Assembly: GCA_027623325.1 (NCBI GenBank)
Contig: JAQBXY010000002.1
Coordinates: 62,001-126,000, forward strand
DNA length: 64,000 bases
Source: Gemmatimonadota bacterium
Lineage (GTDB): Bacteria > Gemmatimonadota > Gemmatimonadetes > Longimicrobiales > Gaopeijiaceae
Reading direction: 5' to 3'
The translations under genes were made by a program, and so were the position numbers. Shown here one piece after another: positions 1 through 64,000 of this stretch (position 1 is the first letter of the stretch; the number at the start of each line of letters is the position of its first letter). Under the pieces are notes generated by a model. The model did not search any database, was not told the origin of the DNA, and worked only from the letters and a program-made list of their open reading frames with translations.

Positions 1-814
1 TGCCATGAACGACCGTTCCCCGAGGATCCCGGATCGTCCCGGCCCGCTCCAGCGAGGGCCAGCCGGCTTCTGCGACCGGGTCCTCGCAGGGTTCGTACGC
101 CGGGCGGGGCGACGTCGTCCCGTCTTCGTGCCGAACGGGCGGAAGCTCCATCCCCAGGTGCTCCACGTACCAGTTCGCCGCGCACTGCGGATGCTCATGA
201 AAGAAATGGATGTGCGATAGCGACGCGACGGTCGTCGGCCCCCCCGTGATTTCGAAGAGGACGCCATCAGGCGCGAGCACGTAGCTGAATCCCCCGGGTC
301 GCGGTTCGACGGGCTCGGCGTTAGGGATCCGGTCCGCGGTCAGCGTGCCGGCGTAGGGCGTCAGGCCCGACCGCCACACACCGTTCTCGTCATCCGGACC
401 CGTGTAGAGCGGCAGGTGCTCCACGCCGATCGCGTCCAACTCACCGTCCATGTTCGTGGTGTTCGCGAAGGCGCCGATATGCCAGAAGGCGCTCTGTCGG
501 TCGGATCTTCCCAGGGCCGGGTCGAACGCGCCGTCCGCTTGCGTCTCCACTCGTTGGAAGACGAGGTACATTTCCGCAGCGACCGCCGGCAGGCCGGCGA
601 CCGTGGTACGCTCCGCCGACGGCCACAACTTCAGATACCATTCCACTGCGGCTTCTGGGTCGGTCGAGTTGAGGCCGACGTGGGTCAGAGTGGGGGCGGC
701 ATCAGGCCGCTGGGCGGGCTGAGAGGTGTCGGCCTGCGCACACGCGCTCAGTACGAGTGTTGAGCCCAGGACGAGGAGAGAGCGGACGCTGGTTCGCGCG
801 GAGGTGTCAATCAT
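1..814 (-). CDS. VOC (glyoxalase-fold) lipoprotein, 3' end cut by window edge
   Basis: Reading the minus strand from an ATG at 814 gives about 270 codons with no stop before the window edge, so the C-terminus is missing. The N-terminus is a lipoprotein signal (LVLGSTLVLSAC, lipobox LSAC), so the product should be an exported, lipid-anchored protein. Two vicinal-oxygen-chelate half modules are visible: one starts THVGLNSTDPEAAVEWYLKL, and a second starts LSHIHFFHEHPQCAANWYV with a following HLGMELP. VOC proteins are metal enzymes or binding proteins (glyoxalase, dioxygenase, resistance); the substrate cannot be told. The start is nine bases from the start of the divergent MutS-like gene. Confidence 0.85.
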   Translation of the reverse strand, partial: MIDTSARTSVRSLLVLGSTLVLSACAQADTSQPAQRPDAAPTLTHVGLNSTDPEAAVEWYLKLWPSAERTTVAGLPAVAAEMYLVFQRVETQADGAFDPALGRSDRQSAFWHIGAFANTTNMDGELDAIGVEHLPLYTGPDDENGVWRSGLTPYAGTLTADRIPNAEPVEPRPGGFSYVLAPDGVLFEITGGPTTVASLSHIHFFHEHPQCAANWYVEHLGMELPPVRHEDGTTSPRPAYEPCEDPVAEAGWPSLERAGTIRDPRGTVVHG

Positions 815-823
815 GGAGGATGT

Positions 824-2725
824 GTGTCGCCGGACCGTCTTGAGGAAGTCATACCACTGACCGAGCCCGCACGGGTCTATCGCGATGCTGCGGATCGCCG
901 CGGAGCCGAACTGACCGATCTCGAGCGCCGCTTCCTACGTGTCGAGATCGGCCGCGTGGTCGCCTTTCTCGTCGGCTCGATCGTAGGACTCCTCTACCGA
1001 GACCTGCCCATTCCCGAGCCCGTCGCGATCATCATAGCGGTGTCGTCGCTGTCCGTCTTCCTTGGCCTGGTCGTGTACCACCGTCGACTGCGACGGACGA
1101 TCCGTCGGGCTCGTGCAGCCGAGGCGTTGGCCCGGGTCGGCCTCTATCGGCTCGCGCGCGATTGGGGCGCACTCGACGAGGCGCTCGAGGCGGTGGGCTA
1201 CGATGATCCTTTGCTGCGCACGGAGGCGGGAGCGGACGTGGCGCACCCCTATCTGGTAGACCTGGACGTGTTTGGCCCCGCATCGGTCCGTGCGCTGCTG
1301 GGTCCGACGCTCACGCCGACGGGGGTCGAGACTCTGCGCGGCTGGCTCTCGCATCCGTCCTCTGTCGGCGATATCCAGAAGCGCCAGGCCGCGGTTCGTT
1401 CGCTCGTCGGAGATATCGGAGGCCGAGAGCAACTCACGATCGAGGCGCTGCTTCTCGACCACGTCGATCGGGAAGAGTGGGCGAAGTTCCAGAGGTGGCT
1501 GGGAGATCCCGCGCTCCTGATTCCCGCATGGTCGATCCACGTCGCCCGGTTCGCGCCTCCCGTCACCGTCGGATTGTTCGTCTTCGATGTGGCGGGCGGA
1601 GCGCTCTCGTCCTGGACCTGGATCATACCGTTGGCGTTCCAGACGGCGCTCGCGTGGAGCTGGGGCGAGGCGCTCGAGGGATACTTCAGTCGCGTGAGCT
1701 CTCGCTCACCGGGCCTTCGGCGCCACCACGCGCTCTTCGCAGCGTGGGAGGCGTACGTGGCGACGGACCCGTCGGTGCGCGCGCTCCAGGGTCGGTTGGT
1801 CGGCGAGAGCGGACTCCCCGCCTCGCACGAGATCCGCTCCCTCGAACGATGGCTCGATGCGGCGGATAGCCGCGCCTCGATGCTCCACATCATCGTGGCC
1901 GCGGGACTCCTCTGGGACGTCCACGTCGCGTGGGGCTTGGAGCGGTGGCGGCGCCGCGCAGGGTCCCGCGCCACTGAGTGGTTCGGTGCGCTCGGTGAAC
2001 TCGAAGCGCTGACCGCGATGGCGACACTGGCTCACGATCACCCGGATTGGTGCTGGCCGGAGGTGACGGAAGGCGCTCCCGCCTTCGAAGCGGAGGGCCT
2101 GGGACACCCGCTGCTGCCAGAATCCGTTCTCAAGTCGAGTGATGTGCGGCTCGAACCCTGCGGCCGGTTCCTGCTCGTCACCGGCTCGAACATGTCGGGC
2201 AAGAGCACGTTGCTGCGTTCGGTCGGCCTGGCGGCGGTTCTCGCCCAGGCCGGCTCCGTCGTGTGTGCCCGGCGGGTCACGATGACAGCGCTCCGGACGT
2301 TCACCTCCATGAGGATCAACGACTCCCTGACAGGGGGTGTGTCGCTCTTCATGGCCGAACTCCTACGGCTCAAGTCGCTCGTGGACAGCGCGGATGCCGG
2401 GACAGGTGGGTCGGCCCTGCTCTATCTGATCGACGAAGTTCTGCAGGGGACCAACTCCGAGGAGCGCCGGGTCGCCGCACGACAGATTATCCGCCATCTG
2501 CTGGCATCGAACGCGATCGGCGCGGTCACGACTCATGACCTCGACCTGCATGTGGATCCGCTGCTCGATCCTTCGTCCACGAAAGTGCATTTCCGTGAGC
2601 AGGTTGGCGAAGTGGGGGATCGCGTTCTCACCTTCGACTACGTGCTGAGGCCCGGTCTCGCTACCAGCCGGAACGCCCTCAAGCTCCTGCGGATCGTAGG
2701 TCTCGGAGATGCTTCCGACTCCTGA
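824..2725 (+). CDS. Membrane-associated MutS-like ATPase
   Basis: 633 residues from a GTG start. The C-terminal third is a MutS domain V ATPase: Walker A TGSNMSGKST at about 453-462, Walker B LYLIDEVLQGTNSEER at about 533-548, and the TTHDLDL switch near 569. Two hydrophobic segments near residues 43-60 and 66-85 (and others near 240-280) indicate a membrane-bound form, and the mismatch-recognition N-terminal domain of true MutS is absent. This matches the group of MutS-related proteins of unknown role, not MutS1 or MutS2. GGAGG lies a few bases upstream of the GTG. The substrate is unknown, but the ATPase call is secure. Confidence 0.88.
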   Translation: MSPDRLEEVIPLTEPARVYRDAADRRGAELTDLERRFLRVEIGRVVAFLVGSIVGLLYRDLPIPEPVAIIIAVSSLSVFLGLVVYHRRLRRTIRRARAAEALARVGLYRLARDWGALDEALEAVGYDDPLLRTEAGADVAHPYLVDLDVFGPASVRALLGPTLTPTGVETLRGWLSHPSSVGDIQKRQAAVRSLVGDIGGREQLTIEALLLDHVDREEWAKFQRWLGDPALLIPAWSIHVARFAPPVTVGLFVFDVAGGALSSWTWIIPLAFQTALAWSWGEALEGYFSRVSSRSPGLRRHHALFAAWEAYVATDPSVRALQGRLVGESGLPASHEIRSLERWLDAADSRASMLHIIVAAGLLWDVHVAWGLERWRRRAGSRATEWFGALGELEALTAMATLAHDHPDWCWPEVTEGAPAFEAEGLGHPLLPESVLKSSDVRLEPCGRFLLVTGSNMSGKSTLLRSVGLAAVLAQAGSVVCARRVTMTALRTFTSMRINDSLTGGVSLFMAELLRLKSLVDSADAGTGGSALLYLIDEVLQGTNSEERRVAARQIIRHLLASNAIGAVTTHDLDLHVDPLLDPSSTKVHFREQVGEVGDRVLTFDYVLRPGLATSRNALKLLRIVGLGDASDS

Positions 2726-2823
2726 TCCGCATGCTCCCGAGCCCTTCGTGGGCGCGCTTCTTGCACTTAGGGATGTCGGTGTCCGAGTTTAGGACATGTC
2801 CTCATGAAGCATCAAGGAAGACC

Positions 2824-3738
2824 ATGATGTCACGATATTCACGAATTAGGCCCTCTCCGCTATTGGCACTAGCCGTCCTCGCGCTCGTCGGGTGTGAGGA
2901 TGGGTTGTCCGTCTCCGACACCGCGAACGTCCGCATTCTTCTGACGGACGCCCCCTCGGACTACATCTCCGAGGCGCGCGTCGATATCGGTACCGTCGAG
3001 CTTCTGTCCTCGGACGGGGGCGAACGCGTGGTACTCTCGGAAGACGGTACGGACGGACCCGTCAACCTCCTCGACCTCTAGGGTCTGACGACGCTACTTC
3101 TTGCCGACATCGACATTCCTGTCGGTACGTATCACCAACTCCGGCTCATCGTAGAGTCCGCCAGCGTGGTGCTCGCCGTTGGATACGAGTTCAACGCCGG
3201 TGGTAACGAGGCTGATCTCACGGTGCCCAGTGGAGCCCAATCGGGGATCAAACTGAATCTCCGCTCGGTGGATGCCGACGGTACCGAGTCGGGCGGGGTA
3301 GAGATCGCCGGTGGTGAGACCGTGCTCGTGGTCGACTTCGACGTCAATCGCAGCTTCCGCATTCAGGGCAATCCGAACACTCCGGCGGGAATCAACAGCG
3401 TGAGCTTCCAGCCGACGCTGCGCGTGGTCGTGCAGGACGTCGCCGGAAGCATTGCCGGAGCGGTTTCGACGGACCTGATCGATGTCTCCCTGGAGGGGCT
3501 CGTCGTCACCGCCGAGACCATCGATCCGGGTACCGATGAGGAGTTCCAGACACGAACGGCCACTGCCGTCACGGGCGCCGACGGAGCCTACACGATCTAC
3601 TTCCTCCACCCCGGCACCTACTCGGTAACGGTGGCGACGCCGACGGGTTTCGTCACGACGCCTGCGAGTATCGAGGTCGTCATCGGAGCTTCGGCGGACG
3701 AAGCGGGGGTCGACTTCGCGATTGTCGCCGCTTCCTGA
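2824..3738 (+). pseudogene. DUF4382-type lipoprotein gene interrupted by an in-frame TAG
   Basis: An ATG-started lipoprotein (LALAVLALVGC lipobox, AGGAAG upstream) reads through a DUF4382-like segment (ILLTDAPSDYISEARVDIG... VNLLDL) and hits TAG at 3079-3081. The same frame continues without a further stop as GLTTLLADIDIPVGTYHQLR..., the natural second half of DUF4382, then an Ig/carboxypeptidase-regulatory-like domain (DGAYTIYFLHPGTYSVTVATP) ending at 3738. A CAG glutamine codon is the likely original, since DUF4382 proteins usually carry a residue there before the LL..LPAGxYxQIRL segment. The gene is a nonsense mutant, a consensus error or a read-through case. The expected full protein is about 304 residues and surface-exposed. 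Confidence 0.8.
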
Positions 3739-4267
3739 ATTGACCTGGGCACGCCCGGAGCCGCGCACCTCGCGTCTCCGGGCGCTCGCCCTCGGGTTCA
3801 TGCTGGCTGTACCACCCGCCCTAAGTGCCCAGATCGTCGTTCCGGAAGTCGGTGAGGAGGTCCGTGTCGTGCAGCGCAATGCACAGGGGGCCGTGCACGG
3901 CCTCTACGTAGCGGCTACGTCGGCCGAAATCCTGCTTTCCTCGATCGAGGGGGGTGGGCCCATCCGGATTGCACGAGACGACATCTCGGGAATGAGTGTG
4001 CGACGCGGACACCGGAGCCAGGCGCTCCGGGGAGCCCTCTTCGGAATCGGAGCAGGTGTCGCCGCCGGCATCATCATCGGGCAGAAGTCGACTCTCTTCG
4101 ACAACACGGGCCAGGCCGTGGGCGTGTCGGTCGGTGCCGCGCTACCGCTCGGGCTGATCATCGGGTGGTTCGTGCGCTCGCCGGAGTGGGACGGCGTCGA
4201 CATGGCTGCGCTCGCTACGTCCCCCGAGGTGCGTTCTTCACGTTATCCCCGGGCACCCGATCGATGA
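3722..4267 (+). CDS. Small exported or membrane hypothetical protein
   Basis: 181 residues from the first in-frame TTG; a second TTG at 3740, just after the stop of the preceding gene, is an equally good start. A signal peptide-like segment (RALALGFMLAVPPALSAQ) is followed by a short beta-rich part (VGEEVRVVQRNAQGAVHG... IRIARDDISGMSVRRG) that resembles small domains sensing or anchoring at the cell surface. Two glycine-rich hydrophobic stretches follow (ALFGIGAGVAAGIIIG and VGAALPLGLIIGWFV). No family is recognised. The last 53 bases overlap the convergent M1/ABC gene. Confidence 0.6.
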   Translation: MSPLPELTWARPEPRTSRLRALALGFMLAVPPALSAQIVVPEVGEEVRVVQRNAQGAVHGLYVAATSAEILLSSIEGGGPIRIARDDISGMSVRRGHRSQALRGALFGIGAGVAAGIIIGQKSTLFDNTGQAVGVSVGAALPLGLIIGWFVRSPEWDGVDMAALATSPEVRSSRYPRAPDR

Positions 4268-7200
4268 GCTTGTTGTAGGGGTCGATGCCCGCCTTGACGG
4301 GTTCCTCATCAACGATGATCTCCACGCTCGTTTGATTCTCGGTTACGTGGATCTTGTACACGGACAGCGGTCGCCCGAGTGAGTTGCCGGGCTCCTCCGG
4401 CCCGAACACTCCGACGTCGATATAGTCCGACATGGGGACGTCGGTTTCGTTGCCCAGGCTGTCCGCTCGGACCTTTCGCGACGAAAAGTCGAGCGTGAGC
4501 GCGTAGCGGCCGTCGTCCCGTGCTTCCACGGAGATCTCGTCGACCTTGTTGTCCCACAGAGTGATCGTCTCGAACAGGTCCTCGATGACGTACTGCAGAG
4601 AGTCGGGCGTCTCGGCTCGGAGATAACCCAGAAAGTCGCGCGACGTCGAGTACGGTGCGGATTCGAAGGCGTGATCCGCGATGTATCCTCGCAGTCCCCG
4701 GTTCATGGCCTCTTCGCCGATGTAGTCACGTAGGGCGTATAGGGCGAGGGATCCCTTGTAGTAGTGGATGTAAGCCTGGTTTTCCGTCCGGATCAACGGC
4801 TGCTCGCGAATCCGCTCGACGGCTCGGCCCCTCAGATATCGATCCAGTTCGAAGCGTAGGAACTTCCGAGCGTGGGAGGCTCCGTAGCGCTTCTCCATGA
4901 CCGTGAGGGCCGCGTACTCCGCCATCGACTCCACCATGATGGCTGAGCCCTGTGCACGGGCCCCGACGACTTGGTGGCCCCACCACTGGTGTGCCACTTC
5001 ATGGGCCGTCACGAAGAAGGGCATGTCGAGGTCGTCGTCATCGTCCTCGACGCGCGTAATGAAGCCGATGCTCTCCGAGTAGGGGATGGTCGTCGAGAAC
5101 GATTGCGCGAACCCGCTGTAGCGCGGGAACTCGAGAATCCGGACTTCCTTGTACTGATACGGCGAGAAGCTCTCGGAGTAGTACTCGAGGGACGCTTTGA
5201 TCGACTCGATCATCCGGTCGATGTTGTAGTCGTGAGTCTCATGGTGGTAGATGGTGATATCGACGTCGTTCCACCGGTCGCGCGCGACCGCGTACTCGGC
5301 GGATACCACGGAAACGAAACGAGCGATGGGGCGGTCCATTTCGTATCGGAACCACCGACGCCCGTTTTCTTCCCATTCCCGCTGGAGATACCCCGGCGCG
5401 ACGGCGATCTGGTTGGGCGCCGTAGCGACCGTGATCGCGAAGTTCACGAGGTCCGAGTCGATCGTGAACTGGGGGTTCGCCCGCGCGCTCGGGTCATCGA
5501 GATCGGGCAGTCGGTTCCGTTCCGGCAGATCGTGCTTTCGGCGATCGGAGGGATTGCTCATCTCGTTGCTTTCGTCGTACCCGAGCGAGGGTCCGAGGCT
5601 CGCGAGGAAAGTCCCGTTCGCTACGATGCGGTTGTTCGGTGCGGAGTTCGGAAAGCCCACCGCATCCAAGGAGAAGCGGTAGGTCAGCTCCGTCGTGTCG
5701 CCCGGCTGGAGCGCTTCAGTGAAGGTCCACAGCTGAGTGCCTGTGATGCTATCGAGGATCGTGCCCGTGGCTGCTGCGCTCCACGCCATCCGCTCCACCG
5801 TCAGGTTCTGATCGTAGTTCACGATCACGGAATCGATAGGCGTATCGGTCTTGTTCACGATGACATAGGTCCCGTCGAGCGAATACGCCCTGCGTTCCGG
5901 CCACAGCTCGGCGGTCACATCCACGTCCACGATGCGCGGCGGGACCAGGTGGATGAATGGTCGGTAGGTACGCTCCCATTCGGCGAGCAGTTCCTCGCGC
6001 TCGTCGCTGGTCGTGTAGGTGTTCAGGACGTTGGTGTTGTAGAAGATGGCTCCACCGAATACCAGCACGAGCAGGGCGCAGCCCCCTAACGCGAGCCCCG
6101 TGCGGGGGGTCCAGCGCCCGCGCGCCTCCTGGAGCCGGAGACGCCAACCCTTCTCCGTGCCACGCGCCCACGCGAGGCCAGCGAGGACCGTCACCATGAG
6201 CCCGAATGCGATCGAGTAGCTCCCCGATAGAGCGAGATTCGAGACGAAGTGGCCGAAGCCGTTCATCTCGGAGTAGCGGAAGCCGGGAACCCAGCCGATG
6301 CCCGCGAGCTGGTGTTCGACGCCGAGGTTCGAGACGACGATCGAGCCGATCCAGTAGACGATGAGCACGAGGTGCCCGACGAACTTGTTCTGGGCGAGCG
6401 AGTGAACAGCGAACGCGAAAAGCGTGACCGCGATCGCCCACGGGAGCAGCGTCCCGCCCAGGAAGGTGAAGTAGAGGCCGACATCGACGTCCGTGAAGCC
6501 CTTCACCACCTGCACGGTAATCCCGACGGGTACCATGACGAGGAAAACGAGCCCGAGCGCGAGGATGACGCTTACGATCTTCCCCGTTATGACGACCCCG
6601 GTCTGTACCGGCGCGGCATCGACGAGCTGGTCGGCCCCCAGGCCCCGCTCCCTCCAGACGGCCTCACCGGCGAAAATCGTGGTGAGGATCACCATGAAAA
6701 GGTAGAACTCGGTGGCGAGGACTTCGGCCACCAGGTACGTCACGGGCCAGGTCGTCACTCCGTAGAGCTGGTCCGCGTACCACGCGCTCATGGAAGCGTC
6801 GATGCTCGCGATGAGCGCGATCGCGATGAACGTCTTGTCGCGTACGATGTGGCGGAACGACGAAGACGTCGTGCCCACGAACTGCCGCCAGGAGGTGCCC
6901 GTACCGAACTGGGGCTTCGCCGTGGCGCCGACCGGTGCCGGGGGCGGCAGCGGGATCTTCTTGCTCTTCTTCGTGGCCTTGTTCGTTCCGGCTTCGAAGC
7001 GGAACAGCGCAAAGGTGACCCCGGCGATCAGTAGGCCGACGGCGATCCAGATTGATCGGTTCACGAGGACGAATCCCTCGAGGGGGATGGTCATCGAGTT
7101 CCGTTCGGCGACCGTCCAATACCGAGTCGTCAGTTCGAGCGTCGAAATGCCGAATATGTCGAACGCGTTCGCGACAGCATCGCGATCGAGCCCCTGGAGC

Positions 7201-7784
7201 CATGTCTGGGTCACGCTCCATGCCACGAGCAGGGCGATGCCCTGGACATAGACGGCGACCAGGCTGCGCGTCAGCGCTCCGACCGCGAAGAAAATCGCGC
7301 TGACGACTAGGAGCGTGGTGACGCTGAAGAGCAGAAAGGGTTGGAAGTGGAACCACGGATTGACCGGCAGCAGATTCTGGGGGTCGACCCAAGGAGCGAG
7401 CGTTCCGAGAAGCGATCCGAACGGGATGCCTGAGAAGACGAAGACCATCACGAGGAAGGCGCCGAAGAACCGACCGGAGAGATAGCCGAGTCGGGTCATG
7501 CTGGTGGTGAAGAGCAGCTCGTGGACCTGGTATCGGAAATCCCGCAGCAGTGATGTGCCCACGAGCGCCGTCGTGATCACCGTCCCGATCGCCGTGACCG
7601 CGATCATGGCCTGCGCGAGCGCGTAGGGGGAGTTGCGCTTGACCAAGCCGACCCCTCCGACGACCACGATCGCGTCGGATGCGATCAGGAAGAACCCGAA
7701 GAGGAAGAGGAGCGAGAAGTAGAGGTAGGTTACCGGGCGTCGGACGTGATAAACGATCTCGAAGCGCAGGATCGGCCAGAACAT
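4215..7784 (-). CDS. ABC-2 type permease fused to an M1-family (gluzincin) peptidase
   Basis: 1189 residues. Residues 1-590 form an ABC-2-like permease with about a dozen membrane segments in two blocks (20-260 and 310-585, joined by a basic, proline-rich linker at 265-290). Residues 600-1189 are an M1-type exported peptidase: zinc motif HEVAHQWWGH at 928-937 and the downstream glutamate in VESMAEYAALTV. The GxMEN exopeptidase motif that selects free N-termini is not recognisable; the equivalent stretch is SGFAQSFSTTIPYSESIGF, followed by an acidic run (EDDDDDLD). The ATPase gene lies three bases upstream, so the two should form one ABC complex with a peptidase on the outer face. The combination recurs in Bacteroidota and Gemmatimonadota, but its substrate is unknown. 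Confidence 0.9.
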   Translation of the reverse strand: MFWPILRFEIVYHVRRPVTYLYFSLLFLFGFFLIASDAIVVVGGVGLVKRNSPYALAQAMIAVTAIGTVITTALVGTSLLRDFRYQVHELLFTTSMTRLGYLSGRFFGAFLVMVFVFSGIPFGSLLGTLAPWVDPQNLLPVNPWFHFQPFLLFSVTTLLVVSAIFFAVGALTRSLVAVYVQGIALLVAWSVTQTWLQGLDRDAVANAFDIFGISTLELTTRYWTVAERNSMTIPLEGFVLVNRSIWIAVGLLIAGVTFALFRFEAGTNKATKKSKKIPLPPPAPVGATAKPQFGTGTSWRQFVGTTSSSFRHIVRDKTFIAIALIASIDASMSAWYADQLYGVTTWPVTYLVAEVLATEFYLFMVILTTIFAGEAVWRERGLGADQLVDAAPVQTGVVITGKIVSVILALGLVFLVMVPVGITVQVVKGFTDVDVGLYFTFLGGTLLPWAIAVTLFAFAVHSLAQNKFVGHLVLIVYWIGSIVVSNLGVEHQLAGIGWVPGFRYSEMNGFGHFVSNLALSGSYSIAFGLMVTVLAGLAWARGTEKGWRLRLQEARGRWTPRTGLALGGCALLVLVFGGAIFYNTNVLNTYTTSDEREELLAEWERTYRPFIHLVPPRIVDVDVTAELWPERRAYSLDGTYVIVNKTDTPIDSVIVNYDQNLTVERMAWSAAATGTILDSITGTQLWTFTEALQPGDTTELTYRFSLDAVGFPNSAPNNRIVANGTFLASLGPSLGYDESNEMSNPSDRRKHDLPERNRLPDLDDPSARANPQFTIDSDLVNFAITVATAPNQIAVAPGYLQREWEENGRRWFRYEMDRPIARFVSVVSAEYAVARDRWNDVDITIYHHETHDYNIDRMIESIKASLEYYSESFSPYQYKEVRILEFPRYSGFAQSFSTTIPYSESIGFITRVEDDDDDLDMPFFVTAHEVAHQWWGHQVVGARAQGSAIMVESMAEYAALTVMEKRYGASHARKFLRFELDRYLRGRAVERIREQPLIRTENQAYIHYYKGSLALYALRDYIGEEAMNRGLRGYIADHAFESAPYSTSRDFLGYLRAETPDSLQYVIEDLFETITLWDNKVDEISVEARDDGRYALTLDFSSRKVRADSLGNETDVPMSDYIDVGVFGPEEPGNSLGRPLSVYKIHVTENQTSVEIIVDEEPVKAGIDPYNKLIDRVPGDNVKNAPRGT

Positions 7785-7787
7785 CGC

Positions 7788-8669
7788 TCAGACCTCCAGC
7801 GCGGCCGCGCCGACCCGGTGGAAGTAGACGTCTTCAAGGGCCGGTTCCACGGACTCGAAGCCGTCGTCAGGAGCGGACTCGCTCCACACATGAATGACCG
7901 GCTCGCCACCCTGGAGTCGCGTCGAAATCACGGATTGTTCTGCCTGGTAGCGGGACAGGGCGTCGCGAGAGACCCGCTTCCTCCAGACCATACCTCGTGC
8001 TTCGTGAAGCACCGTGCTTGGGTCACCGTGGAGCACCACTTCGCCGCGGTTAATGATCGCCATGGTCCGGCAGAGTTCGCGGACATCTTCCACGATGTGT
8101 GTGGAGAGAATCACCACGAACTCTTCACCGAGTTCCGCCAACAGATTCAGGAAACGATGGCGCTCCGTGGGGTCCAGGCCGGCTGTCGGCTCATCGACGA
8201 TCAGGAGTTGGGGGCTCCCCGCGAGTGCGATGGCGATACCCAGACGCTGCTTCATTCCGCCCGAGAAGCCACCCACCGCCTTGTCCTTCGATTCCCAGAG
8301 GTTGGTCTTCTGGAGGAGCGAATGAACCAGATCTTTCCGCTCACCGCTGCCGGCCACGCCCTTCAACGTCGTGAAATGGTCGAGGACCACCTCGGCGGAC
8401 AGGTTGGGGTAGAGGCCGAATTCTTGCGGGAGGTACCCCAAGATCTTTCGGATCTCATCCGGTTGCGTGAGAACGTCGAGATCTCCCAGGCGAATCGACC
8501 CCGAGTCCGGACGCTGGAGGGTCGCGACGGTCCGCATGAGGGTGGACTTCCCCGCGCCATTCGGGCCGAGGAGCCCGAACATTCCCGGTTCGATCGTCAA
8601 GGAAACGTTGTTGAGAGCGCGCACCTCCCCGGGATAGGTCTTCGACAGGTTCTCGATGACGAGCCGCAT
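7788..8669 (-). CDS. ABC transporter ATP-binding protein, partner of the M1-fused permease
   Basis: 293 residues. Walker A GPNGAGKST, signature GGFSGGMKQRLGIA, Walker B LLIVDEPTAGLDP and switch STHIVED are all intact, as in ABC-2 exporter ATPases. The ATG at 8669 was chosen over the upstream ATG at 8765 because GGAGGAGAATCG directly precedes it and the conserved family start MRLVIENLSKTY begins there. It is followed three bases later by the permease-peptidase gene, so both are one transcript. The C-terminal 70 residues (REALSR...EDVYFHRVG) form the usual ABC-2 C-terminal extension. Confidence 0.94.
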   Translation of the reverse strand: MRLVIENLSKTYPGEVRALNNVSLTIEPGMFGLLGPNGAGKSTLMRTVATLQRPDSGSIRLGDLDVLTQPDEIRKILGYLPQEFGLYPNLSAEVVLDHFTTLKGVAGSGERKDLVHSLLQKTNLWESKDKAVGGFSGGMKQRLGIAIALAGSPQLLIVDEPTAGLDPTERHRFLNLLAELGEEFVVILSTHIVEDVRELCRTMAIINRGEVVLHGDPSTVLHEARGMVWRKRVSRDALSRYQAEQSVISTRLQGGEPVIHVWSESAPDDGFESVEPALEDVYFHRVGAAALEV

Positions 8670-8749
8670 CGATTCTCCTCCAAGGGGGGCGATTGCGCGG
8701 AAGGCGCGAGCGGGCAACATGGCCATCGCCTGGCTCGATAGCCAGCGAG

Positions 8750-9253
8750 ATGAGAGTTTCACCACGAACCCCTGACCGGAGCGTTGCTGTGGCCTTAGTG
8801 ACCGTATTCTTTCGTGCCGCTGCGATTACTGGCTGCGGTCTCATTCTGCTGGCGTGTGGAGACAGCGGCCTCGGGCCCGACTTCGATCCTGCGGTAGAAG
8901 CCTTCGTAGAGCTGATGAACGACCATCGTGTCGGCGTCGGCTGTGCGGCGCTCGAGTGGAACGGATTCGTCGCCGAAGTCGCACAGGATCATTCGCGCGA
9001 CATGGTTCAGCGCGACTTCTTTGCCCACGAGAACCCAGACGGAGCCTCGCCGTTCGACCGACTGACCGCTGCTGGGATCGGCTACTCGCGTGCGGCGGAG
9101 AACATCGCCTGGGGTTATGGATCGGCCGCCTCGGTCCTCGCGGGGTGGCTCGACAGCCCTGGCCATCGTTCCAATATCGAGAACTGCAGCCTCACCCAGC
9201 ACGGGGTCGGGCTGCTCGAGACCCACTGGACCCATGTCTTCATCACGCCCTAG
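8750..9253 (+). CDS. CAP/SCP-domain lipoprotein
   Basis: 167 residues from ATG 8750; the upstream in-frame ATG at 8693 would add an untypical basic stretch. A long hydrophobic segment ends in LILLACGDSG, a lipobox. The rest is a CAP (cysteine-rich secretory/PR-1) domain: VELMNDHRVGVGCAALEWN, HSRDMVQRDFFAHENPDGASPFDRL, AENIAWGYGSAASVLAGWLDSPGHRSNI. The histidines and glutamates of the cleft (H in DHSRD, E in HENPD, H in SPGHR) are kept. Bacterial CAP proteins are exported and their role is largely unknown; some bind lipids or proteins. Confidence 0.87.
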   Translation: MRVSPRTPDRSVAVALVTVFFRAAAITGCGLILLACGDSGLGPDFDPAVEAFVELMNDHRVGVGCAALEWNGFVAEVAQDHSRDMVQRDFFAHENPDGASPFDRLTAAGIGYSRAAENIAWGYGSAASVLAGWLDSPGHRSNIENCSLTQHGVGLLETHWTHVFITP

Positions 9254-9334
9254 GTGCGAGGGCCCTCTTTCCGGCCCCACGGACCGCCCCTACCGTTGTC
9301 GTCCACCCGTTCTTTCTCTCCGCAGAGCGAAATC

Positions 9335-10972
9335 ATGCGCCGTGTCCCACTTCTCCTGACGCTCCTCGCACTTCTCCCCATCGTGGCCGTACAGGGGGTT
9401 GATGCTCAGGCGCTTCCCCAGACCTGGCAGGAGCAGCAGAACTACCGGTCGGGGCCGACACCCTTCGAGCCGTTGATGGACTTCTGGTACGAGCTCGATG
9501 CGATCAGTGAAAAGGTCAGCATGCGGCCGCTCACGCACACGCTGCTCGGGCGCGAGATGTTCTTGATTACGATCGCGAACATCCCCATCACCACACCCCA
9601 GGACGCGCTGCGTTCGGGCAAGACCATCGTGCTGCTCGCCCCCTCGGTGCACGGCGGAGAGGTGTCGCCGAAGGAGGCCATTCAACTGGTGGCCAAGGAA
9701 CTCGTGGCGGGCGATCTACAATCCGTGCTCGACGACGTAATCGTGCTCGCGCTTCCGCTGGTGAATCCGGACGGTGGTGAAGTGCGCCGGCGCACGAACG
9801 AGGCCGGGTTCGATATGAATCGGGACTACGTGAAGCTGGAATCACAGGAGATTCAGGCCCTCGTCACGCAGGTCATGAACGAGTGGACCCCCGACATTCA
9901 CGTCGACGGCCACCACGGGGGGTCGGCCCCTTATGTGATCACCTACCAGGGCACGCTCAACCCGGCGGCCGACGCTGAACTACGTGCCTACCCGTACGAC
10001 GAGATCTTTCCCCGTATTCGCGAGGCTGTGCGGGCTGAGGACTACGCTTCTTTCGACTATTCCGGAGTGTCGACACAAGACGGCGTCCGTGGGTGGGGCT
10101 CGACCTCGGTCGAAGCGCGAAAGCATCACGTCTACACGGGTCTGACGAACTCGATCGGGATCTTGCTGGAGACCCCTAACAATCGCCTCAGGGTCATGCG
10201 CGACGGCTCCCTGCGAGAGATCCCCGAAGAGGAGCGTTATTACCACCAGATTCGGGGAGGCGTGATCGCCACCAGCACGATCCTCCGCCACGCCGCCGAG
10301 AGGCGGGAGGAGATCCGTGCGCTCACGACCGCTTCGCGCCTGCGGGCGATTTCGGCCGGTGCGACCGGCGACGTACCCGTCGTGCTGGAATACTCACTCG
10401 GGAATCGCGGGAACGAGCCGGTGTGGATGCCGAACTCGGAAGCGCCGAACGGATACTCGTTGGACAACGTGCCGGTATACCTGAAGTGGGAGCCGACCCG
10501 TACGACGACACGCCCGGTCGGATACCTGCTCCCGCCGAGCATGGCCCAGGTCGTCCCGCTCCTGCAGGACCACGACATCGCCGTCTATCAGTTCCGGGAT
10601 CCGGCGGCGTTCGACGCCGAGGTGTATTACGCGACGTCCGTAACGCGTGACTCGTACTTCCAGGGACACTACCTGAAGTCGGTCGACGTCGAGAAAGAAG
10701 CGGAGCGCGTAGAGGTGGCGAGCGGCTGGTATTGGGTGCCGACCGCACAGTCCAGGGGCAACCTCATCACCTACATCCTCGAGCCGGAAACCGATGACAA
10801 TGTCATCACCTGGGGTTGGGTCGATCACATACTTCAGGTCACGGCCGACGGGGGTAATGCGCGACAGCGGGTTCCGATGATGCGAGTGATGACGCACCAG
10901 TATCTACCGGTGGTCGAGGTTCAGCCCTTCAACCTCTTTCAGCGCAATCGGTACTTCCGCCCCGGCTACTGA
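9335..10972 (+). CDS. Exported M14-family zinc carboxypeptidase-like protein
   Basis: 545 residues from ATG 9335, which begins a clean signal peptide (MRRVPLLLTLLALLPIV... ending at VDAQA); the longer reading from 9254 starts inside a proline-rich, unsignal-like stretch. Zinc ligands fit the M14 pattern: HGGE at about 106-109 and DIHVDGHH at about 188-194, with NPDGGEVRRR between and a candidate catalytic glutamate in GILLETPNNRLR. The C-terminal half (from about residue 350) is a separate beta-rich domain. It probably removes C-terminal residues from peptides outside the cytoplasm. It fits the peptide-scavenging gene set of the window. Confidence 0.87.
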   Translation: MRRVPLLLTLLALLPIVAVQGVDAQALPQTWQEQQNYRSGPTPFEPLMDFWYELDAISEKVSMRPLTHTLLGREMFLITIANIPITTPQDALRSGKTIVLLAPSVHGGEVSPKEAIQLVAKELVAGDLQSVLDDVIVLALPLVNPDGGEVRRRTNEAGFDMNRDYVKLESQEIQALVTQVMNEWTPDIHVDGHHGGSAPYVITYQGTLNPAADAELRAYPYDEIFPRIREAVRAEDYASFDYSGVSTQDGVRGWGSTSVEARKHHVYTGLTNSIGILLETPNNRLRVMRDGSLREIPEEERYYHQIRGGVIATSTILRHAAERREEIRALTTASRLRAISAGATGDVPVVLEYSLGNRGNEPVWMPNSEAPNGYSLDNVPVYLKWEPTRTTTRPVGYLLPPSMAQVVPLLQDHDIAVYQFRDPAAFDAEVYYATSVTRDSYFQGHYLKSVDVEKEAERVEVASGWYWVPTAQSRGNLITYILEPETDDNVITWGWVDHILQVTADGGNARQRVPMMRVMTHQYLPVVEVQPFNLFQRNRYFRPGY

Positions 10973-10976
10973 CGCC

Positions 10977-11186
10977 TTAAAGCCGGTGGAATCCTCCGGT
11001 GACCTCGACGACCACGGGGAAGCCGGCGACGGCACCCGGTACGGAACGCCCTGCCTTGGAGTCACTCACATAGACTTTGAGGCAGGGCTTTCCATTCTTT
11101 TCACCGATCGCCGTGCCCGAGATCCCGGCCTTGCCCATGACCTTGCCGGACAGCTTCCGCTGAGCCGCCTTGATGTCGTCGGCCAC
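10977..11186 (-). CDS. 69-residue protein resembling the N-terminal domain of the adjacent trypsin-like peptidase
   Basis: Starts with GTG three bases after the stop of the peptidase gene and shares its operon. GISGTAIGEKNGKPCLKVYV and VVVEVTGGFHRL align without large gaps to VVGTAIGVDGSGHAVLKVYL and VVPEVTGRFMAL in the first part of that peptidase (about residues 58-102). This is therefore a free-standing copy of a domain fused in the neighbour. It has no signal peptide, so it should stay in the cytoplasm while the peptidase is exported. It could bind the peptidase or its substrate; no function is known. Confidence 0.72.
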   Translation of the reverse strand: MADDIKAAQRKLSGKVMGKAGISGTAIGEKNGKPCLKVYVSDSKAGRSVPGAVAGFPVVVEVTGGFHRL

Positions 11187-11188
11187 GC

Positions 11189-12217
11189 TCAGTTTCCGTC
11201 GATGCGCACGGAGAAGCGCTTGAGAACGAGATCGATCGGGTTCGCCAACGTGGTCGTGGCGGTGCCGGCGAACAGCAGGCCGACAGGCCGGCGGTCCCCC
11301 AGGAGCACTCCCTTCGTGACGATGAGCGAGCCCGAGTCTCCGCCAGCGCTGAATCCCCGACCGGTGATCACGATCTGGTCCTCGAAGCGTGCCGTACCTG
11401 CTGCGTAGCCGACATCGATGGTCGCGTTGAGGCCCGACACTTCGCCCACGGTGTACCCCGTGGTGCGACCATGCTTCTGAACGGTCATGCCGATCTTGGC
11501 ATCGACGGTTCCGCTCCTCGGGGAGCCGTATCCGCCCTCGGGTGTTTCCGAGCCCACGTCGTCGACGGTCGTGAGCGCGATCGCCGCATCGATTCGGTTC
11601 AAATCGCAGAACAGGCCACTACAGAACCGCAGCGGCTCATAGTCGAAGAGCGTGCCGATGACATCGGCCGGATCTCGGCCGCCATCTACCACCCCCGGGT
11701 GCAGGAGGTTGTCGCCCGGCTGCCCGCCGTTGTTGGCCGCGAAGATGTGGTTGTTGCTCAGCGCGAAGATCCTATCGCCGTCGGTGACCCGCGCTCCGAT
11801 CGTGCCGGCGGTGACGTTGCCGTGGCCCGTGCTCACGCCAATCGGGACAGGGCGCGGGAAGTTCGTCTTCGGGTCGATGACGGATGCATCGGCGTCGGCC
11901 GGTAGCGCCATGAACCTCCCGGTGACTTCGGGTACGACGGACACGCCGCTCACGAAAGTCGGGAAGATCACCACGCCGGGAGAGACGAGATACACCTTGA
12001 GGACCGCGTGTCCGGAGCCATCGACTCCGATGGCGGTGCCCACGACGCCCTCACGAGAGAGCCAGGCATCCGTGACCTGAGCCTGCAAGGTCAGAGCCGC
12101 CTCGAAGGAGGACGCCGAATAGTCAAACGGACCGTGCGAACCCGCGTACAGGAGCAGGTCCGCCACGAGCGCCAGCCCAAGTGCGGCGCGAGACCGGAGT
12201 ATTCGTCGCATGTTCAT
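11189..12217 (-). CDS. Trypsin-like (GDSGS) exported serine peptidase
   Basis: 342 residues. A membrane/signal segment near residues 10-25 is followed by a small beta domain (VGTAIGVDGSG...LKVYL) and then a chymotrypsin-fold domain: histidine in FALSNNHIFAANNGG, aspartate in LNRIDAAIALT, catalytic serine in FSAGGDSGSLIV. The two-base-spaced 69-residue neighbour matches the small domain. The architecture resembles Nal1-type trypsin-like proteins reported in bacteria and plants, though that subgrouping is my inference. Substrates are unknown. Starts at ATG 12217; a second ATG two codons in is also possible. Confidence 0.85.
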   Translation of the reverse strand: MNMRRILRSRAALGLALVADLLLYAGSHGPFDYSASSFEAALTLQAQVTDAWLSREGVVGTAIGVDGSGHAVLKVYLVSPGVVIFPTFVSGVSVVPEVTGRFMALPADADASVIDPKTNFPRPVPIGVSTGHGNVTAGTIGARVTDGDRIFALSNNHIFAANNGGQPGDNLLHPGVVDGGRDPADVIGTLFDYEPLRFCSGLFCDLNRIDAAIALTTVDDVGSETPEGGYGSPRSGTVDAKIGMTVQKHGRTTGYTVGEVSGLNATIDVGYAAGTARFEDQIVITGRGFSAGGDSGSLIVTKGVLLGDRRPVGLLFAGTATTTLANPIDLVLKRFSVRIDGN

Positions 12218-12312
12218 ACTCTAGTATACGGTGGATCACCCCTCGGGGGTTCCGGCACGTCGTTCCGGCCCCATGTTTCGGACTCGACTCGTCACAGTTC
12301 CACGGACGCACC

Positions 12313-12732
12313 ATGCCCCCTCTTCGGACCCTTTCGAGCCTCGGCCTCCTCCTGACGGTTGCCTGCGCGTCCGCGCCGCGTCCGGGCGATCCGGGGTATC
12401 CGTTCAACGTCGTCGGCTCGTATACAGGGCGATTTCTGATCGACAATCAGCCGTTCGACGCCAACATCCAACTGCGAACCACCAGTGGTGGACGGGTCAG
12501 CGGCGCGTTTCGGGTCGTGGCCCCCTTCGAAATCGAAGGTCAGATCGACGGCGTTGTGGCCGACGACCTGTTACGACTCACGGTGCGATATCGGAACCCG
12601 CAGGGCTGTGACGGTCGCATCGAGGGAATCCTCTCGGTCGAGGAAGGGGGCGGTACCTTCGAGGGGCCGGTCACGGTTACCGACTGCGGATCTCCGACCG
12701 CCGGACGGATGAGCTTTCGCCGCCGGTCATAG
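12313..12732 (+). CDS. Small exported lipoprotein, beta-barrel-like hypothetical
   Basis: 139 residues from ATG 12313, which gives a lipoprotein signal (LSSLGLLLTVACAS). The reading from 12181 adds 44 residues that lie over the divergent peptidase promoter and is unlikely. The mature part is a glycine-rich antiparallel pattern (GSYTGRFLIDNQPFDANIQL, GGRVSGAFRVVAPFEIEGQIDG, CDGRIEGILSVEEGGGTFEGPVTVTDCGSPTAGRMSFRRR) with two cysteines about 40 residues apart that could bridge. No family is recognised. Its last six bases overlap the convergent oxidoreductase gene. Confidence 0.7.
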   Translation: MPPLRTLSSLGLLLTVACASAPRPGDPGYPFNVVGSYTGRFLIDNQPFDANIQLRTTSGGRVSGAFRVVAPFEIEGQIDGVVADDLLRLTVRYRNPQGCDGRIEGILSVEEGGGTFEGPVTVTDCGSPTAGRMSFRRRS

Positions 12733-13722
12733 GGTGACCGAGACTCCTCCGGAGCGGGCGGACCGGTAGAGCGCCTCGATCACACGCATGTTGGCCGCCG
12801 CTTCTGAGGCGGAGTACCGTGGCTCGACGTCGAGGAGAATGCAGTCGGCGAAGTGTTCGACCATGAGCAGGTACTCATCGGTGCCTTCGAGCGTGTGGGT
12901 TTTCACCGGCTCGCGACCTCGAACCTCTTCGATGCCGACGGGCCCGGTCCCCGGTAGGAAGGCGGCCGGCACGCGGAGGTACCCGTCGGTACCCGCGACT
13001 TCGAATGCTTCACTGCGCTCCATGGTCAGGGAGCAGTCGAAGTGCGACACGACGCCCTCGGGAAAGTGCAGCATGCCCGCGAGGGCCTCGTCCACACCCC
13101 GCTCCGTCCACTGCGCCACGGCCTGAACAGACACGGGTTCCGCGCCCACGATCGTCCGCGACACGTTCACGCAGTAGCAACCGACGTCCATAAGCGCGCC
13201 TCCGCCCAGCGTCGGGTCGAGCCGGATGTTGTCCTTTCGGGTCAGCCGAAAGGTGAACGCCGTGCGAATCGCCTTCACATCGCCGATCAGTCCGGACCGG
13301 ACCATTTCTACGACGCGCTTCGTGCGCGGGTGGAAGCGATACATGAAGGCTTCCATCAGCTTCACGCCGTTGGCGCGCGCCGCCGCTTCCATGTCGAGGC
13401 ATTCGGCCGCATCGAGCGCGAGCGGTTTCTCGCACAAGACGTGTTTGCCGGCCTCCGCGGCGCGCACGGCCCACTCGCGGTGGAGACTATTGGGCAAGGG
13501 GATGTAGACGGCGTCGATGTCAGGATCGTCGAGGAGCGCTTCGTAGCTCCCGTACCACGTCGGAATCGAGTGAGCAGTCGCGAATTCACGAGCTCGTTCG
13601 CCGTCCCGGGATGCCACTGCGTCCAACCGGCCATTTCGCGAAGCCTGAATGGCGGGGTTCACCGCCGCGCGACCGATGTTGGCGGTACTGATCACTCCCC
13701 AGCGGATCCTGCGCTCGGCCAT
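12727..13722 (-). CDS. Gfo/Idh/MocA-family NAD(P)-dependent oxidoreductase
   Basis: 331 residues. The N-terminal Rossmann fold reads WGVISTANIGRAAVNPAI and the lysine motif VLCEKPLALDA is the catalytic one of this family. A C-terminal alpha/beta domain follows, with tetramer/dimer contacts typical of glucose-fructose oxidoreductase and dihydrodiol dehydrogenase relatives. Substrate is unknown, probably a sugar or polyol. It is the last gene of a three-gene minus-strand operon with a second Gfo/Idh/MocA enzyme and a GT-C glycosyltransferase, separated from the second enzyme by one base. Confidence 0.92.
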   Translation of the reverse strand: MAERRIRWGVISTANIGRAAVNPAIQASRNGRLDAVASRDGERAREFATAHSIPTWYGSYEALLDDPDIDAVYIPLPNSLHREWAVRAAEAGKHVLCEKPLALDAAECLDMEAAARANGVKLMEAFMYRFHPRTKRVVEMVRSGLIGDVKAIRTAFTFRLTRKDNIRLDPTLGGGALMDVGCYCVNVSRTIVGAEPVSVQAVAQWTERGVDEALAGMLHFPEGVVSHFDCSLTMERSEAFEVAGTDGYLRVPAAFLPGTGPVGIEEVRGREPVKTHTLEGTDEYLLMVEHFADCILLDVEPRYSASEAAANMRVIEALYRSARSGGVSVTL

Positions 13723-13723
13723 G

Positions 13724-14908
13724 TTAGTGGGGGCTCTGTTGGCCGGCGTCGGCCGCGTCGCTCAGCGGCAGGTCGATCCAGCGCCGCTCCCGGTGGGACT
13801 GTGCAACGGCGTTGATCACCTCCTGCACTCGAGCACTCTGCGCGAAGTCGCCCTGATTCGTATCCCCACCGTCGACGATTTCCTGGCAGAAGTTGTGCAC
13901 GAGGTTGCCGTAGAATGCCGTGCCCCAGTGGTCCCCGGCCTGATACCCTGGCGGGAAGTACTCGGCAGGGATCTCCTGCTGCACGAACTCGACAGCATCG
14001 GGCTTGGCCGTATGGATTGTCTGGATCACGCCGAACTCTTCGACGAGGCGCACCTGGATGGCGCCCTCCGAGCCGTAGATGCGCGCCTCGATGCCTGGGT
14101 AGTTTCCGACCGTGACGTAGCTCGATTGCATGGAGAAGAGCGCGCCGTTCGCGGCCTGACCGATGAACATGTCCGCATCGTCGATGTTGATGCGCTCGCG
14201 CTCGGAGTCGAGGTTCGTCTTGCGTCGGAACGGTACCATATTCGCCATACGCCCGACGACCTCGACGAGGTCACCCCCGATACATTCGAGCCCGATGTCG
14301 ATCGTAGGGGCGCCGTAGCCCTCCAGTGAACTGACGGTGATTCCAGCCGGAGACAGGTCCGTTCCCCAGGCCGGCTCCCCGACCGGCTTCACCTTGTGGA
14401 TTCGTTTGTCCATCGGATTGTCGGGGTCGAGCCACTGCGAATTCTGCTCGTAGCCGTTGAAGACGTACGGTTCGCCGATGAATCCCTGGCGAATGAGGTC
14501 GAACATGTACATGACGGCTGGAGCGTACCGGAAGGTCAGGCCGACCTTGGTCTTCAGGCCCTTCGATCGCGCGAGTTCGTGCGCCCGCCACACGTCCCGG
14601 AAGTCGTGACACACGGGCTTCTCGACAAGGCAGTGTTTGCCGGCCTCGAGCGTGGCGAAGACGAGGTCTTGATGATCACCTCGCGTGACGACGTCCACGA
14701 CGTCGATGTCGTCCCGTCGGAGGAGCTCAGCCGCGTCCGTCATCACATCTGTGGCACCGAATTCGGCAGCCGCCGACGCCGCGGCCTCTTCGTCGAGGTC
14801 GCAGATCGCGACGAGATCACAGAGAGGGGAGCGCATGAAACCCGGAAGGTGAGCGGTCCTCGACCACCGTCCTGCACCGATGACGCCGACCCTGAGTCGT
14901 TCAGCCAA
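13724..14908 (-). CDS. Gfo/Idh/MocA-family oxidoreductase (second copy)
   Basis: 394 residues from TTG 14908. That start was chosen because GGAGGAA lies about seven bases upstream and the family's conserved N-terminus (LRVGVIGAGRWSRTAHLPGF) begins five codons later; the longer reading from 14989 adds 27 irregular residues. Rossmann motif GAGRWS and catalytic EKP (CLVEKPVCHDF) are intact. The TTG start overlaps the stop of the upstream glycosyltransferase gene by eight bases, so translation is coupled. It is longer than the sister enzyme, with an extended C-terminal region. It may be a sugar-modifying enzyme for the same glycan. Confidence 0.9.
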   Translation of the reverse strand: MAERLRVGVIGAGRWSRTAHLPGFMRSPLCDLVAICDLDEEAAASAAAEFGATDVMTDAAELLRRDDIDVVDVVTRGDHQDLVFATLEAGKHCLVEKPVCHDFRDVWRAHELARSKGLKTKVGLTFRYAPAVMYMFDLIRQGFIGEPYVFNGYEQNSQWLDPDNPMDKRIHKVKPVGEPAWGTDLSPAGITVSSLEGYGAPTIDIGLECIGGDLVEVVGRMANMVPFRRKTNLDSERERINIDDADMFIGQAANGALFSMQSSYVTVGNYPGIEARIYGSEGAIQVRLVEEFGVIQTIHTAKPDAVEFVQQEIPAEYFPPGYQAGDHWGTAFYGNLVHNFCQEIVDGGDTNQGDFAQSARVQEVINAVAQSHRERRWIDLPLSDAADAGQQSPH

Positions 14909-16562
14909 TTCCGTTTCCTCCGTTGCAGTAAGACCACTCCAAGGGTTCGATGACCGCGGGTGCCGCCCCCAGCCAGTCGGAGCGTGCATACGCGATCAGG
15001 GGCTCCGAATCGGCTCTTCGAATCCGGACCGGTTCGAATTCAGCGTGGAATCGGGGCGTCGTGAGCAAGCCGTGCAAGGCACCTCCTAAAACCGAACGCA
15101 CGCACCGCACCCCACGCAGCACCGCCTCCGGTTCGGGAATCATCAACTCCGGGGGAGCCGACCAGAAGACATCCAGGTTGAAAGCCGCGTGATCACGCGG
15201 CCCCTTTCGTTCCCCCGGGGACATGCCCATCGCCTTCCAGTTCAGCCCGAGCAGGTCTTTGACGGGACCCATGTAGGTGTAGGCTGCTCCGCCCACCATC
15301 CACAGGCCCAGCTCAGGCGGGTCGCCATCTTCGAAGGCCTGGTTGAGCGTGAGCCCTACGAAGCGACCCTGCAGCCCGACATCGTAGGCCTGCCGTCGCA
15401 GGTCATGGTCCCGAAACGTCGTCCAGTCGAGTGGAAGTCCCGCGGCCATCACGAGCAGGATCGTGATCATGACGGGCATCGCGGCTCCAGGGCGGCGGAG
15501 TGCGATCTGTTGCTGGACCCACAACAAGCCGGCTCCGAGCGGTAGTGCAGCGAGCGGCAGGTACGCCTGCAGGAATCGGTGCCCCTGATAGTGGTCACCC
15601 CCCCCGTACACGACGGATGCGAAGCCGACCGCGATCATGCCAGCCGCCATCGTCGGCAACGGATACATCGCACGATCCGATCGCTTCAGGAGCGCGACTG
15701 CCCGAGCGCCCAGGAGTCCGATCGCAGCAACCAGAGCGAGCCACGCCGTCGGATGTGCGAACAGGTAGTCGGTCAGGTAGGTGAGGCCGGCGCGCAGGCG
15801 AAACAATGCGTCCGGCGAGACCTTCACGTAGTACGTGTTCGGGAGAGGAACGCCGAAGTAGGCCAAGCGAAACGCTGTGAGCGCGCCGACCGAGAGCGCG
15901 GTCGACGATAGCACTTCGATCGCGGCCGCTCTCAGTCGCCGACTCGGACCGTAGGCCAACACGGCGACGAGAAGCGCCGCCGGCACGACCAACATGGATT
16001 CCGGACGGGTCAGGACGAGCAGGACGACGACCGTGGCGAGCACTCCACGGGGCGGGGGCTTCTCCCCGAGAGCGCGATGAAGGAGGAGCGTGTACGCTGT
16101 GATGCCCGCCGCCCAGGGCGCGACGTCCATGAGAGACAGCGCCGACCAGAAGTAGAATCCGGCCAGGCCGAACAGCCACACCACCCCGATCCAAAGGCCG
16201 GGCCCCGCAGGGATCTCCTCGTGCAGGAGTCGAAGGACGATCGTGAGGGTGAACACCGTCATCGCCAGAGACAGGATCGCCAGCACGGGCTCGAGGGCCG
16301 ACGGGCCGAACAGGGAGTAGACACCGGCGGACAGAAAGAGCCACGACATGCTGGTGAACCCTTCCACCCGTTCGCCACCCGGATTGAAAACGATTCCATG
16401 CCCATCGGAGAGGTTACGCGCGTAGCGGAATCCGATGGCGGCGTCTTCTGCGCCGAGCAGAGGCGGCATCCCTATGATCCAATAGGCCAGCCCCGCGCCG
16501 AGGCCGGTCAGGGCCAGGGCGATCAGAAGGGGGCGAGTCAGGTCACTGCGCGCGTGTGGCAA
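14901..16562 (-). CDS. GT-C-fold integral membrane glycosyltransferase
   Basis: About 553 residues from TTG 16562 (an ATG at 16691 would prepend 43 residues that read like translated leader DNA). At least ten hydrophobic segments are visible. The first exported loop carries an acidic pair in GAEDAAIGFRYARNL and the family signature GIVFNPGGERVEGFTSMSW, and GVPLPNTYYVKVSP follows later. These are features of a GT-C family related to AftB-like arabinofuranosyl- and other polyprenyl-phosphate-sugar-using transferases. It probably adds a sugar from a lipid-linked donor outside the membrane. It heads the operon with two oxidoreductases, consistent with a glycan-modifying role. Confidence 0.82.
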   Translation of the reverse strand: MPHARSDLTRPLLIALALTGLGAGLAYWIIGMPPLLGAEDAAIGFRYARNLSDGHGIVFNPGGERVEGFTSMSWLFLSAGVYSLFGPSALEPVLAILSLAMTVFTLTIVLRLLHEEIPAGPGLWIGVVWLFGLAGFYFWSALSLMDVAPWAAGITAYTLLLHRALGEKPPPRGVLATVVVLLVLTRPESMLVVPAALLVAVLAYGPSRRLRAAAIEVLSSTALSVGALTAFRLAYFGVPLPNTYYVKVSPDALFRLRAGLTYLTDYLFAHPTAWLALVAAIGLLGARAVALLKRSDRAMYPLPTMAAGMIAVGFASVVYGGGDHYQGHRFLQAYLPLAALPLGAGLLWVQQQIALRRPGAAMPVMITILLVMAAGLPLDWTTFRDHDLRRQAYDVGLQGRFVGLTLNQAFEDGDPPELGLWMVGGAAYTYMGPVKDLLGLNWKAMGMSPGERKGPRDHAAFNLDVFWSAPPELMIPEPEAVLRGVRCVRSVLGGALHGLLTTPRFHAEFEPVRIRRADSEPLIAYARSDWLGAAPAVIEPLEWSYCNGGNGIG

Positions 16563-16723
16563 GGCTTCCCATGATCGGGGCACGGAACGTGGAGGCGGGC
16601 GCAACTGCGGCCTGGTGCGCGACCGTGTAAAGCGGGGTCTGTCGCAATTCGAGGATAGCACCCCAAGTTGCCCCTCTGTATCCAGAACCATTGCCCGGTC
16701 GAGTCCCGACCAGGAGGCCCCGA

Positions 16724-19309
16724 ATGATCCGTGCAGTTCGTCGTCTATCGGAAATCACCGCCACGTTGACTGTCGTGGCCGCGCTCTTGGCGGGTCCCCT
16801 GCTCGCACAGAGGGGCGGTGGAGCGGGCGGAGGAGCCACGGCCCTGCCGTCGATCGAGGACAAGACGAGCGGTATGGAGCGGCTCGACGGATTCCTGCCC
16901 CTGTACTGGGACGCGGATCTGGGGCAGCTGTGGATGGAGATCCCCCGTCTCAATCAGGAGATGATCCACTACATGGGATACGGGGCTGGGCTCGGATCGA
17001 ATGACCTCGGGCTCGATCGAGGCGCGCTTCGCGGCACATCGCTGGTGAAGTTCGAGCGCGTGGGGCGGAAGATTCTGATGGTGCAACCGAACTATCGGTT
17101 CCGGGCGACGAGTGACAATCCCGACGAGGTGAGGGCCGTGCGAGACGCATTTGCGCGCTCCGTCCTGTGGGGCTTCACTCCCGAGGCGGAGACGGCAGGG
17201 CGCGTTCTGGTGGATATGACCGCCTTTCTCATTCGAGACGCGGTCAACGCGGGTGGGCAGATGCAGCCGGGCACGTACCGTCTCGACAACAGTCGCAGCA
17301 CCATCTACATGGAAATGACCAACGCCTTTCCGGCGAACACCGAGATGGAGGTCGAACTCACCTTCGTACAGCAGCCCGGTGCCGGCGGCGGCGGCCGCGG
17401 AGGCCGTGGGGGTGGAGGGTTCGAGGGCGTCGGACAGGTCGCGGCGAGTGGTGAAGCGGCGAGCATCCGGCTTCATCATTCGTTCGTCGAACTCCCCGAC
17501 GACAACTACGAGCCGCGTGCCTATGACCCGCGCGCGGGATACGGCGCCTCGACGTACCAGGAGTACTCCGCGGGACTCGGCGAAGACATGACACAGCGAG
17601 CCATCCGTCGCCACCGACTCGAGAAGCGGAACCCGAGCGCCGCGATCAGTGATCCTGTCGAGCCGATCGTCTACTACCTGGATCCGGGAACGCCGGAACC
17701 GGTACGCTCGGCACTGCTCGACGGAGCACGCTGGTGGAATCAGGCCTTCGAGGCCGCAGGGTACCGAAACGCGTTCCAGGTGGTCATGCGCCCGGACAGC
17801 ATCAGTTCGCTCGACGCCCGCTACAACGTGATCAACTGGGTGCACCGTTCCACGAGAGGGTGGAGCACAGGTGGCTCCGTAACCGATCCGCGCACCGGCG
17901 AGATCATCAAGGGTGTCGTCACGCTCGGATCACTCCGAATCCGCCAGGATTACATGATCGCGGAAGGGCTGCTGTCGCCTTATGCGACCGGCAACGAGAC
18001 GCCGCCGGAGCTCGAGGAGTGGGCCGTGGCTCGCATCCGGCAGCTGTCGGCCCATGAGGTCGGTCATACCATCGGTCTGGGCCACAACTACTACAACAGC
18101 ACCGCCGGTCGCATCTCGGTGATGGACTATCCCCATCCGCTCGTGGAGTTGAATAGCGACGGCTCGCTCGACTATTCCGAGGTCTACGACACGGATATCG
18201 GCGAGTTCGACAAGGTTGCGATCGCGTACGGCTATCAGGACTTCCCGAATGGGACGGACGAAGCGGCGGCGCTCGATCGGATTCTCTCCGACGCCTGGGA
18301 TGCGGACGTCCGATACATGACCGGCGGGGACACCGAGACCACTCCGCAAGCCGATGTGTGGGCGAACGGGACGGACATGGCCGCCGAGCTGAATCGCATG
18401 ATGGACGTACGACGTGCGGCGCTGTCGCGCTTCGGGGCCACGGCCATTCGAAACGGTCGGCCGATGGCCACGATCGAGGAGGTGCTCGTGCCTCTCTACA
18501 TGCACCACCGCTACCAGGCCGAGTCGACGGCGACGGTCGTCGGTGGTGTAGGGTACACCTACGCCATGCGGGGCGACGGACTCACACCGCTCTGGCGGGT
18601 GCCGGCCGCGCAGCAGAATCAGGCCTTGGACGCGCTCATGCGCACCCTACGCCCGTCGGAGCTCACACTGCCGATGTCGGTGGTCAACGCGATCCCGCCG
18701 CGTCCCCCGGGCTTCGGCGGTTCCCGTGAACTCTTCCCCCGCTACACGGGTGGCAGCTTCGATGCCATTACGCCGGCTGTGGTCGCAGCGAGCTTGACCG
18801 TAAACGCTCTTCTGACGGGAGATCGGGCGGCTCGCATGGTCGAGCAAGCGGCGCTCGACCCGTCGTTGCCGGGTCTCGGCGATGTTCTCGGGCGCCTCAT
18901 CGACGCGTCGTTCGGGGCGCGTGCGAACGGGGCGTATGAGGCGGAGGTGAAGCGTGCGGTCGAGGGTGTCGTGGTCGAGCGAATTGAATGGTTGGCCGCC
19001 AACGCTTCGATGCCTCAAGTCCGTGCCATCTCCACATCGGTGCTTCGGACCATGCAGGGGAATCTGATGGCGATGACTGATTCACCGCACGCCACGACGC
19101 TGGCGATGAACATCCAGAGGTTCCTCGACCGGCCGGCCAGTCCGACGACCATGCCGGCCACGCAGTCGGCTCCCCCGGGCGCTCCCATCGGCCAGCCCGC
19201 GATGGAGTGGTTGGGTGGCTTCGGAAATGCCGGCGTTGGCGAACCCGCCATGGAGTGGCTGCGGGCGACCCAGGCGTGGTGCCCTTGGGAGGGGGACGAT
19301 TGGCGGTAG
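16724..19309 (+). CDS. Exported zinc metalloprotease, DUF5117/DUF4953-type
   Basis: 861 residues from ATG 16724; AGGAGG sits eight bases upstream and the start opens a signal peptide (TATLTVVAALLAGPLLAQ). The in-frame reading from 16691 lacks these features. Metzincin-like zinc motif: LSAHEVGHTIGLGHNYYNS with the later SVMDYPHP methionine turn. A glycine-rich stretch (AGGGGRGGRGGGGFEG) lies near residue 235. Members of this family are large secreted peptidases that are abundant in Gemmatimonadota and Bacteroidota; the substrate is unknown. The C-terminus contains two near-identical PAMEWL motifs 16 residues apart. Confidence 0.88.
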   Translation: MIRAVRRLSEITATLTVVAALLAGPLLAQRGGGAGGGATALPSIEDKTSGMERLDGFLPLYWDADLGQLWMEIPRLNQEMIHYMGYGAGLGSNDLGLDRGALRGTSLVKFERVGRKILMVQPNYRFRATSDNPDEVRAVRDAFARSVLWGFTPEAETAGRVLVDMTAFLIRDAVNAGGQMQPGTYRLDNSRSTIYMEMTNAFPANTEMEVELTFVQQPGAGGGGRGGRGGGGFEGVGQVAASGEAASIRLHHSFVELPDDNYEPRAYDPRAGYGASTYQEYSAGLGEDMTQRAIRRHRLEKRNPSAAISDPVEPIVYYLDPGTPEPVRSALLDGARWWNQAFEAAGYRNAFQVVMRPDSISSLDARYNVINWVHRSTRGWSTGGSVTDPRTGEIIKGVVTLGSLRIRQDYMIAEGLLSPYATGNETPPELEEWAVARIRQLSAHEVGHTIGLGHNYYNSTAGRISVMDYPHPLVELNSDGSLDYSEVYDTDIGEFDKVAIAYGYQDFPNGTDEAAALDRILSDAWDADVRYMTGGDTETTPQADVWANGTDMAAELNRMMDVRRAALSRFGATAIRNGRPMATIEEVLVPLYMHHRYQAESTATVVGGVGYTYAMRGDGLTPLWRVPAAQQNQALDALMRTLRPSELTLPMSVVNAIPPRPPGFGGSRELFPRYTGGSFDAITPAVVAASLTVNALLTGDRAARMVEQAALDPSLPGLGDVLGRLIDASFGARANGAYEAEVKRAVEGVVVERIEWLAANASMPQVRAISTSVLRTMQGNLMAMTDSPHATTLAMNIQRFLDRPASPTTMPATQSAPPGAPIGQPAMEWLGGFGNAGVGEPAMEWLRATQAWCPWEGDDWR

Positions 19310-19321
19310 TCCGCCGCGCGC

Positions 19322-20179
19322 CTACCGCGTCTCCGCCCTGGGATCCAGCGCATCCTGTAACCCATCGCCCAAAAAGTTGACGGCGAGCACCACGAGGAGA
19401 ATGGCCAAGCCCGGGAAGATCGACAGCCAGGGCTGAGACGACATCGTCGCCTGCGCGTCCATCAGCATGTTGCCCCACGTCGGCGTCGGCGGCTGCACGC
19501 CGAGGCCGAGGAAGCTGAGCGACGATTCCAGAATGATCGCATTGCCGACCGCCAGCGTCGCGCCGACGACGATCGGGCCCATGGCGTTGGGCAGGACGTG
19601 GCGGGTGATGATCCGGGCGTTTGTGGCGCCCAGGCTGCGTGCTGCCTCGATGTACTCCATTTCTCGAATGGTCAACACCTCGCCCCGGACCACACGGGCG
19701 GTCGCCATCCAGGACAGAACGCCGATGGTGATCGACATGGAGGCGGCGTCGGCCTGAGTGTACGACGCCAGTACGATGAGGAGGGGCAGGGTCGGGATCG
19801 AATAGACGACGTCGGTCATGCGCATGAGCAGATTGTCGACCCACCCTCCGTAGAATCCTGAAGCCGCTCCTACGAGTGAGCCGAAACTCGTGCCGATCAC
19901 CGCCGCGAGCAGTCCGATCAGAATCGAGACACGGCCGCCATACAGAATTCGTGTCAGGAGGTCTCGACCGAGGTCGTCGGTGCCGAGCCAGTGGGCGAAC
20001 GACGGGGGTTGGCGAATGTTGGCGAGATCGATCTGGTCGAAATCGAAAGGCGCCAGCAGAGGTGCCGCCAGGCAGAGCAGGGATATCACCACGACCCCGA
20101 TCAGCGACGCGATCGCCAGCCGATGCCGCTTGAGCCGACGCCACACGAAGCCGTCTCCCCGGGTTGTCGCGCTATTCAT
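19322..20179 (-). CDS. ABC transporter permease, DppC/OppC-like
   Basis: 285 residues with about six membrane segments. The EAA-loop motif is clear (EAARSLGATNARIITRHVLPNAMGPIVVGATLAVGNAIILE). The N-terminal extension (WRRLKRHRLAIASLIGVVVISLLCLAAPLLAPFDFDQID) and the following HWLGTDDLGRDLLTRILYGGRVSI are typical of the DppC/OppC subunit of oligopeptide, dipeptide or nickel importers. It overlaps the DppB-like gene by eight bases, so the two are cotranslated. No ATPase or binding protein is in this operon. Confidence 0.93.
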   Translation of the reverse strand: MNSATTRGDGFVWRRLKRHRLAIASLIGVVVISLLCLAAPLLAPFDFDQIDLANIRQPPSFAHWLGTDDLGRDLLTRILYGGRVSILIGLLAAVIGTSFGSLVGAASGFYGGWVDNLLMRMTDVVYSIPTLPLLIVLASYTQADAASMSITIGVLSWMATARVVRGEVLTIREMEYIEAARSLGATNARIITRHVLPNAMGPIVVGATLAVGNAIILESSLSFLGLGVQPPTPTWGNMLMDAQATMSSQPWLSIFPGLAILLVVLAVNFLGDGLQDALDPRAETR

Positions 20180-21125
20180 AGCGGATGCGCGGGTCGAGGA
20201 GTCCGTAGATGACGTCTGCGAGCAGGTTGAAGACGACGACCATGGTGGAGCCGAGCAGCAGGATGCCCATGAGCAGCGGGTAGTCCCGCGAGAACATGGC
20301 CTGCACGAACATTCGACCGATTCCAGGCCAGGCGAAGATCGTCTCCGTGATGACCGCGCCGGAAAAGAGTCCGGCGAGGTTGAGCGCCATGACGGAGATC
20401 ACGGGGATCATCGCGTTCCGAAGCGCGTGTCCTCCGACCACGCTCCGTTCCGGAAGCCCCTTCGCACGCGCGGTCCGGACGAAGTCCGCCCGCAACACGC
20501 CGAGCATGCTCGCGCGCAGGTACCGAGACCAACCGGCCACGTAGCGGAAGGACAGCACGGTCGCGGGGAGGATCAGATGGAGAAGGTGGTCCCCCCACGA
20601 CGAAGCGCCGACGGTTTCGGTTCCGGCCACCGGCAACCAGCCGAGCCAGACCCCGAAGACCAGCTGCAGGATGAGGGCGAACCAGAAGACGGGCATCGCG
20701 ATGCCGACGAAAGAAACGCCCGTTCCAAGGTGGTCGAACCAGCTGTACTGCCGCACCGCGCTGAACACGCCGAGCAGAAAGGCCAAGACCGCAGCGAGGA
20801 GGAAGGACGCGCCCATCAGTTCCAACGTGGCCGGGAGTCGTTCGAGGATCATCTCGGCGACCGGGCGCGTGGTTGAGAAGCTGACACCGAGATCGCCCTT
20901 CAGGGCCGCGCCGATCCACCGTGCATACTGGACCGTCACCGGCTGGTCCACGCCGAGCCGTTGCCGGTACGCCTCGATCACATCGGGATCGATGAAGCGG
21001 TCGGACTCCAACAGCGCGCCTTCGGGACCTCCGGGGGCGGCCTGGATGACGCCAAACAGGATGATCGTCACCCCGAACAGGAGTGGGATCATCTGCAATG
21101 AGCGGCGGATGATGTAGCTCGTCAT
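20172..21125 (-). CDS. ABC transporter permease, DppB/OppB-like
   Basis: 317 residues with about six membrane segments. Starts with YIIRRSLQMIPLLFGVTIILF, ends with the conserved LADVIYGLLDPRIRYE, and contains the EAA loop TARAKGLPERSVVGGHALRNAMIPVISVMA. These are hallmarks of the DppB family, the heterodimer partner of DppC. First gene of a two-gene operon. The matching peptide-binding lipoprotein is probably the one at 22979-24604 on the same strand, separated from this operon by two plus-strand genes. Confidence 0.93.
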   Translation of the reverse strand: MTSYIIRRSLQMIPLLFGVTIILFGVIQAAPGGPEGALLESDRFIDPDVIEAYRQRLGVDQPVTVQYARWIGAALKGDLGVSFSTTRPVAEMILERLPATLELMGASFLLAAVLAFLLGVFSAVRQYSWFDHLGTGVSFVGIAMPVFWFALILQLVFGVWLGWLPVAGTETVGASSWGDHLLHLILPATVLSFRYVAGWSRYLRASMLGVLRADFVRTARAKGLPERSVVGGHALRNAMIPVISVMALNLAGLFSGAVITETIFAWPGIGRMFVQAMFSRDYPLLMGILLLGSTMVVVFNLLADVIYGLLDPRIRYE

Positions 21126-21177
21126 GCCGGGAGACTAGATTGAGACGTCCCGCCAAGCCACACCGGAAGCCCACTCG

Positions 21178-22263
21178 ATGTCCGACACCAGCCTCGTACC
21201 GGTCTTTGACGGCCACAACGATACGCTCACCCACATTCGAAACGCCGCTCCCGAGGACGCGCGGTCGTTCCTGAAGCAGAGTTCGATCGGGCACGTCGAT
21301 CTACCCAGAGCCCGCGCGGGAGGCTTGGCCGGTGGCTTCTTCGCGATCTTTACGACTTCCCCGGGAATGAGCCGAATCCACCGGCCACTCCTCGACGAAG
21401 ACGGTGAGGTCGTGCCGGGTGGATGGTCGGTGGACCTCCCCCCCAAGCTCGACCGCCGTACCGCGTACTCGTATACCGTATCGGTCATGTCCGACCTCTT
21501 CCGCCTCGTGGAAGAGTCCGCGGGGGGGATCGAGGTCGTCCGGACCGCATCGGCGCTCACCCGTTGCATCGAAGATGGGACGTTCGCGGTGATCCTGCAC
21601 ATCGAAGGCGCGGAAGCCATCGACACGCGGCTCGAAACGCTCGACGTCTTTTACGAAGCAGGCCTTCGGTCGCTCGGACCCGTCTGGAGCCGGCCGAACG
21701 CCTTCGCGCACGGTGTACCCTTCGACTTTCCCCGACATCCCGACACCGGCCCCGGGCTCACGCGCGCCGGACGACGACTCGTCAAGCGCTGCAATGAGCT
21801 CGGGGTCATGATCGACCTGTCTCACCTCAACGCGCAGGGCTTCTGGGATGTCGCGAGGATTTCCGAGGCCCCGCTCGTCGCGACCCACTCGAACGCCCAT
21901 GCGCTGTCAGCCACGCCGCGCAACCTCACCGACGCCCAGCTCGATGTTGTCGCGCTGAGCGGGGGTGTGGTCGGATTGAACTACGCGGTCGCTTTCCTCC
22001 GTGGCGACGGAAAGCACGATCCGGAAACGCCCCTGACCGAGATCGCGCGGCATGCCCGCTACATCGCGGACCTAATCGGCGTACGACACGTTGCGCTCGG
22101 GTCCGACTTCGACGGTGCGATGATCCCCGGAGATCTGCGAGACGTGACCCGCCTGCCGATGCTGCTCCAGGCGCTGCGGGACATCGGCTTCAGTGAAGAC
22201 GAGGTGCGTGCGATCGCGTATCGGAACTGGGTGAGAGTTCTGAAGGCGACCTGGGGAGAATGA
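21178..22263 (+). CDS. M19-family membrane dipeptidase (renal dipeptidase-like)
   Basis: 361 residues. Signature pieces of the family are present: VFDGHNDTLTHI (first HxD metal site), VILHIEGAEAID (bridging glutamate), MIDLSHLN, VATHSNAHAL and LGSDFDGAMIPGDL. M19 enzymes cleave dipeptides, including D-amino-acid and dehydro forms, with two metal ions. There is no signal peptide, so this copy should act in the cytoplasm on imported dipeptides, which fits the DppB/C permeases that diverge from it 52 bases away. Confidence 0.94.
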   Translation: MSDTSLVPVFDGHNDTLTHIRNAAPEDARSFLKQSSIGHVDLPRARAGGLAGGFFAIFTTSPGMSRIHRPLLDEDGEVVPGGWSVDLPPKLDRRTAYSYTVSVMSDLFRLVEESAGGIEVVRTASALTRCIEDGTFAVILHIEGAEAIDTRLETLDVFYEAGLRSLGPVWSRPNAFAHGVPFDFPRHPDTGPGLTRAGRRLVKRCNELGVMIDLSHLNAQGFWDVARISEAPLVATHSNAHALSATPRNLTDAQLDVVALSGGVVGLNYAVAFLRGDGKHDPETPLTEIARHARYIADLIGVRHVALGSDFDGAMIPGDLRDVTRLPMLLQALRDIGFSEDEVRAIAYRNWVRVLKATWGE

Positions 22264-22272
22264 CGGTGATCC

Positions 22273-22986
22273 ATGACTGATGGGAGTCGGCGCTTTACCG
22301 ACCGCGAGGTCGCGATGGTACTGCGCAAGGCATCCGAACTCGACGAATCCGAGGGCGGAGGGCCAAGCACCGGGCTCTCGCAGGGAGAACTGATCGAGAT
22401 CGCCCGCGAAGTGGGTATTTCGGCTGGCGCCATCGATCGTGCGGTCGCCGGCCTCGACCGAGGTCGAGAACTGGGGCCGGTGCTCGCGGGGGCGCCTCTC
22501 GTCCGAAAGGCCGTTCACGCGGTGCCATCCGAGCTCGACGAGCGAGCCATCGCGCGCTTGATCCAGCTCATCGATGAACGCACCGACACTGCCGGGACGG
22601 TTTCCGAGGCCCTGGGCTCGGTCCGATGGACATCGTCGGACCGCTTCAAGAGCACGCGCGTCTCGATCACCGCCGCCGGGGGTCAGACCTCGATCGAAGT
22701 CGTGGAGAAGGCACTCCCACGGATGCGTCGGATCTTCCACCTTCTTCCAGCTGCCTGGGCCACGATGATCGCGGCTCCGATCATCGGAGCGCTCCAGCTA
22801 TCGGCAACAGGCTCCATCGCTGCGGTTGTGCTCAGCCTCGCCGCGGGAGCCGGGATCGGGAGGGCGGTGTGGAGCGTGCTGTCCGCCGCGAGCGGTCGGC
22901 GTGTGCGGCGTCTGGCCGAGGGACTGGCTTCGGAGGGCTACGAGGCTTCGCGCTTGTCGATCGAGACGGACGAACCGCTTACCTGA
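22273..22986 (+). CDS. Hypothetical protein with DNA/ligand-binding-like N-terminus and C-terminal membrane pair
   Basis: 237 residues. The N-terminus (RRFTDREVAMVLRKASELDE, then LSQGELIEIAREVGISAGAIDRAVAGL) reads like a short helical module I have seen in many Gemmatimonadota proteins; it resembles a winged-helix or SHOCT-like element. Two hydrophobic segments near residues 160-200 anchor it in the membrane. The middle part (VRWTSSDRFKSTRVSITAAGGQTSIEVVEKA) is beta-rich. Function unknown. It follows the M19 gene by ten bases and overlaps the convergent binding-protein gene by eight. Confidence 0.65.
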   Translation: MTDGSRRFTDREVAMVLRKASELDESEGGGPSTGLSQGELIEIAREVGISAGAIDRAVAGLDRGRELGPVLAGAPLVRKAVHAVPSELDERAIARLIQLIDERTDTAGTVSEALGSVRWTSSDRFKSTRVSITAAGGQTSIEVVEKALPRMRRIFHLLPAAWATMIAAPIIGALQLSATGSIAAVVLSLAAGAGIGRAVWSVLSAASGRRVRRLAEGLASEGYEASRLSIETDEPLT

Positions 22987-24604
22987 GCGTCCACTCCCAA
23001 AGGTTCCAGAAGCTGCCGAAGTTGGTCCCGCTCCCGCGATAGTTCACCACGCGCTCACTGACGAGTTCGGGGATCACGTTGTAGTAGATCGGGAGCATGC
23101 GAGACTCTTCGGCCAGTCTGGCCTGGGCCTCGTCGAGCAGGGGCTTCCGCTCGTTGAAGCTGAGGGCCTGATCGGACGCGCGCAGGAGCTCGTCGAGGGC
23201 GGTCGAGCAGAAGCCCGTCATGTTGTTGGGCCCGTCACAGCGGTAGAGACCGGTGAAGCTCGGGTCGGCGGGGAGGAACCAGGCGCTGACGACGCCATCC
23301 CAGTTTCGGCTCCGCCACGTCTGGGTCCACGTGGCCGCCTCTAGAGTCTGGAACGCGACTTCGACACCCACGGATTTGAGCTGGGCCTGAATCACCTGCG
23401 CGACCGCGATCCGGTCGGTCGTGCCGGCTCGGTTCAGAAGTGTGAAGGAGAAGCGCTGACCGTCCTTCACGAGGACGCCATCAGGGCCTGGGCGCCAGCC
23501 GGCGGCTCCCAGCATTCGCACGGCCCGTTCGGGGTCGTAGGTCGAGGCCACGACGTCGGGGTTGTGATACGGACTCGTGGGGTTGATCGGTGTGTTCGCG
23601 ACTTGAACCGTCCCGCCCATGAGCTGCTCTGCGATCGCATCGCGGTCGATCGCGTGGAAGAGTGCCTCGCGGACCTCCTGATCGCGAAACAGGACCGTCG
23701 AGCGCTCGGAATTCAGACCCACGTCGAAGTGCAGGAAGGTATTCGAGCTGATCAGGTTGGCCTGGTACCCCTGCAGGCGCGTCGCCTCGGCGACCTGCGT
23801 GGGTTCGAGGCGCGTGTAGTGGTACTGGCCCGCCTTCATCGCATTCAGGCGCGTGTTCGAATCGGGGATGAACGACCAGACGACTTCGTCGATGGCAGGG
23901 AAGTCGGCGCCTCTCCAGTAGTCGTCGTTGCGGACCACTCGGATGTACTCCCCCGAACGCCACTCGGCGAACTTGAAGGGTCCGGTGCCCACGAGTTCGG
24001 TGCCCCGGTTGTACGGCGTGTAGTTCACGATCTCTTCGGTGGACATGCCACCCAGGACGTGTTCGGGCAGGATGGCCTCGAAGAGGCCCGCGTAGTAGCC
24101 GAACTCCGCCGACCAGCGGAAGACGACCGTGTGGTCGTCGGGCATGGAACAGTCGATGATGCCTTGATACCAGTCGCGGTTGTACGTCTGCGAGTTCTCG
24201 CTCGTCACGAAGCGCCAGGTGAAACACACGTCTTCGCTCGTGAACGCCTCGCCGTCGTGCCAGCGGACGTTCTCCTGGAGCGGCCACGTCATCGAAACCG
24301 TGCCGTCGGCATTGTGCTCGATCAGACCGTTCTCGGGTGTCGGTATCTGCTTGGCGAGTACCGGGATGTAGGTGTTGTGTTCGTCGGTCGTGATGAGGCC
24401 TTCGACCATGCTGAAGTGGACATCCACGAGCATCTGGCTCGTGAAGGCGTTGAGCACGTCGATCTCCCGATCGTATGCGACGCGCAGGATCGCTCTTCCG
24501 TCCGCGGACGCCAGCGGATCGCGGCGATCCCCGGTGCACGAGGCGAGCGTCAGAGCCAGCGCCACGGCGCACGAAAGGCGGCGTAGATGGGATGTTGGGG
24601 TCAC
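22979..24604 (-). CDS. Peptide-binding lipoprotein (SBP family 5)
   Basis: 541 residues from GTG 24604, which overlaps the stop of the upstream DUF885 gene as GTGA; the longer reading from 24697 only adds upstream coding sequence. A lipoprotein signal ends LALALTLASC. The sequence has the SBP_bac_5 pattern (VRWHDGEAFTSEDVCFTWRF, LVGTGPFKFAEWRSGEYIRV, REALFHAIDRDAIAEQLM, LYRCDGPNN). Likely delivers di/oligopeptides to the DppB/C pair nearby. Being in an operon with two DUF885 proteins suggests coupled peptide hydrolysis and uptake. Confidence 0.9.
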   Translation of the reverse strand: MTPTSHLRRLSCAVALALTLASCTGDRRDPLASADGRAILRVAYDREIDVLNAFTSQMLVDVHFSMVEGLITTDEHNTYIPVLAKQIPTPENGLIEHNADGTVSMTWPLQENVRWHDGEAFTSEDVCFTWRFVTSENSQTYNRDWYQGIIDCSMPDDHTVVFRWSAEFGYYAGLFEAILPEHVLGGMSTEEIVNYTPYNRGTELVGTGPFKFAEWRSGEYIRVVRNDDYWRGADFPAIDEVVWSFIPDSNTRLNAMKAGQYHYTRLEPTQVAEATRLQGYQANLISSNTFLHFDVGLNSERSTVLFRDQEVREALFHAIDRDAIAEQLMGGTVQVANTPINPTSPYHNPDVVASTYDPERAVRMLGAAGWRPGPDGVLVKDGQRFSFTLLNRAGTTDRIAVAQVIQAQLKSVGVEVAFQTLEAATWTQTWRSRNWDGVVSAWFLPADPSFTGLYRCDGPNNMTGFCSTALDELLRASDQALSFNERKPLLDEAQARLAEESRMLPIYYNVIPELVSERVVNYRGSGTNFGSFWNLWEWTLR

Positions 24605-25785
24605 GAGTCGAACATCTCCACGGTTCGGTTCGAATGCATGCGTCCATACAGATAGCGTACGAAGTCTGCGCGTCGCTCGGGGGTGACGCGCGCCCAATGG
24701 GGTGCGACGGCCGGTTCACCGCACCAGTAGGACCAAATGAGGGCGGCGCGACTGGGTGCTTCGATGAAGGCCATCCGGTTTTGGACCCAACCCTCTCCGC
24801 CCGTCAGCGCCTGGCCGCGTAGCCAATCGGTCGTCGCGTCGCGCGTCCAGTCGAGAGCGTGGCGCCTCCACGCCGCCCCGGTTCCGATCGCGGCGCGGTA
24901 CCGGGTCATGAGCGACTGGACCCGATCGTCGTCGGAAGTATCCCATCCGAGCACGGCGAGCCCGCTGTCGGCGATGCCTTCGAAGACCGACGAACTCGCC
25001 GTATTCACCACGGACAAAAGATTGTCGGCCGGTGCGGTGCCCTCTCGATACCACGCTTCGCGGAGCTTGAACTGGAGGTAGTGGCCAGGGTAACCCTCGT
25101 GAACCGCGAGATGCCGTAGGCCCGGGAGCGTGAGGGTAGGCTCGACGTTCAGCTCGACCTTACGAATCGAGTAGTTGCAGCGAGCGTTGAAGGGCACTCC
25201 GGTCACGGCCTCGACCGACATGCCGTCGGATCGGTCGGCCGGGATCTCGATGACATGCTCGTTGGTGAGATCCCACGCTTCCGCCATCAACTCACGACTG
25301 ACACCCTCGACCTCATCGGGCGGGACCCGATTCCGGTCTTCCCATGAGGCGCACTGGTGCGCGAGATCGCCGTTGTATCCCATGGGGCCCAGCAACGCGC
25401 GGAGCCCCGAGCGAAGTAGGTCCATCTCGCCGTCGCTGGCCGGGGCGACGGGCACATGGAGAAAGTCCCCCAGCTGCGACTCGAAATCGAGCCCGGTACT
25501 GCGCCAACGAATGAACGCCAGCGTCGAGTGCGCGAGCTGATCGTAATAGATGCGGCGATCGGGCTCACTCAATCCGGCCGCCTTCTCGCGCAGAGCCGTC
25601 CACCGCTCAGCTGCTTCGGTGTACGAAGGGAACGGCTCGGCAGAAAACTCATTCGAGACGTCCATGTTCAGCACGGCGAGGCCCGTGGCGTCGCCACTCT
25701 CCGCGCGGTACAGGGCGTCGACCCCGAGGATGGCGGTCATGACTTCTCGACCGTAGTCGAGTGTGCCCGCGCTGAGTTCGTTCAT
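24601..25785 (-). CDS. DUF885-family putative metallopeptidase with HExxPGH
   Basis: 394 residues starting at ATG 25785, which overlaps the TGA of the upstream gene (ATGA). A much longer frame runs to 26748 but that part lies over the coding sequence of the other DUF885 gene. The family zinc motif is present as AVHEGYPGHYLQFKLR. The second conserved block of the family (EGWALYxE) is reduced here to SSVFEGIADSGLAVLGW. No signal peptide is visible. Only part of the usual domain is covered, about two thirds of a typical DUF885 length. Confidence 0.82.
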   Translation of the reverse strand: MNELSAGTLDYGREVMTAILGVDALYRAESGDATGLAVLNMDVSNEFSAEPFPSYTEAAERWTALREKAAGLSEPDRRIYYDQLAHSTLAFIRWRSTGLDFESQLGDFLHVPVAPASDGEMDLLRSGLRALLGPMGYNGDLAHQCASWEDRNRVPPDEVEGVSRELMAEAWDLTNEHVIEIPADRSDGMSVEAVTGVPFNARCNYSIRKVELNVEPTLTLPGLRHLAVHEGYPGHYLQFKLREAWYREGTAPADNLLSVVNTASSSVFEGIADSGLAVLGWDTSDDDRVQSLMTRYRAAIGTGAAWRRHALDWTRDATTDWLRGQALTGGEGWVQNRMAFIEAPSRAALIWSYWCGEPAVAPHWARVTPERRADFVRYLYGRMHSNRTVEMFDS

Positions 25786-27506
25786 GCAGAGCCCGCCGGA
25801 TCCGTGAGGCGATCGTGCGCTCCGAGACCGAGGCCGAGGGCGGCGCGCCGCTTCATCTCGTCGGCAACGAGCCTCACGGGAATCGATCCGTACGACAGAA
25901 AGGCATCGTGAAAAGACCGCATCGTGAATCTCTCTCCGAGGGTCGCCATGAGGTCCCGCCTCAGGGCATGGATCTGGTCGGTTCCCATCAGATAGATCAA
26001 AGCGGCCCCTGGGAACATGCTGTTCTTGACCGCCTCTGCTTCGGCGGCGCCGCGACTCATACCGGCCCGATCGATGTAAAAGGCTGCTGCCTCCGTCAGG
26101 CTCATCCGCCGGTGGTGCAATTCTACGTCGACGATGGCCCGAGCACACATGCGAATCCTCGAATGATGCTCGGAAAAGCGCTCGCGAGGGGTCAGGCCCC
26201 CGGCCTCTGCCATGAGATCGGTCGCGTAGCAGGCCCAGCCTTCGGCCATGGTGGCCCCGCAATACATGGCGATGCGGGATGCACAGTCGACCGCCGCGAT
26301 TCTCCCGATGCGCGACGGCGATCGGAACGCATGCCAGTTCTGGACGTGGTGTCCGATCCCTCCGTGGTGGACGACGTGGTTCAGCTTGATCACGGAGTCG
26401 TTGTGCGTTCGAAGGAGCGCCGCCCGATCGGCTTCGGGGACGGACTCGTCGATCGGAGTCACCAAGTAGTCGTGCACCGGGGGGCCAGCGAACGCGGCGG
26501 GCGAGCGATAGAAGAGGAAATACAGGTCGGGGGCGGCAGCGCGCGACCACGCTGGCCGAGGCACGTACCGCAGGGGGAAGTCGGGCCAGGTGAGCAGGTC
26601 GCGCTCCAGGGCGACGGCGCGCATCTCGCTCCAGATGTCCCCGTAGCGCGTGTAGTATCCGTCCAGGTCGGACCCGACGTCGGCCAGCTCGGCGACGACG
26701 TCTTCCGGTCGCTCGGACCCGAAGTCCGGAGCCGCGTCGATGCACCACGATTCGACCGCCGCCATCTCCTCCCGGGCATATTCGGCGATCTCGTCTGCGG
26801 ATTGGGTGAGGAAGTGTCCATCGCGGAGGTAGAGATCGAAGGTGTCCGGCCCGCAGGCGACGTCCTCGCGGGGCCGGTCCAGGAGAGTGCCTTCGAGGAA
26901 GTCGTGGAAGTCGGACAGTGAGGTCGCCGCTCGGTCTGCCTCCTGCTTCAGCGCCGACCCCCTACCCGCGGCTGAGTCGAGATGGGTGACGCCCTCCCGC
27001 AGAAAGGCCAGACCCCCGCGACACTCGCGCAGGGCTCGACGGGTCCAGCTCTCGGGGGCAGTGACGAGATGTGCCTGCGCCTGGCCAAGAAAGTCTGGTA
27101 GGGCTCCCATCCGGGCTCGCATGGCATCGAGGCGCTCGGCCTCGGGGGCAAAGTCGGACAAGACGAGCGACATCAGCCCGAACACGGCCTCACCTACGTG
27201 ATGGCTCGGGTTTTCCAGGAAATGTCCCGATTCGTACTCGCGAAGCTGGATTCGCAGGAATCCCTCGGCGAGGCGGCGATCGATATCCGCGAGCGGACGT
27301 TGCGCGTCGTCGGCCGCGTCATCTTCGGCGAGCAGGGTCCGCATCTCAGAGATAGTCGCGCTGACGCCCCCCGCGCTCAGGTCGGGGAGTTGGTGATCGT
27401 GGGCGTGGACACCGATGAACGTGGCGTTCACCGGGCGGCGTTCGTGGTACGAGCGAAGGAAACGGTCGAGCCACGGCTCTGGGCCGATCTTTGGGCGGTC
27501 GGGCAT
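25782..27506 (-). CDS. DUF885-family protein with degenerate zinc motif
   Basis: 574 residues from ATG 27506 (ATG 27551 or 27656 are also in frame; none has a strong ribosome site). The DUF885 fold is recognisable, but the HExxPGH zinc site reads HHGGIGHH (…VVHHGGIGHHVQNWHAF), so the catalytic glutamate is replaced by histidine. The downstream family block MAEGWACYATDLMAEAG is intact. Together with the next gene, which keeps HEGYPGH but has lost most of the EGWA block, the pair looks complementary. Whether it is active is open. It is the first gene of the operon running to the binding protein. Confidence 0.8.
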   Translation of the reverse strand: MPDRPKIGPEPWLDRFLRSYHERRPVNATFIGVHAHDHQLPDLSAGGVSATISEMRTLLAEDDAADDAQRPLADIDRRLAEGFLRIQLREYESGHFLENPSHHVGEAVFGLMSLVLSDFAPEAERLDAMRARMGALPDFLGQAQAHLVTAPESWTRRALRECRGGLAFLREGVTHLDSAAGRGSALKQEADRAATSLSDFHDFLEGTLLDRPREDVACGPDTFDLYLRDGHFLTQSADEIAEYAREEMAAVESWCIDAAPDFGSERPEDVVAELADVGSDLDGYYTRYGDIWSEMRAVALERDLLTWPDFPLRYVPRPAWSRAAAPDLYFLFYRSPAAFAGPPVHDYLVTPIDESVPEADRAALLRTHNDSVIKLNHVVHHGGIGHHVQNWHAFRSPSRIGRIAAVDCASRIAMYCGATMAEGWACYATDLMAEAGGLTPRERFSEHHSRIRMCARAIVDVELHHRRMSLTEAAAFYIDRAGMSRGAAEAEAVKNSMFPGAALIYLMGTDQIHALRRDLMATLGERFTMRSFHDAFLSYGSIPVRLVADEMKRRAALGLGLGAHDRLTDPAGSA

Positions 27507-27688
27507 CGTCGGAAAATGGTGCAACCACACGGCTTCGCCAGGTGCGGACATACTGGCCCGCGGCAGAGGCACCCCGTATTCTGTAGAGTGCCCCGAGCGC
27601 AATTCGGCTTCTCTCAGCCTTTTGAGGGGAGTGCGTGTCGTTACATTGTATCCCACGGTCCCAACTCAGCGCGTGACGCGAGGCTGGA

Positions 27689-30136
27689 ATGAACGCTTCT
27701 GCATCTGCAATGCTCCTCACCGGGCTTCTTCTTCTCGGCTTGGCAGGGGATGTGGGGATCGATTCCACCCCCTTGGTGGCTCCGGTCGCTCCCACGGAAT
27801 GGGTCGAGACCGCCGCGGCGGACCCCAACGAGGTCATCGAAGAGTTCTGCACGCGTTGTCATAGCGAACAAAGGCAGCGCGGGGGCCTGGTGCTGGAGGG
27901 CTTCGACGTGGGTGCCGCCGCCGACCACGCGGATATCTCGGAGCGGATGATCAAGAAGCTTCGTGCGGGCATGATGCCGCCCTCCGGCGCGCGTCGACCT
28001 GATGCCGAAGCGCTCGAAGAGTTGGTGTCCCAGCTCGAAAGCACCATCGACGCCGCGTGGAAGAAGAATCCCGAGCCCGGAACGCGAGTCTTTCAGAGAC
28101 TCAACCAGGCGGAGTATGCGGCGGCGGTCGAGCACCTTCTGGGAATCCGGGTGGATGTGACGAGCTTCCTCCCGCTCGATACCAAGAGTGCCAACTTTGA
28201 TAACATCGCCGACGTCCAGATGCCGTCGACCACGGTGGTCGAGGGGTATCTGCGGGCGGCGGGCCAGATCAGCCGGGTCGCCCTAGGTGACCCCGAGGCC
28301 GAAGTGGCGAACACGATCTACCGGATGCCGCGCGTATCCTCGCAGAGGGAGAAGGTCGACGGTGCGCCGTTCGGCACGAGGGGTGGCTTGTCGGTCGTCC
28401 ACAACTTCCCCGCGGACGGCAAGTACGTCTTCCACATCATGCCGTACAACGCGGTCGAGGGTGAGGTCTTCGGGCGCACGTACGGGGGCGATCAGATCGA
28501 GGTCTCCATCGACGGTGAGCGCATCGCGCTGATGTCGATCGACCGGTGGATGCACGAGTCCGAGCCGTCCGGGTTGAACATGCGGACCGATTCGATCCAG
28601 GTGTCGGCGGGCCCACACAGGGTCACCGCAGCCTTCGTTCGTCAATTCGAGGGGGACGTGGACGACCTGATTCGTCCGATCGATCACACCCTCGCCGATG
28701 GTCAGATCGGTATCGGATATGGTGTCACGACTCAGCAGCACTTGCAGCGTCTGACCGTACTGGGGCCGTTCGAGGTGACAGGCGTCTCCGACACGCCCAC
28801 GCGCAGCTTCGTCTTCAGTTGCCGTCCGACCTCGCCGGGTGAAGAGCGACCCTGCGCGGAGAGCATCGTGCGGAGGCTTGCTCAGCGTGCCTACCGCCGT
28901 GACGCGACCCCGAGTGATGTAGCGGGCCTCATGCAGTTCTACGACCAGGGCTCGGAGAGCCGTGGCTTCGAGGGCGGTGTGCGGTTGGCGCTCCAGGCGA
29001 TCCTCGCGAGCCCTCACTTCATTTTCCGGATGGAGGAGACGCCGCGAGACGTTCGGCCGGGGGAGATCTACGACATTCGCGACGCCGACTTGGCCTCGCG
29101 GCTCTCCTTCTTCCTCTGGGGCACTCCACCGGACGACGAGCTCGTTCGTCTCGCCGATGCGGGTCGTCTTGCGAATGACGATGAAGTCGAACGGCAGGTT
29201 CGGAGAATGCTCGCGGATCCGCGGAGCGAAGCACTGGCGACCCGATTTGCGGCGCAGTGGCTCCGGTTACAGGACCTCGACAAGATTCGGCCCGATGCGC
29301 TGAGTTACCCCTACTACGATCAGACGCTCGCCGACGCGATGCACCGTGAGACCGAGCTGCTCTTCGATCACATTCGCAGCGCGGACCGGCCCATCACGGA
29401 ATTGCTGACGGCGGACTACACGTACGTGAACGAGCGGCTCGCTCGCCATTACCAGATTCCCGGCGTGATCGGCACGGATTTCCGGCAGGTTCAGTACCCG
29501 GACGCGAGCCGCCGTGGCCTGTTGGGGCACGGGAGTATCCTCACCCTCACCTCGCACGCGAGCCGTACGTCTCCCGTGTTGAGAGGGAAGTGGGTCATGG
29601 AAGTGCTCTTGGGCTCTCCGCCGCCCCCGCCGCCCCCGAACGTGCCGGATTTGGAAGAGACGGAAGGCGCGGACGACGGTCGATTCCTGACGGTCCGTGA
29701 GCGCATGGAGCAACATCGCGCGAATCCCGCGTGCAGTTCGTGCCACAACGTGATCGACCCGATCGGACTTTCGTTCGAGAACTTCGATGTCACGGGCGCC
29801 TGGCGTGCGCGCGACGGCGGCAACCTCGTCGATGCGGCCGGGGAATTGTACGATGGGACCGTGATCGACGGGGTCGCCGACCTTCGCGCCGCCATTCTGC
29901 AGCGTCCTGAAGTGTTCTACCGCATCTTTACCGAAAACATGATGGCGTACGCGCTGGGCCGACGAGTCGAGTATTTCGACATGCCGTCCATCCGAGGGAT
30001 CACGCGTGACGCTGCCGAGCAGGATCATCAGCTGTCCGCTTATGTGCTGGGCATCGTGAACGCGCCTGCGTTCCGGAGCAGCCGGGCGGAGGCAGCCGTG
30101 GTCACCCAGCCGGTGACCGATCAGGGCAACAACTAG
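27689..30136 (+). CDS. DUF1592-family di-haem cytochrome c protein
   Basis: 815 residues with an N-terminal signal peptide (AMLLTGLLLLGLAGDVG). Two haem c motifs: CTRCHSE near residue 53 and CSSCHNV near residue 682, the latter inside the DUF1588 block (NVIDPIGLSFENFDVTGAWR). In between are the DUF1587 (RLNQAEYAAAVEHLLG), carbohydrate-binding-like, DUF1595, DUF1592 (LASRLSFFLWGTPPDDEL) and C-terminal DUF1585 regions. This architecture is common in Planctomycetota, Acidobacteriota and Gemmatimonadota and its activity is unknown. The partner DUF1552 gene follows 41 bases later. Confidence 0.92.
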   Translation: MNASASAMLLTGLLLLGLAGDVGIDSTPLVAPVAPTEWVETAAADPNEVIEEFCTRCHSEQRQRGGLVLEGFDVGAAADHADISERMIKKLRAGMMPPSGARRPDAEALEELVSQLESTIDAAWKKNPEPGTRVFQRLNQAEYAAAVEHLLGIRVDVTSFLPLDTKSANFDNIADVQMPSTTVVEGYLRAAGQISRVALGDPEAEVANTIYRMPRVSSQREKVDGAPFGTRGGLSVVHNFPADGKYVFHIMPYNAVEGEVFGRTYGGDQIEVSIDGERIALMSIDRWMHESEPSGLNMRTDSIQVSAGPHRVTAAFVRQFEGDVDDLIRPIDHTLADGQIGIGYGVTTQQHLQRLTVLGPFEVTGVSDTPTRSFVFSCRPTSPGEERPCAESIVRRLAQRAYRRDATPSDVAGLMQFYDQGSESRGFEGGVRLALQAILASPHFIFRMEETPRDVRPGEIYDIRDADLASRLSFFLWGTPPDDELVRLADAGRLANDDEVERQVRRMLADPRSEALATRFAAQWLRLQDLDKIRPDALSYPYYDQTLADAMHRETELLFDHIRSADRPITELLTADYTYVNERLARHYQIPGVIGTDFRQVQYPDASRRGLLGHGSILTLTSHASRTSPVLRGKWVMEVLLGSPPPPPPPNVPDLEETEGADDGRFLTVRERMEQHRANPACSSCHNVIDPIGLSFENFDVTGAWRARDGGNLVDAAGELYDGTVIDGVADLRAAILQRPEVFYRIFTENMMAYALGRRVEYFDMPSIRGITRDAAEQDHQLSAYVLGIVNAPAFRSSRAEAAVVTQPVTDQGNN

Positions 30137-30177
30137 ACAAGCCGACGAAACACCAACCTCGAGCGAGGATCATTACG

Positions 30178-31566
30178 ATGGATTTCATCACCGGAAAGCA
30201 CATTTCACGCCGCGCGATGCTCAAGGGCATGGGTGCAGGCGTCGGCCTGCCGCTTCTGGACGCGATGGTCCCTGCAGCCCGGCCCGCGCATGCCACGGAA
30301 GCCGGCCGGGCCGCGGACAGCACGCGCCTCGTTTGTATCGAGAACGTTCACGGCAGTGCCGGTTCCAATGACCTCGGCGCTTCGCTTGGGCTCTGGTCTC
30401 CCAAGGAGACGGGCAAGGACTTCGATCTGTCGCTGAGCAGCATGAACCCTCTGGATCCGTACCGGAAGTATCTGACGATCGTCAGTGACACGGATTCCAG
30501 GATGGCCGACGCGTTCTCGCCGGCCGAGATCGGAGGTGACCATTTCAGAACGACGGCGGTCTTCCTCACCCAGTCGCATCCCAAGCAGACACAGGGTTCT
30601 GACGTCTCTGCCGGTACGTCGTTCGACCAGGTCTACGCCCAGTCGATCGCGGGGCAGACGCCCATTCCCTCCATTCAGCTGACCATCGAGAACGTCGATC
30701 AGGCGGGTGGATGTGCCTACGGCTACTCCTGCGTCTATACCGATACCATCAGTTGGGCGTCGCCCACTCAGCCGCTCCCCATGATCCGTGATCCGCGGGC
30801 CGTGTTCGAGCAGCTCTTCGGAGCGGGCGGCACGCCGACGCAGCGGGCCGAACGACTCGCCACCGATCGGAGCATCCTCGACTGGGTCATGGGCGAGATG
30901 TCCGGGCTGCGGCGTGACCTCGGACCCGCCGACCAGCACCGACTCGATCTGTACACCACCAACATCCGTGAGCTCGAGACCCGCATTCAGCGCATCGAGG
31001 CCCAGAACGCGAGTGGTGACGAGCGAGAAATTCCGGAAGCGCCGGTTGGGGTTCCGGACGATTTCGCAGAGCACATGAGGCTCATGTTCGATCTGCAGGT
31101 GCTCGCCTTCATGTCCGATACGACTCGCGTCTTCTCGCTCAAGCTGGGTCGAGATGCGTCCCCGCGCGTCTATCCCGAGAGTGGCTCGAGCAGCCCCTTC
31201 CATGCCGCGTCGCACCATGGCGGCCGCGAAGAGAGAGTGCGGGAGTTCGCGAAGATCAACACGTACCACGTGTCCATGATCCCCTACTTCCTCGACCGGC
31301 TCGCGGCGGTTACGGAGGGTGACGGGACACTGCTCGACAAGACGATGGTGATGTACGGGTCGGCAATGGCTGATTCGAACCTGCACAACCACATCCGTTG
31401 CCCACTCTTCGTGGTGGGTGGTGCGAACGGCAAGTTGGCGGGTGAGAATCACATTCGCGCGACTCCGGGCACCCCGATGGCCAACGTGATGCTGTCACTG
31501 CTTCACAAGCTTGGCGTCGAGGACCGGGAAAGCTTCGGCAACAGCAACGGGACCTTCGCGATCTAG
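30178..31566 (+). CDS. DUF1552 protein, Tat-exported
   Basis: 462 residues. The N-terminus HISRRAMLKGMGAGVG is a twin-arginine signal with a following hydrophobic stretch, so the folded protein is exported. The rest matches DUF1552: ending in MVMYGSAMADSNLHNHIRCPLFVVGGANGKLAGENHIR and VMLSLLHKLGVEDRESFGNSNG, with FHAASHHGG upstream. The histidine-rich pieces resemble alkaline-phosphatase-superfamily metal sites, as in the related DUF1501 family; that is inference. It is always reported next to DUF1592 cytochrome genes in this kind of genome, so they likely form one system. Confidence 0.92.
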   Translation: MDFITGKHISRRAMLKGMGAGVGLPLLDAMVPAARPAHATEAGRAADSTRLVCIENVHGSAGSNDLGASLGLWSPKETGKDFDLSLSSMNPLDPYRKYLTIVSDTDSRMADAFSPAEIGGDHFRTTAVFLTQSHPKQTQGSDVSAGTSFDQVYAQSIAGQTPIPSIQLTIENVDQAGGCAYGYSCVYTDTISWASPTQPLPMIRDPRAVFEQLFGAGGTPTQRAERLATDRSILDWVMGEMSGLRRDLGPADQHRLDLYTTNIRELETRIQRIEAQNASGDEREIPEAPVGVPDDFAEHMRLMFDLQVLAFMSDTTRVFSLKLGRDASPRVYPESGSSSPFHAASHHGGREERVREFAKINTYHVSMIPYFLDRLAAVTEGDGTLLDKTMVMYGSAMADSNLHNHIRCPLFVVGGANGKLAGENHIRATPGTPMANVMLSLLHKLGVEDRESFGNSNGTFAI

Positions 31567-31609
31567 AGCAACGACATTGTCGGGGGTCGACGCCTCCGGG
31601 GAACTCGAA

Positions 31610-33502
31610 ATGATGGCTACGAACAGGATCACACGGTTACGGCTCGGATCGATCTTCGCGCTGAGCATTATGCTGGCCGGCGCGACGCCTGCCGAATCAC
31701 CCGTTGCAGACGCCGCGCAGGCCGGCGACGTCGCACAGGTTCGCGCGCTATTGCAGCAGGGTGCCGACGCCAACGCGGCGCAGGCCGACGGTCTAACGGC
31801 GCTGCACTGGGCTGCGATGAGCAACAACCGGCAGATCGTTGACCTGCTGCTGTATGCCGGAGCGACTGTGCGGCCGCTGACGCGGGTCGGTGGGTATACG
31901 CCGCTTCACCTGGCGGCGCGGGCCGGTCACGAGGACGTCGTCGGCGCTCTGCTGGCCGGGGGTGCCAACGCGAATGCCTTCACGACGACCGGGGTCACCG
32001 CCATGCACTTCGCCGCTCAGGCCAACGCGGCTGGTGTGATTCGAGCTCTTTCGGCGCACGGCGGCGACGTCGATGCTCCCGACGCGTTCCAGAGCCGGAC
32101 TCCTCTCATTTTTGCGGCTTCCCGTAACGCGAGCAGTGCGGTCGCCGCGCTGCTCGACGCGGGAGCCGACCCTTCGATCGTGACGGATCTGAAGGACTAC
32201 ACACAGCGGAAGAAGTTCGACGACGACGAGCGTGCCCGACGAGCCCGCGTGCGTGCGGCAGAGGCCGGCACGCCGGCTGGCGGAGGGCGTGGGGGTCCAG
32301 GTGGAGCTCCCGGTGCACAGGCAGCAGCGGGTGGGCAGGGTGCGACCCCCCCCGACCGCGCGACACCGCCTGATCCGGACGATCCACCTCCGCCCCCTGG
32401 GGCGGCAGCGCCGGAACAGCCGGCGACGCCTCCCGCGGATGAGCCCGTCATCCGGGCGTTGTCCGGAGAGGAGCAAATCGGAGTTCAGGGTGGCTTCTCA
32501 GCACTCCACTACGCGGCTCGTGAGGGCCACATCGAGACAGCGGTACTTCTTCTCGATCGGGGCGCTGATATCGACCAGGTATCGGGCGGTGATCAGTCCA
32601 GCCCGTTGCTCGTGTCGATCATCAACGGCAACTACGATCTCGCGAAGATTCTGATCGAGCGCGGGGCTGACGCCAACCTCGTCAGCGACGATGGCGCGGG
32701 GCCGCTCTTCGCAACGTTGAACATCGAGTGGTCGCTGCGCACCTGGTATCCGCAGCCCCAGATGTTTCGTAGCCAGGCGACGTCGTATCTCGACCTCATG
32801 GAGCTGTTGCTCGTCGCCGGTGCCGACCCGAACCAGCGGACGAGCACGCACATCTGGTACGCGGCCTACAACGCCGGCCGCATGGGGGTCGACTTCACGG
32901 GAGCGACCCCGTTCTGGCGGGCGGCTTATGCGACCGATGTCGCGGCGATGCGCCTGTTGGTCGATCACGGAGCGGATCCGAACATCTGGACCATGAAGCT
33001 ACCAGATCGGCGTCGTGGCTTCGTCGATCCGAATTTCCTGCCGGTACAGCCGGACAACGAGGATGATGAGGAAGAGAAAGATCCGTCCGGACTGCCGCCG
33101 GTGCCGGTCGGCGGACCGGGGATTCATCCGATCCACGCGGCATCGGGAGTCGGCTTCGGAACGTCTCGGGTGGCCCAGCAGCATCGGAGCGTGCCCGACG
33201 GGTGGCTTCCGGCCATGAAGTACTTCGTGGAAGAGCTCGGGGTGGATCCGAATCTTCGAGACATGGACGGCTTCTCGCCTGTCCACCATTCGGCGGCACG
33301 GGGCGACAATGCGACGATCCTGTACCTGGTCGAGCAGGGCGCCGACGTGACCACGATCAGTCGACGGGGCCACACGACGGCGGACATGGCGAACAGTCCC
33401 GAACAGCGAGCCCAGCCGCATCCGGCGACCATCGCGCTCCTCGAGAAGCTCGGCTCGAAGAACAACCACAACTGCCAGTCGTGCGGGACGGGCGGCAACT
33501 AA
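31610..33502 (+). CDS. Exported ankyrin-repeat protein with Gly/Pro/Ala and acidic linkers
   Basis: 630 residues from ATG 31610; the frame open from 31511 overlaps the preceding gene. A signal peptide (LGSIFALSIMLAGATPAES) precedes four to five ankyrin repeats (DAAQAGDVAQVRALLQQGAD, TPLHLAARAGHEDVVGALLAGG, TAMHFAAQANAAGVIRALSAHG, TPLIFAASRNASSAVAALLDAG), a low-complexity Gly/Pro/Ala linker at about 200-290, more repeats, an acidic linker (QPDNEDDEEEKDPSG) and a last repeat. The C-terminus ends in a CxxC (NCQSCGTGG) with no haem histidine. It follows DUF1552 by 43 bases and probably belongs to the same unit, as a binding partner outside the cytoplasm. Confidence 0.88.
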   Translation: MMATNRITRLRLGSIFALSIMLAGATPAESPVADAAQAGDVAQVRALLQQGADANAAQADGLTALHWAAMSNNRQIVDLLLYAGATVRPLTRVGGYTPLHLAARAGHEDVVGALLAGGANANAFTTTGVTAMHFAAQANAAGVIRALSAHGGDVDAPDAFQSRTPLIFAASRNASSAVAALLDAGADPSIVTDLKDYTQRKKFDDDERARRARVRAAEAGTPAGGGRGGPGGAPGAQAAAGGQGATPPDRATPPDPDDPPPPPGAAAPEQPATPPADEPVIRALSGEEQIGVQGGFSALHYAAREGHIETAVLLLDRGADIDQVSGGDQSSPLLVSIINGNYDLAKILIERGADANLVSDDGAGPLFATLNIEWSLRTWYPQPQMFRSQATSYLDLMELLLVAGADPNQRTSTHIWYAAYNAGRMGVDFTGATPFWRAAYATDVAAMRLLVDHGADPNIWTMKLPDRRRGFVDPNFLPVQPDNEDDEEEKDPSGLPPVPVGGPGIHPIHAASGVGFGTSRVAQQHRSVPDGWLPAMKYFVEELGVDPNLRDMDGFSPVHHSAARGDNATILYLVEQGADVTTISRRGHTTADMANSPEQRAQPHPATIALLEKLGSKNNHNCQSCGTGGN

Positions 33503-33542
33503 GAATCGCGAAAAACGCGCATAGCGTTGACGGAGTGAAGTA

Positions 33543-34070
33543 ATGAAGCGCGTTGTTTTCGCAGGATTTCTGGCCGTTGGACTCGTCGTGCCCTCCGGGG
33601 CCACGGCGCAGGACACGGACATCAATCGGTATACGCTCGAAGACTTGGGCGGCGTCTTTGTGAGGATCGAGGTCGGGGACGCATGTCAGGGCTCCGGAAT
33701 CACGTCTGCGGCGTATGAGGCCAACGTGTCGCTCCAGCTCATCGAGGCCGAGGTCGGCGTGCTGACTCGATCCGAGATGCTGACACACCCTGCTATGCCG
33801 GAGCTTCGCATCTCGCTCGATTGTGCGGGCGGGGCCAACGGATCCGCGGGTGCGATGGCGTATTCGGTCGGCCTCCGGGTTCAGCAGGCGGCCCAGATGC
33901 TCCGGGATACCCAGATTACCCTGCCGGAAGCGGTAACCTGGTACGCACTGAAAGTCGGCGTGACTTCCCCGGGGGAGGCGGCCGAAGACGTGGGAGCTAC
34001 ACTCACGGAGCAGGTCGCGCTGTTCGCAGCGGCGTGGGCCTCGGCCCATGAGGGCGGCGAGGGGCGGTAG
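33543..34070 (+). CDS. Exported orphan protein
   Basis: 175 residues. Signal peptide MKRVVFAGFLAVGLVVPSGA then ATAQDTD. The mature part contains two cysteines (DACQGSG and SLDCAGGANG), helix-rich C-terminal half (VGLRVQQAAQMLRDTQITL, EQVALFAAAWASAHEGGE) and a short beta start (LEDLGGVFVRIEVGD). I do not recognise a family. It sits between the ankyrin gene (41 bases) and DUF1028 (70 bases), in the same orientation, so it could be part of the cluster. Confidence 0.6.
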   Translation: MKRVVFAGFLAVGLVVPSGATAQDTDINRYTLEDLGGVFVRIEVGDACQGSGITSAAYEANVSLQLIEAEVGVLTRSEMLTHPAMPELRISLDCAGGANGSAGAMAYSVGLRVQQAAQMLRDTQITLPEAVTWYALKVGVTSPGEAAEDVGATLTEQVALFAAAWASAHEGGEGR

Positions 34071-34139
34071 AGCTACCCCCGCCTTGCCCCGCGAAGGTGC
34101 GAGGCGGCATCCTTGGGGCCCCGTACACAAGGAGTCGTC

Positions 34140-34985
34140 ATGCGTCGTCCGATCCTCGCCCCGTTTCGGGGGCTTTTATGCATTCTGGTCGCCTCAGTGC
34201 TGCTTCCTTCGACCGTCTCGGCGACCTGGTCGGTTATCGCCGTCGATGCACGGACGGGCCGAGTCGTCGTCGCTTCCGCGACCTGTGTCGCCCAGTCGCG
34301 CCTGATCAGCTTTCCGGCCAAGGGACTCATGGATGTGCAGGCCATCGTGGTCCCGGGCGTAGGCGTCGCTGCGGCCCAAGCGGGCGTCGATCGCACGCGG
34401 AGTAACCAGACGCTCATCTACGAACAGTTGAGGGAAGGCACGGACCCGCGCCTCATTCTCGACATGCTGCGCGCCGATCCGAGCATTGAGAGTCGGCAGT
34501 TCGGCATCGTCGACCTCCAGGGCCGATCGATCGGCTTCTCCGGAAGCGGCAACAGCGCGGCTTCGCTGTCGGTTCAGGGTCGGGTTGCGGGCACGGACAT
34601 CTACTTCTCGGTGCAGGGCAACATCCTCGCCTCCGATGCGGTCGTGACCAAGGCCGCAGCGGCGCTTCGGACGGCCCAGGGTGACGTGATCGACAAGGTC
34701 ATGGCCGCCATGGAGGCGGCAGATGAAGCGGGAGGCGATCGGCGTTGCACCTGTGAAACCGAGCCCGTGCCAGACGCCGCGTGCGACGGTCGCAATGCCC
34801 ACGTCGCCTACATTCTCGCGGCCGACCGTGACGATCCGGTCGGAGAGACGTTCAACGACGGCGACTACTACATGTTCATCGATGTCACCGACGAGAACAT
34901 CGAGTCGCACGAGAACGGCAATCCCGTGATCACGCTTCGTATGCGCTACGACCAGTGGCGGGCCCAGGGAGGGGCCCCACAATGA
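34140..34985 (+). CDS. DUF1028 protein (Ntn-hydrolase-like), exported
   Basis: 281 residues from ATG 34140, preceded by AAGGAG; the longer frame from 34113 is not needed. A signal peptide ends near STVSA, leaving ATWSVIAVDARTGRVVVASATCV, which is the conserved DUF1028 start. The segment PAKGLMDVQAIVVPGVGVAAAQAGVDRTRSNQ and QFGIVDLQGRSIGFSGSGNS are the family's other blocks. C-terminal residues include a CTCETEPVPDAAC cysteine cluster. DUF1028 is thought to be an Ntn-hydrolase-like fold of unknown substrate. Its TGA overlaps the ATG of the next gene. Confidence 0.86.
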   Translation: MRRPILAPFRGLLCILVASVLLPSTVSATWSVIAVDARTGRVVVASATCVAQSRLISFPAKGLMDVQAIVVPGVGVAAAQAGVDRTRSNQTLIYEQLREGTDPRLILDMLRADPSIESRQFGIVDLQGRSIGFSGSGNSAASLSVQGRVAGTDIYFSVQGNILASDAVVTKAAAALRTAQGDVIDKVMAAMEAADEAGGDRRCTCETEPVPDAACDGRNAHVAYILAADRDDPVGETFNDGDYYMFIDVTDENIESHENGNPVITLRMRYDQWRAQGGAPQ

Positions 34986-35956
34986 CGTTCAGCCCTACCC
35001 GTTTCCTCGTTGGCCTTGCGATCGTGTTGGTCGGCTGCGGTCCGGCTGAATCCGAGACCGCTTCGGCGGAGGAGGTATCGATCCCCGCAGATCAACGGAT
35101 TCGCACGGCGGATCCGTATGCTCGGGGTTATACGGACGAAGACTTCCCTCGTATTCAGGAGCTCGCTCCGGGGGTGTACTCCTATGAGCAGCTGCGCTCG
35201 GCAGGCGAGGAGAAGTTCACCACGGTGAGCCTGTTCGTCGTCACGGGTGAAGGAGTCATCGTCGCGGACGGCCAGGGGAGCGTGGAGGAGACGGCGCGAA
35301 TGATCGAGCGCATCGGCGGGATCACCGACGAGCCGATCCGCACTGTCGTGGTGGCGTCCGATCACGGCGATCACACGGCGGGCAACTCGGCCTTCTCGGC
35401 AGATGTCGCGTTTCTTGCCCACCCGACCTCCGCGCGCGCCCTCGAGTCGATGGCGGGTGTCCCGAAGGCCACCGAGCTCGTCCCGGACCGAAAGGTCATC
35501 CAGATGGGCGACAAGGAGGTCCATGTGCTTTTCCTCGGGCGGGCGCACACGGGGGGTGACCTCGTCGTCTACCTTCCGCAGGAGAAGGTGATGTTCATGA
35601 GTGAGGCCTACCTCCATCGTGTCTTTCCCGCGATGAGGAGTGCGTTTCCGTCGGAGTGGGTCCAGATGATCGAGACCGCGCAGGCCATGGACGTCGACGT
35701 TTTCGTGCCGGGGCACGGTTTCGTGGATCATCCTTCGATACTGGCCGAGGAACTCGAGGTCTATCAGGGCGCGATCCGGGTCGTGATCCTGGAGGCGCGA
35801 CGCCTCTACGAAGACGGCTTCGGGCTGGAAGAGGCCCAGCAGATGGCGCTGTTCGGGGATCTCGACAGCTGGTCTCTACGCTCGAGCCAGGGGGATCGCG
35901 CCATCCAGCAGGTCTACGCAGAGATCGACGGTGAACTCCCTCCGGTGACTCGATGA
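34982..35956 (+). CDS. Metallo-beta-lactamase-fold lipoprotein with altered zinc motif
   Basis: 324 residues from ATG 34982 in an ATGA overlap with DUF1028. Lipoprotein signal (LVGLAIVLVGCGPAE). The MBL first motif HxHxDH appears as VVASDHGDHTAG, so the first histidine is replaced by serine, while later ligands (H in GRAHTGGD, H in VFVPGHGF) are kept. Loss of one ligand is known in some MBL subgroups but the effect here is unknown. The domain ends near residue 230, followed by a helical tail (EELEVYQGAIRVVILEARRLYEDGFGL). Its stop overlaps the next gene by four bases. Confidence 0.85.
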   Translation: MTFSPTRFLVGLAIVLVGCGPAESETASAEEVSIPADQRIRTADPYARGYTDEDFPRIQELAPGVYSYEQLRSAGEEKFTTVSLFVVTGEGVIVADGQGSVEETARMIERIGGITDEPIRTVVVASDHGDHTAGNSAFSADVAFLAHPTSARALESMAGVPKATELVPDRKVIQMGDKEVHVLFLGRAHTGGDLVVYLPQEKVMFMSEAYLHRVFPAMRSAFPSEWVQMIETAQAMDVDVFVPGHGFVDHPSILAEELEVYQGAIRVVILEARRLYEDGFGLEEAQQMALFGDLDSWSLRSSQGDRAIQQVYAEIDGELPPVTR

Positions 35957-37185
35957 CCCAATTGTTCAGCTCCATCATCCCCGCCGCCCGCGGGCGAGCC
36001 GGCAACGATCCCATCTTCGCGCTGAACGCGGAGGCTCGGCGCCGCGCCGATGCAGGTGAGTCGATTCTGAATGCGACCCTGGGCGCGCTCATGACCGATG
36101 AGGGTGGCCTCTGCACGATGCCCACCGTCATGGAGACGATGGCGCGGTTCCAAGACGGCCGTGCGGCAGGTTATGCTCCGATCTCGGGTGTGCCGGCCTA
36201 CCGACAGGCCGTGATTCGCGAGCTCTTCGGTGAAGGGCCGCTGGCCGCACAGGCCGTCGCGGTCGCGACACCCGGGGGAACTGGGGCGATCTTTCAATCC
36301 GTAGTGAACTTCCTCGAGCCGGGTCAGAAGATGCTGACGCCGAGCTTCTATTGGGGTCCGTACACCGAGATCTCGCGCCACACCCGTCGCGAGGTCGAGA
36401 CCTTCCCGATGTTTCGGGCTGACGGTTCGTTCGATATCGAGGGCATGAGTGCCGGGCTCGATCGACATCTCGCCACACAGGGCAGGGCGCTCCTGGTCCT
36501 CAACTTCCCGTGCCACAATCCGACCGGTTACACGTTGAGTGCGGATGAGTGGCGTCGCGTGGCGGAGGCGGTGGGTGAGGCGGGACAGCGTGGACCCGTG
36601 ACAGTCCTCATCGATGCGGCCTATATGGCATTCGGGGGAGCCTCGGCCACGTCATGGGTCGGTGCTGTTCCCAGTCTGCTGGAGCACGCGACGGTTCTCG
36701 TCGCCTGGACGGCATCCAAGAGCTTCGCCCAATACGGCGCGCGGGTCGGAGCGTTGATCGGCCTCCACCGCGATCCATTGGAGTTGGAGCAGATGGGCAA
36801 CGCGCTGGGGTATTCCTGTCGGGCCACTTGGTCGAATTGTAATCACCTCGGACAGCTGGCGGTGACCGAACTACTGACCGATGCCGATTTGATAAAACGG
36901 GCGAGTGCCGAGCGCGCTCAACTCGCGTCCTTGCTTCAGGAGCGAGTCGACGCGTTCAATCATCATGCTTCCGCAGCGGGTCTCTCCACGCCGCGATATG
37001 ACGCGGGATTCTTCGTCGCCGTATTCACCAAGGACGCTCAGGCTTCCGCCAAGGCGATGCGCGACCTGGGCGTGTACATCACGCCGATCCCCGGTGCGGC
37101 TCGTGTGGCCGTCTGTTCGACCCCGGCGTCAGCAATGCCGAGACTGGTCGACGCGCTGAAAGCGGGTGTGGCCGCGGCGAGCTAG
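35953..37185 (+). CDS. PLP-dependent class I/II aminotransferase (aromatic-type)
   Basis: 410 residues. PLP-lysine in TASKSFAQYGARVG, the conserved NFPCHNPTG and DAAYMAFG motifs, and the C-terminal carboxylate-binding arginine in PIPGAARVAVC mark a fold-type I enzyme like aspartate or aromatic aminotransferase. It acts in the cytoplasm, probably on aspartate, aromatic or related amino acids, consistent with peptide degradation. It starts in an ATGA overlap with the MBL gene and ends four bases into the convergent lipoprotein gene. Confidence 0.93.
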   Translation: MTQLFSSIIPAARGRAGNDPIFALNAEARRRADAGESILNATLGALMTDEGGLCTMPTVMETMARFQDGRAAGYAPISGVPAYRQAVIRELFGEGPLAAQAVAVATPGGTGAIFQSVVNFLEPGQKMLTPSFYWGPYTEISRHTRREVETFPMFRADGSFDIEGMSAGLDRHLATQGRALLVLNFPCHNPTGYTLSADEWRRVAEAVGEAGQRGPVTVLIDAAYMAFGGASATSWVGAVPSLLEHATVLVAWTASKSFAQYGARVGALIGLHRDPLELEQMGNALGYSCRATWSNCNHLGQLAVTELLTDADLIKRASAERAQLASLLQERVDAFNHHASAAGLSTPRYDAGFFVAVFTKDAQASAKAMRDLGVYITPIPGAARVAVCSTPASAMPRLVDALKAGVAAAS

Positions 37186-38048
37186 CGACCGGCGGCGAGT
37201 CTCCCGGCCTGAATGTGGGCGTCGGCTTCGGGTCCGTTCATGAGCAACCCGAGAAAGCCTTCATCGATTCGGTTGGCCACATCGGTGGCGTTGGCCGTAA
37301 TCATGTCGGGGAGACCTACACGTTTGGCGTGGGCCAGCACCTCCTGGTTACCGGCCTCTCCTGCCTCCCGGCTGCCGAGGGCCTGCGACAGGCTCCCGAT
37401 GCCACAAGCGAGCACACTGTAGCCAGGGACGTCCGCGATCTGCGCGACCGCCGCGAGTGCCTCGGCGTCTTCCACCATCAGCATCGCGATGACGGTCCCG
37501 TTGGGGTTCGCCGGTGACCATACGTCGGCGCCGACGTCCGTGAAGAAGCTGACGGCCAACTCGGCTTCGGCGACGTTTCTTACGTGCGGAAGGACGATTC
37601 CATCCGCGCCGGCCGCGAGAGCCTCAGCGACCCGCATGCGTGCCGCCTCCGCGCCATCCGTAGAGATCGGAGGGATACGCACAAGAAGCGTTTTCTCGCC
37701 GAACGCGCTCGAAGCCTCGAGTCCTGCTGCGATCGCCGATACGGCGGCCGCGTCGTAGCTCCCTTCCAGGTTCAAGAAGACGTAGTCGAGGAGTGGGTTC
37801 TCCGCGAGCCGCGCTCCGCCAGCGCTGGTGTACAGGGGAGGGAGTCGCTCGCCGTCTGGCCCCAGCGCCCCGCGCTCGCGTTCGCTCGGCACGAACACTC
37901 CGAACGCGGGCACGTCGTCCGTCCAGAGCTCAATGAGCTGGGTGCGTTGGACCTCACCTCCGCACGCCGCGGTCAGTGCGAGTCCGGCCAACGTCCAGAA
38001 CCGAGTCCCCATCGTCACCATCGTCACCATCCTCGTCTTCCTGGTCAT
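37182..38048 (-). CDS. HpcH/HpaI aldolase-like lipoprotein
   Basis: About 288 residues from ATG 38048, which overlaps the TGA of the upstream DinB gene as ATGA; ATGs at 38030, 38021 and 38012 are in frame and the one at 38030 has AGGAAG upstream. A lipoprotein signal ends LAGLALTAACGG. The body resembles class II HpcH/HpaI aldolases (TLLVRIPPI, GADGIVLPHVRNVAEAELAV, AMLMVEDAEAL), but the motif usually written GPxDLS reads GIGSLS, so the second metal aspartate appears lost. An exported, lipid-anchored member with a damaged site is unusual; it may not be an aldolase. Confidence 0.75.
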   Translation of the reverse strand: MTRKTRMVTMVTMGTRFWTLAGLALTAACGGEVQRTQLIELWTDDVPAFGVFVPSERERGALGPDGERLPPLYTSAGGARLAENPLLDYVFLNLEGSYDAAAVSAIAAGLEASSAFGEKTLLVRIPPISTDGAEAARMRVAEALAAGADGIVLPHVRNVAEAELAVSFFTDVGADVWSPANPNGTVIAMLMVEDAEALAAVAQIADVPGYSVLACGIGSLSQALGSREAGEAGNQEVLAHAKRVGLPDMITANATDVANRIDEGFLGLLMNGPEADAHIQAGRLAAGR

Positions 38049-38590
38049 CGAGACCACGGGGGCACGATCTGATTCATTCTTGCATACGCGATCGACTGCC
38101 CGAGGTGCTCGTTCATGTGTGTGACGAGTTGCAACAGGACGGCCCACTGACCAACGCGGCGCCCGTAGAGCATGGTGCTCTCTTCGAGTTGATCATCGCT
38201 CATCGCCCCAGCGACCTCCCGGACGTAGTCCATCGACGCGGCCAAGATTGCGACGACTTCGGCCTTGTCCGTGACCGACTCCTCCCAGCGGTCGTACTCG
38301 GCGCTGCTGATCGGCGTAGTAAGTCCCAGGTTCTCGTCGGGGTACATGTAGTTGTAGCGCGCGATGTGCATGTACACGCTGGCTACGGACGCCACGCCTT
38401 CGCCGGGGCTCCAAGAGTACGCGGCCGGAGGCATGGCCGCGGCGAGCGCCACGAGCTTGGAGGCGGAGGCTTCGAACTGCCCCTCGAACTCTTCGAGGAA
38501 GTTCGGCGGTGTGCTCTGCGCCGAAACGCACGCTGCGGCCGCGCAGATACTGACCAAGACCGCGAGCGGCGCTGTCCGTGCGCCCCTCAT
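38045..38590 (-). CDS. Exported DinB-family protein
   Basis: 181 residues from ATG 38590, in an ATGA overlap with the S9 peptidase gene upstream. Signal peptide (TAPLAVLVSICAAAACVSAQ). Four-helix DinB fold with metal-type histidines: YMHIARYNYMYP and LLQLVTHMNEHLGQSIAYARM. DinB domains usually bind a metal and act in thiol- or toxin-related chemistry in the cytoplasm; an exported one is seen in Gemmatimonadota and its role is unknown. Its stop overlaps the HpcH/HpaI-like gene. Confidence 0.85.
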   Translation of the reverse strand: MRGARTAPLAVLVSICAAAACVSAQSTPPNFLEEFEGQFEASASKLVALAAAMPPAAYSWSPGEGVASVASVYMHIARYNYMYPDENLGLTTPISSAEYDRWEESVTDKAEVVAILAASMDYVREVAGAMSDDQLEESTMLYGRRVGQWAVLLQLVTHMNEHLGQSIAYARMNQIVPPWSR

Positions 38591-40833
38591 CGGTCGGACA
38601 CCGCCCGCGGCCGCTCGGCCCCGGACTCGAGGGTCTCGAGTACCTGCTGCCACTCGAACGTCTCGCCGATGCCCCGCACGTAATGATCCATCCACGACAT
38701 CTCGCTCACCGCTTTGACCAGCCGGTTCCTCGCATCGGGGATTCCGTGGCTCCGTCCCGGATACATGAACAGTTCGGTCGGGATGTCGAGCTTCTTGAGC
38801 GCCATATGGAGTTCAACGGACTGCGGGCTCGGTACGCGTGGGTCACCCTCTACCACGTGGATCATGGTGGGTGTCTTGGCGTTCATGATGTACTTGAGCG
38901 GCGATTGATCGAAATAGGTGTCGAAGTCCTCGTAGAGGAAGCCGTCACCGACGTAGAACTGACGATTTCTCTGAACGTCGCTCTGGGCATACATGCTGAT
39001 CCAGTTCATCGTCCCAGCGCCCGAGCTGATGGCCTTGAAGCGGTCCGTGTGTGTCAGGATCCAGTTCGACCAATGTCCACCGGCGCTCCAGCCGAGCGCT
39101 CCCATCCGAGTCTCGTCGACGAGCCCCTGTGCGATGAGGTGGTCCACTCCGGTCATGATGTCGTCGAAACCCAGAGTGAAGTAATCGCCGACGATGTCCG
39201 TGCGGTGTGCGTTGCCGTAGTTCGTCGAGCCCCGATAGTTCGGCTTCAGAACGGCGTACCCTGCGCCAGCGTACACTTGTGCATTGTACCCGCCATTGAA
39301 GCGCAGTACGTCGGCCGAGGCGGGGCCACCGTGAATGGCAACGACTAGCGGGTAGCGCGTCCCCTCCCGATAGCCGACGGGATAGACGAGCACTCCGCCC
39401 ACCGTCTTTCCGTCGGTCGACGTCCAATTGACCTCGATCTCCCTGCCCAGTGCGACGTCGCCCAACTGCGGATTCACATTGACCAGTTGAATCCAGCGTG
39501 ACCGTTGGTTCACGTCGTCGATCGTTGCGACGGTGAAGACGGTGGGGGGCGTGTTCGGATCCGAATAGTTGATCAGGAGCACATCCGTGTCTTCGTCGCG
39601 GTCCACCGAAAGAGCGGCCCGCTCGTTCGTGACCTGGCGAACCCGATCGCGCTCGATGTCCAGGGCATGGAGCTGGGTCGTGACCTTCACGCCGGCGTTG
39701 AAATAGATCGTCTTCGAGTCGTCCGACCAGAACCCGACGTTGAGGCCCTGGTCGAACGAGCTGCCGAGCTTGCGGAACGGACCACCTCGGTCGCCCACCT
39801 CTCGCAGGTAGATGCGACTTTCGGTCATCGTGTACCGGGTCATGTCGTCGGGCCCGGAGAACGCGATCCATCGCCCATCCGGCGAGAAGGACGTCGAACT
39901 CTCACCGACCTCATAGTTCTCAGTGAGCCGCTCGATCGTGCCGGTCGCGACTTCCAGAAGGTACTGGTCGGCGTAGAGGCGCGAACCCGTGATGTTCCGC
40001 TCGTAGCGTTCTGGTGAACCTCCGGTGAAGGAGATCCAGCGACCGTCGTCCGAAACGACCAGACCCTCGACGCTGTACGACGCATCGTTGGTCAGACGGT
40101 TTTCCCGCGCGGTGGCGACGTCGACCGACCAGAGGCTCGATAGTGGCGTGATATCGTTCTTCACGTCGACGGTGAACCCTTCCTCCCGCCGCTTCTTCTG
40201 ATCTTCATCGAAGGAGTCCGGCCGCACGAAGTGAATGGTGCCGCCGTCGGGGCTCCACTCCCATCCCTCGACTCCGGCTTCTCCCGCCGTGATCTGAACC
40301 GGATCCGCTCCGATCAGGTCAGCGGCCGGGACGCGATGGAGCTGTTCCTGCCCCGAATCGCCGCTCTGGTACACCAGCCAGTTGCCGTCGGGGCTGAAGC
40401 TGAAGCCGGAAACGCCCTCTTCGGCGTCGGTGATCTTTCGGGCTTCACCTCCGTCGTAGCGCATCAGGTAGAGCTGGTCTTTTCCCCGCTCGGAGTCGCG
40501 ATTCGACGCGAAGACGAACGACGACCCATCGGGCGACCACGTCGGTTGCGTCTCGTTCTTGTTCTCGGTGAAGGTGAGCTGGCGGCTCGATGAAACCCCT
40601 GCCGTGAGCGAGACGAGATGGATATCTGTCTGGGACTCGTCCTCCTCCCAGTCGGGGGTAGAGATGGTGTACAACATCCAGGCGCCGTCGGGGCTGGGGG
40701 TCCATGAGCCGCCGTTCCGCATGTGCTGAACGTCCATGAACGAGAGCGGACGCTGCTGACCCTGTAGGGGAGCACTGAACGTGACCGCCGCGAGGATGAG
40801 AGCGAAGAGCGAGACTGACGACGTGTTGCGCAT
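38587..40833 (-). CDS. S9-family (prolyl oligopeptidase-like) peptidase, exported
   Basis: 748 residues from ATG 40833; the open frame to 41355 contains no credible upstream coding. Signal peptide ending near LQGQQ. An N-terminal beta-propeller of repeated SPDG modules (residues 40-390), then an alpha/beta-hydrolase domain with the catalytic triad S583 in LGWSAGG, D664 in EGDPRVP and H696 in PGRSHGIPD. Enzymes of this family cleave short peptides, mostly after proline or similar. First gene of an operon with the exported DinB and HpcH/HpaI-like proteins. Confidence 0.93.
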   Translation of the reverse strand: MRNTSSVSLFALILAAVTFSAPLQGQQRPLSFMDVQHMRNGGSWTPSPDGAWMLYTISTPDWEEDESQTDIHLVSLTAGVSSSRQLTFTENKNETQPTWSPDGSSFVFASNRDSERGKDQLYLMRYDGGEARKITDAEEGVSGFSFSPDGNWLVYQSGDSGQEQLHRVPAADLIGADPVQITAGEAGVEGWEWSPDGGTIHFVRPDSFDEDQKKRREEGFTVDVKNDITPLSSLWSVDVATARENRLTNDASYSVEGLVVSDDGRWISFTGGSPERYERNITGSRLYADQYLLEVATGTIERLTENYEVGESSTSFSPDGRWIAFSGPDDMTRYTMTESRIYLREVGDRGGPFRKLGSSFDQGLNVGFWSDDSKTIYFNAGVKVTTQLHALDIERDRVRQVTNERAALSVDRDEDTDVLLINYSDPNTPPTVFTVATIDDVNQRSRWIQLVNVNPQLGDVALGREIEVNWTSTDGKTVGGVLVYPVGYREGTRYPLVVAIHGGPASADVLRFNGGYNAQVYAGAGYAVLKPNYRGSTNYGNAHRTDIVGDYFTLGFDDIMTGVDHLIAQGLVDETRMGALGWSAGGHWSNWILTHTDRFKAISSGAGTMNWISMYAQSDVQRNRQFYVGDGFLYEDFDTYFDQSPLKYIMNAKTPTMIHVVEGDPRVPSPQSVELHMALKKLDIPTELFMYPGRSHGIPDARNRLVKAVSEMSWMDHYVRGIGETFEWQQVLETLESGAERPRAVSDR

Positions 40834-40958
40834 GATGTACCTTCGACTGCGGAGGTGTGATTCGCCGGGCGCCCCTGCGCACCGGCCGGCCGAGCCCGAA
40901 CTGGGCCGCAGGAATAATGGGGCCCCGCGCCCGATCTGGCACGGGGTGGACGGACAGG

Positions 40959-41963
40959 TCAGGCGTCCGACGTTGGCCGGTGTTCCTCGATGAAGTCGTC
41001 GGCCCCGGAGGGCAAGAGGAGGCTGTCGGAGATCGCCGCGATCTCTTCTGCTTCCTCCCAGGCCCGCTCCAGGCGCCAGAGTTCGCCCTCGAGCGATCGC
41101 CGTTCCTGCTCTTCGTGGAGGGCCATCTCGAGCGCGAGCTTGGTCGGCGCGGGCATCTTGTTCACGTATCCCGGGACACCCTTCTTGTCCCGGAAGCGGT
41201 CGCCCTTGATGACATCGGAGAGAAACTCGTCGGGGTGGCCGCGCTGTTCGATTTCGGAGACCGCGTCCTGGACCGTCTGTTTCTTCCCCCCTTGGCGGTT
41301 CACCCCGGGCATGATCACGCCGATCAAGCGTTCCGCCTCGGCACCTTCGAACCACTCCTTCTTCTTCCCTTTTCGAACCTCGAGGGAATAGCCGGAGCCG
41401 TCGGGAGTGGTCCGGAGGCGGGTGCCGAGCAAGTCCATGTGTTTGAGCTTGAGTACCCGACCGTCATCGGTTCGCAGCCTTACCCGCGTCACTCCGTTTA
41501 GCCAGAGATTCCAGAGGTTCCCGCCCTGGCCGAGGACGGCACCACCGATCGCACCCGTCACCACTCCGCCGATGACGACACCGCCAACCACCGCTGCGGC
41601 TCCGGCGCCGTACAGGATCGCCTTCTTGCGACGTCGCCCGAACTGATCGCCGTATCGCCAAGCCGCGAACTCCTCCCGCTGTGGGTCTCCGATCCGGACG
41701 AGCTCGAGCCCCTCACCGTGTCTCGCCAAACCGACGTTTTCGGTGGAGACGCGCAGGCGGGTCTCACGGAAGATCTGTTCGAGGGCCTCGACCGCTTCCC
41801 AGCGCTCTTCGATCGGTGAGAGGTTCCAACGCTCACACTTTCTCCACACCACCCAAAGGCGGCCTCGACTGGCGTCGAAAGCGAGGCGCCGACCGACGGG
41901 GAAGTGCTCCACGACCTCGTTCGAGCCAAGCGGTCGATTGCAGAACATGCAAGTTGAGTACAT
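40959..41963 (-). CDS. Hypothetical protein with a single CxxC and a membrane-type glycine-rich segment
   Basis: 334 residues from ATG 41963 (longer frame to 42095 is unlikely; it overlaps the divergent gene's leader). The N-terminus STCMFCNRPLGSNEVVEHFPVGRRLAFDASRGRLWVVWRKCERW looks like a zinc-ribbon in which the second cysteine pair is only half present (W in place of the first C). A hydrophobic glycine-rich stretch (ILYGAGAAAVVGGVVIGGVVTGAIGGAVLG) sits in the middle and a coiled, charged C-terminus follows. This family is recurrent in Gemmatimonadota-type genomes; function unknown. Confidence 0.7.
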   Translation of the reverse strand: MYSTCMFCNRPLGSNEVVEHFPVGRRLAFDASRGRLWVVWRKCERWNLSPIEERWEAVEALEQIFRETRLRVSTENVGLARHGEGLELVRIGDPQREEFAAWRYGDQFGRRRKKAILYGAGAAAVVGGVVIGGVVTGAIGGAVLGQGGNLWNLWLNGVTRVRLRTDDGRVLKLKHMDLLGTRLRTTPDGSGYSLEVRKGKKKEWFEGAEAERLIGVIMPGVNRQGGKKQTVQDAVSEIEQRGHPDEFLSDVIKGDRFRDKKGVPGYVNKMPAPTKLALEMALHEEQERRSLEGELWRLERAWEEAEEIAAISDSLLLPSGADDFIEEHRPTSDA

Positions 41964-42093
41964 GGTCGCCGTTGGAACCGCGGGTGAATATGATTGAAGT
42001 ACGCTCGCCAAGGCCGTCGTGTTCAACGGCGGGTCGGCTAGATTCGTTCTTGTTGTCTGGTTGGAGTCCACACCAAACGGTTGAGGTACCGGC

Positions 42094-42678
42094 ATGGCCG
42101 CACGCCGAATGATACTCGCGCTCGCCCTCCCGCTGCTGCTCTCGGGCTGCGCGACCTATCGCCAGGTCCATGCCCTCGACCGGGTCGACTTCTCGATCGA
42201 CGACGTCGCACACGTGAGTCTGGCAGGGATCAATCTCTCTGGTTTCTCCGAGGTCACGGACCTTGGCCTCGCCGACGCTGCCGCGCTGGCGAACGCCGTG
42301 AGAACGCGCAACGTACCGCTCTCACTCGAAGTGATCGTGCTTGCCGACAATCCGGAGGACAATGACGACGCGCGGCTCGTCCGGATGGATTGGACCCTCT
42401 TTCTCCAGGGCCGCGAGACCTTGAGCGGGGTCATCGCCAACGACACGATGCTCCCGCGTGGTCAGCCCACCTCGCTGGCGATCCAGGTGAATCTCAATCT
42501 TGCGGACTTCTTCGACGGCACCGCCCGCGACCTCTTCGAACTCGCCCTCTCCTTCACGGGGATGGGGGGCGCGCCGAAGAACGTGACCTTGACCGCCCTG
42601 CCAACGGTTCAGACGGTGTTCGGACCTTTGACGTATACGGAGCCGATCCGCATCGTTAGCGCAAATGTGGGCCGCTAA
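42094..42678 (+). CDS. LEA14-like lipoprotein
   Basis: 194 residues from ATG 42094 with a lipoprotein signal (LALALPLLLSGCAT). The mature part (VDFSIDDVAHVSLAGINLSGF, NVPLSLEVIVLADNPEDNDDARLVRMDWTLFLQGRETLSGVI) has the alternating beta pattern of LEA14/WHy-type domains, including a conserved SGVI and LPRGQPTSLAIQV. LEA14 domains are linked to stress and surface binding in bacteria. Function here unknown. It ends four bases into the convergent DUF4399 gene. Confidence 0.72.
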   Translation: MAARRMILALALPLLLSGCATYRQVHALDRVDFSIDDVAHVSLAGINLSGFSEVTDLGLADAAALANAVRTRNVPLSLEVIVLADNPEDNDDARLVRMDWTLFLQGRETLSGVIANDTMLPRGQPTSLAIQVNLNLADFFDGTARDLFELALSFTGMGGAPKNVTLTALPTVQTVFGPLTYTEPIRIVSANVGR

Positions 42679-43106
42679 TTGACCGTGAACGTCACGGTGT
42701 CGACCACCCACGGCTGCAACGGGACATGAACGCCGTCGGCGACGACGGCGATCAGCCGATGCTGGCCCGGTGCGACTCCTTCGAAGACGTACAGCGACGA
42801 GGCGTCGCCCATGTGCACGATGCTTCCCGGGACCGTTGGCACCGGCACTCCGGCTGGGGAAAGCTCGGCGTCCAGAAAGAGGTGATGGTGCCCGGTCCCC
42901 GCAGTGAGGTCTCCGGCCGGCAGGATCTGAACCGTCGAGGAGAGTTGTACGGTTACGCGAGCCCCGGACTGAGTGCCGGGCATAGGAGTGACGATCGTGA
43001 CCGTGCCGGCCGCGGGCGTCGGGGTTTCGATGGTCTCGGTTTCAGGCTCGCCACCGCAGGATGCGGCTACGAACGAAACGAGTACGGAAAGGATGGCTTT
43101 CTTCAT
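42675..43106 (-). CDS. DUF4399 lipoprotein
   Basis: 143 residues with a lipoprotein signal (LVSFVAASCGG) followed by an acidic/threonine spacer and a DUF4399 domain carrying the HHH motif (GTGHHHLFLDAELSP) and VPGSIVHMGD. The histidines may bind a metal. DUF4399 proteins are small periplasmic proteins of unknown role, sometimes next to copper-related genes; none is seen here. Its ATG at 43104-43106 overlaps the ATG of the divergent gene at 43105. Confidence 0.85.
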   Translation of the reverse strand: MKKAILSVLVSFVAASCGGEPETETIETPTPAAGTVTIVTPMPGTQSGARVTVQLSSTVQILPAGDLTAGTGHHHLFLDAELSPAGVPVPTVPGSIVHMGDASSLYVFEGVAPGQHRLIAVVADGVHVPLQPWVVDTVTFTVN

Positions 43107-44232
43107 GGTTGATTCAGGAGGGTCTGAAGGCAGCTATGACGTCCTCCTCAAGGAAGAGCATCCGGCGTCGCGGGGCAAGCGGGTCGCGTACGTACTCGCC
43201 GTTCTTATGTGCCTCTCCGGCTGCGGTGACGGACGCGTCGAGGAGGGCTGGGTGCTGGAGACCGTGTCTCAGGCCTCGGGAACCGGCGCGCTGCTGCAGG
43301 CCATCAGTCCTGTTTCGAACGACGTCGTCTGGGTAAGCGGCCACCAGGGGACGTATGCGCTGTCGGCGGACGGGGGAGCTACGTGGCAGGCGGCCGTCGT
43401 TCCCGATGCGGACGAACTCCAGTTTCGGGACGTGGCGGCGTTCGACGCACGGACGGCCTACCTCATGAGTTCGGGCTCCGGCGCTCTGTCGCGGGTCTAC
43501 CGAACGGATGACGGAGGCGTGTCGTGGCGCCTGTTGTACACCGCCGACCATCCGGACGCCTTCCTGGACTGTATGGATTTCTGGTCCCGTGACCGGGGCC
43601 TCGTCTTCGGTGATGCCGTCGATGGCGTACCGTTTCTACTGAGCACCGAAGACGGCGGAGCCACGTGGACGCGGGTCCCGGCCGAGGCGCTGCCGGCGTC
43701 GCTGGACCAGGAGGGCGGTTTCGCCGCGAGCGGTACCTGTCTGAGAACCGCCGCGGGCGGTCGGGCGTGGGTCGCCATGGGCAACGCCGAGCGATCCCGC
43801 ATCCTTACAACGGCCGACTACGGAGCCTCATGGACGGTGGTCGATGCCCCGGTCGTCGCCGGTCCGGCGGCGGGGTTGGCCACGATCGACATCGCCGCTG
43901 ATGGTCGCGGTATCGCTCTGGGGGGTGTCATCGGGAACGACACGATTCGGTCGCGGAACGTGACGGTAACTGCGAACCGCGGTGCGTCGTGGAGCGAAGG
44001 AGGGCCGCTCTCCATGACCGGGCCCGTGTACGGTGCAGCCCTCGTCCCCGAGACGGGGGGTGTCGTGGTCGCGGTCGGGCCAAAGGGCATGGACTGGTCG
44101 ACGGACTTCGGGGGAATCTGGTACTCCGCCGAACCCTTCACCTACTGGGCCGTGGCGTTCTCCCCCCAGGGTGCGGGATGGGCGGTCGGACCGCGCGGCC
44201 GCATCGTAAGCATCTCCGTAGAGAAACACTGA
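43105..44232 (+). CDS. YCF48-like beta-propeller lipoprotein
   Basis: 375 residues from ATG 43105 (ATG 43093 is also in frame). A lipoprotein signal (VAYVLAVLMCLSGCGDG) lies about 30 residues in, after a basic stretch, so the true start may be later, but no other start codon precedes the signal. The rest shows repeated BNR/sortilin-like motifs (SADGGATWQ, TDDGGVSWR, TEDGGATWT, TADYGASWT, TANRGASWS), as in photosystem-assembly YCF48-like propellers. Bacterial members are surface proteins of unknown role. The start codon overlaps that of the divergent gene. Confidence 0.85.
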   Translation: MVDSGGSEGSYDVLLKEEHPASRGKRVAYVLAVLMCLSGCGDGRVEEGWVLETVSQASGTGALLQAISPVSNDVVWVSGHQGTYALSADGGATWQAAVVPDADELQFRDVAAFDARTAYLMSSGSGALSRVYRTDDGGVSWRLLYTADHPDAFLDCMDFWSRDRGLVFGDAVDGVPFLLSTEDGGATWTRVPAEALPASLDQEGGFAASGTCLRTAAGGRAWVAMGNAERSRILTTADYGASWTVVDAPVVAGPAAGLATIDIAADGRGIALGGVIGNDTIRSRNVTVTANRGASWSEGGPLSMTGPVYGAALVPETGGVVVAVGPKGMDWSTDFGGIWYSAEPFTYWAVAFSPQGAGWAVGPRGRIVSISVEKH

Positions 44233-44269
44233 GGCCGCTTGGCGGCACGAGAGCCAACTCCCACGCTCG

Positions 44270-47200
44270 TCAGGAAATAGGTCGGTCCTTCTTCTCGTCG
44301 GTTTCGGGCGGCCTGGGTCGGTGCATGCGGAGTGACACGCCGCCAAAGAAGCGAGTGCCGGAGCGATTCACATCGTGGTCTCCGTCGTTCAGGTAGTCGG
44401 TAATCGCCTGATCCCATGAGAGTCCGGCCTTACCCATCAACTCCATGTAGGGCCCGTACGCTGTTTCATCTGGCGCTTCCGTCGTACCGCTCCAGATCGT
44501 CACACGGGGATTGTACCCGCCACCGCCGCCGCCTTCGCCGCTCGAGCCCTTGAGCGGCATCTCGATCAGGACGCCGTCGGTCATGGGCAGGTTGAACACG
44601 TCGGGGTCGAACGCTGCGCCGTAGCGTTCGTACTTGGCGTACATGCGCTGATTCAGATCAAAGACGTCTGGGTTCGAGTTGATGCCCCGGGTGATGTAGT
44701 CACGAATCTCGAACGCCGCGTCTTTGTGGCGCGGAAACTCTGGGCTGTCGACGTACCCGAAACCGGGCATGAACCAGCCCTTGTTGAACCCCCAATTCCG
44801 TTCGGTGACGCGGCCGCGCCGCACCAGGCCGGTGTACTCCGAGAAGAGTTGAACGACCTGGTGTGACGGATAACCGTGCGGGTTCAAGAAGATGTCGGGC
44901 AGCCAGGTCGACCAGAGTCGGCTGCGGACCGTCGACTCTGGATAGATGGGGTGATCATCGCCCCCACCCGACGTCGCGTCCTGCCCGAGCGAGCCGAGGT
45001 AGCCGGCGTGCAGGATGTAGTCCGGCGTGATCTGGTGGAGGTCGTACGCCGTCTGGGCCCCATCGGGATTGGTGAACGGGTGGATGATTACGTTGACCTT
45101 GTCCAGTTTGGGCCGTTGTTCTGAGTCGGTCAGAAGGAGCTCGGCGTGGCGCAGCACATGGCTGGTCGAGGACACCTCGTTCGCGTGCTGTCGCGCGGAG
45201 TAGATGACAGTCGGCTTGAACGTCGACGCCTTCACGGGAGACCAGTGACTGGCTGAAATCGGGGACATCAAGTCCATCGCCCAGATGTCCTTGCCCAGGT
45301 AACTCCGCCCGGCACGGTACGCGGTCGCCTCGGCGAAGGCCGCGCTCATCTTGCCGAGCATTTCGTGCCCCTCGCCGGGAGGGATCGGCGAGTCCCACTG
45401 CACGATTCGCTCCCCATCGTACGTCCAGTCTTCCGGCACCAACGCGCGCCAGTCAGGGAGTCCGAGCGGGGTTCCGTTGGCGATGAGGGTACCGGTGCGG
45501 CGGGACTCCGGGTCCTGTTCGTGCGACCACTCGGCCCAGACCTCCATCGAACCGAGACCGGCGTAGGACAGCGCCGACCGATAAAGTCCGGCCGATCGTA
45601 GCTCTTCGATTTCCGTCATGGTCTGAGCGACCTGCTCGGCCGAGACCATCCGCTCATCGACCTGCTGCTCCGAGGTCGTGGCGATCAGGCTGTCTCGCAT
45701 GTCGCGATCGGTATCGACTCGGACACGAAGACCCAGGTGCGCCAACCCCGCCTGGCCCGATCGTACCGTTGCCCGGCGGGCCGACGGTCGCTCGAGTCCC
45801 GTCTTCGGAATGTCGAGACGGACTTCCCCGACCTCGCCCTCGGTTGTTTCGAAGCCCACCACGACGGCCGGCCGTGAGGTCGCGAAGCCCGTGATGCGGA
45901 TCTCGGCTCGGGCTCCCGTGCCGTCCGATTTCGGCCTCATGATCGGCAGAATGCGGCCAGGGAAGGTGATGCCCTGTCCGCGGGAGTTTCGGCCGAGTAC
46001 GTCGAGGAACTCGATGGTACCGAAATAGATCTCCTCGTGGAGCGCGTCCATGGGAGCGTGGATCTCGTTGTCGATGCCGAGGCGAAAGTCCGGCTCGCTC
46101 ATCTCCAACTCGACGACGAGTTCTCCGAAGAAGGGAGCGTCCGCGCTTCCACCACGAGGGAGACCGTCGTGCAACTCCATTACATGGTCGTAGAGTGCCG
46201 GAAGGACATCGGCCTGGAAGTAGTCCCAGAAGGCTTCGGGATCCGTCGTGATGCGTTCATCGGCGAGTGTCCGTGTGCCGCTCGTCGCCTTGATCCAGCC
46301 CGTCGTTACCCGAACGTGCTCGTAGTCCTCGAATCGATCGAAGTAGGGCCGGAGCACCCATTTCGGTTCGAAGGTGTCTCGCAGGATCTCCGTCCCCGCC
46401 GTGTCGGTGACGAGCGCCTCGTAGGTGGGGCCTTCCCTCACCTCTTCGAAGCTTATGCGCTCCAGATCGATGTCGAGATCACGCGCGAGTACTTCGTCGA
46501 TCGGGAAGATCTCGTGCAACCATCGCACGGGCGTGTTGATCGCCTGCTGTGGCCAGTCCTCCGGGGGCTCGTTACGACGGAAACGAATGACGATCTCCCC
46601 GATGGCCTGTCCTTCGAGCTGGGGGCGGATGACCTCGTTGAGCCAGGAGAATCCCTGCTTGAACGCCGACAGTACGACCACCTCCGTACGAGTCGGGTCG
46701 GCACCCGCCTCGATCAGGGCTGCTCGGGTTTCGACCTCCAGGCGGGCTCGCACGGCGGGAGGCTCACTTACGCGGGCCTCGATTCGAATGGGTGCGCCGT
46801 TGGTCGCTTGAGGGACGACTCGATCTCGGAGGACGGCCCAGAAGCGATCGATCTCTGCAGGGAACGTCACGGATTCCTGGAAGATCGTGGCAGCGTTCTG
46901 GACGTCGCGATCGTCGATCGTGACCTCGACGCTCGGCAGGCCTAGCGCCTGTGCCGCTCGGGCCGCCACAAAGGGTCCGAGTCCGGCGTCGGCCTTCTCG
47001 ACCGAAAGGAGCACGGACGCCGAGGCCAGTGTCCTGTCCCGAAGTGTCTCGGCGATACGGTCGAGCTTGTAGAGCCCGATCGCTGCCTGTCCGACCGGCG
47101 AGTGACCGGACAGAGCATCCCAAAGCTCTTGCTCGACGTCATCCACTGTGGGGCGGTCCCTTCCGCGTTCCGACAGGTTGGGGAAGGTGAGGGCAACCTG

Positions 47201-48508
47201 CTGTAGCGCGCGCCTCGCCCCCTTCTCATCCGCGCCGGTGATCACGAGTGTCGATTTCGAGCCAAAGGCGTTGGGGACGAGTTCGATGAGGCCGTCACCT
47301 GGGGCCAACCCGTCGACGTCGATCCGACCGCTGTCGGCGAGTTGATCCGTGAGGCGGTTGCCCGTTCCAACGAGCACCATGGTCGGGAGCGAAGCTGGAC
47401 GTTCCGCTGACGATGCCGCCTGAACGAGGGGTACCACCAGGCCCGTGGACTCCAGGCCCAGGCGCCCGCCCAGCTCTGGAAGGTCGGCGATGCCAGCCGT
47501 GCCCGGCACGAGAATCACATCCACGCTATTGGGAATCGGACTCCCTCCGAGCAGGCCATCGGAGGTGTACACGCTGGAGAGGTCGAGATCGTCCTTCGCC
47601 CCGCTCCCCGGTCGACCGGAGATGGGGCCGGGCTGATCGGGCGTGGCGCGGCCGGGAAGGCGGAGCACCGCGCCCCCGCTGATACGAACCTCGACCGACC
47701 CGAGACCGGAGTAGGTGAGTGGCGCCGACCTCGCCTCGACCGTGTCGGACGCTTCCTCAAGCCCCTCTTCGGGTACTTCCACCTCGCCTTCTGGAAGCGC
47801 CGAGGGTTCGCCGTCCACTTCGGTGAGGAACGCGAGCGCTACTGCTGCGCCCGGCGCGTCTGCCACCTCGACCTCGACGATGAGTCTCGCGATCCCGTCC
47901 CGGTCGGACCGGGCACGTGCCTGGGTCAGACGAATCGAGCCTCCCGTGACCCCACCGGCCTCGAGAGCGGCACTCAGATCGTCTCTGATGCGGCTCACAT
48001 GGGCGGTCGACAGCGTCCGCGTGTGAGGGAGGACTCCGGCGAAGAGCCGGGCCGCCGCCAGCAATCCGTCATCGTCTCCTCCGATGACGAAGACCCACGT
48101 GCGCCCCTCGATCTGGCGAATGACCACAGCCCCTTCGCCAGAGTCGAGCGAGGCGGGATCGACACCCGGTGCTGCGAGGGCGGCGGTGGCGAGCCCCCCT
48201 CTGCCGATCACGATCGGGATCGCCTCGGTCAAGCCCCGCGCGAGGGGGAGGTCGAGCGCCATCGTCTCGAAGCCGAGCCGCGCGGATATCTCGGTTGCAG
48301 CAGCTATCTCCGCGACTGTGGCGGGGATTCCCATCACGAGCGAAGCGTTGATGAGATCCGGAACGCTGTCTCCGTTCGTGTCGACAAGGAAGCCGCCGAT
48401 CTCGAAGATCGTCGTGAGATCCCTCTCGGTCTCCTGGGCAACCGCAGGTGTGCCGATGAGCGCGAAGGCGAGGAGGAGAGCGGGGATTCGGCGAGATGGG
48501 GCGTACAT
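44270..48508 (-). CDS. Giant exported M14-type carboxypeptidase-like protein
   Basis: 1412 residues from ATG 48508 (GGGAG upstream; GTG 48523 is five codons earlier and in frame). Signal peptide (RIPALLLAFALIGTPAVAQ). The C-terminal quarter has M14 features: SARQHANEVSSTSH (HxxE), HPFTNPDGAQTAYDLH and FLNPHGYPSHQ, with an aromatic-rich tail. The first 900 residues show repeated alpha/beta segments (for example VDVILVPGTAGIADLPELGG, SKSTLVITGADEKGARRALQQVALTFP) and two similar YSGLGSVEV/YAGLGSMEV motifs near residues 270 and 1010, which look like repeated domains framing the catalytic part. Function of the large N-terminal region is unknown. Confidence 0.86.
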   Translation of the reverse strand: MYAPSRRIPALLLAFALIGTPAVAQETERDLTTIFEIGGFLVDTNGDSVPDLINASLVMGIPATVAEIAAATEISARLGFETMALDLPLARGLTEAIPIVIGRGGLATAALAAPGVDPASLDSGEGAVVIRQIEGRTWVFVIGGDDDGLLAAARLFAGVLPHTRTLSTAHVSRIRDDLSAALEAGGVTGGSIRLTQARARSDRDGIARLIVEVEVADAPGAAVALAFLTEVDGEPSALPEGEVEVPEEGLEEASDTVEARSAPLTYSGLGSVEVRISGGAVLRLPGRATPDQPGPISGRPGSGAKDDLDLSSVYTSDGLLGGSPIPNSVDVILVPGTAGIADLPELGGRLGLESTGLVVPLVQAASSAERPASLPTMVLVGTGNRLTDQLADSGRIDVDGLAPGDGLIELVPNAFGSKSTLVITGADEKGARRALQQVALTFPNLSERGRDRPTVDDVEQELWDALSGHSPVGQAAIGLYKLDRIAETLRDRTLASASVLLSVEKADAGLGPFVAARAAQALGLPSVEVTIDDRDVQNAATIFQESVTFPAEIDRFWAVLRDRVVPQATNGAPIRIEARVSEPPAVRARLEVETRAALIEAGADPTRTEVVVLSAFKQGFSWLNEVIRPQLEGQAIGEIVIRFRRNEPPEDWPQQAINTPVRWLHEIFPIDEVLARDLDIDLERISFEEVREGPTYEALVTDTAGTEILRDTFEPKWVLRPYFDRFEDYEHVRVTTGWIKATSGTRTLADERITTDPEAFWDYFQADVLPALYDHVMELHDGLPRGGSADAPFFGELVVELEMSEPDFRLGIDNEIHAPMDALHEEIYFGTIEFLDVLGRNSRGQGITFPGRILPIMRPKSDGTGARAEIRITGFATSRPAVVVGFETTEGEVGEVRLDIPKTGLERPSARRATVRSGQAGLAHLGLRVRVDTDRDMRDSLIATTSEQQVDERMVSAEQVAQTMTEIEELRSAGLYRSALSYAGLGSMEVWAEWSHEQDPESRRTGTLIANGTPLGLPDWRALVPEDWTYDGERIVQWDSPIPPGEGHEMLGKMSAAFAEATAYRAGRSYLGKDIWAMDLMSPISASHWSPVKASTFKPTVIYSARQHANEVSSTSHVLRHAELLLTDSEQRPKLDKVNVIIHPFTNPDGAQTAYDLHQITPDYILHAGYLGSLGQDATSGGGDDHPIYPESTVRSRLWSTWLPDIFLNPHGYPSHQVVQLFSEYTGLVRRGRVTERNWGFNKGWFMPGFGYVDSPEFPRHKDAAFEIRDYITRGINSNPDVFDLNQRMYAKYERYGAAFDPDVFNLPMTDGVLIEMPLKGSSGEGGGGGGYNPRVTIWSGTTEAPDETAYGPYMELMGKAGLSWDQAITDYLNDGDHDVNRSGTRFFGGVSLRMHRPRPPETDEKKDRPIS

Positions 48509-48625
48509 CAGCGGTTCTCCCACAGGGGCGGTCGGCCGTTACGGTCGGTGCGGTCGGTGCGGTCGTGACGGTGATCCGCTGCCCCTATCTGCGCAACCCC
48601 ACCTCGACGGACGCAGGGGCCGACT

Positions 48626-49453
48626 TCAGCCCTCGAAGTCGAGTGCTACGTCGAGCGCAGGCGCCGAGTGCGTCAACCAGCCGACCGAGATCAGGTCGAC
48701 ACCGGTTTCGGCGACCTCGCGTACGTTTTCGAGCGTGACTCCTCCCGAGGCTTCGAGCAGGGCGCGCCCTGCGGTCCGGCGCACGGCTTCCTTCATATTC
48801 GCGGGCGACATGTTATCCAAGAGGATCACATCGGCTCCCGCCTCGATCACCGCTTCCAGCTCGGTGAGTTCGTCGAGTTCGACCTCAACGTGCATTTCGG
48901 CCGCTACGTGGGCCCGGGCACGTCGGACAGCCTCGGCCGCGGACCCGACCGCGCGAACGTGGTTGTCCTTGATGAGAACCTGGTCGAAGAGCCCCATTCG
49001 GTGGTTCCGGCCGCCACCCGCGATCACCGCCCTCTTCTGGAGCGCGCGAAGCAACGGTACCGTCTTCCGCGTGTCGATAATCGTGGCTTCGGTACCCTCT
49101 ACGCCGTCCACGAGGGCGCGTGTGGCAGTCGCCACTCCACTGAGTTGCCCAAGGAGGTTCAGAGCGAGTCGTTCGCCCGCCAAGATCGATCGCGCGGGTC
49201 CGGTCACCGTCGCGACCCTCGTCCCGGCTTCGACGATGTCGCCGTCGGACACGAGAGCCCCGGTGGCGATTTCGTCGTCGAGCAGTTCGAAGACGCGCAA
49301 AGCAACACCGAGTCCGGCGATGCAGCCCGGGGCCCGCACTACGAAGTGAGCGGTGGTGTGGGCATCCTCCGGAATCGTCGACTCGGAGGTCACGTCGCCC
49401 GCTTCACCTAGGTCCTCCGCGAGTGCCGCGTTGAGGAACGCGTCGATGTCGAT
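48626..49453 (-). CDS. nadC: NadC, nicotinate-nucleotide pyrophosphorylase (non-canonical start suspected)
   Basis: Converts quinolinate and PRPP to nicotinate mononucleotide in NAD synthesis. Family motifs are intact: LNLLGQLSGVATATRALVDGV, DTRKTVPLLRALQKRAVIAGGGRNHRMGLFDQVLIKDNH, LLDNMSPANM, SGGVTLENVREVAETGVDLISVGWLTHS. The first usable standard codon is GTG 49393, but the reading frame continues upstream with the conserved N-terminal helix (IDIDAFLNAALAEDLGEAGDVT) to the nadA stop. No ATG, GTG or TTG exists in that stretch. ATC at 49451-49453 has GGGGAA seven bases upstream, so I end the gene there; the standard annotation would be 255 residues from 49393. Confidence 0.9.
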   Translation of the reverse strand: MDIDAFLNAALAEDLGEAGDVTSESTIPEDAHTTAHFVVRAPGCIAGLGVALRVFELLDDEIATGALVSDGDIVEAGTRVATVTGPARSILAGERLALNLLGQLSGVATATRALVDGVEGTEATIIDTRKTVPLLRALQKRAVIAGGGRNHRMGLFDQVLIKDNHVRAVGSAAEAVRRARAHVAAEMHVEVELDELTELEAVIEAGADVILLDNMSPANMKEAVRRTAGRALLEASGGVTLENVREVAETGVDLISVGWLTHSAPALDVALDFEG

Positions 49454-49466
49454 AACGAAGTTCCCC
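49451..49466 (-). promoter_or_regulatory. Candidate ribosome site (GGGGAA) with an ATC start for nadC
   Basis: On the minus strand, GGGGAA at 49466-49461 begins inside the nadA stop codon, and ATC at 49453-49451 follows after seven bases. No other start codon precedes the conserved NadC helix. The spacing is what a ribosome site would need, and ATT/ATC starts are known in a few bacterial genes (infC, pcnB). Low to moderate confidence; it could also be a damaged start. Confidence 0.4.
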
Positions 49467-50443
49467 TAGACTCGGACCTCGAGCATGCGCTCGACCGCAA
49501 CTCGAGCCCGCGCCGCTATGGCCTGATCGACCACGACCTCATGCTTCATGTCCCGGAGAGCGTCGCGGATTCCAGGGAGGGTGATCCGCTTCATGTGCGG
49601 ACAGAGGTTGCACGGCCGCATGAATTCAGTTTCCGGAGACTCGGCGGCGACGTTGTCGCTCATGGAGCACTCGGTGACCATGACGACCTGCCGGGGGCGG
49701 ACATTCTTGAGCCACCCGATCATTCCCGCCGTAGAACCGACGTAGTCCGCTTCCGCCAATACATCGGGCGGACATTCTGGATGTGCGATGATCTGGATGC
49801 CCGGGTGGAGGCGCCGGTAGCCGCGCAACTCCTCGGCGTTGAAGCGCTCATGCACCATACACGAGCCCTCCCACAGGATGATCTTGACCTCAGTGTTCGT
49901 CGCGACCCAGCGCCCCAGATACTGATCGGGCAAGAAGATCACGCGCTCGACACCGAGCGATTCCACCACCTGAACGGCGTTCCCCGACGTACAGCAGATA
50001 TCGGACTCGGCTTTCACCTCCGCCGACGTGTTCACGTAGGTGACGACCGGGACGCCGGGATAACGCTCACGCAGCAGGCGAACATCCGCGCCCGTGATCG
50101 CGTCGGCGAGTGAACATCCCGCCCGCATATCGGGAATCAAGACCGTCTTCTGCTCGTTGACGATCTTGGCCGTTTCGGCCATGAAGTGGACCCCCGCCAT
50201 GACGATGACCTCGGCGTCGGTATCCGCAGCCATTCGGGCCAGCGCGAGGGAGTCACCCTTGAGGTCCGCGACGCCATGATAGATGTCGGGCGTCATATAG
50301 TTGTGGGCGAGCACGACGGCATTCCGTCGCACCTTCCACTCCTCGATCTCTTCGATCAGCGGCCCGAGGGCCGCGATCTCGACATCGGGGACGATGCCTC
50401 GCAAACGTTCAGCGGGGCTGATTTCAGTCGATGATATGCTCAA
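49466..50443 (-). CDS. nadA: NadA, quinolinate synthase
   Basis: 325 residues from TTG 50443. Condenses iminoaspartate with dihydroxyacetone phosphate using a [4Fe-4S] cluster. The three cluster cysteines are in [18 protein letters not shown] and CNLCPHMK (the last with two cysteines). The family elements [23 protein letters not shown] and [22 protein letters not shown] are intact. Twelve bases separate it from the proposed nadC start and it is likely cotranscribed. No aspartate oxidase/dehydrogenase (nadB) gene is in the window, so it must lie elsewhere. Confidence 0.96.
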
Positions 50444-50661
50444 AACGACTCCACGCGTCGTTCAAGATCGGGTCAAACTCTACCTAGAGGCCGTGTTGGC
50501 GCAATACACTCGAGACTTCGGGAAGATCAACTCAGCACACGGCGGTAGGCATTTCGGCACCGCGTCCAGCCCGCAAGGGAGCGAAGGTACCGGCGGCAAC
50601 GGGCCCCTACAAGCCGTTTCAGCGATGGTTGGCGCGTGGCGGGGGCTGGGGGGGAACGAGA

Positions 50662-50693
50662 AACCCCACCCGGTGCAGGCACCGGATGGGGTT
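50662..50693 (-). terminator. Strong hairpin terminator downstream of the three-repeat gene
   Basis: AACCCCACCCGGTGC at 50662-50676 pairs with its reverse complement at 50679-50693 with one mismatch (14 of 15) and a two-base loop. On the minus strand it follows the stop at 50714 by about 20 bases and is followed by TTCTCGTT, a short T-rich run. It should end transcription of the repeat-protein gene. The 270-base gap between 50443 and 50714 holds no other visible feature. Confidence 0.72.
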
Positions 50694-50713
50694 CGTCGGA
50701 TGAGCGCCTTCGG

Positions 50714-51982
50714 TCACCGACCGAGCGTCAACTCCGCAAAGTTGTCCCAGGCGATCTCGAAATCACGTCCGTCGGTGTGGATCAGGATTCCCCGATTCCC
50801 GCGATCCACGTCGTTGCTGTTCGAGAGCTCGAAGGTACGCCCGTCCTTGAGCGTTACTGCAGCTCCACGGCCGGCCTTCGCGATGCGGGCGATCGTACCG
50901 AACTCGACCTGAAAATTCACTCCGCGCATTTCGCCATTGAGCATCTCCCACGTGAAGGCTTCGTCGGCGTCCCACGTGATGTCACCCGTGTAGGAGCCAC
51001 CATCTTCGGTCCGTACGGTGCCGAAGAGGCGGGAGCCACCGTCGAAATCTGCTAACGCGGACTCGGACTCCGTTCCGTGGAACCGAACGTTGGCGAACTC
51101 CTCCCAGCTCAGCTTGACCTGCCCTAATCCGGCATCCGAGACCGAGATGCCACTGATCGAAGCGTCGACATCATTGGTGCCTTCCAGGATCATCACCTCG
51201 CCTGACCGAAGCGTAACCCGTGACCCCCACGAGTTATTGCGCTCGATCGAAGCGATGTCGCCGAACGCGACTCCGACCCGTCTCCCGTCCAGGTCCCCGT
51301 CGAGGACGTCGGTGGAGTAGATCTCGTCGATATCCCACGTGACGAATCCCGTGAATTCCAGGCCGGAACGGGTTGTGAGTGTGCCGAAGAGGCGGCTCTC
51401 GGAAGGAGGTGTCGCTCCGGGCGGCGTGAACGCGACCCGTTCGAGGTCTCGCCACTCGAATTCGGCGAGAGTGCCGGCGCCATCGTCGACGATCAGGGCA
51501 CGGAGTCCACTTCCGAGGTCGCTCGCGTTGCCCGTGAGTCGGACCTGCTCACCCGACCTGAGTGTGAAGAGCGCCGAATTCCGGTCGACGACGTCGATTC
51601 GTTGGACGTGACCGAAACGAATCCCAGAGAGGCTGGATCCACCATTCTCGCGGGGTTTGGTCGCATCGAGCAGATCGGTCCAACTCCCTTCGTTTCGATC
51701 CCAGCGGATGTAACCGGTGAAGTCGGATCCATATACGGTGGTAACGGTGCCGTAGAGCCGGTTCGTGCCGGAAAGCGGCGCGAGCGGGGGAGCCTCCGGC
51801 GCCTCGGGGACCACCACTTCGACGATCGGGGCGAGCTCTCGCACGACGATCCGCTCGGGCGCCGCGGTCATCTGATTGACGAAGAGCCCCATCGTAATGA
51901 GGGCAGCGACGATCGCGGACCCGGTGACCACCGACAGATTCTTCGCATCCTCTCTGAGACCCGGTTCGTGCTCCATAGTCAT
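50714..51982 (-). CDS. Membrane-anchored three-repeat protein of unknown family
   Basis: 422 residues (ATG at 51982 or, with better spacing from GGGGAGGGG, the ATG at 51976). A hydrophobic segment (VTGSAIVAALITMGLFV) near residue 25 anchors it, followed by a proline/glutamate linker. Three similar modules of about 105-112 residues follow at about 75-186, 197-301 and 318-422. Each starts RLFGTV/T.TxxG.xxTGxIxWD (for example RLYGTVTTVYGSDFTGYIRWD, RLFGTLTTRSGLEFTGFVTWD, RLFGTVRTEDGGSYTGDITWD), then VxFGxIxxI and xVTLxSGE, and ends W..F..V.F or A.L. No catalytic residues are visible. I do not recognise the family. Confidence 0.8.
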   Translation of the reverse strand: MTMEHEPGLREDAKNLSVVTGSAIVAALITMGLFVNQMTAAPERIVVRELAPIVEVVVPEAPEAPPLAPLSGTNRLYGTVTTVYGSDFTGYIRWDRNEGSWTDLLDATKPRENGGSSLSGIRFGHVQRIDVVDRNSALFTLRSGEQVRLTGNASDLGSGLRALIVDDGAGTLAEFEWRDLERVAFTPPGATPPSESRLFGTLTTRSGLEFTGFVTWDIDEIYSTDVLDGDLDGRRVGVAFGDIASIERNNSWGSRVTLRSGEVMILEGTNDVDASISGISVSDAGLGQVKLSWEEFANVRFHGTESESALADFDGGSRLFGTVRTEDGGSYTGDITWDADEAFTWEMLNGEMRGVNFQVEFGTIARIAKAGRGAAVTLKDGRTFELSNSNDVDRGNRGILIHTDGRDFEIAWDNFAELTLGR

Positions 51983-52009
51983 CCCCTCCCCATGTTCAGT
52001 GGTCGTCGA

Positions 52010-52030
52010 GCCCGTTTGTATCGTACGGGC
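52010..52030. promoter_or_regulatory. Short inverted repeat upstream of the three-repeat gene
   Basis: GCCCGT at 52010-52015 pairs with ACGGGC at 52025-52030 around a nine-base AT-richer loop containing TACGATAC on the minus strand, which has the look of a -10 element about 40 bases from the start. It could be an operator or a leader hairpin. Weak evidence. Confidence 0.25.
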
Positions 52031-52113
52031 GGCATCGCCGCGTGTTCCTCGGGCGGCGAGCCATGTGTCTTAGAGTTCGACGCCCTGGCCGCCGGAATCG
52101 TTGCGTGGCCCCC

Positions 52114-52150
52114 AAAAAAAGAACGGGCGGGGCCGACTGGCCCCGCCCGT
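52114..52150 (-). terminator. Rho-independent terminator of the second S9 peptidase gene
   Basis: A perfect 12-base stem (ACGGGCGGGGCC at 52123-52134 with GGCCCCGCCCGT at 52139-52150) with a four-base loop. On the minus strand it is followed by a run of seven T (A-run at 52114-52120 on the plus strand). It lies about 40 bases after the stop at 52189, so it ends transcription of that gene. Confidence 0.9.
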
Positions 52151-52188
52151 CACCCCCGAAGAGGTCGAATCGTCGCGACTAGTTGCGA

Positions 52189-54816
52189 CTAGTCGTTGTC
52201 TTCTGTAATGGGCTGCGTCGTGGCGTCCTTGAGGTGCACGTCGAGCCACGCGGTCCATCGGCCCCAGAGATCCAAGATCGTGTTCCGGCTCGCCGGGCCA
52301 TGATCTTCGTAGGGGTAGAGGTACATCGCCGCCTCCTTGTCCAAGCCGTTGAGCGCGTGGAAGAGACGGGGTGAATGGTCCGGAGCGGTGCCTACATTCT
52401 GATCGTGCATGCCGTGATACATGAGGAGTGCACCCGTCATGTTGTTCGCATAAAGCAGCGGCGACATGGACAGATAGACATCCTTGGCATCCCAGAGTAC
52501 GCGACGTTCGCTCTGGAACATGAGGGGCGTGAAGGTCCGGTTGTAATTGCCGTCACCCGCGATGCCAGCCTTGAAGAACGGAGTGTGCACCATCGCATTT
52601 ACCGTGCTGAACGCTCCGTAGGAGTGGCCCCCCAGCCCGAGGCGGCGGCGATCGATGATCTCCCGCGCGTCGAGTTCGTCGATGACTGCGGCCAGATTAT
52701 TCCGCAGATCGTTCTCATAGTTGTTGTTCATCTGCCCCGCGTCGCCGATGATCGGCGCGTCGGGCTCGATCACCGCGTAGCCCTGCTGGACCAAGTACTG
52801 CATGGAACGCGTCCCGAAGTTCGGGAACGCATTCTTGTTGTAGGTCCGAGCGGTCTCGTCGTAGTTCTCCTGGTCTGTGTACTCCCTCGGGTAGAACCAG
52901 AACATCGCCGGCAGGCGAGTCCCTTCCTCGTAGCCAGGGGGTAGCGTGACGTTGACGAGGAAGCGGAAGCCGTCCGGACGCTCCACCGTGAAACGCTGCC
53001 TGGGCGCGCTCGTCATCTCCGGCGAGTAGTCGACGTTGCGGGTCAGCGCGATGCGTCGTCCGTCGGAGAGCCGGTACGACTGCTCGACCTCCATCGGGGT
53101 TTCCGTCGAAACCACGAAGGACGCGGCGTCGACATCGAGGACCGAGATGATCCGCTCGTACTGCTCGTCGTTGGACGACTCGAAGACGCGGCTCTTCTCA
53201 CCCGTTCTGAACTCGACCCGGTCGAGGAAGTTCTTCGGTCCCTCGGCCATTGGATCGCGGTTGTAGGTGTTTCCATAGAGGTAAACGAAACGGCCGTCTG
53301 CAGAGGTCTGCACCGTCCCCTGGTCGTTGCCTCCACCACCGAAGCCACCGCGGCCGCCGGCTGGCACCCGTCCGCCCTCGAGGAGGAGCGATCCGGGGTT
53401 GGCATAGAAGTCGTCCGATGCGTACTCGGCGATCGAGTACGTGGTCTCGGGGGCGCTCAGGTCCACTGCGTACTCTTTGACCGTGCCGCTAGCGCCGTTG
53501 CCGCCGGGTGCCCCGCGTTCGCCACCACCCGGCCGCTCGGTCACGAAGAGGGTCTGGTGGTCCGAGGAGAAGCGAGCCGAAGCCATGCGAGCGCTGGCCT
53601 GATAGACCACGCTGAGGCTCGAATCGTCGAAAGGCGGAGCCCAAAGCATGACCTTGTCGGCCCGACGCGCAGCGCCCCGGCCGTTCGCCTGGGTGTCGGT
53701 CTCGCCAGCCGGTGCCGGCTCTTGCTGGAGGAAGGTCAGGCCCGAACCGTCTTCCCTCCATCCGAGTTGACGCCGATCGGGCTCGTCGTCGCTGCCGCCG
53801 ACGCCGGGTGCGGTCGGGAGGTTCCCGTCGAGCCCCGTCTGGGTCTCCGTCCGCTCCAGTTCCGCCATCACTGCACCATTGCGACCCCAGACTTCCTCCA
53901 GGCTCCCAAAGCTCCGAACCGGGACGATATAGCTGAACGGCTTCTGCATCGTCTCGATGCGGGCGTGCTGACCGTTGGGAGCGAAGTCGAAGCTCGTGAT
54001 CATGGCCGGCGCCCCCATCTCGGTGACGTTGCGGTTCGCAACGTTGACCACTGCGAGTTGACCGGTCGCGTGCCACTCCAGCAGCGTCTCGTCGTACGGC
54101 GTGGCCATCAGGCTCGCATACGTGCGAAGCATGTTCTTGCCGTCCTCCGTCTGCTTCACCTGTGGGCCGGACGGGATCCGCGATGGGCGGGGGCGCTCGG
54201 AACGCCGATTCGGAACAAGGACTGTCGCTATTTCTGAGCTGCCCGACGTCCACTCGAATCCCGTGACCATGGTGGCGAGTACCGGTCGGCGCGTGACCTG
54301 GCGAGAGTCGCCCGTCGCCGGGTCGCCGACGTAGATGTGTGTTTCCGTATCGGTATGCACGTAGAAGGCGACGCGCGCCCCGTCGGGAGACCACGTCGCG
54401 TTGGACACGCGAGCCCCGGTCGGGACATCCATCTCGACGACCGAGCCGTCGGCGGCGGAGATGATGTTGATACCGATATTCGTGCGAATGGTCAGGTCGC
54501 GGCTGCGGTTGCCCGAATAATCGATGAAGAGGCCACCCAACTCGTCGAAGTCCTTCGAGAAGCGGTCCATGGTGACGGGGCCGTCCCCGACTTCATGGAT
54601 GAACCAGCGCTTGTTGGGACTGACGTCCGTCAGCGTCGCGTTGAGGTACCGCGGCGCCAGCGCGAGGTTGGCGATGTCGTTCGCCGGCGTGACGAACCCC
54701 TTGTCCGCGAGGACCGCCTGAGGGTCGGCCTGTCCTTGCGCGGCCGCCGAAAGGGTGAAGCCCGCGGTAGCGAACAGAGCGGCGCTAACGGCCAAACTGC
54801 GAAAAATCCTGATCAT
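52189..54816 (-). CDS. S9-family exported peptidase (second copy)
   Basis: 875 residues from ATG 54816, preceded by GGAGA and opening a signal peptide (SLAVSAALFATAGFTLSAAAQ); the open frame to 55056 is not needed. An N-terminal propeller with SPDG/SNATWSPDG repeats, then the hydrolase domain: nucleophile in LGLGGHSYGAFS, aspartate in MYHGMHDQNVGT and histidine in YPYEDHGPASR. Glycine-rich loops (GGRGGFGGGGNDQG, PGGGERGAPGGNGAS) are inserted in the propeller. Likely exports and cleaves peptides like the first S9 enzyme, but the sequences differ widely. Confidence 0.92.
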   Translation of the reverse strand: MIRIFRSLAVSAALFATAGFTLSAAAQGQADPQAVLADKGFVTPANDIANLALAPRYLNATLTDVSPNKRWFIHEVGDGPVTMDRFSKDFDELGGLFIDYSGNRSRDLTIRTNIGINIISAADGSVVEMDVPTGARVSNATWSPDGARVAFYVHTDTETHIYVGDPATGDSRQVTRRPVLATMVTGFEWTSGSSEIATVLVPNRRSERPRPSRIPSGPQVKQTEDGKNMLRTYASLMATPYDETLLEWHATGQLAVVNVANRNVTEMGAPAMITSFDFAPNGQHARIETMQKPFSYIVPVRSFGSLEEVWGRNGAVMAELERTETQTGLDGNLPTAPGVGGSDDEPDRRQLGWREDGSGLTFLQQEPAPAGETDTQANGRGAARRADKVMLWAPPFDDSSLSVVYQASARMASARFSSDHQTLFVTERPGGGERGAPGGNGASGTVKEYAVDLSAPETTYSIAEYASDDFYANPGSLLLEGGRVPAGGRGGFGGGGNDQGTVQTSADGRFVYLYGNTYNRDPMAEGPKNFLDRVEFRTGEKSRVFESSNDEQYERIISVLDVDAASFVVSTETPMEVEQSYRLSDGRRIALTRNVDYSPEMTSAPRQRFTVERPDGFRFLVNVTLPPGYEEGTRLPAMFWFYPREYTDQENYDETARTYNKNAFPNFGTRSMQYLVQQGYAVIEPDAPIIGDAGQMNNNYENDLRNNLAAVIDELDAREIIDRRRLGLGGHSYGAFSTVNAMVHTPFFKAGIAGDGNYNRTFTPLMFQSERRVLWDAKDVYLSMSPLLYANNMTGALLMYHGMHDQNVGTAPDHSPRLFHALNGLDKEAAMYLYPYEDHGPASRNTILDLWGRWTAWLDVHLKDATTQPITEDND

Positions 54817-54979
54817 CGTCTTGTCTCCAACACTGGTGTACCGGTCACGCAACTCGAACAAAGTGCGATGCGGATCCGAAACGCGATAGATCCGGGGGGG
54901 CGTCGATTTTGCCTTGCCGTTGGGCGTTTTGGGGCCTCGCGTTAGTTTCGGGCTTCTTACAAAGGGGACTTTCAGGGGA

Positions 54980-55693
54980 ATGAAGATGACTGCTCGGTTG
55001 TGTGCGACGCTGTTGGGCGTCACGGTAGGGCTCGCAGCGTGTTCGAACGGCGGCACGGCCTCCTACGAGTCGGCAGCGCTGGACACGAACGATCAGAAGG
55101 CGAGCTACGGCATTGGTATCAATGTCGGAACCCAGATCGCCGATACCCGGGACCGTCTGGATCGGGCGGCGTTCATGCGCGGGATCGAAGACGCGCTCCA
55201 GACGAACGAGCCGGCCATTTCCCGTCAGGAACTTCAGACCGTTCTCCAGACCTTTGGCCAGGAAATTGAGGCCGAGGCAGCGGAAGCGCGCGGACGGCAG
55301 GCCGGTGACAACGCCGCGGCCGGGGAAGCCTACCAAGCCGAGAATGCGGCGCGAGCCGGGGTGATCACCACCGAGAGCGGGCTCCAGTACGAGGTCGTCG
55401 CGCAGGGTGAGGGTGCGACCCCCACGCGGGAGAACCAGGTGCGCCTCCACTATCGGGGCACGCTCGTCGACGGTACGGAATTCGACTCTTCCTACGACGG
55501 CGATCCGGTCGTCTTCCCGGCGGGTGGCCTGATTCCTGGCTTCACGGAAGCGTTGCTGCTCATGAAGGAGGGCAGCCACTTTCGCGTCGTGATTCCATCC
55601 GACATCGCCTATGGTCCCAATGGCTCCGGCGGCACGATCGGACCCAACGCGACACTCATCTTCGAAATCGAGCTGTTCGAGGTCGTGCAGTAA
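54980..55693 (+). CDS. FKBP-type peptidyl-prolyl isomerase lipoprotein (FkpA/Mip-like)
   Basis: 237 residues from ATG 54980 (ATG 54986 has better spacing from AGGGGA; the frame from 54914 is unlikely). Lipoprotein signal (LLGVTVGLAACSN), then an N-terminal helical dimerisation region (SYGIGINVGTQIADTRDRLDRAAFMRGIEDAL... FGQEIEAEAAEARGRQAG) and a C-terminal FKBP domain (VRLHYRGTLVDGTEFDSSYDGDPVVFPAGGLIPGFTEALLLMKEGSHFRVVIPSDIAYG). It should fold proline-containing proteins outside the cytoplasm. Confidence 0.93.
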   Translation: MKMTARLCATLLGVTVGLAACSNGGTASYESAALDTNDQKASYGIGINVGTQIADTRDRLDRAAFMRGIEDALQTNEPAISRQELQTVLQTFGQEIEAEAAEARGRQAGDNAAAGEAYQAENAARAGVITTESGLQYEVVAQGEGATPTRENQVRLHYRGTLVDGTEFDSSYDGDPVVFPAGGLIPGFTEALLLMKEGSHFRVVIPSDIAYGPNGSGGTIGPNATLIFEIELFEVVQ

Positions 55694-55714
55694 CCCGCCA
55701 CCCCCCGGCCACGC

Positions 55715-56495
55715 ATGTCGTTTCTTTCCCGCCTTTTCGGATCCAAGCCTGCCGGAGGCGACTCCGACGAAATCGAGGCGAAGCTGCAGCGGTGGGAAGC
55801 GGAAGCGAAGAACGCGGCTCCGGGATACAGTAGGGACTGCGTTCAACAAGGCCGGTGACCTCGCGCTCAAGAGTGGGCAAGCGGACCGTGCGGTGGCGTA
55901 CTATGGCCGCGCGATTGACGCGTTTCTCGAGGACGCGCAGCGCGAGGCGGCGAGAGGGGTGGCCAACAAGATCATTCGCGTGCGACCGTCCGCGGTGCGT
56001 ACGCTGTGCACGTTGACGTGGCTGGACCTCGCAGCCGGTCACCAAGCGACGGCGCTTCTACATCTTCGAGACTATGCGGTCGCCGCCAAAGACGCTCGGC
56101 AGCATGATCGGGCCGCGACACAAATCTTCGCGATGGCGCGCATTGCCGCCGATGCGGAGTTCGTCGAAGCGGTCGCCGATGCTCTGGACAGTCTCGACTT
56201 CTCGAGGCGGGGTGGGCAGGTGCGTCGCTGGGTCTCGTCGGGCTCCCCCGATGCGCTGACGGATCCTGTTGCCTTATCCGACGCATGCCTCGCTGCGGCG
56301 GTCCGGTCGGAAAAACCCGGCGCCGTGATGCTCCAGGACATCGACGAGGGAGCCGAAGCTGTGGCGGACGTCGCCGAGCCGGAGACGGACCCGCCGGCCG
56401 CCGAGGGCACTCCGCCATCGGATGAAGCCGATCGATCGACGAAGAGGAAGAAAAAGAAGGGCGGCAAGAACGAGAAGAAGTACCGCTGGGACTGA
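55715..56495 (+). pseudogene. Helical-repeat (TPR-like) gene with a one-base frameshift
   Basis: ATG 55715 opens MSFLSRLFGSKPAGGDSDEI...AKNAAPGY, which stops at 55856-55858. The following coding sequence AFNKAGDLALKSGQADRAVAYYGRAIDAFLED..., a helical-repeat protein, runs in the +1 frame from about 55839 to 56495. Removing one G from the GGG at 55833-55835 joins the two readings as PGYSRTAFNKAGD, a continuous sequence. The joined protein would be about 259 residues with a helical-repeat body, an acidic tail and a lysine-rich C-terminus (KRKKKKGGKNEKKYRWD). Either an insertion mutation or a homopolymer error. Confidence 0.78.
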
Positions 56496-56622
56496 TCAGG
56501 CGACGATAGCCGAAGCGGGCCGGAAACGATTTCGGTCGATTACACGTCCAATAGGATGTAGGCACCGCTTCGACGCAGGGGGCGCCGGGGCTCGTCGTTC
56601 ATGACGCGGGGAGGCTGAAAAG

Positions 56623-56964
56623 GTGATGGACCTGATCATTCATATTCTGTTGAACGCGGTACTGCTCTTTATCGTCGGCCGGATGGTCGATGGAATCGAG
56701 GTCCGTGACGGCAAGGCAGCGATCTTCGGTGCGATCGTACTGGGGCTCGCCAACGCCTCTGTGAAGAAGCTGCTCCTGGTGCTGACGTTGCCGATCACGT
56801 TGATCACCTTCGGCCTCTTCGTCCTCGTCATCAACGCGCTGATGCTGATGCTCGCCGCCGCCTTCGTGGACGGCTTCGAGATTGAAGACTTCTCCGCCGC
56901 GATGTGGGGAAGCATCGCGTTCTCGGTCATAAACTTCCTGGCCGGGATGTTCTTCGGGATGTAG
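56623..56964 (+). CDS. Small 4-TM membrane protein, phage-holin superfamily IV-like
   Basis: 113 residues (GTG 56623 or ATG 56626). Four hydrophobic segments: LIIHILLNAVLLFIVGRMV, AAIFGAIVLGLANASV, LLLVLTLPITLITFGLFVLVINALMLML and AAMWGSIAFSVINFLAGMFFGM. It belongs to the widespread family once called mycobacterial four-TM phage holin, which is found in many non-phage chromosomes; no other phage gene is nearby. Function unknown. A strong hairpin starts six bases after its stop. Confidence 0.85.
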   Translation: MMDLIIHILLNAVLLFIVGRMVDGIEVRDGKAAIFGAIVLGLANASVKKLLLVLTLPITLITFGLFVLVINALMLMLAAAFVDGFEIEDFSAAMWGSIAFSVINFLAGMFFGM

Positions 56965-56969
56965 CCGAC

Positions 56970-57005
56970 AGAGGCCGGAGGACGCGTCAGCGTCCTCCGG
57001 CCTCT
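56970..57005. terminator. Perfect 16-bp hairpin shared by two convergent gene ends
   Basis: AGAGGCCGGAGGACGC (56970-56985) and its exact reverse complement (56990-57005) with a four-base loop. It follows the stop of the small membrane protein by five bases and includes the last codons and stop (56987-56989) of the convergent TolB/CehA gene inside its loop and stem. No T-run follows on either side, so it may be a bidirectional, Rho-independent-like stop or an mRNA-stabilising hairpin. Confidence 0.65.
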
Positions 57006-59590
57006 GCCTTGAACGCCCGGTATACGTTCCGCGCCTGCTCGAACTGACCGTAGACGTGGTCCTTTTCGGCCTGGGAACGCCAGTCGGGCCAGGCCTCGGC
57101 AAGCCCTTGCAGCTTGTCGATCCAGGCGATGGAATAGTCGGCCGCTTCAGCGGACCGCACCGGAGCGCCGTCGACGATGACCCACACCGGGTTGGTCGCG
57201 GCCTGAACCCACGGGGCGTCCATCGGGAAGGCCTCACCCGTCGCTCCGCTCACCCGCACGTGGTACCAGCCCGACGTCGTGGGTCGGAACGAGCGTTCGA
57301 ACGAGAGGGTCGTGCGGTCACCGGTAAACGGAATCGACGCGATGACCTCGCCATTGAAGACGAGTTCCACGCGCTCGAGGGGTGTGATCGAAGTCACCTC
57401 CACGGAGATCTCGACCTGCCCACCGCCTGATATCTCGAGGGTCTGACCTGGAATGCGGCCACCGACTTCGAGCTCGACAAGCGGCCCGTTCGACATGAAC
57501 GCATGACCATTCCTCATGCCTTCGAGCCAACCGTGCATGGTCATCTCGTCATCGGGAATCTTCACGTAAGTCCGGACAGATCCCACGAACGCCGTGGCAT
57601 GGAGGTTACTGATCGAATCCTCGCCACCGACCAACGCGGGCCGGAGTCCGTTGTTCCAGACCGCATAGATCGGAGCGAATCCGTCCTGGGACGTGGACCA
57701 CTCGACCGCATCGGTGGTCATCAGAGCGGCGTCGACCATGAAGCCCTTGGCCCCGCCGAGATTCCCGGCCAATGGGTCGCCATTCCAGCCTGAGTGTACG
57801 TAGCCCGTATACGCACCCTGTCGCCGCGCCTTGATGAACATGTCGGTGTTCGACGGATACAGGCTCTCGATACCGGTCCCCTCGTACCCAGTCGTGAACG
57901 GAGAGATGAGGTGCTCTCGCATGCCGAACATGAAGACATGGCCGTAAAAGGGCGGACGGTACTCCTGACCCACTACGAGGACCCGGTCGTTCGTTGAAAG
58001 CGGGTGCGCTCCCCCTCCAGGAACGAAGTACTGGTAGTCCAGGATCCGGTTGTCCTTGTTCGCGATCTGTTCCAATACGATGTCCTGATCTTCCGCAGCG
58101 GACATCATCATCAGGTTTTCGAGTGAGTTGTGCAGATTGCCGCCGTAGTTCGCGTGCACATGGGTCGAGCCGCTGTACCAGCCCCGCGCCTGCATGTCGA
58201 TGAGGTAGTCGAAGTCGAGCGTGATCTCGGTCACCCCCCCTTCGGTAATCTGTACCGTGCGCTCCACCGGCACATGCTCGAAGCCCTTCACTGCGACCAG
58301 CGAGACCGGTCCGACGGGCACTTCGACCTCGAAGCTTCCCTCGTGGTGGAACGCCCAGGAGCCACCGCGCTGTTGAATCCGGGCATACGCGTCCGTCGGA
58401 GCGTAGAAGCGACCGTCGGCGGCCGTCAGATGCATTCGGCTGCCCGTTTGTGTCCCGTCGGGTCCGAGAGTTCGCACGCGCAGCGTACCCATGGGCTTCA
58501 GCCAGCGTCGGCTCGTGATGGCCACGTCGACGATCTTGCCTCCGTACGTCTCGAGCAACTTGAGCTGAGGCAGACCGTCCCGATTGTCGATGTACGCGAT
58601 CCACTCGCCATCCGGAGACCATCGAGGATGGAAGGCGTCGTGTTCGAAGAAGGTCATCTTGTACGGCTCGCCACCGGTGGTCGGCTGCACATAGAGGTTG
58701 TTGTACTGATCGGCGGAGGCGCGCGTCGATGAGAATACGAACCTCTTGCCGTCGATCGAGACGTGTGGCTGAGTGCGATACAGCGTCTGCTCGACGAGAA
58801 CCGCCTCGCGATCGTCGAAGCCGTTCGCTCGCGCCGGGACCCGATAGACGTTGCCACTCCCGAGCGGCACGTCGCGATTCGACACCAGGAGTAGTTCGTC
58901 GCCGTTCGGGAACCAGGCCGGTGTGATGTGAATGTCTTGGCTCCCGAAGTACAGGCGGTTTGAGCCGTAGTTGTTATCGCGAGTGACCGCCTCGGCACCG
59001 CCGGTCCAAGAACCGTCCGAGAAACCGCGCAGGTACACGTTGAAATAGCCTGCCGGCTGGGTCGAGACGTAGGCGACCCGCTGTCCGTCGGGACTGAAGA
59101 CCGGATCGGCGTAGACTCCGGCGTCATCCGTGAGCGCGTGCGTAGCGCCGCTGCTCAGGTCCAGGACCTCGAGCTGGATCGATCGGCCGTGATCGTCCGC
59201 CGTGTAGACCAACCATCGTCCGTCTGGAGAATAGCTCGGCGACGAGTAGTACTTGGGGCCGGATACGAGTTCGATCGCCCCTCCGGTGTCGATATCCACA
59301 CTCCAGATGGAACCCTGCATCGCCACGGCAATGGTCTCACCATCGGGCGCCCACGTCGGGTACCAAGGCGTGGAGCTCGGGGCCGGCGGCAGGTAGAAGT
59401 TGTGCATGTAGTTCCCGCCCGCGAGCGTGGCGGGATAGCCGCCGAACACCGCCTGGCCGGCCAGCGGAGCGACGAACCCGACGAGGGCGAGGGTAGATAC
59501 GGTGATGACGACGTGTCGAAGGTGCGGCAAAGGGCCTCCCGGGATTCGAGCGTGGGGTCCCAAGCTGGCGCGCCTCGTCCGAGTCAACAA
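56987..59590 (-). CDS. Exported TolB-like propeller fused to CehA/PHP metallohydrolase
   Basis: 867 residues from ATG 59590 (a TTG about 20 codons later, near the hydrophobic segment VVITVSTLALVGFVAPLAG, is an alternative). Residues 60-330 form a PD40/TolB propeller (for example YSPDGRWLVYTADD, FSPDGQRVAYVSTQ, WSPDGEWIAYIDNR). A PHP/CehA metallohydrolase domain follows: GWYSGSTHVHANYGGN with the HxH metal pair, GYVHSGWNGDP and DAVEWS. CehA/McbA hydrolases act on esters such as carbaryl; the natural substrate of this fusion is unknown. A C-terminal Ig-like domain completes the protein. Confidence 0.85.
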   Translation of the reverse strand: MLTRTRRASLGPHARIPGGPLPHLRHVVITVSTLALVGFVAPLAGQAVFGGYPATLAGGNYMHNFYLPPAPSSTPWYPTWAPDGETIAVAMQGSIWSVDIDTGGAIELVSGPKYYSSPSYSPDGRWLVYTADDHGRSIQLEVLDLSSGATHALTDDAGVYADPVFSPDGQRVAYVSTQPAGYFNVYLRGFSDGSWTGGAEAVTRDNNYGSNRLYFGSQDIHITPAWFPNGDELLLVSNRDVPLGSGNVYRVPARANGFDDREAVLVEQTLYRTQPHVSIDGKRFVFSSTRASADQYNNLYVQPTTGGEPYKMTFFEHDAFHPRWSPDGEWIAYIDNRDGLPQLKLLETYGGKIVDVAITSRRWLKPMGTLRVRTLGPDGTQTGSRMHLTAADGRFYAPTDAYARIQQRGGSWAFHHEGSFEVEVPVGPVSLVAVKGFEHVPVERTVQITEGGVTEITLDFDYLIDMQARGWYSGSTHVHANYGGNLHNSLENLMMMSAAEDQDIVLEQIANKDNRILDYQYFVPGGGAHPLSTNDRVLVVGQEYRPPFYGHVFMFGMREHLISPFTTGYEGTGIESLYPSNTDMFIKARRQGAYTGYVHSGWNGDPLAGNLGGAKGFMVDAALMTTDAVEWSTSQDGFAPIYAVWNNGLRPALVGGEDSISNLHATAFVGSVRTYVKIPDDEMTMHGWLEGMRNGHAFMSNGPLVELEVGGRIPGQTLEISGGGQVEISVEVTSITPLERVELVFNGEVIASIPFTGDRTTLSFERSFRPTTSGWYHVRVSGATGEAFPMDAPWVQAATNPVWVIVDGAPVRSAEAADYSIAWIDKLQGLAEAWPDWRSQAEKDHVYGQFEQARNVYRAFKAEAGGR

Positions 59591-59665
59591 GATGAGCCAT
59601 GACTCCCGGCGATCGGGTGACTACCTTAAACCGCGTTGAGTCCGACCCAACACGAGGGACCGATT

Positions 59666-61026
59666 ATGGCGTCCGCGCGCACCCGCTTGGCACTCCTATT
59701 GCCGCTCGCGCTTCTGGCTGCTTGCGCTTCGGCGACCGACCGACTCAACGAGGGGATCACCCTCCAGTCGCAGGGCCGCTACATCGAAGCGGTGTATCGA
59801 TATGTTGAGGCGGTCGAGAAGGACCGGGAACTCGTCGACGCTCAGGATCGACTCCTTGCCGCGGGCGATTCCGCAGTGCTGGTCGCCATGGACGAGGCCG
59901 ACGACCTCGAACGACGGGGCGACCCCGTGCAGGCCGCTTCACGATACCGCAGTGTCGACCAGATGCTGGCCCGGGTTCGGGAGGTCGGGCTACGGCTGAC
60001 TCTCCCGTCCGACTACTCTGCCATCCGTCGCGCGATTTTCGACACAGCCATCAACTGGCAGATGGTTCAAGGGGACGAAGCCGCGGCAGAGGGTCGGTGG
60101 AACGAGGCCCGCAGGTTCTATCAGGGCTCTCGGGGCGACTACCTACCATCGCGCGACCAAGTCGAGGAATCCCACGATGCCGAGACTGCGGTCATGCTGC
60201 AGTGGGCCGGCGTCGAACTAGAGGACGGCCGTCCCCGGTCGGCGTGGGGACTCGCGCAGGAAGCGATGGAGGTCCGCTCGTCCCCCTCGCGGGAGACGGT
60301 CCTGTCCGTCCGCGACGTGCAGGAGCGAGCTCTGTCCGAGGGCTCCGTCGTACTCGCGGTCGTACCCGTCATGGCCGACGCGGGTGTCCGTGAATATTTG
60401 GGTGGAGAGTTCGAGATTCAGCTCGATGCGGACCTCGGCCTCGATCATTGGACTCGACCCCCGCTCTTCATCGAGATGGCCGACCGGTGATCCTGCGACG
60501 CGAACTGCGTGGGCTCCTCCGCGGTCAGGTGGTGCAGTCGCCTCTGGTCGTGGGTCGAGCGCTCGATCTGATCGGGGCTGATCTCGGGGTGATGATCCGC
60601 CTGGCCGCCATCGAGGTCGTCGAGGATGACGTCAAGGTCGATCGACACGAGGCCGTGATTCGGAGGAACCAACGACCTGGGTCCGCGACCCGGCGCTCCG
60701 AAACGGAGATGCTTATGGACACGGTCACCTACACGACGCACCGGGGAAGGATGTCGTACTACGTCGAGGCCGAGATCATTCTGGTCGATGCAAGCGGTCG
60801 AGAGGTGAGTCGTTTTTCGGCGTCTTCGACCCAGGAGGGCCCGTTCGAGCGAGGGGAGTTCGACGGCGACCCCAGCCGTCTGAACCTTCAGGGCGATCGA
60901 GCCCGATTCTTCGACCCCTCGGTGCTTTCCGGCCAGACGGCGTCCATCGAGGGGGCGGTGCTCGAGGAACTGGCGGTCGCGATCGCGGTCGGGACCTTCG
61001 ATCAGGTGCTCGCGGGTATCCGCTGA
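59666..61026 (+). pseudogene. TPR-like lipoprotein gene with a one-base frameshift
   Basis: ATG 59666 (GAGGG upstream) opens a lipoprotein signal (LLLPLALLAACAS) and a helical-repeat region (QGRYIEAVYRYVEAVEKDRELVDAQDRL and following). It stops at 60488-60490 after FIEMADR. The same protein continues in the -1 frame from 60484 as PVILRRELRGLLRGQVVQSPLVVG... to 61026. Inserting one C, changing GACC to GACCC at about 60484, joins the two readings as FIEMADPVILRREL. The joined product is about 453 residues, with the second half beta-rich (MSYYVEAEIILVDASGREVSRFS). The fault is a one-base change in a short C run. Confidence 0.8.
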
Positions 61027-61057
61027 GCCGCCCAGGCGCCGGCGCCGGGACTGACCC

Positions 61058-63181
61058 GTGCTCCTGAAGGCCTGGACTTCACGCGGGGGCCCGTGGGCCG
61101 CGACCGGGCTCGCCGTGCTGGCGATCCTCGTCGTCTGGCGCTTCGTGGATCTCTCTCCGGCCGTCGAGGGCGAGTTCTTCTTCGCGGACGACGATCCTCA
61201 GATGCAGGCCTCGGACGAGGTGGCCGCGAGCTTCCCGTCGAGCGCACAAGTCATCCTTCGGGTGGAGGACCGAGTCGGAGACGCTGAGGCGTACCGGAGC
61301 GCAGTGGGTGCACTGACGGAGCGTCTGCTCGCGATCCGGGGAGTCGAAAGCGGATTCAGCATTTCGACGGACGATCCTTCGAGAAGTCCGCTCTTCGGCC
61401 GGATTCTGCTCACTCCCGATCCTGCGGCCACCAATATCGTCCTGCAGGTCGATGCGACCGACCCGGAGGTGCTCCTGCCGCGGATCGAGGCGGCGATCGC
61501 AGAGCACGAATCGGCCGACCTCGAGGTCGTCGTTTCGGGAGTTCCCGTCATCGTGGAGTTGATCCGACGCAGCCTATACCGCGACCTGGTCGTCTTCAGT
61601 TCGGCGGCCGTAGTCGTGTTTGCGCTGCTCGTGGGCCTCGTCTATCGAGACGCGGCCATCGTCGTGGGCACGCTCGCCACCTGTTTCGTTTCGGTCGCGG
61701 CTACGCTCGTGACGGTGCAAGCGATCGGAGTTCCGATCGGTCTACTCACGGCGAACCTCGTCACGATCGTATTCGTACTCACGCTGTCGCACGTCGTGTT
61801 CCTGACGGCGAACTGGTCGCGAGCGGCTGTCGTAGCTGCTCCCGAAGAAGGTCGGGGACCCGCGGTCTGGACTGCTGTGCGGGAAACGTGGGAGGGATCG
61901 TTCTGGAGCATGGTCACGACGCTCCTGGGCTTTACGAGCCTGCTGGTGGCGACGGCGCGTCCCCTGCGCGAGCTGGGCGTGGCCGGGTCGGTCGGGACGG
62001 CGATCGCCCTCGTTGTGGCCTACGTGGTGTTTCCGGCCTTCCTGGGACGTTGGGCAGTCCCGAGAAGCGGCTCGCTCGAGGCTCCTGTGGCCCGTCCCCT
62101 GTCCGGCGCGCGGTGGATCCTGCCCGTGACGGCTGTGGGGGTGCTGACTGTCGGCCTAGGTATTCGCAACCTCGATACCGATCCCGGGCTCCTCACGTAC
62201 TTCGGCGAAGGAACCGAACTCAAGGACGGTCTCGCACGCATCGACGCGGACGGTGGTAGCAGCACCCTCGACATCGTCGTGGCCGATCCCGCCGGAGCGG
62301 GGGTCGATACCAGGACCGTATATGCACGACTCGAAGCGCTGCAAGCCGGACTGGAAGCCGATCCCGCGGTCGGCGTCGTGCTGTCGCCGACGGTTCTCAT
62401 CGGCCACGCCCGAACGATTCCGCTCGCGGGCTTCCTACCGGTCGGCACGTTGTTCGACATCGCCTCGAGCGATGCCCTCGGCCGGGTGGGACTCGGCTTC
62501 GTCACCGCCGATCGTGAACGAGCACGCTTTTCCCTGCGGATGCGCGAAACCGTCGATGAGCCCAGGGAGGAGGTGATCGGGAGATTGCGCGCCCTGGTCA
62601 CCGAGGCGGGTCTGAGACCGGTCGTGATCGCAGGCCTCTACGATCTGCAGGCGCAACTCGGGCGCCTTATTGCGGCAAGCCTGCAAATCGGTATCGGCGG
62701 GCTCCTCATCCTCTTCTTGGGAGTCGCGGTCGTGGTGTCTCGCTCGCGGGCGGTCGCGGGCATCATGTGGCTCTGTCTGGGCGTCATCCCGCTCGTGATC
62801 CTGGGTACGTTCGGTCACTTGGGAGTGGCCGTCGACATCATCACCTCCCCGGCGGCGAACATCGCGCTCGCCATCGGGGCCGACTCGATGATCCACTTGG
62901 TGATCCGCGTGAGACGACTCTCGCTCGCGGGGCACATCGCTCCTTGGCCCGCAGCGGTCGGGCAAATCGGTCGGCCTGTGTTCGGAGCAACCGCCATCAT
63001 CTGTGCGGGCTTCGGCATCTTCGCGCTCTCGTCATTCCCGCCGACTCAGCGATTCGGCCTCGCCGTCATCGTGGGTACGGTAGCCGCGGCCACGATGGCA
63101 CTCGTGGTCCTGCCTCGTTTGGCTTGCGTGGGTCCGGGCGTCGCGTTCAGGTTGTCGCGCCCTCCCGAACCCATGCCGTAG
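61058..63181 (+). CDS. MMPL/RND-family transporter
   Basis: 707 residues from GTG 61058. Two halves, each with a first membrane segment, a large exported loop and five further segments, as in RND/MMPL proteins. Motifs include LTANLVTIVFVLTLSHVVFL with following TWEGSFWSMVTTLLGFTSLL in the first half and AANIALAIGADSMIHLVIRVRR with GQIGRPVFGATAIICAGFGIFALSSFPPTQRFGLAV in the second. Proton-driven export of lipids, hopanoids or other hydrophobic substrates is usual for the group; the substrate here is unknown. The APC permease gene follows five bases later. Confidence 0.9.
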   Translation: MLLKAWTSRGGPWAATGLAVLAILVVWRFVDLSPAVEGEFFFADDDPQMQASDEVAASFPSSAQVILRVEDRVGDAEAYRSAVGALTERLLAIRGVESGFSISTDDPSRSPLFGRILLTPDPAATNIVLQVDATDPEVLLPRIEAAIAEHESADLEVVVSGVPVIVELIRRSLYRDLVVFSSAAVVVFALLVGLVYRDAAIVVGTLATCFVSVAATLVTVQAIGVPIGLLTANLVTIVFVLTLSHVVFLTANWSRAAVVAAPEEGRGPAVWTAVRETWEGSFWSMVTTLLGFTSLLVATARPLRELGVAGSVGTAIALVVAYVVFPAFLGRWAVPRSGSLEAPVARPLSGARWILPVTAVGVLTVGLGIRNLDTDPGLLTYFGEGTELKDGLARIDADGGSSTLDIVVADPAGAGVDTRTVYARLEALQAGLEADPAVGVVLSPTVLIGHARTIPLAGFLPVGTLFDIASSDALGRVGLGFVTADRERARFSLRMRETVDEPREEVIGRLRALVTEAGLRPVVIAGLYDLQAQLGRLIAASLQIGIGGLLILFLGVAVVVSRSRAVAGIMWLCLGVIPLVILGTFGHLGVAVDIITSPAANIALAIGADSMIHLVIRVRRLSLAGHIAPWPAAVGQIGRPVFGATAIICAGFGIFALSSFPPTQRFGLAVIVGTVAAATMALVVLPRLACVGPGVAFRLSRPPEPMP

Positions 63182-63186
63182 CGTTC

Positions 63187-64000
63187 ATGCACGACACCCC
63201 CCCATCGGCGCAGTCGTCCACGGGACTTGCCCGCAAGCTCGGGTTGCTCGGCCTCGCCGCCACCGGTATCTGCTCGATGCTCGGGGCCGCGATCAACATC
63301 GTCCCGTTCATGTTGCAGCGAAGCGTACCGGGTATCGGGCCTTATGTGCTGCCCGCGTACATCTTCGCAGCGGTCCCGGCCCTGCTCGCCGCGCTCGCCT
63401 ACGCCGCCCTGTCTTCTGCCATGCCCCGGGCGGGTGGGAGCTACGTCTTCGCCAGCCGCGGCCTGAGCCCCTACCTGGGCTTCGTGGCGAGTTTCTCGCA
63501 GTGGTTCGGGCTGTCGGTCGCGATCGGAGTCGTGTCGTATGTCCTGGTGCCGTTCATCCGCGATGTGGTGGCGGCTGTCGGTTGGGACGGTCTGGCTACC
63601 GCGCTCGACACCGGTCCGGTGAGGGTCACCCTCTCGCTTCTGTTCCTATGGATTTCGGTGGGGATCAACCTGCGGGGAGTGCAGAACGTGGAGCGGATTC
63701 TGGTCCCGCTCATGTTCTTGATGTTCGTGCTGGGCGGGGTCGTGATCATCGCAGGCTTCATGTTCGACCAGGCGGACTTCGCGGCAGGCCTCGCGGCGCG
63801 AGAGGGGCTCTCGGTGCCGGACACGGAGGCCACCTTCGGATGGGGCCGTTTCCTCGCGGCATCGGCGATCTTGTTCTCGAGTTTCATCGGCTTCGACTCG
63901 ATCGCTCAGGCCGGAGGTGAGGCCAAGAATCCCTCTCGATCGTTGCCTCTCGCGATCGGCATTGCGGTGCTCGTTGTGGGTGGCTTCTACATGCTGTACA
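63187..64000 (+). CDS. APC-family amino-acid permease, 3' end cut by window edge
   Basis: 271 codons from ATG 63187 run to the window end without a stop. Seven or more membrane segments are visible. The APC signatures are LGLLGLAATGICSMLGAAINIV near the start and LFSSFIGFDSIAQAGGEAKNPSRSLPLAIG, the typical substrate-site helix. These proteins import amino acids or related compounds with a proton or sodium ion. It starts five bases after the MMPL gene and probably shares its transcript. The full gene should be about 450-500 residues. Confidence 0.88.
   Translation, partial: MHDTPPSAQSSTGLARKLGLLGLAATGICSMLGAAINIVPFMLQRSVPGIGPYVLPAYIFAAVPALLAALAYAALSSAMPRAGGSYVFASRGLSPYLGFVASFSQWFGLSVAIGVVSYVLVPFIRDVVAAVGWDGLATALDTGPVRVTLSLLFLWISVGINLRGVQNVERILVPLMFLMFVLGGVVIIAGFMFDQADFAAGLAAREGLSVPDTEATFGWGRFLAASAILFSSFIGFDSIAQAGGEAKNPSRSLPLAIGIAVLVVGGFYMLY

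Follow-up and report, generated by a model that had tools for sequence, protein, structure and literature searches.

The window analyzed here, a 64,000-nt stretch of Gemmatimonadota DNA, carries four consecutive genes, encoding a DUF1592-type protein, a DUF1552 protein, an ankyrin-repeat protein, and a small orphan. Pairs of DUF1592 and DUF1552 genes are already known and unexplained. The locus therefore raises the question of whether the ankyrin and orphan genes belong to the same system and, if so, what an exported ankyrin protein may do there. We found that the ankyrin gene, unlike the orphan, is a constant partner of the pair; this partnership, its single origin, and the CxSC tail of the ankyrin protein are the new part.

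Organization of the locus

The preliminary description of the window had placed the four genes in this order with a spacing of about 40 bases, an arrangement that we confirmed at positions 27689-34070, where all four lie on one strand with intergenic gaps of 41, 43, and 40 bases (Table 1). The ankyrin gene has an ATG at 31610, and the list of open reading frames (ORFs) gives an earlier start, a TTG at 31511. The same-strand run probably continues beyond the orphan into the DUF1028, metallo-beta-lactamase-fold, and aminotransferase genes, the first of which starts 42 bases past the orphan and is followed by the two others with overlapping ends. On the opposite strand, the DUF885 gene is overlapped by a second minus-strand frame (24601-26748), whose only match, to DUF885, is weak.

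Table 1. Genes at and around the DUF1592-DUF1552-ankyrin locus (positions in the window)
Feature	Position	Strand	Remarks
DUF885 gene	25782-27656	-	Divergent, upstream of the DUF1592 gene
DUF1592-type exported protein, predicted di-haem	27689-30136	+	815 aa; Pfam matches and two CxxCH motifs
DUF1552 (PF07586, HXXSHH) protein, Tat-type signal	30178-31566	+	462 aa; predicted alkaline-phosphatase-superfamily-like fold
Ankyrin-repeat protein, exported, C-terminal CxSC tail	31610-33502	+	630 aa
Small exported orphan	33543-34070	+	175 aa; fourth gene in one orthologous module only
DUF1028 protein	34113-34985	+	Possible operon extension; common to the closest relatives (~10 loci)
Metallo-beta-lactamase-fold protein	34955-35956	+	Possible operon extension
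Class I/II aminotransferase	35953-37185	+	Possible operon extension

Features of the three main proteins

The DUF1592-type protein comprises, in order, a PSCyt1-like N-terminus, PSD3, a CBM35/CBM6-like beta-sandwich, PSD5, PSD4, PSCyt3, and PSD2; the PSD3, PSD5, PSD4, PSCyt3, and PSD2 matches all exceed the Pfam cut-offs, with PSCyt1 barely doing so. Its two CxxCH motifs, at residues 54 (PSCyt1-like part) and 682 (PSCyt3 part), occur at equivalent positions in all 44 relatives listed, one of which has a third, and we infer from the sequence that the protein is a di-haem c-type cytochrome. In the AF2 model (pLDDT 86), the central beta-sandwich resembles CBM35/CBM6 with a probability of 1.00, a likeness that is weak by E-value (best E = 2.8e-3), and comparison of the model with known structures returned no full-length fold match. 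Pfam, PDB sequence, and fold searches gave no match of this protein to di-haem cytochrome c peroxidase or MauG, and a PDB sequence search with the DUF1592 and DUF1552 profiles yielded no convincing relative.

The DUF1552 protein matches PF07586 with E = 2.4e-85 (287 bits against a cut-off of 30). It carries a twin-arginine signal (SRRAMLKG), whose R11 and R12 are kept in 98-100% of 175 sequences, and a HAASHH version of the HxxSHH motif (H342, S345, H346, and H347); the conserved histidine set consists of H122, H342, H346, H347, H403, and H425. Its AlphaFold model (pLDDT 76) has 49 PDB fold matches at E <= 1e-3 (range 3e-5 to 1e-3), those listed being sulfatases, LtaS, EptC, YejM, phosphonate hydrolase, and alkaline phosphatases. 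These matches suggest an alkaline-phosphatase-superfamily-like fold and bear on the fold rather than on the reaction. The likeness is one of the fold of the model, at ~10% identity and with TM values of at most 0.42 (query) and 0.53 (target). The conserved residues of DUF1552 are the histidines, whereas the sulfatase CxPSR cysteine was not seen on inspection of the sequence; by this inspection only, GDHFRxx occupies a site at which CxPSR might be expected.

The N-terminus of the ankyrin protein is hydrophobic, and its tail reads NCQSCGTGGN. The protein had been described as ending in CxxC, which holds for the presence of the motif in the tail but not for its exact place, as five residues follow it here; in many ankyrin relatives CxxC does form the very C-terminus. 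Both cysteines of the tail, C622 and C625, recur without exception in the 26 relatives that were aligned, inside an LGxxNNxxCxSC ending, and endings of the LGARLMHKCLSCG type are seen in other ankyrin proteins belonging to the same clade. The CxSC tail is a feature of a nested clade (SH-aLRT 100, 60 rows), some members of which have lost it, so the tail is not essential to every module. As a possible partner of the CxSC tail, we considered the Cx5C loop of DUF1552 (C179 and C185) and rejected it, as it also occurs in planctomycete DUF1552 proteins without an ankyrin partner. Two apparent ankyrin-orphan fusions (L019 and L074) proved to be artefacts of ORF picking.

Co-occurrence and linkage in Gemmatimonadota

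An ankyrin protein had been proposed to be regularly present beside the DUF1592-DUF1552 pair, to be checked by a survey across genomes. We ran this survey in 101 Gemmatimonadota genomes, scoring the ankyrin by the C-terminal part of the window protein, and the proposal was borne out: DUF1552 was found in 40 genomes and the ankyrin, adjoining it, in the identical 40 and no others, with 179 copies of each and a copy-number correlation of r = 0.975 across carriers. DUF1592 (PF07631) was present in 41 genomes (180 copies), namely the same 40 and G015, whose candidacy as a DUF1592-only genome was rejected because its DUF1592 gene runs off the contig. An apparently unlinked ankyrin gene on contig C53 of G000 runs to the contig end and is most likely the remainder of the module on C59.

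Among the matches listed, the ankyrin lay downstream on the same strand for 133 of 151 DUF1552 genes (median of 1.8 kb between matches), and most of the exceptions that were fetched were also trios or contig ends, being divergent, contig-broken, or outside the matches listed. An independent locus scan of a collection with one genome per species placed the ankyrin next to the DUF1552 relative in 71 of 73 loci, the other two being one cut by a contig end (L076) and one from a planctomycete (L079). The surveyed Gemmatimonadota genomes contain up to 12 modules each. The genome of the window has six DUF1552 genes in five modules; its tandem (L080:5830-15647) has the order DUF1592-DUF1552-DUF1592-DUF1552-ankyrin and is followed by a complete trio that runs into L081. 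At L183:3640-11001, a DUF1592 gene lies ~4 kb from the next DUF1552 gene, as opposed to the usual tight spacing.

The orphan did not hold up as a regular member. Its family, which has no match in Pfam or NCBIfam, is conserved and exported, and it is represented by a single orthologous copy in each of 16 of the 101 genomes, adjoining one particular ankyrin gene. It is thus a lineage-specific fourth gene, outside the general system.

Phyletic range and co-divergence of the trio

Beyond Gemmatimonadota, the ankyrin gene was present in 19 of 20 regions from four Acidobacteriota genomes, with the remaining region being a contig end, and in 12 of 20 regions from other Acidobacteriota, where it was placed downstream, upstream, or divergently; the link between ankyrin and DUF1552 therefore outlasts changes in gene order. 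Within an array of trios in this phylum (L115:7656-12510), an ankyrin gene comes straight after a DUF1592 gene, no DUF1552 gene intervening, which hints at the haem protein as the main partner of the ankyrin. In the Pseudomonadota sample, only 6 of 299 genomes had DUF1552, and ankyrin was found in 2 of 5 inspected. Contigs L055, L036, L037, and L076, labelled as Candidatus Kuenenia, BD2-11 clade (Pseudomonadota), Gammaproteobacteria, and Euryarchaeota, carry Gemmatimonadota-like modules and are likely mislabelled or mixed metagenome-assembled genomes.

The planctomycete regions that we fetched (36 regions, 12 genomes) resemble the window in that DUF1592 stands beside DUF1552 in nearly all of them, but none (0/36) contains a linked ankyrin gene. 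The planctomycete PSCyt3/PSD (DUF1592-type) proteins, whose domain set is identical to that of the protein studied here, adjoin a family of genes without a known role in Rhodopirellula; the paper covering Verrucomicrobia (PMC5615132) makes no mention of ankyrin in its text.

A quick tree, built from 115 DUF1552 sequences after dereplication, placed every ankyrin-linked protein within one 71-row clade (SH-aLRT 99), and none of the 44 outside it was ankyrin-linked; the several long branches of the tree are all outside this clade. Two unlinked proteins inside the clade correspond to a contig end and to the second unit of the tandem. The association therefore most simply arose once and was then kept. 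Pairwise distances of DUF1592, DUF1552, and ankyrin across 91 complete trios were correlated at 0.93-0.95, and the DUF1552-ankyrin value was reached in 0 of 1,000 permutations. As shared ancestry of whole modules suffices for such correlations, they speak for co-inheritance and not for contact.

The trio is thus co-inherited almost invariably in two bacterial phyla, and in the ankyrin-linked clade it is an obligate genetic unit: its genes co-occur and are linked, their copy numbers nearly match, the proteins co-diverge, and the ankyrin association is restricted to one clade. The earlier idea of a three-part exported system accordingly stands in its genetic sense for this clade, but it does not extend to the wider DUF1592-DUF1552 family, in which the planctomycete pairs lack ankyrin.

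Possible roles of the ankyrin protein

Co-inheritance alone would allow a scaffold, chaperone, regulator, or inhibitor. Another account is that the four genes are merely co-transcribed and that the ankyrin protein works on something else. Short gaps on a single strand would by themselves permit this, and a lineage-limited pattern of that kind is indeed seen for the orphan and for the genes downstream of it. For the ankyrin, however, our surveys largely refute it: the presence in exactly the same 40 genomes out of 101, the single clade, the persistence of the link through changes in gene order, and the near-equal copy numbers in genomes with up to 12 modules leave it extremely improbable. The same strict, near one-to-one pairing with co-duplication would also suit an enzyme and its inhibitor, such that DUF1552 or DUF1592 would be a harmful periplasmic enzyme restrained by the ankyrin protein in the manner of an immunity protein. 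Against this stand the ordinary export signals on all parts, the lack of any conserved toxin or secretion gene near the trios, and the existence of ankyrin-less DUF1592-DUF1552 pairs; in a PADLOC search for defense systems, moreover, the ankyrin matches were confined to the repeats, with none for the other genes. We consider an inhibitor very unlikely.

A maturation factor that passes haem, metal, or, by way of its CxSC tail, reduced thiols to DUF1592 or DUF1552 and stays outside the working complex deserves more weight, although it too is unlikely. General cytochrome c maturation normally covers all CxxCH proteins without dedicated helpers, which counts against it, as does the loss of the CxSC tail from part of the clade. 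In its favor are the invariance of this tail where it occurs, the DUF1592-ankyrin pair at L115, and the precedent of Cj1386, an ankyrin-containing protein involved in haem trafficking to catalase, as cited in PMC4518328. In both Cj1386/KatA and AnkB/KatB, as in the trio, the ankyrin protein is encoded beside a haem protein, but the partner there is a catalase rather than a protein with two CxxCH motifs, and no catalase was among the recognized recurrent neighbors of the trios. The trio ankyrin also differs in its size of 630 aa, its CxSC tail, and its third partner.

Our preferred reading, which we put forward tentatively as falling a little short of probable, is that DUF1592 and DUF1552 make up an exported, possibly glycan-binding redox module together with the ankyrin protein, which would be their obligate scaffold or assembly partner. 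The L115 pair and the Cj1386 precedent speak for this reading as well, whereas the trios that lack the CxSC tail, the ankyrin-less planctomycete pairs, and the weak E-value of the CBM-like match count against it. The di-haem DUF1592 protein would use its CBM-like domain to dock on a carbohydrate-like substrate and would carry electrons. DUF1552, exported by Tat in folded form, would supply a histidine-rich site on an alkaline-phosphatase-like fold for a second chemical step. The ankyrin solenoid would bind DUF1592 and/or DUF1552 in the periplasm, and its flexible CxSC tail may act by thiol or metal chemistry on a partner, most likely the haem protein. A carbohydrate link, with which the CBM-like domain agrees, has been suggested for PSCyt proteins in Verrucomicrobia (PMC5615132). 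The redox or hydrolase role proposed in the preliminary description would be compatible with the two CxxCH motifs and the predicted fold, and the ankyrin protein may be a scaffold or regulator, as suggested there. That the trio amounts to a new periplasmic complex, in which a CxSC-tailed ankyrin assembles and redox-services a CBM-bearing di-haem cytochrome and a Tat-exported DUF1552 protein of alkaline-phosphatase fold for oxidative attack on a glycan-like substrate, seems quite unlikely to us.

An analogous pairing of an exported cytochrome with a partner is that of DUF1549/DUF1553 with DUF1501 in Planctomycetes, the families of which differ from DUF1592 and DUF1552. DUF1549/DUF1553 proteins are covered in PMC2754498. 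The literature searched, which leaves most subscription journals uncovered, contained no joint report of DUF1592 with DUF1552 or with ankyrin, nor any of the ankyrin third partner, its single origin, or its CxSC tail; DUF1552 by itself occurs in two papers. Both DUF1592 and DUF1552 are often met with in environmental bacteria: one planctomycete has 23 copies of DUF1552, and the Gemmatimonadota genomes of the survey have as many as 12. The obligate ankyrin partner of single origin, with its CxSC tail, turns them into a defined three-protein unit with specific residues to change, and the ankyrin-less planctomycete pairs offer a natural control for its role.

Other recurrent neighbors

Across the loci compared, we found no conservation of the neighborhood beyond the trio, and other recurrent neighbors are limited to a few loci. 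The order DUF1028, metallo-beta-lactamase-fold gene, and aminotransferase is repeated in L007, L008, L011, L012, L050, L059, and L068. NHL-repeat beta-propeller genes stand beside divergent, tail-less trios (L094:11191-12141, L097:5044-6249, L102:7650-8669, and L095:17411-18526), in L094 between DUF1552 and ankyrin. Seven loci (L078:4435-5745, L016, L017, L020, L023, L027, and L095) contain a separate exported cytochrome-like gene, whose sole Pfam match, to a cytochrome, is below threshold and whose HMHLRGK stretch is reminiscent of copper monooxygenases.
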